This document shows, in pieces, positions 1-40,322 of a DNA stretch of 40,322 nucleotides. The notes below the pieces were generated by a model. The model made no database searches, had not been told where the DNA came from, and saw only the letters and a program-made list of their open reading frames with translations. The position numbers were made by a program, and so were the translations under genes. Numbering within the stretch: the stretch's first letter is position 1; the number at the start of each line of letters is the position of its first letter. The stretch is from Pelosinus propionicus DSM 13327 (GTDB lineage Bacteria; Bacillota; Negativicutes; DSM-13327), in contig NZ_FOTS01000045.1 of the NCBI RefSeq assembly GCF_900114615.1, positions 1-40,322 on the forward strand, written 5' to 3'.

Positions 1-281
1 CTTTCTGGCTGAGAATAAGAAAGATAGAAAAGGAATACCCTGATCTTATTCACTGACCGCAGCCTCGCATAATAAGCATTCATCTGTGAAAGTCATTTTG
101 CTGGATACCTTTCGCCCAGAGACGCAACATCTGTGTTAGCGGTATTTGATGAATAAGGCAGGCGTCAAGCTTTATAAGCAATAACCAAAAGGTTTCGCAA
201 GGAGGATAAGACGTTACCTTTGCTAAATTCTCTTACAAATATTTTAGCATCAAGGGGTTCCTTTACGTGTTGAAAAAATAA
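1..281. other. Left-edge stretch without a recognised gene
   Basis: I see no convincing gene here. Two short open frames run in from the left edge on the plus strand and stop at about 43 and 56; they could be the tail of an upstream gene but are too short to identify. A leftward open frame ending at 165 (last residues RNLLVIAYKA) starts inside the exporter gene on the opposite strand, so I do not call it. A short inverted repeat (TGCTAAA/TTTAGCA, about 222-250) is the only structure noted. Confidence 0.4.
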
Positions 282-327
282 AATAAGTTTTGTAAACAAC
301 GGCGGATTGTTGCTTACAAAACTTATT
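282..327 (+). promoter_or_regulatory. 19-bp inverted repeat in the leader of the YeiH-type exporter
   Basis: The arms AATAAGTTTTGTAAACAAC (282-300) and GTTGCTTACAAAACTTATT (309-327) are complementary except at one position and enclose an 8-nt loop. The element ends 4 nt before the GAGGAGG ribosome binding site of the exporter gene. It could be an operator for a dimeric regulator (LysR-type regulators often accompany yeiH genes) or an RNA hairpin that tunes initiation. No regulator gene is visible next to it within the window. Confidence 0.6.
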
Positions 328-345
328 ATACGAGGAGGAATCAAT

Positions 346-1341
346 ATGGTAAAAAATAATCTTCTCAGCAAAATCATGCCAGGTGTTTTTATCGTTACTA
401 TGATAGCGATTCCAGCCTGGTACCTTGGAACCGCAGTTCCTTTGGTTGGAGGGCCGATTTTTGGAATTCTGTTCGGCATGACACTTGCATTTTTAAAAAG
501 ACCTGCATCTTTGAACTTGGGAATTTCCTTTACGGCTAAAAAAGTCTTACAGTATGCAATTATTTTACTCGGCTTTGAAATGAACTTGTTTCATGTTTTT
601 TCAGTCGGCAGCCAGTCACTGCTTATTATGATTTCAACTATAAGTGCCGCACTGATTACAGCGTGTCTAGTGGGGCGTTATTTACGACTTGAGGAAAATG
701 TAAACATACTCATTGGTGTCGGAACAGCAATTTGCGGCGGATCGGCAATTGCAGCAACTGCTCCTGTCATTGCAGCAACCGATAAAGAAGTTGCTTACTC
801 CATATCTACCATATTCTTATTTAACATCGCTGCAGTGTTTATTTTTCCCTTTCTTGGACATATTTTTAATATGAGCGATATGGGATTTGGAATGTGGGCA
901 GGAACAGCCATCAATGACACGTCTTCTGTAGTAGCTGCCGGCTATTCGTATAGTCAAGCTGCTGGCAGCTTTGCCACCATCGTAAAATTAACCCGTACAC
1001 TAATGATTATACCCATAACAATCGCACTAGCTATACTTGCTTCCCGAAAAGCTGAAAACGCAAGTTCTTTCAGACTTTCTAAGATATTTCCGTGGTTTAT
1101 TTTTGGTTTTGTAGTTGCGTCAATTGTCAGTACCATCGGCTTTCTGCCTTCATCCCTTTGTCTCACTCTTGCCCAAATCGGAAAGTTTTTTATCGTGATG
1201 GCTATGGCTGCAATTGGCTTGAACACTCATTTGAAACAACTGATCAGCAATGGTGTAAAACCGATTTTTCTGGGGTTATCCTGCTGGATTGCTGTAGCTA
1301 TTGTATCCCTTGCGGTACAACATTATCTGCTTATTTGGTAG
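346..1341 (+). CDS. YeiH/TauZ-family (UPF0324) putative anion (sulfate/sulfite) exporter
   Basis: This 331-aa integral membrane protein belongs to the UPF0324 (Cons_hypoth698, COG2855) family, known as YeiH and, in sulfonate degraders, TauZ, a proposed sulfate/sulfite exporter. The family-typical segment is visible about one third in (TAICGGSAIAATAPVIAATD), followed by further conserved motifs (MWAGTAINDTSSVVAAG and IVKLTRTLMIIP). About ten hydrophobic segments span the length. I start at ATG 346 (MVKNN) because GAGGAGG lies 7-8 nt upstream; the longer frame opening at TTG 307 would begin inside the inverted repeat. The gene stands alone and converges on the aldehyde dehydrogenase gene, with a shared hairpin between them. 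Family assignment is firm; the transported anion is not experimentally certain for the family. Confidence 0.88.
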   Translation: MVKNNLLSKIMPGVFIVTMIAIPAWYLGTAVPLVGGPIFGILFGMTLAFLKRPASLNLGISFTAKKVLQYAIILLGFEMNLFHVFSVGSQSLLIMISTISAALITACLVGRYLRLEENVNILIGVGTAICGGSAIAATAPVIAATDKEVAYSISTIFLFNIAAVFIFPFLGHIFNMSDMGFGMWAGTAINDTSSVVAAGYSYSQAAGSFATIVKLTRTLMIIPITIALAILASRKAENASSFRLSKIFPWFIFGFVVASIVSTIGFLPSSLCLTLAQIGKFFIVMAMAAIGLNTHLKQLISNGVKPIFLGLSCWIAVAIVSLAVQHYLLIW

Positions 1342-1418
1342 CAAACTCATTTGCGTTCTTCTTGCACGCGTAAGTATCCTTGATGCCTTCGAATTTAACC
1401 CTTTTCTTACTTCTTTGT

Positions 1419-1481
1419 CCTGCTAATAGAGTAAGAGCCTTTAACGCGAAAAACGTCAAAGGCTCTTACTCTATTAGCAGG
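1419..1481. terminator. Long bidirectional hairpin between convergent genes
   Basis: Arms 1419-1446 and 1454-1481 pair over 28 bp with a single mismatch around a 7-nt A-rich loop. The position between the stops of the exporter (1341, plus) and the aldehyde dehydrogenase (1488, minus) suggests a two-way terminator. There is no strong T-run on either side, so the exceptional stem length presumably does the work. Confidence 0.75.
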
Positions 1482-1487
1482 ATATGC

Positions 1488-2936
1488 TTATTTCACATTT
1501 TGATTATATTGCATATATACCACATGGGTTTGGAGATATTCTTCCAGACCATGTTTTCCATCGGCACCGCCTATGCCCGATTTGCGCCAGCCAGCGTGAA
1601 AACCTTGCATAGCTTCAAAATTTTCCCGATTTACATAGGTTTCACCAAATTTAATCTCTTTGCACGCTCTCATAGCCATATCAATATTTTGCGTATAAAT
1701 AGAAGAAGTTAGTCCAAAGTCTGAATCATTAGCCAGTTCAATGGCTTCATCTAAATCTTTAAATGTAGCGATGGGCAATACAGGACCAAAGGTTTCTTTC
1801 TGCATAATATCAGCACTTTGCTTGCAATTGATAAGTACCGTCGGTTCAAAATAAAAGCCCACTCCTCTGTCTGCCCGCTTACCTCCAACAACTAAGGTAG
1901 CACCATCTTGGACAGCCTTTGCAACAGAAGCTTCTACCTGTTCTAACTGCTGTTTACTGACTAAGGGCCCCATATCAATCGTTTCATCCTCTAGTGGGCT
2001 GCCATACTTAACATTTCTCATCGCAACTGTCATTTTGGCAATAAACTGCTCTGCAACAGACTCATGAACATATACCCTCTCTGCGCAGTTGCAAACCTGC
2101 CCAGTATTAATAATGCGGGAAGCGCATATAGATTTCACTGCCAGATCAAGATCTGCATCCGCCATTACAATAGCAGGAGCTTTTCCCCCTAACTCTAAGG
2201 AGACCTTTGTCACATTTTCTGCCGCAGCTCTCATAATTTTAATTCCACCCTCTACACTTCCCGTAAAGCTTACCATACCAACTTTAGGATGACCAGCAAT
2301 TGCATTGCCCACCACAGAACCAGCACCAGATACCAAATTGAAAACACCTTTCGGCAAGGATGTCTTTGCCACAATCTTGGCAAATTCAAAGGCATTATTA
2401 GGCGTTTCGCTGCTGGGCTTAATGACAATCGTATTTCCTGTGACTAAAGCAGGTGCCAATTTGCGAGCAATTAAAAAAAAGGGGAAATTCCAAGGCAGGA
2501 TTCCACCAATAACACCGATTGGTAATTTAAATAAAAATATATTTTCATTAGGGCGATCACTTTCAATGATCTCCCCTTCATAACGCCTGGCAAATTCGGC
2601 CATGTAATCCATATAATCAGCCGTGAAGTTAGCTTCCACTCTGGCAAGGGGCAATATTTTACCTTGTTCTTCAGCTATTACACGGGCAATTTCTTCTGAT
2701 TTTTCTCGTATACCTTGAGCAATTTCTTTTAAATAACCAGCACGTACAATCGCCGGAAGCTTCGCCCAAGATTTTTGAGCTTGTTCAGCCGCTTTTACAG
2801 CAGTTTCAACATCCTCCCTAGTTCCCGCAGGGATTTCAGAAACAATAGCTTCAGTGGCTGGATTGATGACCGATATCATTTTTCTTGACTCATTAGCAAT
2901 AAATTCACCATTAATGAACATCTGATAACTTTTCAT
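1488..2936 (-). CDS. aldA: AldA-type NAD-dependent aldehyde dehydrogenase (lactaldehyde/glycolaldehyde type)
   Basis: This 482-aa cytoplasmic enzyme oxidises an aldehyde to the acid with NAD. All ALDH catalytic features are present: Asn150 in ILPWNFPFF, Glu248 in LELGGKAP and nucleophile Cys282 in GQVCNCAERV. The stretches YMAEFARRYEGEIIESDRP, FGETYVNRENFEAMQGFHAG and the C-terminal GIGGADGKHGLEEYLQTHVV closely match Escherichia coli AldA as I remember it, so lactaldehyde or glycolaldehyde dehydrogenase is the best call. The start is ATG 2936, preceded by AGGAGGC at good spacing. It lies downstream of the glycyl-radical operon in the same direction, but a terminator and ~245 bp separate them, so it probably has its own promoter. 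It could process an aldehyde arising from the radical enzyme's pathway; that link is inference. Confidence 0.9.
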   Translation of the reverse strand: MKSYQMFINGEFIANESRKMISVINPATEAIVSEIPAGTREDVETAVKAAEQAQKSWAKLPAIVRAGYLKEIAQGIREKSEEIARVIAEEQGKILPLARVEANFTADYMDYMAEFARRYEGEIIESDRPNENIFLFKLPIGVIGGILPWNFPFFLIARKLAPALVTGNTIVIKPSSETPNNAFEFAKIVAKTSLPKGVFNLVSGAGSVVGNAIAGHPKVGMVSFTGSVEGGIKIMRAAAENVTKVSLELGGKAPAIVMADADLDLAVKSICASRIINTGQVCNCAERVYVHESVAEQFIAKMTVAMRNVKYGSPLEDETIDMGPLVSKQQLEQVEASVAKAVQDGATLVVGGKRADRGVGFYFEPTVLINCKQSADIMQKETFGPVLPIATFKDLDEAIELANDSDFGLTSSIYTQNIDMAMRACKEIKFGETYVNRENFEAMQGFHAGWRKSGIGGADGKHGLEEYLQTHVVYMQYNQNVK

Positions 2937-3183
2937 TTTAATTCCGCCTCCTACTTTTTACTGTAATCTAAACCAAGCATCTTAGCCTATAAAGATATTC
3001 TCCTGCCCTCTTACCATCTTTCACACGGCTCTACAAGCAGTCATCTTTACTCTACTATTTTCTCTATCAAAATCTTATCTCCTTTCCCAATTTTAGGATT
3101 AGCAAGAAATCACCATAATTTGGATGAATTCTTACTGGTATCATCCCAGAAGATATAACTCATAAGGATGATTCTGCGCACAA

Positions 3184-3225
3184 AAGAGACTGTCTCCCAT
3201 GCTTTTGCATGTAAGACAGTCTCTT
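3184..3225 (-). terminator. Terminator of the glycyl-radical operon
   Basis: Outer arms AAGAGACTGTCT (3184-3195) and AGACAGTCTCTT (3214-3225) pair perfectly, and an inner CATGC/GCATG stem (3198-3202/3207-3211) closes a TTTT loop. On the minus strand the hairpin starts right after the stop codon of the glycyl-radical enzyme gene and is followed by TTTTG. The remaining gap to the aldA start (2937-3183) holds no gene I can support. Confidence 0.8.
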
Positions 3226-3226
3226 C

Positions 3227-5602
3227 TCAATGAAATCCCTGTTCCGTTCGTTCTATGATTTCATCTTGCAGTTCTTTACTCAAGTTATGAAAATGATCGC
3301 TATAGCCAGCTACACGTACAATTAGATCCTTGTAGTCTTCAGGGCGCTTTTGCGCATCCAATAATGTTTTCGAATCAATTACATTAAATTGAATATGATG
3401 TCCGTCTAAATTAAAATAGGTACGAACTAAAGATACCATATTTTCTAAGCCTTGGTCACCAGTGACAACAGAAGGGGTAAATTTCTGATTCAGCAACGTT
3501 CCTCCCGTCTTAATGTGATCCATTTTGGAAGCGGATTTAATAACAGCTGTAGGTCCCTTTCTATCCGCACCTTTTTCAGGAGATATTCCTTCCGATAGAG
3601 GCTTATAGGCTTTTCTCCCATTAGGACTCGCCCCCATCACCGAACCGAAATATACATGACAGGTAGTAGGCAGCATATCAATGCCGTAAACCCCACCCTT
3701 TCGGGTCTTCCTTCCCACAACTTCATTATGAAAAGCATTAAATCCCTCTACCATAATATCATCAGCATAATCATCATCGTTGCCGTATTTAGGAGTTCGA
3801 TTTGCAACTAGGTTATGAATGGTATCATGACCTATAAAATCATCTTCTAAAGCCTTTAGCAATTCTTTAATCGTGAAACGTTTCTGGTCAAAAACATTGT
3901 ATTTAATAGCTGACAGACAATCTGTGAGCGTGCCAATACCCACACCTTGTATATAATTGGTATTATAAAGCGCTCCACCTGCATTATAATCTTTGCCGCT
4001 GGCAATACATCCACTGGTTATAATGGATAAGAAAGGTACAGGCATATGCTTCGCATACAAATGCTCAATAATGTGGTTGCCCGTAACCTTCACATTGATG
4101 AAATAGTGAAGCTGTTTTTTAAAGGCTTTAAATAGATCTTCATAGGTTTTAAAATCCTCACCATAACCAGTTTTTAGCCCCAGCTGCTTTTTTCCGATGG
4201 GATCAAAACCGTTATTAAGAGTTAATTCTAGTATTTTAGGCAGATTAAAATATCCCGTCAAAATGTAGGCTTCCTTACCGAAAGCACCTGTTTCCACGCA
4301 GCCGCTGGATCCACCTTGCCGCGCATCAACAATATTTTTGCCTGCTCTTAAGAGTTCTTCTACAATCGCTTCTGTGTTATAAAAGGCTGGCTGCCCCCAA
4401 CCCTTGCGGGATATTTCACAAGCTTTCTTGATAAAATTATGAGGCGACTTTTTGCTAATTTGAACATTAGAACTAGGCTGCAATAGTCGCATCTCATCCA
4501 TGGTTTCCAATATTAAATAGGATACTTCATTGACACCATCTGATCCATCATCCTTTACACCGCCAGTGTTAAGATTTGCAAAATCCGTATAAGTACTGCT
4601 TTCCTTTAAGGTAATGCCGACTTTAGGAGGCGCAGGCTGATTGTTAAACTTTACCCATAAACATTGCAGCAATTCTTTGGCTTTTTCCCTCGTGAGAGTT
4701 CCATCCTCTATACCTTTTTTGTAAAAAGGATATAAATGCTGATCCAACCGTCCAGGACTTAACGCATCCCAAGGATTGATTTCTGTCGTAACGCCAATGT
4801 GTACAAACCAGTACATTTGAATCGCTTGGGCAAAGGTCTCTGGTTTATGAGCGGGTACAACCTGGCAATTTGCTGCAATTTCCAGCAGATCCGCCTTTTT
4901 GTTTGGATCTGTCTCATTTTGCGCCATGTCTTTAGCATATTGAGCGTATCGCTTTCCATAAATTACAATAGCATCACAACATAGTGCCATTGCTTCCAGC
5001 TGATTTTTCTTCTCATACGCCTGAGAATCTTCCAAGAAATCAAGAGACTTTATCTGCTCTTGAATTTCAGCCTTAGAATCTAAAAAGCCTTTCGTATACA
5101 TTTTTCCATCTGCTACTGTATGTCCAGGGCCTCTTTGTTCCATAAATTCTGTGAAAATACCACTTTCATAACAATCTACCCATTCCGCAGACATTTGCGC
5201 TAAGATATTTTTGCGCATAGATCGATCTTCCCAAAAGGGTATAATTTTTTCCCTCTGTAATTTTTTTGCTGCTTCATCTACCTTAAAGAAAATTTTATCT
5301 CTTTGATCCATAACTTCAAGGTCTTCTTCTGTATGGCAACAAAGTTCTGGAAAGCTAGGTGCATATTGAGGCTGTTCGCCTTTCTCGCCAACAATGAGTT
5401 CTCCGTCATTAATGCACAGCGTTTTATTCTCCATAATGTGCTGAAAGGTAAGAGCGCGCAATATGGGTGTTTCCACCTTTCCTAAATGTTTTTCATACGC
5501 CTCGGTAACCAAACGCGCTCTTTCAATAGACAAATGGGGCTCTACCGTTAAGCTCTGATTCCTAAGTTTTCGAATTCTTTCATTCATACCTCTTTGTTCC
5601 AC
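3227..5602 (-). CDS. hypD: Glycyl-radical enzyme, probable trans-4-hydroxy-L-proline dehydratase (HypD-like)
   Basis: This 791-aa oxygen-sensitive enzyme carries the glycyl-radical motif VRVAGYSDHF near the C-terminus (Gly766) and the active-site Cys435/Glu437 in SGCVETG. The residues described for Clostridioides difficile HypD (Phe152, His160, Asp278, Ser334, Asp339, Phe340, Cys434, Glu436, Gly765) all appear here shifted by exactly one: Phe153, His161 (EQRGPGHTV), Asp279 (NPWDALSPGRLD), Ser335 and Asp340-Phe341 (ESSTYTDFAN). That argues for hydroxyproline dehydration to pyrroline-5-carboxylate rather than diol, glycerol, choline or sulfonate lysis. The start is GTG 5602, because GGAGGG sits 6 nt upstream, inside the last codons of the activase gene; ATG 5587 has no usable site. 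The activase gene stops 3 nt upstream. No proC lies nearby, which leaves the substrate assignment short of certain. Confidence 0.82.
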   Translation of the reverse strand: MEQRGMNERIRKLRNQSLTVEPHLSIERARLVTEAYEKHLGKVETPILRALTFQHIMENKTLCINDGELIVGEKGEQPQYAPSFPELCCHTEEDLEVMDQRDKIFFKVDEAAKKLQREKIIPFWEDRSMRKNILAQMSAEWVDCYESGIFTEFMEQRGPGHTVADGKMYTKGFLDSKAEIQEQIKSLDFLEDSQAYEKKNQLEAMALCCDAIVIYGKRYAQYAKDMAQNETDPNKKADLLEIAANCQVVPAHKPETFAQAIQMYWFVHIGVTTEINPWDALSPGRLDQHLYPFYKKGIEDGTLTREKAKELLQCLWVKFNNQPAPPKVGITLKESSTYTDFANLNTGGVKDDGSDGVNEVSYLILETMDEMRLLQPSSNVQISKKSPHNFIKKACEISRKGWGQPAFYNTEAIVEELLRAGKNIVDARQGGSSGCVETGAFGKEAYILTGYFNLPKILELTLNNGFDPIGKKQLGLKTGYGEDFKTYEDLFKAFKKQLHYFINVKVTGNHIIEHLYAKHMPVPFLSIITSGCIASGKDYNAGGALYNTNYIQGVGIGTLTDCLSAIKYNVFDQKRFTIKELLKALEDDFIGHDTIHNLVANRTPKYGNDDDYADDIMVEGFNAFHNEVVGRKTRKGGVYGIDMLPTTCHVYFGSVMGASPNGRKAYKPLSEGISPEKGADRKGPTAVIKSASKMDHIKTGGTLLNQKFTPSVVTGDQGLENMVSLVRTYFNLDGHHIQFNVIDSKTLLDAQKRPEDYKDLIVRVAGYSDHFHNLSKELQDEIIERTEQGFH

Positions 5603-5605
5603 AAT

Positions 5606-6502
5606 TTACCCTCCAATCTGCACTTTATAATTTGCTTGCTTAAACATGGACCTGATCTCTTCCAACCTCAAATCTGTAGGCCTTTCTAATACCGGTAACG
5701 GACAGTTGAGCTTTTTATACTTTCCCTGCCCCATATGGTGATAAGGCAATAGGTTGATGGAATGTATATTAAGATCGGCAATAAAGTCAATGATATCCTG
5801 AATCTGTTCATTCTTAGTATTGATTCCCTCAATAAGCGGCAGCCGTAATTGAATGACGGCATCATGATTAGACAACAGTTTTAGATTCTCTAATATTAAA
5901 GCATTATCCCGTCCAGTGTAATGTTCGTGTTCACCAGAGTCCATAAGCTTAATATCATATAAGAATACATCAACATATTTTATAATCCGCAGAAAATTAT
6001 CACTAGGCGCATAGCCGCAAGTATCGATGGCAACCGTGATGCCTTGTTCTTTACATGCTTTCACCAGCTCCTCAATAAAGTCGATTTGAATCATCACTTC
6101 GCCGCCCGATAAGGTCACCCCACCGCCTGATTGTTCATAAAAAGGTTTATCTTTATGAATTTCTTGCATTACATCTTGTACTGTGTATTCTTTTCCAGCT
6201 ATTTCTCTAGCATTGTTACAGCAATAATCTATACACATTTCACAAGCGTTACATTTTTCGGCATCATAAAACAGCTGATGATTCTTCTGCCAGACAGCTT
6301 GCTGACTGCAATGCTTTTCACATTCCCCGCACTGCGTACAGCGATCTCTATCAATTAAGATTTCCGCCTGGTAACTCTGACTTTCTGGATTATGACACCA
6401 TTGACAGGCTAGGGGACATCCTTTGAAAAATATGGTAGTGCGAATACCAGGACCGTCATGTACAGAAAATTTTTGAATATTAAATAATACTGCTTTTCTC
6501 AT
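5606..6502 (-). CDS. Glycyl-radical enzyme activating enzyme (radical SAM)
   Basis: This 298-aa activase installs the glycyl radical on the enzyme encoded just downstream, using SAM and a 4Fe-4S cluster. The radical-SAM cysteines are Cys29, Cys33 and Cys36 (GCPLACQWCHNPE). A ferredoxin-like insert with two further 4Fe-4S sites follows (Cys55/58/61/65 and Cys84/87/90/94), typical of activases for dehydratase-type glycyl-radical enzymes. The glycine-rich SAM motif is GGGVTLSGGEV. Its last codons form the ribosome binding site of the glycyl-radical enzyme gene (3-nt gap), so the two are translationally linked. The order regulator, activase, enzyme puts the activase first in the pair. The call is confident; the partner is inferred from adjacency. 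Confidence 0.93.
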   Translation of the reverse strand: MRKAVLFNIQKFSVHDGPGIRTTIFFKGCPLACQWCHNPESQSYQAEILIDRDRCTQCGECEKHCSQQAVWQKNHQLFYDAEKCNACEMCIDYCCNNAREIAGKEYTVQDVMQEIHKDKPFYEQSGGGVTLSGGEVMIQIDFIEELVKACKEQGITVAIDTCGYAPSDNFLRIIKYVDVFLYDIKLMDSGEHEHYTGRDNALILENLKLLSNHDAVIQLRLPLIEGINTKNEQIQDIIDFIADLNIHSINLLPYHHMGQGKYKKLNCPLPVLERPTDLRLEEIRSMFKQANYKVQIGG

Positions 6503-6531
6503 GTAATCACCTCAACCTATATAAATAGGTT

Positions 6532-7092
6532 TTACATTTTAAAAGGATTAGGAGAACTAACGACTAGCATCCTTACCATTTTACTTGTATAATTCGCCCA
6601 ATTATGCACCGTAGAGGAATTGTAATGGGCTGAGTCTCCAGGAAATACTTCGATTTGCTCGTTATTGATAAAAAGAGTTAAAATTCCCTCTAAAACATAA
6701 ATAAACTCTTCTCCCTCATGGGCATACTGACTTATATCTTCCTCACTGTTGATTGGCAATAATTCTACTAATCGAGGCAGCAAGGTTTTATCAGGTGCAC
6801 CATTCGTCAAGTGATAATGAATAAATCGAGAATTCACCACTTGGAATACTTCCTTCTCATAGCTTCGCAAAACATAGCTTTCTTTTTTTGTGGGACTCGC
6901 AAAAAAATAGGCTAGATCAACCCCCAGAACCTGGGCAATTTTTTGCAGTGAATCCGTTGCAATATTGGTCAGTCCACGCTCTAACTGAGATAAAAGACCC
7001 GTAGAAAGAGAGGTTTTTTCACTAACATCCTTTAACGTCATCTTTTTCTGAGTTCGCAATTCTTTTACTTTTTTCCCAATATCTTTATTCAT
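6532..7092 (-). CDS. XRE-family regulator with C-terminal cupin sensor domain
   Basis: This 186-aa protein has an N-terminal helix-turn-helix of the XRE type (about residues 4-60, with TLKDVSEKTSLSTGLLSQLE as the recognition region) and a C-terminal cupin_2 domain (about 105-182, HEGEEFIYVLEG and PGDSAHYNSSTVHNW). Such HTH-cupin proteins bind a small metabolite in the cupin barrel; PuuR is a known relative. It is the first gene of the operon, 29 nt ahead of the activase, so it probably controls the glycyl-radical operon and itself in response to the substrate. The -10 element of its promoter overlaps a perfect inverted repeat (7135-7154), consistent with autoregulation. The ligand cannot be read from sequence. 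Confidence 0.88.
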   Translation of the reverse strand: MNKDIGKKVKELRTQKKMTLKDVSEKTSLSTGLLSQLERGLTNIATDSLQKIAQVLGVDLAYFFASPTKKESYVLRSYEKEVFQVVNSRFIHYHLTNGAPDKTLLPRLVELLPINSEEDISQYAHEGEEFIYVLEGILTLFINNEQIEVFPGDSAHYNSSTVHNWANYTSKMVRMLVVSSPNPFKM

Positions 7093-7134
7093 ATTTATGC
7101 CTGCTCTTTCTTGTTTTTGAGTTTGTAAAAAATA

Positions 7135-7180
7135 AGTATTCTTTTAGGAATACTATATATCAATACATTTTGTTTTTCAA
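7135..7180 (-). promoter_or_regulatory. Sigma-A-type promoter with overlapping operator, upstream of the XRE-cupin operon
   Basis: On the minus strand TTGAAA (7175-7180) is followed after 17 nt by TATAGT (7152-7157). The inverted repeat AGTATTC-6nt-GAATACT (7135-7141/7148-7154) covers the end of the -10 and the likely start site. Single AAGTATT half-sites recur at 7179-7185 and 7229-7235. The layout fits repression by the HTH-cupin protein encoded immediately downstream. Confidence 0.7.
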
Positions 7181-7189
7181 GTATTTTTT

Positions 7190-7285
7190 CATTAAAATGA
7201 ATTTACTTTTACCAAAATGAATATTTTTAAGTATTTATTAGTTTTGCAGAGATTATTCGCCATAAAATTCATTAAAATGAACTTA
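7190..7285. repeat. Short direct repeats (AAAATGAA) upstream of the glycyl-radical operon
   Basis: CATTAAAATGAATTTA (7190-7205), ACCAAAATGAAT (7211-7222) and CATTAAAATGAACTTA (7270-7285) repeat the core AAAATGAA in the same orientation, between the histidine kinase stop and the operon promoter. They may be regulator binding sites, but the region is very AT-rich and chance cannot be excluded. Confidence 0.3.
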
Positions 7286-7291
7286 AAAGGC

Positions 7292-7332
7292 AAAAAAAAA
7301 AAAGATTTCAACCTAAACGGCTCAAATCTTTT
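7292..7332 (-). terminator. Intrinsic terminator of the histidine kinase gene
   Basis: AAAGATTT (7301-7308) pairs with AAATCTTT (7324-7331); on the minus strand the stem is followed by an uninterrupted run of T (7292-7300). The hairpin includes the stop codon of the kinase gene (7322-7324). The stem is AT-rich, but the T-run is strong. Confidence 0.65.
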
Positions 7333-8683
7333 CATGATTATAAGGAAATTTAAGAGAAAATGTACTGCCTGTCGTATTTGTTTCAATATCAATAAATGCA
7401 TTATGCCTAGCTGCAATCTGGTAGCATACAGAAAGACCTAAACCTGTTCCCTTTTCTTTTGTCGTAAAAAATGGAGTCCCCAGTTTCTCCAAAATGTCTT
7501 TCGAGATTCCCTTACCTTCGTCTGTAACCTGCAATACAATGTAACGCTCATCCTTAAAGGTGCTAACAACAACCTTTCCCTTATCACTCATAGCCTCAAA
7601 TCCATTTTTAACCAGATTAATGAGTACTTTATGAATGTCAATTTTATCTACTAACAGATCCGGTATTGGCTGCAGCACAAATTCGATGGAATGTCCAACT
7701 TCGCTACCCATGGCTTCCATCAAAGGTCCTATATCTTCAACAATTTTATTTAGATTCTGCATAGCGGAACCGTTTACACGATTTTTAGCCAGAGTAAGAA
7801 AATCAGTAATAATTTCATTTGCCCGATCCAGTTCGCAAATCATCATTGAAAACTGCTCCGTAAAAGTACTAAAAATTGCTTTTCTTTGCATATAGCGCAA
7901 ATATCCCCGTACAGTTGTCATAGGATTGCGAATCTCATGACCGATACTGGCTGCTAATTGCCCCACAAGATTTAAACAGCTTAATCTTTCAATATGCTGC
8001 TTTAATTCGATTGTTTCTGAAATGTCTACAATCGCCAGGAGCAGCATATTTTGTTCATGAACCATTAGGTATCTTACATTCAAAATGATCACATTTGCAT
8101 GTTGTGATTTCATATTCAATCTGCATGTATAATTCTCTACACTTTGCTGCTGAATTAAGCGTTTCCGTATATGACGATAATCCATTGGCGAAATCATGTC
8201 TTTCAATGTATCGATATTCCACTTGAGAATCGTTTCGTAATCCTGCCCTGTTACTTTTACAAAATGATCATTGGCTGTAATAATATTTTGAGTATCAACA
8301 GATATAAGCGCCATAGGGCAAGGGCTGCAATGAAACAGTTCTCGAAATGCTTTTTCCATTTGATCGGCTTTATTACAAAACCTATTTTTATGAATTGGTA
8401 ACTTTTTTTTATATCTAATAAGCTTAGCTTTTTTTATTGAAATTCGTCTACATTCAGGTATTCCTTTATCATGTAATCCCGCTTCTTCCAAAGCAGTGGA
8501 TTCATGATAGCTTCTATGGTTACACCTTAAATTAGGAACAAGAGTAATTACTTTTGCCAGCTCTTGAATCATCGCAAGTAGAGCACGAAGAGTGTTCTTA
8601 CTACCTTTTTCGTCTTCAGGGTTATTACATCGATTTTGTGCAATACAATCTATAGGATTTGTTACCTTAGCGAGAACAGACAC
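7322..8683 (-). CDS. PAS-containing sensor histidine kinase
   Basis: This 453-aa kinase has a PAS-like domain (about 107-225), a dimerisation/phosphoacceptor helix with His249 (ASIGHEIRNPMTTVRGYL) and an ATPase domain with N box (NLVKNGFEAM), G1 (VTDEGKGIS), F box (TPFFTTK) and G2 (GTGLGLS). The arrangement resembles the sporulation-type kinases of Firmicutes. I see no transmembrane segment, so it should be cytoplasmic. The first ~100 residues are rich in Cys, His and Lys and match nothing I recognise. The start is GTG 8683, with AAGGGGG 7 nt upstream. No response regulator is adjacent, so it is an orphan kinase, perhaps feeding a phosphorelay. A terminator separates it from the regulator gene downstream. 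Confidence 0.88.
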   Translation of the reverse strand: MSVLAKVTNPIDCIAQNRCNNPEDEKGSKNTLRALLAMIQELAKVITLVPNLRCNHRSYHESTALEEAGLHDKGIPECRRISIKKAKLIRYKKKLPIHKNRFCNKADQMEKAFRELFHCSPCPMALISVDTQNIITANDHFVKVTGQDYETILKWNIDTLKDMISPMDYRHIRKRLIQQQSVENYTCRLNMKSQHANVIILNVRYLMVHEQNMLLLAIVDISETIELKQHIERLSCLNLVGQLAASIGHEIRNPMTTVRGYLRYMQRKAIFSTFTEQFSMMICELDRANEIITDFLTLAKNRVNGSAMQNLNKIVEDIGPLMEAMGSEVGHSIEFVLQPIPDLLVDKIDIHKVLINLVKNGFEAMSDKGKVVVSTFKDERYIVLQVTDEGKGISKDILEKLGTPFFTTKEKGTGLGLSVCYQIAARHNAFIDIETNTTGSTFSLKFPYNHEKI

Positions 8684-8917
8684 ACTTCGACCCCCTTAAT
8701 AGCAGAGTTCAACTAAACAAGATGATTTAGCATTCTTTCCCACATTAAAAAAAATCTTATTAGTATTTTCTGATAATTTCGCTGTTAAATGTTTAAATCC
8801 TTCTAAAAATCCCCATCAAAAACTGACAAATATCGTGTTAATTAGCATAATCGTCTCTTCTACCCTTATGTTGACTATCCCAACTATGCATTTACTTGCT
8901 GTATAAACAGAAATACA

Positions 8918-8971
8918 TAAAGAAGGCTAATTCTTTCGGAATAAATCCGTTTTAATATAGAGCCTTCTTTA
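8918..8971 (-). terminator. Hairpin downstream of the QueG-like gene
   Basis: TAAAGAAGGCT (8918-8928) and AGCCTTCTTTA (8961-8971) are perfectly complementary. The hairpin lies just past the stop of the gene at 8993 (minus strand). It is the only structure I can support in the gap 8684-8992; the rest must hold the kinase promoter, but I cannot place it with confidence. Confidence 0.6.
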
Positions 8972-8992
8972 GCAAAGCGTTATGACATGATC

Positions 8993-9826
8993 TTAAGATA
9001 TTCTGTCCCCTTTTGACCCATGGGTACGGCAATGAACCCAGCCCTGATAGCGAGGATCTGCCGGATCTTCTTCCAGTGCCTTTTTCTCATCAAGATATAA
9101 TTTAATATCTGTACTTTTATATAAATTACGATCTTGACCTACATGACAAACTTTAATACAAATACCGCAAGGATAGCGATGCTCCTCGCGAAGCTGATCA
9201 TGATACTTAGCACAAGCAACCTTATCCATTTGCGCTACAAGATCATTATCTCGCGTTAGAAAGGCTTGAGATGGACATAGTTTTTGACAGACACGGCATT
9301 TATTGCAAAGATCTTTTTCTATTAAAGGATCACCAGGTATTGCTAATGCAGTAAAAACAGATACATATCGTACCCGGGGTCCAAATTTTTCATTTAGTAA
9401 GGTATTATTATAACCGACAGTGCCCAATCCTGCGTATTTTGCTGCATAAACATGACCAAATGCAGCTACAGGCTTCTCTACTAATACTTTAATATCACCA
9501 TAACCATCACGAGGCAAAAAAATGGATGCATGCCCAAGTTCATTTAAATAAATTGACAGCCGATATGCAATTTGATCAAGCATAATATTTGCAGTATCAT
9601 ACTGCTCTACATAATTAATTGAAGGAGTTGTCTCCAAAATAGGCAGCAAAACAGGTATCCCCAGTACGATTACTGTTTGCGCCTGAGGCCAAATCACTTC
9701 AGGACGGTATGCTTCCTTTACTTCATTAAATTCCTCCCACCGAGAAACAGGAGCAAAGCCCACTAAATTTGCTCCTAAATTCTTTGCATATTCAATAATA
9801 TCTTTTTTTATGTTTTGGCTGTTCAT
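8993..9826 (-). CDS. Double 4Fe-4S cluster protein, QueG/COG1600-like
   Basis: This 277-aa protein has two ferredoxin-type cluster sites: Cys174, 177, 180, 184 (LCNKCRVCQKLCP) and Cys205, 220, 223, 227 (CGICIKVC). The N-terminal half (LGANLVGFAPVSRW, AAKYAGLGTVGYNN) resembles the epoxyqueuosine-reductase superfamily, which includes reductive dehalogenase relatives. It is shorter than QueG and has no HEAT-repeat tail, so I do not call it queG. Paralogues of this kind are common in strict anaerobes and mostly uncharacterised; a soluble electron-transfer or corrinoid-linked reductase role is possible. AAGGAGA precedes ATG 9826. It lies downstream of metY in the same direction, but a terminator lies between. 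Confidence 0.75.
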   Translation of the reverse strand: MNSQNIKKDIIEYAKNLGANLVGFAPVSRWEEFNEVKEAYRPEVIWPQAQTVIVLGIPVLLPILETTPSINYVEQYDTANIMLDQIAYRLSIYLNELGHASIFLPRDGYGDIKVLVEKPVAAFGHVYAAKYAGLGTVGYNNTLLNEKFGPRVRYVSVFTALAIPGDPLIEKDLCNKCRVCQKLCPSQAFLTRDNDLVAQMDKVACAKYHDQLREEHRYPCGICIKVCHVGQDRNLYKSTDIKLYLDEKKALEEDPADPRYQGWVHCRTHGSKGDRIS

Positions 9827-9866
9827 GAAAAGTTCTCCTTAGTACCTTTAGAAATTACTAGCATAA

Positions 9867-9905
9867 AAGGTTAAGAATTCGCTTGTTTTAGCAATTCTTA
9901 ACCTT
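9867..9905 (-). terminator. Terminator of metY
   Basis: AAGGTTAAGAATT (9867-9879) and AATTCTTAACCTT (9893-9905) form a perfect 13-bp stem, followed on the minus strand by TTTTATG. It sits between the metY stop (9939) and the next gene's start (9826). Confidence 0.8.
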
Positions 9906-9938
9906 CAGCTTTCTGATCAGTTATTTTACTTTATAAAT

Positions 9939-11327
<1,389 letters not shown>

Positions 11328-11370
11328 CTAAATCAGATTACACCAAAACATCATTTTGGTATATGACTTC

Positions 11371-11416
11371 TAAAAAGAAAAAGACTAAAGAAAGCCCTCT
11401 TCAGGAGTTTCTTCAG
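11371..11416 (-). terminator. Intrinsic terminator inside the metY leader (possible attenuator)
   Basis: On the minus strand a stem of CTGAAGAAACTCC with GGGCTTTCTTTAG (11385-11416, one mismatch and two G-U pairs) is followed directly by TCTTTTTCTTTTTA (11371-11384). It lies about 150 nt before the metY start and about 30 nt after the predicted transcription start. It would stop transcripts from the 11453-11481 promoter unless an antiterminator forms; alternatively it ends a separate small RNA of about 75 nt. Confidence 0.6.
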
Positions 11417-11452
11417 CCTTCAGTTTATCTGATCAGCTATAACATTGGTTAA

Positions 11453-11481
11453 ATAATATCATAGCTCTATAATCTCGTCAA
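11453..11481 (-). promoter_or_regulatory. Promoter directed toward metY
   Basis: On the minus strand TTGACG (11476-11481) and TATTAT (11453-11458) are spaced by 17 nt, close to the sigma-A consensus. The expected transcription start is near 11446, giving a leader of about 220 nt for metY. Confidence 0.6.
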
Positions 11482-11722
11482 TAAAAACATTTGTAGATTC
11501 ACTTCAAACTCCCAGTAACATCTTTTCTATTTTCTCGATATTATTTCCCCTTGGAGGCTCATACTTAACCACACCAAAAGATCGCGTTAGTATACTTGCT
11601 GTTTTTAAATTGTAGAAATATTCAACAGAAGGTATATACCGATTTAAAGAGAATTAACTTATGAAACTTATTCCCGTATTCTAGAACACGTAAAAGAAAA
11701 ACAACAGGAAAAGGTACATTCA
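11482..11722. other. Divergent spacer between metY and the broken DMT permease gene
   Basis: No gene is supported here. It should contain the rightward promoter for the permease, but no pair of boxes stands out. No tRNA, S-box or T-box signature was found on either strand by eye. Confidence 0.4.
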
Positions 11723-12563
11723 ATGACAAAAAAAAGAAAAGCTATTTTTTATATGGCTCTAGCAGCCATCCTCTGGAGCTCTGGAGGTTTCTTGATAAAA
11801 GGAATCGACTGGCATCCAATGTCTATTGCAGGCGGCCGGAGTCTGCTTGCATCATTGATAATAGGGTTCGCCTTTCGTAAAGAAAAACTCTCTTTTTCTA
11901 AATCGCAATGGGCAGGAGCGGCGGCTTATTGTGCTTGCGTTACCTTATTTGTAGTTGCCACAAAGCTTACCACTGCCGCCAATGCTATACTATTACAATA
12001 TACGGCTCCTATTTATGTGGCATTGCTTAGTGGCTGGCTGATCGGGGAAACGGTGAACCGACGAGATTGGTTGACTATCTTTCTTGTCTGCTGCGGAATG
12101 CTTTTTTTCTTTCTTGACAAGATTACAGCAGGCGGTATTTTAGGAAATATATTCGCCATTGGATCTGGAATCACTTTTGCTCTATTTATTTATCCTTTTT
12201 ATGCGCATGCAAAAAGATGGTTCCCCTTATGGTTCAGTCCTATTAGGTAACCTATTTACCTTTGCTATTAGCATTCCCTTTTGGTTAAGTAATGTCATCG
12301 ATGCCTCAAGTATCATATGCATTACGGTCTTGGGAGTTTTTCAACTCGGATTTTCCTATGTTCTTTATTCTTATGCCATACGTTATGTAAAAGCATTAGA
12401 AGCCACTCTGATAACTTCGATTGAGCCAATTTTAAATCCTATCTGGGTTTTTCTCCTCTTTCACGAACAGCCTGGATTGTATTCCACGATCGGTGGATTC
12501 ATCGTTTTAGCTGCCATTACCATCCGCTACGTGCTTGAGGCCGGATCTCAGTCGAAATCCTAA
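11723..12563 (+). pseudogene. DMT/EamA-family permease, frameshifted by a 4-nt tandem duplication
   Basis: Two overlapping frames encode the two halves of one drug/metabolite transporter of ten helices. The first (11723-12250) gives LAAILWSSGGFLIKGIDW and the first EamA repeat; the second frame resumes at FMRMQKDGSPYGSVLLGN and runs to 12563 through the second EamA repeat (ALEATLITSIEPILNPIWVF). At 12184-12191 the sequence reads ATTTATTT; removing one ATTT unit restores a single frame of about 278 aa, the normal size for the family. The protein as written would stop at 12250 after about 175 aa. AGGAAAAGG precedes ATG 11723. It could be a recent slippage mutation, a phase-variable tract or a sequencing error; the substrate is unknown. 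Confidence 0.85.
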
Positions 12564-12779
12564 AAAATATTTCATATATTAAGCTATTTGTATCCTAAAT
12601 TGCTATACAAAACATATAAAGACACTTACAATAATAAATACGCAAATAATTTTTTCATTTGTTCCCTGGGAATAATTTTCTGTCCGAAAGGAATTTTAAC
12701 AGAAAGAAGGAATAAAAAAGTGTATCCTTTTTTCCAGAGACATTCTGCACAAAATAACATTTAAAAAGGAGGTTTTTGG

Positions 12780-12986
12780 ATGCGTATTGTTGAACAATCT
12801 TTTCGCGTTGCAGCACGTACCAGCATTATGAAAACAGAACATCCCGCGGATTGTATATTCCAAGTCTTTGTAAAGGGACGCCTTCAGGATAAGCAGAGCT
12901 ACAAGATAGATGGACAAAATATTAACTTTGGATTTGACTGTCTGGTACCAGGAGACTTAGTACAAGTATTTTATTTTATTCCATGA
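12780..12986 (+). CDS. Small 68-aa protein of unknown function
   Basis: I do not recognise a characterised relative. The gene is real by its AAGGAGG ribosome site 8 nt before ATG 12780 and a hairpin terminator after the stop. The predicted protein is soluble, without signal peptide or membrane span. Its second half has the pattern VFVKGRLQDKQSYKIDGQNI, then INFGFDCLVPGDLVQVFYF. This is reminiscent of the short beta-strand module (x-V-F-x-N-G-x-x-Q ... G-D-x-V-x-V-x-Y-F) seen in DUF4183-type and tail-fibre proteins. Here the module would stand alone. The gap 12564-12779 upstream holds nothing else I can identify. Confidence 0.65.
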   Translation: MRIVEQSFRVAARTSIMKTEHPADCIFQVFVKGRLQDKQSYKIDGQNINFGFDCLVPGDLVQVFYFIP

Positions 12987-13050
12987 ATCTCCCAACAATG
13001 CAGGAAAACGCTGATCACATCTTTTAAAACATAGCTATTAAAACACAAAG

Positions 13051-13093
13051 AACACAAAGGCGGAAAAAACATGCCTCTGTGTTTTTGTTTTTA
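13051..13093 (+). terminator. Terminator between convergent genes, built from a CACAAAG-type repeat
   Basis: AACACAAAGGC (13051-13061) pairs with GCCTCTGTGTT (13073-13083) with one G-U pair, followed on the plus strand by TTTGTTTTTA. It ends the 68-aa gene and abuts the stop of the ABC-2 permease (13091). The arm sequence resembles the repeat at 28091-28191. Confidence 0.65.
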
Positions 13094-14215
13094 TGCAATC
13101 TTTTTTTGAAATTTTTTAATACTTATCGTTAATGTAATAATAATAAAAATGATCAGAGCTATGATCTGTGGCCATAGTACACTTAGACCTACGCCCTTTA
13201 AAATAATACCCCGCAAAATTTGAAGATAAAACGTGAGTGGCAGTAAGTTGCCAAGTAAGTTAAAAACCATGGGCATGGCTTCTCTAGGGAACATAAATCC
13301 TGATAATAAAACACTCGGCAAAAATACAAAGAAGGATAACTGCATTGCTTGCATTTGATTTTTAGTCACTGTAGAAATCAATAAGCCTAAAGAAAGAGAA
13401 GCAAGAATAAATAAAGCTGTGAGAACATATAACAAAGCCAGACTGCCACGTATCGGCAGGTCAAATATAAGAATACCTGCCAATAGAGCTACCGTTACTT
13501 GTACATAACCTACAAGGCTGTAGGGAATGATTTTGCCCAGCATCAACTCCCAATTTTTCATAGGCGTCACAATCAACTGCTCCAGTGTTCCCCTTTCTCG
13601 CTCTCGCACAATTGCCATAGAAGTAATCATAACCATGGTCATGGTCAGCATCACTCCCATAATCCCTGGTACCATGTAAAAAGCGGAGATAAAATCTGGA
13701 TTATACCAAGGACGTATACGAATATCATAAGGCTTTTCCGCAGGGTGCCCTGAATAACCCCGTATCTGCTGCAAAAGAATATCTTGCGACTTTATCTGGC
13801 CAATTAACTGGGCAGCGCTAATTGCAGAAGATGCTGCCATGGAATCAGTAGCATCTACAATAACCTGTACCGCAGCTTGCCGGCCATGCTTTAGATTTTC
13901 CGAAAAATCCGGTGGTATTACAATGCCGACTTTCGCTTTTCCTGCATCTACAGCAGAATTTGCCTCTTGATAACTTTTCGCCAAATATTTAATGTCAAAA
14001 TATCCGCTGGCTTCTAATGAACTCAATAAATCTCGACTATCTTGCTGCAAGGATTGATCAAAAACAATCGTAGGTAAATGTTTTACATCAGTATTAATCG
14101 CAAAGCCAAATAACACGAGTTGTATCACTGGCAGACCGAGCATCATAATTAAGGTAAGACGATCACGGCGTATTTGCAGAAATTCTTTAATCAATAAGGC
14201 TTTCAGGCGTCTCAT
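13091..14215 (-). CDS. ABC-2 type efflux permease (YbhR/YhhJ-like)
   Basis: This 374-aa permease has one N-terminal helix (about 20-40), a large extracytoplasmic domain (about 45-175, beginning NTDVKHLPTIVFDQS) and five C-terminal helices with the family motif ERERGTLEQLIVTPMKNWELMLGK split around residue 210. It is the membrane part of the efflux system encoded upstream. The related E. coli systems ybhFSR use two permeases; only one is encoded here, so it would have to homodimerise. The ATPase gene stops 4 nt upstream of its start, so it is the last gene of the operon. Substrate unknown; antibiotic or cation export is usual for the family. Confidence 0.9.
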   Translation of the reverse strand: MRRLKALLIKEFLQIRRDRLTLIMMLGLPVIQLVLFGFAINTDVKHLPTIVFDQSLQQDSRDLLSSLEASGYFDIKYLAKSYQEANSAVDAGKAKVGIVIPPDFSENLKHGRQAAVQVIVDATDSMAASSAISAAQLIGQIKSQDILLQQIRGYSGHPAEKPYDIRIRPWYNPDFISAFYMVPGIMGVMLTMTMVMITSMAIVRERERGTLEQLIVTPMKNWELMLGKIIPYSLVGYVQVTVALLAGILIFDLPIRGSLALLYVLTALFILASLSLGLLISTVTKNQMQAMQLSFFVFLPSVLLSGFMFPREAMPMVFNLLGNLLPLTFYLQILRGIILKGVGLSVLWPQIIALIIFIIITLTISIKKFQKKIA

Positions 14216-14219
14216 TAAC

Positions 14220-15116
14220 TCACTCCTTTCGATGAGATTTCACAAGATAAACGAACACATCTTCTAAGGCTGGAGTTATCTTTTCATAATGAAAGTCTGT
14301 AATTTGCGCTAACTTCTCAGTCTCCATTAAAAGATGCAAACTAGTACCTGAACAATAGATATCAAGATAAGAAAGTAAACTCCCTTCGAGAATTTCTAAC
14401 AATCCCATAGGGTCATCTGTAGGAATTCTAATCAGCGTGCCAGGAATGGTCTGTTTTAAATAAGCCGGTGAGCTGCTGGCTATCAGGTTACCTTCGAAAA
14501 TAAAACCAATTTCATCGCAATGTTCTGCCTCATCCATAAAATGCGTGGTCACCATTATCGTAGTACCTTGTAAAGCTAGATCATAGATAATATCCCAGAA
14601 CATGCGACGGGATTTAGGATCTACGCCACCAGTAGGTTCATCCAAAAACAAAATAGAAGGCTTATGAAGAATAGAACAGCCTAATGCCAGACGCTGCTTC
14701 CATCCACCTGAAAGGTTGATAACTAATTCATCTTGACGGTCCTTTAAGCCAGCTAAATTGAGCATTTCTTCAATTCTACCTTTCCCCAGGCTGCCGGATA
14801 AACTATACATTCCCCCATAGAATTGCAGATTCTCGATTACCGTTAAATCATCATATAAGCTAAATTTTTGAGACATATACCCAATCTTTTGTTTAATCAT
14901 CTCACTATCTTTAGCAATATCAAAGCCTAATACGCTGCCCCTGCCTGAAGTCGGCTCCAGTAAACCACATAACATACGAATGGTAGTAGACTTACCTGAT
15001 CCATTTGGCCCTAGAAAACCATAAATAGAGCCTGTTTTAATTTTAAGAGTCACATCATTCACAGCAGTAAAATCCCCAAATTTTCGGGTAAGGTTTGTAA
15101 GTTCCACAGCATACAT
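14220..15116 (-). CDS. ABC transporter ATP-binding protein (second ATPase of efflux system)
   Basis: This 298-aa nucleotide-binding subunit has Walker A GPNGSGKSTT (about 36-45), signature NLSGGWKQRLALG, Walker B LFLDEPTGGVDP and the switch histidine in TTHFMDEAEHC. The C-terminal ~70 residues form the usual regulatory extension of this subfamily. Its start follows the stop of the other ATPase gene without a gap (15116/15117). In E. coli YbhF two such ATPase domains are fused in one chain; here they are separate genes that would form a heterodimer. Confidence 0.93.
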   Translation of the reverse strand: MYAVELTNLTRKFGDFTAVNDVTLKIKTGSIYGFLGPNGSGKSTTIRMLCGLLEPTSGRGSVLGFDIAKDSEMIKQKIGYMSQKFSLYDDLTVIENLQFYGGMYSLSGSLGKGRIEEMLNLAGLKDRQDELVINLSGGWKQRLALGCSILHKPSILFLDEPTGGVDPKSRRMFWDIIYDLALQGTTIMVTTHFMDEAEHCDEIGFIFEGNLIASSSPAYLKQTIPGTLIRIPTDDPMGLLEILEGSLLSYLDIYCSGTSLHLLMETEKLAQITDFHYEKITPALEDVFVYLVKSHRKE

Positions 15117-16013
15117 TTAAATCACCTCACTTGCTAATGCAACAAAGACATCTTCTAAGGTAGGAGGAATCTCTTTAAGAGCTTCAATCACCAATCCTGC
15201 AGCTTCTAATGTGAGCGCTACTTCTTTCAAAGCTGCGCGATCTTTTACGATCACATGATACTTGTCACCAAATTTATTGCATTCCAAAACAGAAGGAATT
15301 GCTAAATATCTCTTAATGTTTGGATCTTTCGCACTTAACTCCAATACCCGGAAGGGATACGTTTGACGCAAACCTTGGGGTGAATTGCAGTCAGCCACTA
15401 TTCCATTGTGCATAAAAGCCACGCGACTGCAAAGCTCTGCTTCATCCATATACGGTGTAGATACGATGATGGTCATACCGTCTTTATTAAGGCGATATAA
15501 CATCTGCCAAAACTCTCGACGAGAAACAGGGTCAACACCTGTAGTCGGCTCATCAAGCAAGAAAATTTTAGGTCGATGCATAAGTCCCGCGGCTAAGGCA
15601 AGTTTTTGCTTCATTCCCCCTGACAGATGATCTGCTAATCGTTCTTTAAATGGCAGCAGCTTAGTAAAATCAAGGATCTGATTAGCACGTTCCTCAATTT
15701 CCTCTTTCCTCTGACCATATAAAGAACCAAGTAAAAAAATATTTTCTTGAACTGTTAATTCACCATATAAACTAAATTTTTGTGGAACATAGCCTAGATA
15801 CTCTTTTATGATCTCTGGATTCACAGCTCCTAGTACCCTCATCTCTCCCTCAGTTGGTGAAAGAATACCTGCAATCATACGGATCAAAGTTGTTTTTCCA
15901 GCACCATCCGGTCCCACTAAACCAAAAATTTCGCCCTCGCTAATTTCTAGGGAAACATCCTTTACCCCCATTACCCTGCCATAGTTTTTACTTACATGTT
16001 CAAGCTTGATCAT
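15117..16013 (-). CDS. ABC transporter ATP-binding protein (first ATPase of efflux system)
   Basis: This 298-aa ATPase has Walker A GPDGAGKTT (about 34-42), signature LSGGMKQKLALA, Walker B FLLDEPTTGVDP and STPYMDEAELC. The H-loop position reads Pro in STPYMDEAE where the partner ATPase has His in TTHFMDEAE. If that alignment is right, this site would hydrolyse ATP poorly and the pair would be asymmetric, as in many heterodimeric ABC systems. The start codon overlaps the stop of the HlyD-type gene by 4 nt (ATGA), indicating translational coupling. Confidence 0.92.
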   Translation of the reverse strand: MIKLEHVSKNYGRVMGVKDVSLEISEGEIFGLVGPDGAGKTTLIRMIAGILSPTEGEMRVLGAVNPEIIKEYLGYVPQKFSLYGELTVQENIFLLGSLYGQRKEEIEERANQILDFTKLLPFKERLADHLSGGMKQKLALAAGLMHRPKIFLLDEPTTGVDPVSRREFWQMLYRLNKDGMTIIVSTPYMDEAELCSRVAFMHNGIVADCNSPQGLRQTYPFRVLELSAKDPNIKRYLAIPSVLECNKFGDKYHVIVKDRAALKEVALTLEAAGLVIEALKEIPPTLEDVFVALASEVI

Positions 16014-16981
16014 TGGATTACCACATCCGCTGGCATACCAGGCTTTAAAATTCCCTCTAAATTATCAATTTTCACTTTAACATAAAAAACCAGATTTGCT
16101 CTTTCTTGCTGGGTTACACTCTGTCTGGGAGTAAATTCTGCGTTCTGACTGATTTCTTTGATAGTACCGGCAAATACTCGATTAGGATACGCATCAATCT
16201 TAACATCAACAGACTGACCAAGCCGAATGAGCCCTAACTGTTCTGAAGATATGTAGATTTTAACCCAGCAGTCGTTCAAATCACCAATGGTTGCAATTGC
16301 CGATCCTGCACTGACATATTCACCATTTTGATAATTTTTGTTTAGTACTACACCTGTAAGAGGGCTCGTAACATCCCGTTCTCCTAGATTTGCTTTAGTT
16401 ACTGCAATGATTGCCTGATACCGCTCGGTCTCCATCCTCTGGGCTTCAATCAAATCTGGGCGATTGCCCTCCAGCAATAAACGCTGCTGAGCTTGGGCGG
16501 AAAGCAATGAATTATAAGCTACATCATAACTAGACTGAATCGCCTCAATCTGTTGGGCAGCAATTGCACCTGTACTATAAAGAGCACGATAGCGCTCTAA
16601 ATCACCTCGTGCTTTTTGATAAAGTGATTGAGCTGCTGCTAAACTTGCATTGGCTTGCTCTATTTCATCCTTTCTAGGGCCCTTTACCAGATCCGCTAAT
16701 TGTGCTTTTGCCTTTGCCAATGCTGACTGATCTGCTAAGAGCTGGGCTTCCAGCTCTGGTTTATGAATATGAGCAATTATTTGTCCCCCATCTGCCCTAT
16801 CACCAACTTGAATGGTCATCTGTGATAGGTAGCCCTTCGTCTTAGGCACAACATCAGCAAGAGTCACTTCAATCGTACCAGTCGCCGTAATGCCGTTTTC
16901 CTTTTTGAGAAACAGTTTATAACCAGCTCCTGCTACCATTAGAAAGAAAAATAGCAAAGCAGCAATGACTTTCTTATTCAT
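16010..16981 (-). CDS. HlyD/YbhG-family membrane fusion protein
   Basis: This 323-aa periplasmic adaptor is anchored by an N-terminal helix (about 5-25). It has a biotinyl-lipoyl-like half motif (VVPKTKGYLSQMTIQVGDRA), a long alpha-helical hairpin (about 75-190, rich in Ala, Gln, Leu) and a returning beta-barrel (DVTSPLTGVVLNKNYQNGEY). It would link the inner-membrane ABC pump to an outer-membrane channel, which implies a diderm cell. The gene overlaps the TetR gene upstream by 8 nt and the ATPase gene downstream by 4 nt. Confidence 0.92.
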   Translation of the reverse strand: MNKKVIAALLFFFLMVAGAGYKLFLKKENGITATGTIEVTLADVVPKTKGYLSQMTIQVGDRADGGQIIAHIHKPELEAQLLADQSALAKAKAQLADLVKGPRKDEIEQANASLAAAQSLYQKARGDLERYRALYSTGAIAAQQIEAIQSSYDVAYNSLLSAQAQQRLLLEGNRPDLIEAQRMETERYQAIIAVTKANLGERDVTSPLTGVVLNKNYQNGEYVSAGSAIATIGDLNDCWVKIYISSEQLGLIRLGQSVDVKIDAYPNRVFAGTIKEISQNAEFTPRQSVTQQERANLVFYVKVKIDNLEGILKPGMPADVVIQ

Positions 16982-17579
16982 GGTCTTTCCTCCTTAAAAT
17001 TCCATTTAGGAACGTTTCGAGAGCCTGGACAGTATATTCTTCTCCCGTCTTTTCCAAGGAAGTAAACCCCTGAAAAATAGGCTTGGCAATAAAGAAAAAA
17101 TTCATAATCCCCGCTAAGGATACAGTTGCAAAATCTTGATCTAAATTTGCTTTAAATTCACCTCTGGTAACGCCTTCTTTAAAAGTAGTATGAAGAAAAC
17201 CGAAGATATTCGAAATATTTTTTTTGACTACAGCTTCACAGCAAGGAGTCGGATTTATAAGCTCACTCAAAATAAAACGGGTTAAATAAGGACGTTGATC
17301 ATGTATAGCGGAAATATTCTTTGCATATGTGATAATTGCTTCCGTAGGTGATTTTGAGGGACTTTCTTCAAATCTTTTTAACATTTGAGCAATTAAGATG
17401 AACTGCTCTTCTAATACCTTTTGGTACAGTCCTTCCTTACCTCCAAAATAATATGAAATAAGAGCACTATTAACATTGGCAGTTCGCGCTAGCTCACGTA
17501 TTGATACAGCATAAAATCCTTTTTGAGCAAAAAGCAACGTAGCTGTTTCAATTAACTTATCTTGAACATCTTTTTTCAT
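16974..17579 (-). CDS. TetR-family repressor of the efflux operon (CecR-like)
   Basis: This 201-aa regulator has a TetR helix-turn-helix at about 22-50 (GFYAVSIRELARTANVNSAL, then ISYYFGGKEGLYQKV) and a C-terminal ligand domain that resembles that of E. coli CecR/YbiH, which also heads an ybhGFSR operon. It is the first gene of the operon and overlaps the HlyD-type gene. A perfect palindrome immediately upstream is its probable operator, so it should repress itself and the pump until an effector binds. Confidence 0.92.
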   Translation of the reverse strand: MKKDVQDKLIETATLLFAQKGFYAVSIRELARTANVNSALISYYFGGKEGLYQKVLEEQFILIAQMLKRFEESPSKSPTEAIITYAKNISAIHDQRPYLTRFILSELINPTPCCEAVVKKNISNIFGFLHTTFKEGVTRGEFKANLDQDFATVSLAGIMNFFFIAKPIFQGFTSLEKTGEEYTVQALETFLNGILRRKDHE

Positions 17580-17590
17580 AGTGTCCTCCT

Positions 17591-17641
17591 TATTAATTAA
17601 TCGTTTGATTAATTAATAGCATAAGCACCATATACTGTCAA
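17591..17641 (-). promoter_or_regulatory. Promoter and perfect palindromic operator of the TetR efflux operon
   Basis: TATTAATTAATC (17591-17602) and GATTAATTAATA (17607-17618) form a perfect 12-bp inverted repeat around GTTT. On the minus strand TTGACA (17636-17641) and TATTAA (17613-17618) are 17 nt apart, so the -10 box is the outer end of the operator. The repeat lies between the -35 box and the AGGAGGA ribosome site: a textbook steric-block repressor layout. Confidence 0.85.
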
Positions 17642-17671
17642 TCTTTTTTTTAAAAACATACAAACAGATAG

Positions 17672-17703
17672 AAGCACAATGCCACACTAGAAGCATTGTG
17701 CTT
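17672..17703 (-). terminator. Hairpin downstream of the mannose-1-phosphate guanylyltransferase gene
   Basis: AAGCACAATGC (17672-17682) and GCATTGTGCTT (17693-17703) form a perfect 11-bp stem 30 bp past the stop at 17734 (minus strand). Confidence 0.7.
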
Positions 17704-17733
17704 TTGTTCTTCAAACTTTTAAAATCATTCTAC

Positions 17734-19116
17734 CTATACTCTGCCATATTTATCATTAAAACGAACACTGTCATCCTCTCCTAAGTAACTGCCATTTTGT
17801 ACTTCAATGAGTTGGAGGGGTAACTTTCCCGGATTTTCAAGACGATGTAAAGTATTTTGAGGCACAAAAGCACTCTCATTTTCATGCAATAGCTGTTCAC
17901 TCTCACCTATGATCACTTTGGCTGTGCCGCTGATCACAATCCAATGCTCACTACGGTGATAATGCATCTGCAAGCTGAGCATTTCTCCCGGATTGACAAC
18001 AATTTTCTTCATTTGATAACCTAAACCAACTCCCAGCACTGTGCAATATCCCCAGGGATGATACAGCGTTCTAGGCTCATCTGCCTCAATTCGACCTCTC
18101 TCTTTTAGCTGGGTTACTAAGTCTTTCACTTTTTGAGACTCACCTTTTTTGGCTACAACGATAACGTCATCTGTTTCAACAATCAAAATATCTTCAAGAC
18201 CAATGCCGCCAATAAGTCGGCTATGCGCTAATATTAGTGTATTGGAGCACTCAATAGGAATGCAGTCTCCCTGCAGAGCATTAGCCTCCCGATCTTTGGG
18301 CAGCACATCATAAATCGCATCCCATGATCCAATATCATTCCATTCCGCTGTAATTGGCAGCATGACTAATTCTTGAGATTTTTCCGCTATAGCATAGTCA
18401 AGAGATATAGATGGCATTTCGGCAAAACTCTCTCTCATTTGTTCCCATCCGGCTTCAACCAGTGCATGTATCTCCTCTTGATATTTTGCTAATTCATTCA
18501 TAAAGCATTCAATTGTAAAAGCAAACATTCCCGAATTCCAATAATAATTTCCAGCAGCAAGATATGACTCAGCTGTTTCTTGGTCAGGTTTCTCTCTAAA
18601 AGATTGAACATAAAAGCCGCTGCTAAATGCTTCACCTGCCTGAATATATCCATACCCTGTCTCTGGATGATCTGGCTGCACACCCAACGTAACAATCTTA
18701 CCCATCTTTGCCAGCTTTATGGCTTGGAGAAGGTTTTCATTAAAAAGTTTTAGAGGACGGATAATATGATCAGAAGGTGTTACATACAATATTTCATTTG
18801 CATCGCACCCCAGTACATCAAGACAATATCTTGCCGCAAATGCTACTGCTGGTGCGGTATTACGGGCTGCTGGTTCCAAGAGTATATGTGCTTCATTGGT
18901 CTTTGCTGCGATAAGCTCTGTTCGAACATGATGAATGTATTCTTGATTTGTCACTACGACCATATCACACGGTCTAACCAGGGGTAAAAATCGCTGAATC
19001 GTTTGAGCAAGTAATGAGTGCTCTCCATTTAATTTTAAGAATTGCTTTGGGAATCTCGTGCGAGACAGCGGAAATAAACGACTGCCCCCACCACCAGCAA
19101 GAATGATGACTTTCAT
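17734..19116 (-). CDS. manC: Mannose-1-phosphate guanylyltransferase / mannose-6-phosphate isomerase
   Basis: This 460-aa enzyme makes GDP-mannose from mannose-1-phosphate and GTP for surface polysaccharides. The nucleotidyltransferase domain (1 to ~335) has the signature LAGGGGSRLFPLSRTRFPKQ and the sugar-binding FREKPDQETAESYL and YYWNSGMFAF motifs. A cupin-type isomerase domain follows (~345-460) with MHYHRSEHWIVISGTAKV and EVQNGSYLGEDDSVRFNDKYGR. Length and order match the bifunctional ManC/AlgA/XanB type. No other sugar-nucleotide gene is adjacent. The start is ATG 19116; the GGAAGGA upstream is about 13 nt away, a rather long spacing. Confidence 0.93.
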   Translation of the reverse strand: MKVIILAGGGGSRLFPLSRTRFPKQFLKLNGEHSLLAQTIQRFLPLVRPCDMVVVTNQEYIHHVRTELIAAKTNEAHILLEPAARNTAPAVAFAARYCLDVLGCDANEILYVTPSDHIIRPLKLFNENLLQAIKLAKMGKIVTLGVQPDHPETGYGYIQAGEAFSSGFYVQSFREKPDQETAESYLAAGNYYWNSGMFAFTIECFMNELAKYQEEIHALVEAGWEQMRESFAEMPSISLDYAIAEKSQELVMLPITAEWNDIGSWDAIYDVLPKDREANALQGDCIPIECSNTLILAHSRLIGGIGLEDILIVETDDVIVVAKKGESQKVKDLVTQLKERGRIEADEPRTLYHPWGYCTVLGVGLGYQMKKIVVNPGEMLSLQMHYHRSEHWIVISGTAKVIIGESEQLLHENESAFVPQNTLHRLENPGKLPLQLIEVQNGSYLGEDDSVRFNDKYGRV

Positions 19117-19153
19117 AGAATCATCACATTCCTTCCATCACCTATAATAAATA

Positions 19154-19181
19154 AATCGGCATAGTAAATACTATGCCGATT
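19154..19181 (-). terminator. Terminator of the GGDEF/HD-GYP operon
   Basis: AATCGGCATAGTA (19154-19166) and TACTATGCCGATT (19169-19181) are perfectly complementary with only 2 nt between them, so the terminal pairs must open to form the loop. It lies about 40 bp past the HD-GYP stop. Confidence 0.7.
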
Positions 19182-19221
19182 CTTCCCAATACATGATACA
19201 AGATACTGTTTTCTCATAGGA

Positions 19222-19860
19222 TTAAGCAATCACTAGACGATAAGCAAAATCTCGATTACAAGTGCTTTGTAATTTTTTCTCGAAGGCTAATCTTTTTAAA
19301 ATTTCAACTATGGTGGGATCAAACTGACTTCCTTTGCATCGCTCCATTTCTTCAATTGCTTCACAAACACCAAAAGCCGACCGATATGTCCTCATTGTTG
19401 TCATTGCATCAAAAGAATCAGCAACAGCTACAATTCTAGCTCCCAAAGAAATCTCTTCACCACACAAACCATCGGGATATCCTTTGCCATCAAAGCGCTC
19501 ATGATGATGATGAACAATATCGGAGACAGAACGAAATACTTTAATTTTCTCTACTATTGTACCACCAATTTCTGGATGCTGACGAATGGTATCAAATTCT
19601 TCCTCTGTCAACTTCCCCGGTTTATTTAATATTGCATCTGGAATACCAATTTTCCCAATATCATGTAAGTGTGCGCCAATATGAATTCTCTCTTGTTCCG
19701 CTAATGACAGTCCCATGGTTTGTGCCATTAACAAAGAAAGTTCTGCGACTCTTTCCGAATGTCCGCACATATAAGAATTCTTAGCATCCAATGCAGTTGA
19801 TAAGGCATCTACAATATCATGTAAATCTTCTAATGTAACTGAATCAAACAAGATATACAT
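19222..19860 (-). CDS. HD-GYP domain protein, probable cyclic-di-GMP phosphodiesterase
   Basis: This 212-aa protein consists almost only of an HD-GYP domain: GHSERVAELSLLMA, HLHDIGKIGIPDAILNKPGK, IRQHPEIGG, HHHERFDGKGYPDGL and VADSFDAMTT. All metal-ligand and GYP residues are present, so it should degrade c-di-GMP. The frame is open to 20034, overlapping the GGDEF gene, but the likely start is ATG 19860. AAGGAG is only 2 nt before it, which is tight; a TTG three codons further in would have better spacing. It lies 19 nt after the GGDEF stop, so synthase and hydrolase are co-transcribed. Confidence 0.88.
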   Translation of the reverse strand: MYILFDSVTLEDLHDIVDALSTALDAKNSYMCGHSERVAELSLLMAQTMGLSLAEQERIHIGAHLHDIGKIGIPDAILNKPGKLTEEEFDTIRQHPEIGGTIVEKIKVFRSVSDIVHHHHERFDGKGYPDGLCGEEISLGARIVAVADSFDAMTTMRTYRSAFGVCEAIEEMERCKGSQFDPTIVEILKRLAFEKKLQSTCNRDFAYRLVIA

Positions 19861-19879
19861 CGCTCCTTTGTCACTACGA

Positions 19880-20842
19880 TCAAGCAACCTTATGAATGAA
19901 ATGGCTATCAGGATCATAAACAGAAACACTATTTCTTCCAATGTTTTTCGAATAATAAAGTGCTTGATCCGCGTAATTATATAATTTTTCTTTATCAAAG
20001 TAGCACAAAAATTGAGAAATTGTACAAACACCAATGGACACGGTCACCGAGATTTGCTGATTTTCATTTAATATAAAATCATGATTTGCAATACTCTTAT
20101 GAATCCTGCTGGCAATTCCTACGGCCTGCTGCGAATCTGTTTCCGGTAATAATAGAGCATATTCTTCTCCGCCAATACGAGCAGCCAAATCACCCTCTCG
20201 ACTATTTTCCTGGATAATTCTTGCCAGTTCCAGCAAGATAATATCACCTGTCTGGTGCCCATAATTATCATTAACCTTTTTAAAAAAATCAACATCAAAA
20301 ACAAGCAATGAAATCGGATGATAATTACATACTAACGCTTTAAAATGCCGCTCTAACGTATCAAAAAAACATCTCCGATTTGCAATCGCAGTTAAAGGAT
20401 CGGTCATTGCCATCACTTGCATGCGGCTACGAGACTCTTGCAAATCATCAACGGCCTTCCTAAGAGCCTTCTCCCTAAATTCGATCTGCCTCGCCATCCA
20501 ATTCATATCTCGCATAAGAGTGAGTATATTATCCTCCTCATCTCTTGCTTCATTAGGAAGCGACAATAGTTCTTGATAATTTCCCTGTTTCACTCTGGAA
20601 CATAACTGGCGCATACTATTTAAATGTTTGCCAATGAGCCAGTCCGATACTAAGCTAGGCATTACCAGAATTAAGAATAATGCACTTGCTAACGTCAAAG
20701 CTTCAATTTCATTTATATATTTATTCCCTCGTAAAGGTGAATCAAATGCCATCCAAAACATAATGCTTTGGGGGATCATTAATAGTATTAGAAAAACGAA
20801 CCTAAGCTTACTTACCAAGACTTGTTCCTCCTCTTTAAGCAT
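19880..20842 (-). CDS. Membrane diguanylate cyclase (GGDEF)
   Basis: This 320-aa protein has two N-terminal transmembrane helices (about 14-32 and 48-70), a HAMP-like linker and coiled coil (about 72-145), and a GGDEF domain (about 146-315). The active-site motif is GGEEY (224-228), a functional variant, and an RxxD product-inhibition site (Arg215-Asp218, REGD) lies five residues before it, so it should be an active, feedback-inhibited cyclase. The annotated ATG 20842 has only a weak AGG upstream. A GAGGAGG sits inside the first codons, 8 nt before an in-frame TTG at 20818, which may be the true start (312 aa). A Fur-box-like site lies about 95 bp upstream. Confidence 0.9.
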   Translation of the reverse strand: MLKEEEQVLVSKLRFVFLILLMIPQSIMFWMAFDSPLRGNKYINEIEALTLASALFLILVMPSLVSDWLIGKHLNSMRQLCSRVKQGNYQELLSLPNEARDEEDNILTLMRDMNWMARQIEFREKALRKAVDDLQESRSRMQVMAMTDPLTAIANRRCFFDTLERHFKALVCNYHPISLLVFDVDFFKKVNDNYGHQTGDIILLELARIIQENSREGDLAARIGGEEYALLLPETDSQQAVGIASRIHKSIANHDFILNENQQISVTVSIGVCTISQFLCYFDKEKLYNYADQALYYSKNIGRNSVSVYDPDSHFIHKVA

Positions 20843-20934
20843 AGATGCCTAATAGCCAGGATTGATATTCATTCTATCCTTCACCCAACTAACCAAAAAT
20901 CTTATAGAAAACCTGATCATTGCATTTCTTCATT

Positions 20935-20953
20935 GAAAATAATTCTCATTATC
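20935..20953. promoter_or_regulatory. Fur-box-like site
   Basis: GAAAATAATTCTCATTATC, read on the other strand, matches 16 of 19 positions of the classical Fur consensus (GATAATGATAATCATTATC). It lies between the divergent GGDEF gene (start 20842) and the first bioB-like gene (start 21165), closer to the former. The rest of the spacer 20843-21086 holds no gene. Confidence 0.55.
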
Positions 20954-21086
20954 TTTCCATAATAATGCAAATTCCCTTTGGGTGTCAATATCTGCGAACT
21001 GATTTTATTATGTTTTTCTGTATTGCTTCCCTTATCATACAAAAATGTCATTTACAGCCTTTCAAATTAATAGTAAAATAACAGTA

Positions 21087-21118
21087 TCGTTAACCAACTA
21101 TTCATTTGTCGTTAACGT
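21087..21118 (+). promoter_or_regulatory. BirA-type operator candidate upstream of the bioB pair
   Basis: Two GTTAAC cores (21089-21094 and 21111-21116) in TCGTTAACC and CGTTAACGT are separated by 14-16 nt, as in the bipartite sites recognised by the BirA biotin repressor (TTGTTAACC...GGTTAACAA type). A TATAAA (21123-21128) follows directly, so the site overlaps the promoter. It suggests that the BioB-like genes are biotin-regulated. Confidence 0.6.
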
Positions 21119-21164
21119 AAATTATAAAATACATACATATATCGAGTGAAAGGAAGCTGCTAGG

Positions 21165-22151
21165 ATGCACTATCGTGAAATCATTACTTTGGGAGAGTCA
21201 ATATTATTAGGACATCAAATTCAATATAAAGAAGCATTACAGCTCACTCATATACTGAATGAGGATATTCCTTTACTTTCCGCATTTGCTAATAAAATTC
21301 GTATCAAATTTACTGGCAGAAACGTTGACATGTGCGGCATTGTGAATGCCCGCTCAGGATTGTGCTCTGAGGACTGTAAATTTTGCGCCCAATCCGTTTA
21401 TCATGATACCAAGACTCCTATACATAACTTATTAGACATAGAGAAAATTACTGCAGCAGCACAACAAGCTCAGGAACAAGGGGCAAAACGGATTAGCATC
21501 GTCACCAGCGGCAAGGGTATGGACAGTGACCCTGACTTTCAAAAGATCATAGAGTCGATACAAGCAATTATGTATCATACCAGATTAAACGTTTGTGCTA
21601 ATCTTGGCACACTTACTCTAGAGCAGGCACGCATGCTGGCATCTTCCGGTGTCAAGCGCTATGCTCACAATTTAGAAACTAGCGAAAACTTCTATCCTTC
21701 AGTATGTACAACCCATTCTTATCGAGAGCACGTTGCTACTATTCAAGCGGCAAAATCTGCTGGTATGGAGCTTTGCACTGGAGGCATTATTGGCATGGGA
21801 GAAAGCTGGCAGGATCGCATTGATTTTGCATTTGCTTTAAAGAGTCTGGATGTTGCCTCTATTCCTATTAACATTCTCAATCCTATTAAAGGTACTGCTC
21901 TGGAAGATGTTACGCCCCCCTCTCCCCTGGATATTATTAAAACCTTTGCTATTTTTCGTTTTATATTTCCTAACAAAATCATCCGGCCTGCTGGTGGTCG
22001 GGAAATAAACTTGCGGGATATGCAGGGACACTTGATGCTGTCTGGAGCGAATGGTCTTATTATTGGCAATTACTTAACCTTTACAGGTCGTAATACAGTG
22101 ACAGATTTCCAGATGGTACAAGACGCAGGGTTAATTCCAGCGTTACTGTAA
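21165..22151 (+). CDS. Biotin-synthase-like radical SAM enzyme, paralogue 1 (one auxiliary-cluster Cys missing)
   Basis: This 328-aa BioB-family enzyme has radical-SAM cysteines Cys67, Cys71 and Cys74 (GLCSEDCKFCAQS) and the family blocks YAHNLETSENFY, GGIIGMGESWQDR and NILNPIKGT. Of the auxiliary-cluster ligands in E. coli BioB (Cys97, Cys128, Cys188, Arg260), the equivalents of Cys128 (Cys144, LNVCANLG), Cys188 (Cys204, MELCTGG) and Arg260 (IRPAGGRE) are kept. The Cys97 position is Ser111 (KRISIVTSG). The protein may therefore not perform standard sulfur insertion. AAGGAAG lies ~10 nt before ATG 21165. It is the first gene after a BirA-like operator and is followed by a second bioB. It could be a neofunctionalised BioB, a helper, or a decaying duplicate. 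Confidence 0.85.
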   Translation: MHYREIITLGESILLGHQIQYKEALQLTHILNEDIPLLSAFANKIRIKFTGRNVDMCGIVNARSGLCSEDCKFCAQSVYHDTKTPIHNLLDIEKITAAAQQAQEQGAKRISIVTSGKGMDSDPDFQKIIESIQAIMYHTRLNVCANLGTLTLEQARMLASSGVKRYAHNLETSENFYPSVCTTHSYREHVATIQAAKSAGMELCTGGIIGMGESWQDRIDFAFALKSLDVASIPINILNPIKGTALEDVTPPSPLDIIKTFAIFRFIFPNKIIRPAGGREINLRDMQGHLMLSGANGLIIGNYLTFTGRNTVTDFQMVQDAGLIPALL

Positions 22152-22162
22152 AAAATAAATGG

Positions 22163-22220
22163 CTCTCGTAAAAGCCTCATTTAGAATGGCAAAGGATGTT
22201 GTATGGCTATTTTCCGAGAG
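22163..22220 (+). other. Hairpin between the tandem bioB genes
   Basis: CTCTCG (22163-22168) pairs with CGAGAG (22215-22220), continued by AAAA/TTTT and GCC/GGC with one mismatch and a small bulge. It fills most of the 97-nt gap between the two bioB genes and ends about 15 nt before the AGGAGG of the second. It could be a processing site or attenuator; there is no T-run for termination. Confidence 0.45.
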
Positions 22221-22248
22221 TACACAACAACTACTAGGAGGAATGAAC

Positions 22249-23241
22249 ATGAACAACTATGATTTAATTTTTTCTCTAGGAAAAAAAATATTAGAAGGCA
22301 GTCAGCTTACCTTTGATGAGGCCTTGTCCTTAACAACCATTGAAGAAAGTGACATTCCCATATTACTTGGCGTTGCAAATAAAATCAGAGAAAAGTTTAC
22401 GGGATCTTATGTAGATACTTGTCAAATTCTAAATGCTCGTTCAGGAAATTGTACGGAAGACTGTAAATTTTGCGCCCAATCTGCCCATCATGATGTAGAA
22501 GTAGATGTATACCCACTCATGAATGAAAATGCGATTGTCCAGGCAGCCCAAAGAGCAGAGGCAGATTCTGCCTACCGTTTCTGTGTGATTACCTCAGGAT
22601 GCGGTATGGAAGGCGATCGAGATTTTGAAAAAATTACGGCAGCAATTGAGAAAATCGGTCAGGAAACAACTCTTGAGCGCTGCTGTTCCTTAGGAACCTT
22701 GCAAGAACAACATGTAGCCGCTCTCAAAAAGGCCGGCATTACACGTTATCATCATAATTTAGAAACCAGCGAAAGTCATTTTGGTGAAATTTGTACCACT
22801 CATACCTATAAAGAGCGTATAGATACAATTAAAAGAGTGAAAGCGGCTGACATTGAAGTGTGTTCTGGCGGTATCATTGGCATGGGTGAAACTTGGCGTC
22901 AGCGTATTGAATTGGCCTTTACATTAAAAGAATTAGATGTTGACTCTGTGCCCATTAATGTTTTGAATCCCATTAAAGGAACAGCCCTGGAAAACCAGGA
23001 AAAACTAAACCCAATGGAAATTTTGCAAACCTTTGCTATTTTTCGCATGATTCTGCCTACAAAAATTATTCGTTACGCTGGCGGTCGTGAACACAATCTT
23101 GGAGAATTAGTTCCTCTAGGATTCTTATCCGGCGTTAACGGCATGCTCATTGGTCATTATCTGACTACACAAGGACGAGGAGCTAGCAAAGATCTCCAAA
23201 CGGTAACAGATTTAGGGCTGAAACTACTAAAAAACGCTTAA
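22249..23241 (+). CDS. bioB: Biotin synthase
   Basis: This 330-aa radical-SAM enzyme is predicted to convert dethiobiotin to biotin. Radical-SAM cysteines are Cys68, Cys72 and Cys75 (GNCTEDCKFCAQS). The auxiliary-cluster positions are complete: Cys112 (YRFCVITSG), Cys145 (ERCCSLG), Cys205 (IEVCSGG) and the Arg of IRYAGGRE. Extra cysteines at 118 and 146 next to these ligands may point to the anaerobe-type BioB with a larger auxiliary cluster; I cannot prove that from sequence. I start at ATG 22249, because AGGAGG lies 7 nt upstream; the ATG at 22243 is too close to it, and the frame open to 22159 lacks a site. This copy looks like the functional biotin synthase of the pair. Confidence 0.9.
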   Translation: MNNYDLIFSLGKKILEGSQLTFDEALSLTTIEESDIPILLGVANKIREKFTGSYVDTCQILNARSGNCTEDCKFCAQSAHHDVEVDVYPLMNENAIVQAAQRAEADSAYRFCVITSGCGMEGDRDFEKITAAIEKIGQETTLERCCSLGTLQEQHVAALKKAGITRYHHNLETSESHFGEICTTHTYKERIDTIKRVKAADIEVCSGGIIGMGETWRQRIELAFTLKELDVDSVPINVLNPIKGTALENQEKLNPMEILQTFAIFRMILPTKIIRYAGGREHNLGELVPLGFLSGVNGMLIGHYLTTQGRGASKDLQTVTDLGLKLLKNA

Positions 23242-23260
23242 TAGTGACCGATTCTCAGCA

Positions 23261-23290
23261 TTGACGAATAATGATTTTACTTGATATAAT
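23261..23290 (+). promoter_or_regulatory. Promoter of the cobT-like gene pair
   Basis: TTGACG (23261-23266) and a perfect TATAAT (23285-23290) are 18 nt apart, 20 bp after the bioB stop. A small hairpin ATATAGC-GTT-GCTATAT follows (23305-23321) in the ~125-nt leader. I found no cobalamin riboswitch. Confidence 0.65.
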
Positions 23291-23421
23291 TGCAATGATT
23301 ATAAATATAGCGTTGCTATATATACAGCGCGAAAATCAACAGTCTTATGGCTTTTTTGGTATTCATTTCCGAAAAAGCTCTTTTTTCTGCATTAGTGGTG
23401 ACAAAGACAATGGAGGTTACA

Positions 23422-24471
23422 ATGAGTTTATTATTCGAAACATGTTCGCAGATTTTCCCTTTAGATCAAAAAGTTATGGAATCCGTTCAATCACGATTAG
23501 ACACATTAATTAAACCCCAAGACAGTCTTGGCCGTCTGGAAGAGATGGTAAAGCAATACGCTGGTATTCGAAAAGAAGAAGTTCCTACAGCGCCTCACAC
23601 ATGCATGGTTATCGCTTGTGCCGATCACGGTGTAGCACGCAACCAAATCAGTGCCTATCCCGTAGAAACGACACTGCAAATGACAAAAAATTATGTGGGT
23701 GCTAAAGGTGCCAGTGCTAATGCTTTTGCAAACTTCAGTGGTGCCGATATGGTCGTAGTGGATGCAGGTGTTGCTGCTGACCTATCTGATACGGAAGGAC
23801 TATGGCATCGTAAAATTGCCTATGGCACAAACGACTTTACACAAGGTCCAGCTATGACACGTGAAGAAGCTATTCAAGCCCTTGAGATTGGAATCGAAAT
23901 TGTGAATGAAAAAGTGCGTGCTGGATACAACTGTTTCAGTCTGGGTGAAATGGGTATCGGCAATACAACTTCCAGCGCAGCGATTGCAGCAACCTTTACC
24001 AATATTACTCCCGAGCAAGCTACAGGTCGCGGCACTGGCATTTCAGACAGCCGTCTTGCCTTTAAGATCGATATTGTACGCCAGGCACTTACTGTGAATC
24101 AGCCAAATCCTCAAGATGGACTGGATGTTCTGGCAAAAATCGGAGGTTTTGAAACAGGGGTTCTGGCAGGAGTTATACTAGGTGCTGCTGCAAATCGCTG
24201 CGCAGTTGTCATTGATGGTCTTAATACAACTGCCGCTGCGCTAATTGCCAACGCTCTTCACCCCATAGTCCCCCACTATCTTATGCCTTCTCATTTATCC
24301 GGTGAACCTGCACATCGTATTGCCCTAAAGCTTCTTGGACTGGAAGCATGCATTGATATGGGAATTCGGTTAGGAGAAGCAATTGGTGCGTCTATCGTCG
24401 TCGATATGCTGGGTGCTTCTATTAAAATGCTGGCTGGCATGACTCCCTATGAAGATTCTGCTGGTAAATAA
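23422..24471 (+). CDS. CobT-family phosphoribosyltransferase 1 (ArsA-like)
   Basis: This 349-aa enzyme belongs to the nicotinate-nucleotide:dimethylbenzimidazole phosphoribosyltransferase family, which activates the lower ligand of cobamides. It keeps the canonical motifs KPQDSLGRLEE, CADHGVA, TQGPAMTREEAI, GEMGIGNTTSSAA and, at the catalytic glutamate, RLGEAIGAS (usual form RLGEGTGA). I start at ATG 23422, where GGAGG lies 5 nt upstream; the frame opens at 23347. A second CobT homologue follows 35 nt downstream. Tandem CobT homologues are the hallmark of ArsAB in Sporomusa and Veillonella, a heterodimer that activates phenol or p-cresol. This copy is the more canonical of the two. Confidence 0.9.
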   Translation: MSLLFETCSQIFPLDQKVMESVQSRLDTLIKPQDSLGRLEEMVKQYAGIRKEEVPTAPHTCMVIACADHGVARNQISAYPVETTLQMTKNYVGAKGASANAFANFSGADMVVVDAGVAADLSDTEGLWHRKIAYGTNDFTQGPAMTREEAIQALEIGIEIVNEKVRAGYNCFSLGEMGIGNTTSSAAIAATFTNITPEQATGRGTGISDSRLAFKIDIVRQALTVNQPNPQDGLDVLAKIGGFETGVLAGVILGAAANRCAVVIDGLNTTAAALIANALHPIVPHYLMPSHLSGEPAHRIALKLLGLEACIDMGIRLGEAIGASIVVDMLGASIKMLAGMTPYEDSAGK

Positions 24472-24506
24472 GAAGCATAATTTGTTGATAACAGGAGGTT
24501 CCACTT

Positions 24507-25604
24507 ATGATGCAAGATACGATTTCCTTAATTAAACCACTTGATACAATCGCAATGGATAAATGCCAGATACGCCTAGATAATTTAACAAAACCTCTGA
24601 ACAGTTTATATTCCTTTGAACATCTGGCACGTCAGCTGTCCGGTATTACTTACAATCCCAGACCCCGCAGCCTAAAGAAAAGTATTATTATCATGGCAGC
24701 AGATCATGGCGTAGCAGCCGAAGAACCTTGCGTTTTTTCGAAACAAGAAGTAATTCTTCAAAAAATTCATAACATATCACGAGGCAGCGCCGCAGTCAAC
24801 ATTTTTGCTGATCATGTTGCTGCAGATTTAGTCCTTGTAGATATGGGCATTATAGCCAACATCCCCCCTCTCCCTTTAGTACGAAATGAAAAAATCGCCT
24901 CTGGAACGAAAAACATAACCCAAGGTCCTGCGATGACTCGGGAAGAAGCAATAAAAGCAATCGAGATTGGCATTCGAGTCGCTTCTGAAACGATTAAAAA
25001 AGGTTCTCAGGTCCTAGGATTAGGTGAAGTGGGAGTCGCCAATGCAATTTCCAGTACAGCGATCATTGCCTGCTACAGTCAACGTCCGCTGACTGAGTTG
25101 GTAGGAAAGACTGCAGATTCTTCCATCGATTTTTTAGATAAAAAGATTTCCTTCATCCGCCGCGCCATTACCGTGAATACTCCAAACATTGACGATCCTA
25201 TTGATGTTTTAAGTAAACTAGGTGGTTATGAAACTGCCGGACTGGTTGGAATTATACTAGGTGCAGCCTCAGGCGGAGCAGCCATTGTCTTAGATGGTCT
25301 TGCGACCAGCACTGCTGCCTTGCTTGCAGTGAAATTAGCTCCTCAAGTTAAAGACTATCTCATTGGTTCTCATTTTCCACCGGAACCTGCACATAAAGCC
25401 AGCCTTGACTTAATCGGCATTCCTGCCTACCTTCATCTCAACATCTCCTCAGGAGAAGGAGTCGGTGCTGCATTGGGACTGTCCTTACTCAATGCTTCAC
25501 TGCATGTTTTAAATGATATGAAAACTTTTGGCGAGGCAGAGGTCTCTGTCGCTCATGACGGACCGGGCGCCCTTAAACAAGATAAGAATGTAAAAGATGA
25601 ATAA
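24507..25604 (+). CDS. CobT-family phosphoribosyltransferase 2 (divergent, ArsB-like)
   Basis: This 365-aa CobT homologue differs from the neighbouring copy at several signature sites. KPxxSLGRLE becomes KPLNSLYSFEH, GEMGIGNTTSS becomes GEVGVANAISS, and CADHGVA becomes AADHGVA. The catalytic-glutamate loop is intact (SSGEGVGAALG) and TQGPAMTREEAI is conserved. This asymmetry fits a heterodimeric ArsAB-type enzyme in which the two chains have different duties. AGGAGG precedes ATG 24507 by 8 nt; a second ATG follows at once. The stop codon lies inside a 33-bp hairpin that ends the operon. Confidence 0.88.
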   Translation: MMQDTISLIKPLDTIAMDKCQIRLDNLTKPLNSLYSFEHLARQLSGITYNPRPRSLKKSIIIMAADHGVAAEEPCVFSKQEVILQKIHNISRGSAAVNIFADHVAADLVLVDMGIIANIPPLPLVRNEKIASGTKNITQGPAMTREEAIKAIEIGIRVASETIKKGSQVLGLGEVGVANAISSTAIIACYSQRPLTELVGKTADSSIDFLDKKISFIRRAITVNTPNIDDPIDVLSKLGGYETAGLVGIILGAASGGAAIVLDGLATSTAALLAVKLAPQVKDYLIGSHFPPEPAHKASLDLIGIPAYLHLNISSGEGVGAALGLSLLNASLHVLNDMKTFGEAEVSVAHDGPGALKQDKNVKDE

Positions 25605-25664
25605 ACAAAGTGATGGCAGCAGTTCATAAGAAACTGCTGCCATCACTTTGTTTATTCATCTTTT
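25592..25664 (+). terminator. Perfect 33-bp hairpin overlapping the end of the second cobT-like gene
   Basis: Arms 25592-25624 and 25632-25664 are perfectly complementary over 33 bp with a 7-nt loop. The left arm includes the last codons (KDE) and stop of the gene; the right arm ends in TTTT paired with AAAA of the left arm. It is a terminator by position, and long enough to be an RNase III substrate that protects or trims the 3' end. The following sequence to 25877 carries a CTCTGTGTTCTCTGCG tract similar to the CACAAAG-type repeats, but no gene. Confidence 0.85.
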
Positions 25665-25877
25665 CTCTGTGTTCTCTGCGCATCTCCTCACTTTTTATCT
25701 CTTTTCATTGCTACTATAGAGCATTGCCTAGGCACAGCTACACAGTTTTGCAAAAATTCGAATGCAAGCCCATTAATCTCTGCAACAATGAGATACGCTT
25801 CCACTTAGCAAATTCCAAGTATAAACTAATTTTCTCTTCTTAAAAAAGTAGGTCGTAACCTAGCCTCAAATCAGTAA

Positions 25878-26930
25878 CTACTGCCTATCATTTGCTAAAG
25901 CATATAATTCCTCTGCCATGCCAGTTACTTCTTCAATGCTAGCAGTGACTTCCTCAATGGCAGCAGCCTGCTGCTCTACAGTTAAGCTGGTAGCGCTTCC
26001 CATTGCAACGGTCTTATCTACCGATTGCTGAATAATGGTAGTAAATTCCCTAATCTTACCTACTGTCTGCTTTGAATCCCCTGAGAGCTTCCTGATTTCC
26101 TGTGCCACCACACCAAAACCAAGACCTGCTTCACCAGCTCTTGCAGCCTCAATTGCTGCATTTAAGCCTAGCAAGCGAGTTTCATCAGCAATTTCTTTAA
26201 TAAAATCCATCACTTCATTAATTTGCCCTGATACTATATTTACGTTATTTATTTCTGCATTCAGAGAACTTTGATTCGCACTAACATCGCTTGCAGAAGC
26301 TGCCAGTTCTTCCATTGTCGCTGATATTTGAATCACACTCTCATTAATAATGCCAGCCATATTTCTTAACTTGCTTTGTTGATATCACATTTTCGATAGG
26401 GTATTGGCAACTAGATATAAGACATGCGCAGCAGCCTCCACACTTTTTCTAGGAACTTGCTTGATTTCACTTAACGATTTCATATATTCATCAGGATTTA
26501 CGCCAATGTCTTGGGCAATCTGACGAAATTTGCCTTCATCCGGAGAAGACGTCAAAACCTGCCCACCTAGCATCGTTCCAATTTGCTTTCCCTCCAATAT
26601 AATAGGAGCTGCAAAATCAACTAAACCAGCATGACAGTCATAAATCGCCGGCTTACCTGTCCTAGCAGATTCTTCACCGCCTTTACTGTCACATTCCATA
26701 CAGCGTTTGTTCCCAACCTTTGATTCTCGCGTATGTGTCATACAAAATATTGTGAAATTACTTGGATTCGTGACGGGTTTCCCCTCAATATCAACCGCAA
26801 TACTGGCTACCCCTACAGCTTCGGCAAAGTTATCCTGAAAGGTCTGCAAAAACTTTACATCAATAATATCTACTAACTTGACCTTATTCAAATCTTCTAA
26901 AGGCTGCTTTACTACTGTCACCTTGGTCAT
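25878..26930 (-). pseudogene. PocR-domain methyl-accepting chemotaxis protein interrupted by an in-frame UGA
   Basis: One continuous frame encodes a PocR ligand-binding domain (residues 1 to ~180) and a chemoreceptor signalling domain (~190-350), broken by a single TGA at 26385-26387 (codon 182). The PocR part has its Cys-rich pocket (FCMTHTRE, KRCMECDS, IYDCHAG); the signalling part has the CheA/CheW hairpin [20 protein letters not shown] followed by [12 protein letters not shown]. PocR domains sense 1,3-propanediol-like diols in Salmonella, and PocR-MCP fusions are common in Firmicutes. No membrane helix is present, so it is a soluble receptor. The start is ATG 26930, where GGAGG lies 8 nt upstream. 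No good ribosome site exists for restarting after the TGA. It is a nonsense mutation, a recoded codon or an assembly error; both halves look otherwise intact. Confidence 0.82.
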
Positions 26931-27074
26931 GGATCCTGCCTCCATTTTTTTGCTTTTTCAGACTTCTAACTAATGATAATCTTCGCTAAAGGTGACAGAG
27001 GCTCCTTGGGAATTTTCCATCATCATCATTGCATATTTTTGTCATTTCTTATTTTTTTGTAATATTATGTCGTT

Positions 27075-27890
27075 TTAACCAAATATAGCAATTCCTAATG
27101 GTGTAACTAATAAAGGGTGAGGAGGGACATGCACTTTACGTCCAAAGGCTTTGCTGAATTCTTCACCAAAACCAGTCAGATAAGCCGTACCGCCTACTAC
27201 GTATACGGGGTAATCCTGATACTCATCATACCCCGCCAGCATGTTCTCAACGATCATCGCCATTTTTTCAATAACAGGCAAAACAACTGGCATGATGCGC
27301 CGATGCTGGGATACATCTTTTTTAAGAACTTCCGCTTCCTCATAAGTGATTTTATATGCTCCAGATAACACCAGCGATATGTGGGTACCTCCTGTTGCCT
27401 CATCAGCGGTGAAAACTAAATCTCCATTCTTCAACACAGCAATCCCTGTAGTCCCTCCACCAATATCCACTACAATACCATGATTAATATTTAGCGCTTT
27501 CGCTGCCGCCACAGGTTCATCCACCTGGCAAATGGGTTCAATCCCCGCCCCTGCAATAATATGTCCGCAAGCCTGGGCATTTCGCCCTACTGTACCTGGC
27601 GGAATGGCTGTTGCACCTTTCTCTAGCGTAATACCCATAATTTTTTCTACTTCAGCCTTTAATTGTTCAACAATTGTCGTCGCTCCCCTAAAATCAACAA
27701 CCAAACCGTCTTTCACCACCGATGCCCAGCACAGGCTTCCAGCTACAGGATTCCCCTGGCTGTCAGTCACAACCAGCACCACGTCAGCCGTTCCCAAATC
27801 GACTCCCACTTTATAAGGTCCTGGTAAATCAGCCGCCGTTCCTGTTTCGATCAAGTGATGCAATTGATGAATTTTTTCATATGCTTCCAT
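27075..27890 (-). CDS. eutJ: EutJ-family Hsp70/actin-fold chaperone-like protein
   Basis: This 271-aa ATPase of the actin/Hsp70 fold matches EutJ of ethanolamine operons. It has phosphate-1 (KVGVDLGTADVVLVVTD), phosphate-2 (GIVVDIGGGTTGIAVLKNG) and adenosine (VYVVGGTAYLTGFG) loops. EutJ is thought to assist ethanolamine ammonia-lyase or its compartment, but its function is unproven. I start at ATG 27890, where GGGAGG lies 6 nt upstream; the open frame extends to 27923. No eut lyase or shell gene is in the window. Its neighbour on the same strand is the PocR chemoreceptor (144-nt gap), which supports a link to diol or ethanolamine metabolism. Confidence 0.85.
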   Translation of the reverse strand: MEAYEKIHQLHHLIETGTAADLPGPYKVGVDLGTADVVLVVTDSQGNPVAGSLCWASVVKDGLVVDFRGATTIVEQLKAEVEKIMGITLEKGATAIPPGTVGRNAQACGHIIAGAGIEPICQVDEPVAAAKALNINHGIVVDIGGGTTGIAVLKNGDLVFTADEATGGTHISLVLSGAYKITYEEAEVLKKDVSQHRRIMPVVLPVIEKMAMIVENMLAGYDEYQDYPVYVVGGTAYLTGFGEEFSKAFGRKVHVPPHPLLVTPLGIAIFG

Positions 27891-28090
27891 ACTTGTCCTC
27901 CCTATCGCTATTGCCAAAGGCAATTATATGCTCTTCTTAACTTAACTTGCTGACTAAGTCTCTCTTTATGATTATCCAAATCTTAATTTATATCCTGCTC
28001 CAAAACACTTAATAGAATGCCCACTTCTTTTACTATCTTGCTCAAATTATTATAAAACACTGGCATCCCCTTAAAACATCTAAAACAATC

Positions 28091-28191
28091 GAACCACAAA
28101 GGCGCAAAGGACATAAAGGGCTTATTTTTATATCTATTTTTTGTGTTCTCCTTTGTGTACCGCAGTAGCGGCATTGTGGTCTTTGTGGTTC
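28091..28191. repeat. 101-bp intergenic element with 11-bp terminal inverted repeats (MITE/REP-like)
   Basis: GAACCACAAAG (28091-28101) and CTTTGTGGTTC (28181-28191) bound an element with further internal CACAAAGG-type repeats in opposite orientation. Read as protein it gives the arginine/histidine-rich nonsense (EPQRPQ, PLCPLRLCG) typical of dispersed CCACAAAGGCGCAAAG repeats. Related tracts occur at 13045-13085 and 25665-25690. The gap 27891-28292 otherwise holds nothing I can identify. Confidence 0.6.
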
Positions 28192-28292
28192 ATAGATTTT
28201 AATATTTTCACCATAAAAATTATATATTCCAGTACTAAAATTAATAAAGAACCAGAATCTCACAAAGAAATTTTGGTTCTTTACATCATGCA

Positions 28293-29576
28293 TTATTTGA
28301 ATTCCATATTTTTATCAATGGACCAAGCATCAATTAATGCACCGCTTTGCTTATATGCTTTTACATGTAGAATTTGATTTTTTATTTCCACTACAAGATA
28401 ATTGGGTTCATCCAGGGGATTATAAAAAAATGAATTCCACTCACTTGCTGCCGTATCATTGTAAGTCTTGGTACCGCTTCGACCAGTCGTTACATAGATT
28501 GTGCCCTTGCCTGGGCTGCCTACCACTTGATCATTATATATAGGATAGGTACGGGCATAATCATGTTCATGACCGGAAAAGACCACATCTACATGATATT
28601 TATCTAAGATAGGTACAAAAGCTCTTTTAACACTGGAATTAGCGCCTCCCACCTTGTTATGATACGGTGGCCTATGTAAAAAAACGATTTTCCACTTTTT
28701 ATTTGTAGCTGCCAGATCCTGCTCTAACCAATTTTTCTGGCTTTCTAGTATTTGAGGAACAAATTGAACTTGTTCACCGATTTGACTGTCTAACATAACG
28801 AAATGTACATCCCCATAGTCAAAAGAATAGACTTGCCTTCTAAGACTTTCAGGACCATTAACAGGAACTTTAAGTTGAGCCGTAAATAATACAGGCTGTG
28901 AGAAGCGGCGCTCTGGTGTATAGTTCTCATGGTTACCCGTCAAAGGCATTGCTGGAATCCGATCAATGACCCCTTGACTTGCCTTAAACCATGCATCCCA
29001 TTGGGCATAATCCTGCCCTACATCGACTAAATCTCCCACATTAGTAAAAAATGACACATCTTGATTAGCCTTAAATGCCTGCTGCAAAGTAGTACGCCAA
29101 ACATCATAGTTAATACTTTGAGAATCGCCAAATACCAAAAATTTAAAACCATCATTTTTTGCTGAAGGTGTAGAAAAATTTCGAATTTCTCCCCACCCAC
29201 TGCCTTCCCTAATTTGATATACATAACGCTTACCTGGCTTTAAACCCATTAACGTAACCGAATGGATATTCATATTTCCCAGGTTCGTAGCTACTCTCTC
29301 TACCGTAGCGTCCAAAGTTTGGGCATTATAAGGAAAAGACTTAGTAAATTCGCTTTGGGCATAACGCACCTGACCGGAAAGTTCCGTTTCCTCTGTCCTC
29401 CATGTAATCGTCTGGGTTGTTTTGGGATCGGACTCCCACGTAAGCGTAACATGGTCTACCTCAGCAGCTGCTGATAATGGCTGCCCTAGAAATGGCACTA
29501 GAGAAGAAGCTATGAGAAGAACAATTGCTGTAAAAGAGATACCAATACTTTGAAACAACTTCTTTTTGTGCAACAT
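28293..29576 (-). CDS. Secreted metallophosphoesterase (purple-acid-phosphatase-like)
   Basis: This 427-aa exported phosphatase has a signal peptide (basic MLHKKK, hydrophobic core ~11-32, likely cleavage after AAA at 38). It has a fibronectin-like N-terminal domain (~40-135, THLTW-type start DHVTLTWESDPKTTQTITW) and a calcineurin-like metallophosphoesterase domain (~145-350). The metal motifs are all present: FGDSQS, NVGDLVDVG, GNHEN, FLHRPPY and SGHEHDYAR. It probably hydrolyses phosphate esters outside the inner membrane. I start at ATG 29576 because AAGGAGA lies 6-7 nt upstream; the frame is open to 29624. It is monocistronic as far as seen; the substrate is unknown. Confidence 0.9.
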   Translation of the reverse strand: MLHKKKLFQSIGISFTAIVLLIASSLVPFLGQPLSAAAEVDHVTLTWESDPKTTQTITWRTEETELSGQVRYAQSEFTKSFPYNAQTLDATVERVATNLGNMNIHSVTLMGLKPGKRYVYQIREGSGWGEIRNFSTPSAKNDGFKFLVFGDSQSINYDVWRTTLQQAFKANQDVSFFTNVGDLVDVGQDYAQWDAWFKASQGVIDRIPAMPLTGNHENYTPERRFSQPVLFTAQLKVPVNGPESLRRQVYSFDYGDVHFVMLDSQIGEQVQFVPQILESQKNWLEQDLAATNKKWKIVFLHRPPYHNKVGGANSSVKRAFVPILDKYHVDVVFSGHEHDYARTYPIYNDQVVGSPGKGTIYVTTGRSGTKTYNDTAASEWNSFFYNPLDEPNYLVVEIKNQILHVKAYKQSGALIDAWSIDKNMEFK

Positions 29577-29604
29577 GCTGTCTCTCCTTTGTCCAAATAT
29601 ATGT

Positions 29605-29670
29605 GATTGCTGCGTTCCGCTCACAATGGCAGAACGTCAAGCGTACTTCCTGGCGAAGACCTATCATGTT
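29605..29670. repeat. REP-like intergenic repeat (CHCER type)
   Basis: Read on the minus strand, this stretch translates to FCHCERNAAIT. This is close to the CHCERSEAI pseudo-peptide that marks a widespread family of bacterial intergenic repeats. It sits in the 128-bp gap between phosphoglucomutase and the metallophosphoesterase gene. The assignment rests on resemblance only. Confidence 0.45.
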
Positions 29671-29704
29671 TCAATATTTTTCTATTGACCTGCAAGATAT
29701 GTAT

Positions 29705-31357
29705 TCAAACGCCATTTGCCCTAAAGGCTTCATTAACGATATTTTTTGCCTCTTCTTGAATTTGTTTGAGATGACCTTCCCCTTTAAAACTTTCGGCATA
29801 TATTTTGTACACTTCTTCTGTCCCAGATGGTCTAGCAGCAAACCAGCCATTCTCGGTGCAAACCTTTAATCCACCTATATCAGCTTGATTACTAGGTGCC
29901 TTAGTCAGCTTTGCCATAATGTTTTCTCCTGCTAATGTTTTTGCTTTGACTTGTTCTGGAGAGAGCTTCGACAAAATAGTTTTCTGCTGCGTATTGGCGA
30001 TAGCATCGATACGTGCATATACGGGTGCTCCAAACTTTTTACTTAAATCCTGATAATGCTGTCCTGGATCTCGGCCAGTTTTTGCAGTAATCTCTGCAGC
30101 TAATAGACAAAGAATAATACCATCCTTATCGGTTGTCCAGACGGTCCCATCCTTTCTAAGAAAAGATGCTCCAGCACTTTCTTCACCGCCAAAGCCAAAA
30201 GAGCCATCCACGAGTCCGTCAACAAACCATTTAAACCCCACTGGCACTTCAGCAAGTCTTTTCCCTAGGCTGGCAGCAATACGATCAATCATCGACGAAC
30301 TAACCAATGTTTTACCAATCGCAGCATCTTTACGCCATCCATTACGTTCTTGAAACAAATACGAAATAGCTACAGAAAGATAGTGATTGGGATTCATTAA
30401 ACCAACACTGGGAGTAACGATACCGTGACGATCAAAATCTGGATCATTACCAAAAGCGAGATCATATTTTTCTTTTAAATCAATGAGTCCGGCCATCGCA
30501 TAAGGAGAAGAACAATCCATACGAATTTTCCCATCTGCATCCACATTCATAAAACTAAAAGTTGGATCAGAATACCCATTGATTACATCAATGTCAAGAC
30601 CATAGGTTTCTGCGATGGGTGCCCAATAACCAAGACCAGCACCACCTAGAGCATCAGCTCCCAGTTTCAAACCGGAGGTCTTTATCACATCCATATCAAT
30701 TACCTGCTCTAGATCATTCACATACGGCGTAATAAAATCATATTCATGTACATAAGATGTTTTTAATGCTTTTTCATAAGGCATACGTTTAATTGTTTTA
30801 TTTCCCTCGAGTAATAATTGATTGGCCTTATCGGCAATCCACTTGGTAATATGCGTATCTGCCGGTCCGCCATTAGGAGGATTATACTTAATGCCGCCAT
30901 TATCCGGCGGGTTATGAGAAGGCGTAATGACAATACCATCGGCCAGCCCTTCTTTTCTGCCTTTATTATATTTGAGAATTGCATGAGAAATGGCCGGTGT
31001 AGGAGTATAATTCATATCTTTAGCAATGAAGGTTTCCATGTTATTAGCCGCTAAAACCTCTATTGCCGAGATAAAAGCAGGTTCAGACAAGGCATGGGTA
31101 TCAAAGCCAATAAACAGCGGACCGGTAATATTTTTGACTTTGCGATAGCAGCAAATCGCCTGAGTAATCCCAAGAATATGCTGTTCATTAAAACCAGAAT
31201 GCAGTGAATTTCCTCGATGCCCCGAAGTTCCAAAAACAACTCCCTGTCCTGGAATATTGACATCGGGAATATTCGTATAATAGGCACTAACTAAACGCGG
31301 AATATTGACCAGTATACTTTTAGAAGCCTTTTTTCCCGCCATGGAGTGAATCGCCAT
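29705..31357 (-). CDS. pgm: Phosphoglucomutase (alpha-D-glucose phosphate-specific)
   Basis: This 550-aa phosphohexomutase interconverts glucose-1- and glucose-6-phosphate. The phosphoserine is Ser147 in [20 protein letters not shown], the metal loop is NDPDFDRHG, the sugar-binding loop is [10 protein letters not shown] and the phosphate-binding loop is [10 protein letters not shown]. Length and segments such as FGTSGHRG and [10 protein letters not shown] match E. coli Pgm. I start at ATG 31357 ([10 protein letters not shown]), which aligns with the E. coli start and has GAGGTG about 9 nt upstream; the frame is open to 31381. It transcribes away from the amino-acid transporter operon. Confidence 0.95.
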
Positions 31358-31571
31358 AGATAGATGCACCTCACAATTCATTTTATATTATTTCTACATC
31401 CTATGTGACTGTCTATGTATTACTACATTCCCCAGTCACTGCAAAATACCCTGCCGATGGCCTTACCTGTAAGGAATTTTTTTACATCCTGATCTCCACA
31501 GTTTTTCTTTATGCACTTCAAGACATTATGTAGTTATGTTTCTCCTCAAAAAACATTTTCTGATTTAGGTA

Positions 31572-31600
31572 ATGACAACGCTTATTTTTAATGTTATACT
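31572..31600 (+). promoter_or_regulatory. Promoter of the amino-acid ABC transporter operon
   Basis: ATGACA (31572-31577) and TATACT (31595-31600) are 17 nt apart. Transcription would start near 31607, leaving a ~95-nt leader that contains the hairpin at 31636-31671. Confidence 0.6.
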
Positions 31601-31635
31601 GTAACTACAAATTTCATAAACATATTGGCAATGAC

Positions 31636-31671
31636 GCCGTGCACTTATAGGGATACCTATGAGGGCACGGC
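31636..31671 (+). terminator. Terminator-like hairpin in the leader of the amino-acid ABC operon
   Basis: GCCGTGC (31636-31642) pairs with GCACGGC (31665-31671); after a small internal loop TTATAGG pairs with CCTATGA around a GATA loop, and TTTGATTTG follows. It stands between the predicted promoter and the AAAGGGGG ribosome site, so it may act as an attenuator. I match it to no known riboswitch. Confidence 0.55.
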
Positions 31672-31701
31672 TTTGATTTGTTTCAAGAAAGGGGGTATTT
31701 G

Positions 31702-32427
31702 ATGATTAAAGTACAAGGAGTCAATAAATTTTTTGGTCCATTGCATGTGTTAAAGGATATTCATCTCAACGTAGACAGCGGTGAAAAAGTCGTTGTCATC
31801 GGTCCAAGCGGTTCTGGAAAGAGCACCTTAATCCGCTGCATGAACTTGCTAGAAACGCCAAGCACAGGTCAAATCGTGATTGACGGCGTAGACATTACCG
31901 CTCCTAAAGCACCGATTACTAAGGTTAGGGAGTCTGTAGCAATGGTCTTTCAACAGTTCAATCTATATCCTCACAAGACGGTGCTGGAAAACTTAACATT
32001 AGCACCAACCCTCATTAAAAAAATTTCCCGTGATGAAGCAAGTGAATCAGGTCTCGCCTTTTTGGAACGAGTCGGCTTGCGAGAAAAAGCAGATGCCTAT
32101 CCGGCACAGCTCTCCGGCGGACAACAGCAACGGGTTGCCATTGCTCGCGCTCTTAACATGCGTCCAACGGTTATGCTCTTTGATGAACCAACCTCTGCTC
32201 TTGATCCTGAAATGATACAAGAAGTACTGGATGTAATGGTCGATCTGGCAAAAGAAGGGATTACCATGGTCGTTGTGACTCATGAAATGGGTTTTGCTAA
32301 GCAAGTCGCGGATCAAGTTATTTTTATGGATGGAGGCAAAATACTTGAAAAAGGCTCTCCAGAGCATTTCTTTACAAACCCGGAACACGATCGCACGAAA
32401 TTATTTTTAAGCCGCATACTTCGATAA
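31702..32427 (+). CDS. glnQ: Polar amino-acid ABC transporter ATP-binding protein (GlnQ-like)
   Basis: This 241-aa ATPase powers import of a polar amino acid. It has Walker [10 protein letters not shown] (34-42), signature [15 protein letters not shown], Walker [15 protein letters not shown] and the switch VVTHEMGFA, all typical of GlnQ/ArtP. I start at ATG 31702, where AAAGGGGG lies 6 nt upstream; the frame opens at TTG 31678. It is first of a four-gene operon (ATPase, binding lipoprotein, two permeases). The substrate cannot be decided from this chain. Confidence 0.94.
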
Positions 32428-32468
32428 TATGGAATAGATTCATAATAAATATATGGAGGTTAATACAA

Positions 32469-33287
32469 ATGAAAAAATTATATGTTCTTATTGTTAGTTT
32501 GATGATGTTCGTTGCCCTAGCAGTTTCTGGTTGTGGCAGTGCAACAGATTCCAAGCCTGCAGCAGGTGGAACCGCTACAGCTCCTGAGGTCAAAGCGATA
32601 CAAGATCGTGGAACCTTAAAAGTTGGCGTTAAGGTTGATGTACCTAAATTTGGTTTTAAAGATCCTAAAACGGGGCAAATTGACGGTTTTGAAATCGACT
32701 TAACAAGAGCATTGGCTAAGAAAATTCTTGGCGATGAGAAAAAATTTGAAGCGCAAGGGGTTACTGCCAAAACTCGCGGTCCTTTGCTCGATAATGGTGA
32801 AGTAGACTTAGTCATTGCAACTTTTACAATTACCGAAGAACGTAAACAAAGTTACAATTTCTCCGATCCTTATTTCACTGATGGCGTTGCTTTAATGGTC
32901 AAGAAAGATTCCGGCATTACCGATCTTAAGGGATTAGCAGATAAAACGATTGGTGTTGCACAAAGTGCTACCAGTAAAAAAGCCATTCAAGAAGCGGCAG
33001 ACAAACAAGGTATTAAGGTTAAATTCTTAGAGTTTGGTACGTATCCAGAAATTAAAACAGCTCTTGACTCTGGCCGTATTAATTGTTTTAGTGTTGATGG
33101 TGCTATTTTATATGGCTACTTAGATGATACTACTGTAATCTTAAATGATCGTTTCACTCCGCAAGAATATGGAGTAGCAAGCAAAAAAGCCAACGCAGGA
33201 TTAGCTAAAATCGTAAACGATACCATAAACGATATGAAGAAATCAGGCGAATTAGATAAGCTGATGCAAAAATGGGGACTTAAATAG
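32469..33287 (+). CDS. Amino-acid ABC transporter substrate-binding lipoprotein
   Basis: This 272-aa solute-binding protein of the SBP_bac_3 family is exported and lipid-anchored: basic MKK, hydrophobic core and lipobox AVSGC with Cys22. A Gly/Ala/Thr-rich linker leads to the two-lobed domain (from ~38), with GTLKVGVKVDVPKFGFKDP, GFEIDLTRALAKKI and the hinge-region ITEERKQSYNFSDPYF. Such proteins bind glutamine, glutamate/aspartate, cystine or basic amino acids; I do not choose. GGAGG precedes ATG 32469. The stop TAG shares its last base with the GTG start of the permease. Confidence 0.93.
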   Translation: MKKLYVLIVSLMMFVALAVSGCGSATDSKPAAGGTATAPEVKAIQDRGTLKVGVKVDVPKFGFKDPKTGQIDGFEIDLTRALAKKILGDEKKFEAQGVTAKTRGPLLDNGEVDLVIATFTITEERKQSYNFSDPYFTDGVALMVKKDSGITDLKGLADKTIGVAQSATSKKAIQEAADKQGIKVKFLEFGTYPEIKTALDSGRINCFSVDGAILYGYLDDTTVILNDRFTPQEYGVASKKANAGLAKIVNDTINDMKKSGELDKLMQKWGLK

Positions 33288-33958
33288 TGCCAGGACCTTT
33301 TGCTGGATTTAAGTGGTTAGCGCTGATGAATGATTGGTCTGTCTTTGCCGAAGGTTTTGTTCAGACCATTCTTTTATCAGCCCTAGGACTAACGTTGGCT
33401 TTAGGCCTAGGAATTTTCTTTGGTCTTTTAGGTACATCACATGTAAAACTATTTAAGCTACTCAATCGCGTTTATGTAGAATTTATTCAAAATACACCTC
33501 TGGTTATTCAAATTTTCTTTTTATACCATGGCTTACCCCATCTAGGAATTATGTTGCCTGTCTTTGTAGTAGGAGTATTGGGAGTGGGTGTTTACCATGG
33601 TGCTTATATTGCAGAAGTTATTCGTGCTGGTGTAGAATCTGTACCAAAAGGACAATTGGAAGCAGCCTATTCCCAAGGATTCTCCTATTGGGGTGCGATG
33701 ATTCATATCGTTTTGCCCCAAGCCAAACGTATTTCTTATCCCCCACTGACTAACCAAGCTGTAAATTTAATCAAAAATACTTCTGTATTAGCTATGGTTG
33801 CAGGCGGCGAACTGATGTATCATGCAGATTCTTGGTCAAGTAATAACCTTTACTACGGCCCTTCTTATGTAGTCACCGGTTTACTGTATCTCTCATTATG
33901 TTTTCCATTAGCTACTTATGCTAAACGCATGGAACGCAAATTGGAGGTGTCGTCATGA
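33287..33958 (+). CDS. Amino-acid ABC transporter permease 1 (His/Glu/Gln/Arg type)
   Basis: This 223-aa inner-membrane permease has five to six helices and the HEQ family N-terminal region ([20 protein letters not shown]). The coupling EAA loop is [20 protein letters not shown]. The start GTG 33287 overlaps the stop of the binding-protein gene by one base, with GGGGAC about 7 nt upstream. It overlaps the next permease gene by 4 nt, so both chains are made together as a heterodimer. Confidence 0.92.
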
Positions 33959-34605
33959 TTGAGGAATTATTACAATTGGAACTGCTTAGTTTTCTCGGCG
34001 CTGGTCTCTTAACTACACTACAAATCGCAATCAGTTCTATTGTTTTGAGCATGATTTTAGGTACCATCTTAGGCATAGCCCGGCATTCTAATCATACTCC
34101 CCTCAGTCAGGCAGCTTCCTTTTATGTCGAAGTCGTACGAAATACCCCTTTATTATTATTTATTTTGGCTGTTCGCTTCATGACAAAACTTCCTCCTATT
34201 TATGCCGGTATTGTTGCCATGACGATCTTTACTACGGCCATGATTGCTGAAATTGTTCGCGGTGGTTTGAATTCCGTAGGCAAAGGGCAATGGGAAGCAG
34301 CTAAATCCCAAGGATTTACCTATACACAAACATTAATTTATGTTGTGTTACCGCAAGCACTGCGAAATACAATACCTCCTCTAGTCTCCCAATTTACAAC
34401 GGTCATTAAGGATACTTCGCTTGTCTGGGCAGTGGGTATTGAGGATCTAACAGGAAAGGGTATGATCATCATGGGGCAATATGGTACCACTGCACAAGTC
34501 TTTACTATTTTCGCCACCATAGCGATAATCTATTTTGTCTTTAATTATGCTCTTTCTATCTTGGCCCGTCAACAACAGCGGCGCTTATCACTAAGAAGCT
34601 ATTAA
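33955..34605 (+). CDS. Amino-acid ABC transporter permease 2
   Basis: This 216-aa permease is paralogous to the preceding one: [33 protein letters not shown] and the EAA loop [20 protein letters not shown]. The ATG overlaps the previous stop (ATGA). It is the last gene of the operon; a strong two-way terminator follows within 16 bp. Confidence 0.92.
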
Positions 34606-34620
34606 TTGCAAATCAAAACA

Positions 34621-34668
34621 AAAAAAATGATACCTCCCTAAAAAGCATTCGGGAGGTATCATTTTTTT
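34621..34668. terminator. Bidirectional terminator
   Basis: Arms 34621-34638 and 34651-34668 (A7-ATGATACCTCCC-like and its complement) pair perfectly over 18 bp and end in runs of A and T, giving a T-run on both strands. It serves the transporter operon (plus) and the phosphatase gene (minus, stop 34667). Confidence 0.92.
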
Positions 34669-36718
34669 ATTTCTCTTTCATTACATCACCAATTTGAATG
34701 CATAAAACCGTCACATCATCCCAGCGAACGCCTTCTTCACCTATCTGCTTTATCGCTTTGACCAACTGCTTATAATCAGCATTCAGTGAAATGGTCTTTC
34801 CTGCCATCAGACGATCCGCTATACCGTCACTATAGAAACAAAAGAGATTCCCTTTTTCTATAGGCAGATAACAAACTTCATACTCAGGTGAGGCACTCAC
34901 ACCTAAAAATAAACCCGGTGTTTTAATTCGTCCCTGTACCTCAGCAGAGTCAGCAATAAATTCAGTAATACCTGCTGCAACGTAACGCAGCTCCTGTTTT
35001 ACAAAATCCAACTCAAAGAAAAATGCTGCCACCATCACATCATTGCCAAAATAATTATTTACTCGACGATTCAGTTCTAACATCCGATCGGAAAGGGAAA
35101 GGGGCAGGTGCATAATTTCCTGCAGCATAAGGTTCAGCGCCGCTGCTTGCAGGGCACTTGCTACCCCATGTCCCGTAACATCAATGATGTAACCAAATAA
35201 AGAATCCTCGTTCAGCCAGCGGTAGCCGCATGAATCTCCACTGACTAACATATAAGGTTCATATATAATTTCCAAACTCAAACGTGATTCCTTAAGATCG
35301 TCAGGCAGCATGGCCCGCTGCTGCTGACCAGCCTTAGTTAGCTCCTTATAAAATTTTTCACGCATATGTTGTTCTTCTTGCGTCTTTTCTGCTAGATTCT
35401 GAGTTCGCTCAATTACTCGTGCTTCTAAATTACCGACTAAATCGAGAAGGTCTTCAGCCATCCTATTAAAGGAGCGGCTAAGCTGTCCCAGCTCATCTTG
35501 CCGTTCCGTATCAGGAACCGGATACAAACGTCCCTGAGCGAGTTCCTGAGCAGATTGATTCAGTCTTAGGATTGGACGCGTCACCCAACCTGCAGTCCAA
35601 ACTGCTAAACCAAAAACAGCAATCATAATAAAAAAAACGCCTACTGCTGTTTGGTGCAAATTCTTCCAAATATTTTCCATGAAATCTTCATCTGCTAAAA
35701 CAACATATATTTTCCATGAAAGTCCATTTTCTTCATAGGAATCGACACTTACAGAATAGAAGTGATCATCTAGGCTGATACGAAAGGAAGAATCTTTACC
35801 ATCCAAAAATGATTTTACAGCTGCCTTTAGCACCGGATCGCTACAAGCATCAGCCTTTATTCTCTCAGTTCTTCCATTTACAATTTCAAATGGCTCCGTA
35901 AGCACTGAGGCAGCAACAATCATACCATCCTTATCTACAACAAAGACTTGTCCGGAAGCTCCTAATGATAAGTCTCGAAGCATATTTCCCAACCAGGATA
36001 AAAGATAATCAACACCAAATACCCCTACTAACTGCCCCTCTTCATTAAATATAGGATATGTAGCAGTAATTGTAGGTTCATGAAATACAAAATGACGGTA
36101 AACTTCACTGAAAACTGGCTTTCTCGCTTCTTGAGCAGCTTGATACCAAGGGCGTGTACGTGGATCAAACGTCGGAAAAACGTCTTCAAGCTGTACTCCA
36201 TCCCCTTGTTCAGAAACGCTATAATACCAAGATGCACCACCTGTCTCCAGATTATTTCTCACCACTTGAAACTCGCTTGCTTTCTTGCGGCGTGCACCGT
36301 AAAACTCCCCATCAGCTAAGCCAATATACGTCATGGCTGCATCGGGAAAAACTTTAAGATGATTTACAAATTGCCGCTCTCGTCCAACTGTATCCGAAAA
36401 TACAAGAAGTCCTGCATACCAAGCCTTCACATTCAGTTCATTGAGATGCAAAGGATCCTCCATATGTCTTTTTAATTGCTCATGGACATGTCCTAATATT
36501 TGCTGCCTCATCTCCCCTAATACAGATCCTACGGCTTCTTGTCCACCTTGGAACAAGAGAAATCCAATTAAACAAGTCACAGTAAGAAACTGCAGCATAA
36601 ACGGCAGGGAAAATACAAGCCGTAAAGAAAACCGCCCAGCTATGCGTTGAGACCAATATCTGACAGTCATCTTTTTATTATCCTTTTGAACTGATTTTTG
36701 CCAAGTAGCGTGATTCAT
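34667..36718 (-). CDS. Membrane sensor PP2C-type phosphatase (dCache-HAMP-SpoIIE/RsbU)
   Basis: This 683-aa membrane protein has helix 1 (~34-58), an extracytoplasmic dCache-like sensor (~60-345, with VFPTFDPRTRPWYQAAQEA and GVFGVDYLLSW), helix 2 (~353-378) and a HAMP domain (~378-432, LNQSAQELAQGRLYPVPDTE). A coiled coil (~432-475) and a SpoIIE/PP2C phosphatase (~480-680, YIIDVTGHGVASALQAA, FFCFYSDG-type motif NLFCFYSDGIADRL, WDDVTVLCIQIG) complete it. It probably dephosphorylates an anti-sigma-factor antagonist in response to an external ligand, but no antagonist or anti-sigma gene is adjacent. GAGGG lies ~8 nt before ATG 36718. Confidence 0.92.
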   Translation of the reverse strand: MNHATWQKSVQKDNKKMTVRYWSQRIAGRFSLRLVFSLPFMLQFLTVTCLIGFLLFQGGQEAVGSVLGEMRQQILGHVHEQLKRHMEDPLHLNELNVKAWYAGLLVFSDTVGRERQFVNHLKVFPDAAMTYIGLADGEFYGARRKKASEFQVVRNNLETGGASWYYSVSEQGDGVQLEDVFPTFDPRTRPWYQAAQEARKPVFSEVYRHFVFHEPTITATYPIFNEEGQLVGVFGVDYLLSWLGNMLRDLSLGASGQVFVVDKDGMIVAASVLTEPFEIVNGRTERIKADACSDPVLKAAVKSFLDGKDSSFRISLDDHFYSVSVDSYEENGLSWKIYVVLADEDFMENIWKNLHQTAVGVFFIMIAVFGLAVWTAGWVTRPILRLNQSAQELAQGRLYPVPDTERQDELGQLSRSFNRMAEDLLDLVGNLEARVIERTQNLAEKTQEEQHMREKFYKELTKAGQQQRAMLPDDLKESRLSLEIIYEPYMLVSGDSCGYRWLNEDSLFGYIIDVTGHGVASALQAAALNLMLQEIMHLPLSLSDRMLELNRRVNNYFGNDVMVAAFFFELDFVKQELRYVAAGITEFIADSAEVQGRIKTPGLFLGVSASPEYEVCYLPIEKGNLFCFYSDGIADRLMAGKTISLNADYKQLVKAIKQIGEEGVRWDDVTVLCIQIGDVMKEK

Positions 36719-36787
36719 TCCTTTCCCTCACATTCCTAAGCAATTCGCTTGCCTATTACTCTATATTCCCCTTTCTTTTTTTACAGC

Positions 36788-36826
36788 AAAACTCCTGCAA
36801 AGTATAAGCAGCTTTACAGGAGTTTT
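36788..36826 (-). terminator. Terminator of the thiW operon
   Basis: AAAACTCCTGCAAAG (36788-36802) pairs with CTTTACAGGAGTTTT (36812-36826) with one mismatch. It lies 35 bp past the stop of the ThiW gene on the minus strand; T-runs are present on both sides. Confidence 0.75.
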
Positions 36827-36861
36827 TTGTCATCTATTGTCTTTTTATATATTTTTGTGTC

Positions 36862-37350
36862 CTATCCTACTCTTCCATGTAAGAATGATTTAATTGGAGT
36901 ATGGTACAGTGCATAAGCGATCAAACTGCCTCCGGTGGTACTAACCAGAAAAGGAAGTACAAAGAAAAAAGCGCCTACCTCAGAACCAATGATATATTTT
37001 GCTATAGGAAAGGCCACAAGGCTTCCTACTATTCCAGTACCCAAAATCTCACCGAAGATTGCACCCGCAATGTGATTGGTCTTCTTATACAAAATCCCTG
37101 CCAATGCGGCTCCAAAAATACTTCCTGGAAAGGCCAGCAGCGATCCGGTGCCGAGAATATTGCGCAATAAAGAAATGCTAAAGGCAGCACTGACAGAATA
37201 ACGCGTTCCCAAAAGCACTGCTAATAAAACATTAATCGCGTGCTGTACTGGAAAACACTTTGCAATACCAATTGGAATATATACTAAATGTGCAGAAAAA
37301 ACGCCAATTGCTATAAATAAGGCTGTAAAAGTTAATTTTCGAATTTCCAT
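36862..37350 (-). CDS. thiW: ThiW-family ECF transporter S component
   Basis: This 162-aa membrane protein has five to six helices and resembles ThiW, the substrate-specificity component proposed to import the thiazole precursor of thiamine through an ECF transporter. The N-terminal helix with a short KLTFTALFIAIGV, the PIGIAKCFPVQHAINVLLAV segment and LLAFPGSIFGAALAGILYKK are typical. I start at ATG 37350, where GGAGG lies 5 nt upstream; the ATG at 37362 would use the site itself as codons. The gene begins 12 nt after the ABC transporter stop, so the two are co-transcribed. No thiamine riboswitch was found upstream, and no ECF T or A component is in the window. Confidence 0.82.
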   Translation of the reverse strand: MEIRKLTFTALFIAIGVFSAHLVYIPIGIAKCFPVQHAINVLLAVLLGTRYSVSAAFSISLLRNILGTGSLLAFPGSIFGAALAGILYKKTNHIAGAIFGEILGTGIVGSLVAFPIAKYIIGSEVGAFFFVLPFLVSTTGGSLIAYALYHTPIKSFLHGRVG

Positions 37351-37362
37351 GTTTTCCTCCAT

Positions 37363-39084
37363 TTATTCAAAGCGCCAGCCGCCCGTATCATCAATTATCA
37401 GTTTATGCTTGTGATAGTTCACTAAGGTGTTGCGATGCCCAACACTAATAATCGTTGTATTCTTAAGCTGTGAATGCAGCAATTGATATAAATGAGCCTC
37501 TGTTATTTCATCAATTGCTGACGTTGCTTCATCAAGAAATAACCAATCTGGCCTTTGGAGAATAGCCCGTACAAAGGCAATCCGCTGCTGTTCACCGAAA
37601 GATAGAACATGAGACCAATCCTCAACTTGATCAAGTTTATCAGCAAGTTCTTCTAATTTGCAGAGCTCCATAATGCCGCGAATTTCTTCATCCGTAGCAA
37701 AATCCTCTTTATAAGGATACAATACAGAATCTCGTAAGGTTCCAAGAGGTAAATAGGATCTCTGGGGCAAAAATAAAAGTCTTTGTTCTGCTGGAATACG
37801 AACACTGCCTTGCCCAAATGGCCAAATGCCGGCTAATGTACGCATGAGAGTGCTTTTCCCGCAGCCAGATGGCCCCATAATCAGTAAAGAATCCCCCTGA
37901 TGAATGGTTAAATGTAAATCCTTGAGCAGTTCTTCCCCATTGGGCAAATCAATCTGCAGCTGTTGCACATGTAAGGATGTTTCACCTGCATAGGTTACAT
38001 CAATTACTTTCTGATCTGCAATATGTTCTACGCGATGCATGGCATGATTAAAGCCTAGTAAACGTTTAACGACTGACTGCCACTGAGCCAGACTGGAGTA
38101 ACTCTCAATAAAAAACGATAATGAATCTTGCACTTTGCCAAAAGCCGAATTGATCTGCATTAAGCCCCCTAGCTGAATCTGATTGCTAAAATATCTCGGA
38201 GCAGCAACAACTAAAGGGAAAACAATAGCGATTTGTCCATAACCAGACGTGAACCAAGTCAGTTTCTTCTGCCGCAGCATTACTGCTTTAAAATTTTCAA
38301 ATACCATCTGAAAACGCTCTGTCAATTTCATTTGCTCTTGTACTTCCCCACCATATAGAGCAATGCTTTCACTGTTTTCTCGCAAGCGAATTAGACTAAA
38401 ACGAAAATCAGCTTCATAACGCTGCTGGCTAAAATTAAGATTCACCAGCGGTTTACCGATTTTAACGGTTAACCAGTTGCCAGCTATCGAATAAATAATA
38501 GCAACCCAAAACATATAACCTGGGATAGTAATTTCCGTCTGCCCTATAGGGATGGTCAAGGAACCTGAAAGATTCCATAAAATAAACATAAATGAAAATA
38601 AGGTCACGGCAGCTTTCAAGAATCCGACAGAAAGACCTAGCGCCAAATTAACAAAGAGCTTCAAGTCCTCACTAATTCGCTGGTCAGGATTATCTGTATT
38701 ATTATCTAAAAGCTGCATTTGATAATAAGCCTGTTTATGCAGCCAGGTTTGCAGATATTCTTGTGTAAGCCAACGGCGCCATTTTAACTCGAGAAATTGC
38801 TGCATATAGAGCACATAAACAGCTACGATGATATGACAAGCTGCTAAAATACAAAAGGTGCCAATAGCACTCACAAAACCATCTTTATCATGATTCTGCA
38901 ATGTATTATAAAAGGTATTACTCCATTCATTCAACAGTACCAATATGTAAACTTGTCCTAGGTTAAGAGCAACAATAACTGCTAAGAGCATTCTTGCCTT
39001 CCATTTTTCCTCTGAAAACCAATACGCCTTGGTAATTTGCCACATTCCTTGCATAAAATTGCGATTATATACGTTTATCATCAA
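37363..39084 (-). CDS. ABC transporter with fused permease and ATPase, BacA/SbmA-related (YddA/Rv1819c-like)
   Basis: This 573-aa half-transporter has an SbmA/BacA-like membrane domain (~1-340, with NEWSNTFYNTLQNHD, WRRWLTQEYLQTWL and NPDQRISEDLKLF) fused to an ATPase domain (~360-573). The ATPase has Walker A GPSGCGKST, the ABCD-type signature LSFGEQQRIAFVRAIL and Walker B WLFLDEATSAID. Relatives include YddA and mycobacterial Rv1819c, which imports cobalamin and hydrophilic peptides. It is coupled to thiW, suggesting a vitamin-related role. The start is ATG 39084 (ATGATG), with AAAGGA ~10 nt upstream. The substrate remains open. Confidence 0.88.
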   Translation of the reverse strand: MMINVYNRNFMQGMWQITKAYWFSEEKWKARMLLAVIVALNLGQVYILVLLNEWSNTFYNTLQNHDKDGFVSAIGTFCILAACHIIVAVYVLYMQQFLELKWRRWLTQEYLQTWLHKQAYYQMQLLDNNTDNPDQRISEDLKLFVNLALGLSVGFLKAAVTLFSFMFILWNLSGSLTIPIGQTEITIPGYMFWVAIIYSIAGNWLTVKIGKPLVNLNFSQQRYEADFRFSLIRLRENSESIALYGGEVQEQMKLTERFQMVFENFKAVMLRQKKLTWFTSGYGQIAIVFPLVVAAPRYFSNQIQLGGLMQINSAFGKVQDSLSFFIESYSSLAQWQSVVKRLLGFNHAMHRVEHIADQKVIDVTYAGETSLHVQQLQIDLPNGEELLKDLHLTIHQGDSLLIMGPSGCGKSTLMRTLAGIWPFGQGSVRIPAEQRLLFLPQRSYLPLGTLRDSVLYPYKEDFATDEEIRGIMELCKLEELADKLDQVEDWSHVLSFGEQQRIAFVRAILQRPDWLFLDEATSAIDEITEAHLYQLLHSQLKNTTIISVGHRNTLVNYHKHKLIIDDTGGWRFE

Positions 39085-39172
39085 AACTGTCCTTTCTGTT
39101 CCATATTATTACTGCTTTTCTTAATCTTTCTCGTTTTCTCGAAAATTATCGAAATTCCTTTTAATTCTCGAT

Positions 39173-39205
39173 AAAAAAACTGACATCCTATAAAAAAGAT
39201 GTCAG
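39173..39205 (-). terminator. Terminator of the disrupted dehydrogenase gene
   Basis: CTGACATC (39180-39187) and GATGTCAG (39198-39205) pair perfectly; on the minus strand the stem is followed by seven T (39173-39179). It starts 20 bp past the stop of the gene remnant at 39225 and insulates the ABC transporter gene. Confidence 0.8.
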
Positions 39206-39224
39206 CCTGCTTCCTGCTCGGGAC

Positions 39225-39374
39225 TCAACATAGATTCACCTCATCATTCACCGCAATTAGATTAGGAGGGGTACGCTTTTCTAATACTGCAATTACGTTA
39301 ATTACGGCGGTATTTCCCATGCGAATATTTGACTCATTGCAGGTCCCCCCCCAAGTCAATGTCATTAAGTTAAG
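39225..39374 (-). pseudogene. C-terminal remnant of a D-2-hydroxyacid dehydrogenase
   Basis: The minus strand encodes an open stretch ending in MGNTAVINVIAVLEKRTPPN then LIAVNDEVNLC and stop. It matches the end of glyoxylate/hydroxypyruvate-reductase-type 2-hydroxyacid dehydrogenases (consensus ...A..NVIAVLEGRRPPNLVNPEV). Just before it, LTWGGTCNESNIR corresponds to the usual LTPHIGGATNE; the PHI part is collapsed to Trp next to a run of eight G, so a small deletion is likely. An in-frame stop precedes position ~39374. The rest of the gene is absent and IS-related sequence begins within about 25 bp, so the gene was probably split by the insertion. A terminator follows the stop. Confidence 0.7.
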
Positions 39375-39398
39375 TAGTTAAGAGCAGGTTAATGTATC

Positions 39399-39437
39399 AA
39401 AAAATGGTGAACGCTATGATAAGTGTTCACCATTTTT
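39399..39437 (-). terminator. Terminator at the end of the IS element
   Basis: AAAAAATGGTGAAC (39399-39412) pairs with GTTCACCATTTTT (39425-39437), giving a T-run on the minus strand after the stem. It follows the transposase gene and may also stop read-through into or out of the element. Confidence 0.7.
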
Positions 39438-39509
39438 ATGATTTAAACATACCAAAAGCAGATGGCGTTATAAGCCATCTGTACAACAAGCAGATATGAA
39501 GAGTTGTTG

Positions 39510-40322
39510 TTAAGAAATTCTATATGCAAACCCGACAGCCTTTTTAATATTTTGATATCTTTCAACTACTCTGCCAGGACGTATTGGAGACATAAATTTT
39601 TGAACAATTTTCAAAAGACTTTTTTCAGAAATTTTGCCCTTGAAATACTGATAACAAAAACGTATCGCTTTAGCGAAATTGATTCTTTTATCTTTTGGAT
39701 GTTCTACTTGATAGGATATTAAAGCTGCAAAATTGTACATAATTAACTTTGAAAAAATTTCTTGAAGTACAAAATCTTGCTTTTTACTATGAATGCTGGC
39801 TAATCCAACATCATATTTTAATTCTTTGAATGAAGTTTCGATACCCCATCGCATTTTATATAATTCTTTCAAAACTTTAGCAGGAAATTCATTCGCAGGT
39901 AAATTTGTGAATAACGTTTCATAAGTGGTATCTGAAATTTTAAATCGAACAATTCTAAATTTCAAATCATACATCTTGTTTTCTTTAGGCAGTAAGTAAT
40001 CAAACGTTGTATGAGGTTGAATCCAACGATATCTATCAGGATTTTCTTTAATCAATGCTATTGTATCTTTCGTTTTTCTCCGAGTAAGGGTGATGGTGGT
40101 TTCTTTATCGAATTCATCACTATCAGGAGTTTCATATTTAATACCGTAGGATTCTTTTGAACGTATAATATAATTCCAATTCTTTTCTTGAAAATGAGCA
40201 ATATTATTAAAAGATTCGTATCCTCTATCAGCTATAACAATAACACTTCCAGTTGCTTCAGATTTTTCAATCATTGATACCAGAGCCTTATGTTCATTCA
40301 TACCTTTTTTACTTTGTATTGA
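39510..40322 (-). CDS. IS4-family DDE transposase, 5' end outside the window
   Basis: The 271 visible codons form the C-terminal part of an IS4-type transposase. The second catalytic Asp is in IVIADRGYES, and the IS4 YREK signature (Y-2-R-3-E-6-K) is YKMRWGIETSFKELK, containing the catalytic Glu. A long beta-strand insertion (RKTKDTIALIKENPDRYRW) lies between them, as in this family. The frame remains open through the right edge (SIQSKKG before the internal ATG 40301), so the true start is outside and ATG 40301 should not be taken as the start. No frameshift or stop is seen in the visible part, so the copy may be active. Confidence 0.88.
   Translation of the reverse strand, partial: SIQSKKGMNEHKALVSMIEKSEATGSVIVIADRGYESFNNIAHFQEKNWNYIIRSKESYGIKYETPDSDEFDKETTITLTRRKTKDTIALIKENPDRYRWIQPHTTFDYLLPKENKMYDLKFRIVRFKISDTTYETLFTNLPANEFPAKVLKELYKMRWGIETSFKELKYDVGLASIHSKKQDFVLQEIFSKLIMYNFAALISYQVEHPKDKRINFAKAIRFCYQYFKGKISEKSLLKIVQKFMSPIRPGRVVERYQNIKKAVGFAYRIS

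Follow-up and report, generated by a model that had tools for sequence, protein, structure and literature searches.

A type II biotin synthase of anaerobes has been described (PMC11099021). In lipoyl synthesis, two BioB-like radical SAM proteins, LipS1 and LipS2, jointly carry out a two-step sulfur insertion, with the octanoyl substrate used exclusively by LipS2 and the 8-mercaptooctanoyl substrate exclusively by LipS1 (PMC9585515). Tandem cobT genes are reported in 27 species, almost entirely Negativicutes (PMC6461909), and to that extent the arsAB portion of the locus presented here is already known. For paired or tandem BioB proteins, our literature search found nothing relevant (PMC2964542 and PMC4554459, which use the words BioB1 and BioB2, were left aside).

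The window (the whole stretch of DNA that was analyzed, 40,322 nucleotides of Pelosinus propionicus DSM 13327) carries two BioB-family genes followed by two CobT-family genes, tandem within each family and all four on the + strand. Coordinates and family profiles agree on this arrangement, as laid out in the original prediction, which was also right in describing the cobT pair as arsAB-like, in giving it a promoter of its own, and in placing a 33-bp hairpin at the end of the block. The features are as follows.

21089 to 21116, no strand assigned: BirA-type biotin operator, GTTAAC-N16-GTTAAC, so named for its likeness to the consensus
21165 to 22151, + strand: bioB1, 328 aa, a diverged BioB paralogue (N146, A167, P275, F306)
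22243 to 23241, + strand: bioB2, 332 aa, a BioB paralogue with C111, C117, C145, V155, and I272; frame open from 22159
23261 to 23290, + strand: predicted arsAB promoter, TTGACG-N18-TATAAT, kept in 8/8 Pelosinus genomes
23349 to 23386, + strand: terminator-like hairpin with a T run in the arsA leader, a possible attenuator, similar by eye in 7/8 Pelosinus leaders
23422 to 24471, + strand: arsA, CobT family, best match 4hdk_A (ArsA) at 489.2 bits, next 213.2
24507 to 25604, + strand: arsB, CobT family, best match 4hdk_B (ArsB) at 416.6 bits, next 228.6
25592 to 25664, no strand assigned: terminator hairpin that runs over the arsB stop codon, with perfect 33-bp arms (25592 to 25624 and 25632 to 25664) and a loop of 7 nt

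We consider it probable that these features make up two independent units that were joined in Pelosinus, bioB1-bioB2 serving biotin synthesis and arsAB serving the use of phenolic cobamide bases.

Judged by its sequence context, the bioB pair looks as if it belongs with biotin. A paired GTTAAC-type operator, as in a biotin regulon, lies upstream: GTTAAC-N16-GTTAAC ends 48 bp before the bioB1 start and is found once in the window and never in 100 shuffles. We take this GTTAAC pair to resemble the BirA operator. The inverted repeat had escaped the original prediction. Similar boxes stand near the bioB1 start in 25 of 30 pairs (19 in the strict form), with a density of 3.73 per kb versus 0.02 elsewhere in those 30 loci. 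Genome-wide, a looser form of the pattern is not enriched (4 places, compared with 11 when it is reversed as a control), but half of these places lie at bio genes, one in the window and one on contig C63. The latter holds a bioW-bioF-bioD-bioA operon, preceded by an unassigned open reading frame and similar boxes and lacking bioB. In three other genomes (G028, G025, and G011), an operon of this kind begins with a single bioB. Both window genes pass the TIGR00433 profile (382.6 bits for bioB1 and 411.0 for bioB2; cut-off 225), and no other gene of the genome does, which makes them its sole biotin synthase candidates. Under the control of a BirA-type operator, the pair would supply the last biotin step for the operon on C63; both this regulation and the biotin synthase activity are predicted.

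Of 380 genomes of the class, 30 were found to contain BioB1, with a clear score gap (555.6 to 469.0 bits), and BioB2 follows it in all 30, so that BioB1 without BioB2 occurs in none (0/30). An additional BioB1, broken by one frameshift, is present in G046. In a wider contig search, no BioB1 was evident outside the Negativicutes among the best 80 loci listed: 11 of these, with at least 59% identity, carry the pair (10 titled Negativicutes and one only "Bacillota"), and the other 69 are without the BioB1 signature at positions 146, 167, and 306. At E ≤ 1e-60, 24 of the 30 genomes have no BioB other than the pair, and 23 of these 24 have bioD (the remaining one, G094, which lacks it, is 87% complete). 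In the other 6 of 30, another BioB accompanies the pair; its retention there suggests that the pair may do more than, or something other than, make biotin.

The original prediction had proposed that the BioB paralogue, together with ArsAB, makes or modifies a cobamide-related molecule. The bioB pair does adjoin arsAB in 8/8 Pelosinus genomes, and by our own count an arsAB-like pair or fusion is present in 30/30 genomes with BioB1, so that the suggested co-occurrence survey bore out the prediction insofar as the paralogue was never found without arsAB in the same genome. It failed as regards linkage across genera, since adjacency is confined to the 8 Pelosinus genomes and the pair stands apart from arsAB in the other 22 of 30. 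Indeed, no CobT was found in the stretches of about 10 to 11.5 kb around these 22 intact-pair loci and the G046 locus. Nor is presence in the same genome telling: arsAB-like genes were also counted in 16 of 18 genomes without BioB1, which makes genomic co-occurrence uninformative. The 48 genomes of this sample were chosen by hand, mostly for having several BioBs, and are not a random set; arsAB-like genes were counted as adjacent matches or as a frame of more than 600 aa (for G017 and G034, frame length was the sole criterion). Among the genomes without BioB1, G002 has no CobT, and G031 has two CobT genes 0.8 kb apart, which were not counted. Moreover, S. ovata, which belongs to another family, has arsAB and only one BioB, of the operon type, without the pair. 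With the biotin operator upstream of bioB1, the operon lacking bioB, the separate promoter of arsAB, and the cobalamin riboswitch that 12 of 20 arsAB loci of other genera have for themselves, a cobamide role of BioB1 appears highly improbable. That a bioB gene adjoins arsAB is not enough to class its product as a cobamide enzyme, and the lasting interest of the locus is the BioB1-BioB2 pair rather than a cobamide link.

In sequence, the two cobT genes form an arsA-arsB pair of the ordinary kind. Their first member passes TIGR03160 (380.3; cut-off 319.3); the second falls just under the same cut-off (315.3) and passes NF000996 (318.5; cut-off 306). When compared with solved structures, each is nearer its own ArsA or ArsB subunit than CobT. 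The structure 4hdk is ArsAB of Sporomusa ovata. Like that enzyme, the Pelosinus pair is predicted to activate phenolic bases for cobamides, and it would do so as a unit with its own promoter and terminator. By consensus alone this promoter is unremarkable (13 promoter-like sites found versus 13.3 expected), although it is conserved in all eight Pelosinus genomes. A third CobT gene, on contig C72, adjoins cobS and a histidine phosphatase gene and has a cobalamin riboswitch upstream. Such a riboswitch also lies just upstream of arsA in 12 of the 20 arsAB loci of other genera that were compared (L077-L095 and L189), S. ovata among them; none was found at the 8 Pelosinus loci, which have the conserved promoter instead. 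In the arsA leader, no known riboswitch reached the gathering score, the sole match at a permissive E-value was a chance-level snoRNA (E 4.1), and the predicted fold was no better than that of shuffles (z -1.15).

Both BioB proteins of the window contain the radical SAM CxxxCxxC motif (Cys 67, 71, and 74; BioB1 numbering throughout) and auxiliary-cluster cysteines. Cys 57, 67, 71, 74, 144, 181, and 204 are present in 30/30 BioB1 and 34/34 BioB2 sequences; which of them are cluster ligands is an assignment that we assume. BioB1 is set apart by N146, A167, and F306, found in 30/30 sequences. In 87 comparison BioBs (20 of the operon type and 67 wider, with a few organisms in both sets), these positions are S146 (87/87), H167 (84/87), and T306 (86/87). 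In 35 other BioBs of the class (all others fetched from it, including 15 left out of the 20 operon-type set), they are S146 in 35, H167 in 34, and T306 in only 27, which makes 306 the least distinctive of these positions. Paired BioB2 has C111, V155, and I272 in 30/30 sequences, mostly with a Cys at 117 as well. Residue 111 is Ser or Ala in 76/87 comparison BioBs (4 have Cys) and in 26/35 class BioBs (one has Cys); A155 is found in 76/87 and 23/35, respectively. At 111 and 155, BioB1 thus conforms to the other BioBs, its replacements being at 146, 167, and 306; in paired BioB2 it is the other way round.

Ser111 had been put forward in the original prediction as the odd residue of the paralogue; it is an ordinary one, and BioB1 is unusual elsewhere. 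Ser is the commonest residue at 111 in anaerobe BioBs, and the solved BioBs 8vdw (Veillonella parvula) and 8vcw (B. obeum) have it, which rules out a reading of Ser111 as a lost ligand. Taking Ser at the Cys97 position as exceptional is an easy misreading, as it is common in anaerobe BioBs.

We tentatively favor, at somewhat short of even chances, the reading that the two BioBs are co-dependent, possibly as a two-component biotin synthase with complementary losses. BioB1 and BioB2 would form a heterodimer, or would take the half-reactions in turn, with one C-S bond each (sulfur inserted first at C9 and next at C6). Co-location, the common position of the operator, and the complementary fixed departures are observed. 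Alternatively, BioB1 could use a substrate other than dethiobiotin, e.g., a biotin relative, under biotin control, with BioB2 making biotin. The equivalents of 146, 167, and 306 in E. coli BioB are T130, N151, and T293, which we take to be at or near the substrate pocket (no paper giving the residue contacts of E. coli BioB was found in our literature search), and their fixed replacement in BioB1 would fit a changed substrate. We nevertheless regard this as rather unlikely: no conserved extra gene adjoins the pair in the loci compared, and on its own it leaves unexplained the changes that BioB2-type genes show at 111, 155, and 272 upon loss of BioB1.

These changes concern genomes where no intact BioB other than a BioB2-type gene was found. 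There are seven, and six of them (G046, G051, G086, G058, G078, and G134, the last four forming one genus, g40) have S111, A or F155, and T, S, or A272; they represent three lineages. The seventh, G027 (an 87% complete MAG in which no other BioB was found), keeps C111, V155, and I272, as do G041 and G031, in each of which an operon-type BioB is present too. Cys111 was also seen in a BioB2-like gene of a Pelotomaculum MAG (L111), where the comparison covered that one BioB. In phylogenetic trees, BioB1 forms one clade (SH-aLRT 100), as do BioB2-type sequences (96 in the quick tree and 100/100 in the careful tree). G051 falls within the clade of the paired G018 and G035 (100/99), with a long branch (0.31 versus 0 and 0.033), the placement of G046 is weak (90/68), and g40 is sister to the remaining BioB2-type sequences, because of which its Ser111 may be ancestral. 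The broken BioB1 of G046 could be an assembly error, in which case this genome would be a counter-example.

Among the 161 sites kept in at least 29/30 paired BioB2 sequences, 5 are changed in G046 and 16 in G051, and those changed in both are exactly 111, 155, and 272. The chance of at least three common sites is 0.007 under a uniform model and 0.038 when weighted by variability, and the three-way overlap with g40 arose in 0 of 20000 uniform draws and at 0.00055 when weighted, all for sites noticed before they were tested. A test on independent pairs has two informative pairs, gives p 0.5, and cannot reach significance. In the co-dependent reading, a BioB2-type protein that has lost BioB1, with no other BioB at hand, would regain independence through changes at these three sites, whose parallel change is observed. 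The same genes bear on a further alternative, in which BioB1 and BioB2 are two independently working biotin synthases, kept for dosage or for tuning to iron, sulfur, or oxygen, with the residue differences reflecting such tuning. Both proteins retain every cluster cysteine, another BioB type accompanies the pair in some genomes, and in 6 genomes without any BioB1 the BioB2 type is the sole BioB and probably works alone. Independent function is harder to reconcile with the absence of BioB1 without BioB2, with departures at 146, 167, and 306 fixed in every BioB1, and with the changes at 111, 155, and 272 in 6/7 of the genomes that have a BioB2-type gene as the only intact BioB. We give this alternative appreciable weight, while considering it doubtful.

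Compared with the described systems, the two units of the locus stand differently. ArsAB of S. ovata has the same tandem arsA-arsB order, each gene of the window being best matched to its own solved subunit; it differs in the cobalamin riboswitch upstream of arsA, seen in none of the 8 Pelosinus genomes. The type II BioBs (8vdw and 8vcw) have in common with both window proteins the extra Cys57 and all cluster cysteines, and with the BioB1 model the fold. This model is that of a biotin synthase, with a mean pLDDT of 85.6 and the lowest values in the region of residues 68-79, and is closest to V. parvula 8vdw (TM 0.91-0.92). We take type II to be defined by Cys57, with no Cys required at 111, and Cys111 to be the type I ligand position. 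On this definition, both window BioBs have the type II Cys57, BioB1 has Ser111 like 8vdw and 8vcw, and BioB2 also has Cys111. The window differs from type II BioBs by its tandem pair, BioB1 departing at 146, 167, and 306 and paired BioB2 differing by Cys111, mostly Cys117, V155, and I272.

The window proteins are not members of the LipS families (LipS2 profile, 47.0 and 52.8 bits against a cut-off of 270; LipS1, 25.6 and 35.6 against 230), and their context is that of biotin instead. By analogy, however, the two proteins may share biotin formation in the manner of LipS1 and LipS2. Should the pair be co-dependent, two proteins would divide the formation of the two C-S bonds of biotin between them, as LipS1 and LipS2 do in lipoyl synthesis, and it would become possible to study the half-reactions, as well as what the additional BioB2 cysteines do, separately.

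In genome G050 (locus L028), a BioY-like gene, judged by eye, lies immediately 3' of bioB1-bioB2 on the same strand, which is consistent with a role of the pair in biotin metabolism. The Pelosinus genomes G003 and G004 carry a bioB-containing bio operon in addition to the BioB1-BioB2 pair, and a second bio operon, lacking bioB, is also present in G003. Two bioD loci were seen in each of these genomes (L056 and L057, with L191). Many bio operons have a small ORF ahead of bioW (L190:4030-4716 and its relatives, cluster c12), which probably encodes a membrane protein; a Pfam search with the corresponding frame of the window genome returned no matches.

BioB genes of a type other than BioB1 or BioB2 occur in genus g73, as three-gene arrays:

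L040 (G198), three-BioB array
L041 (G201), three-BioB array
L075 (G240), three-BioB array

In several Negativicutes, a single open frame of ~640 to 715 aa apparently joins ArsA and ArsB, with both halves matched within the frame in G046, G013, G066, G050, G102, and G024. Two such frames are:

L093:4535-6679 (G046), apparent ArsA-ArsB fusion
L094:4773-6779 (G013), apparent ArsA-ArsB fusion

The cobalamin riboswitch present at many other arsAB loci is absent from the Pelosinus arsAB leader (window 23291-23421), which nevertheless retains a terminator-like hairpin, possibly a leftover expression platform or another attenuator.
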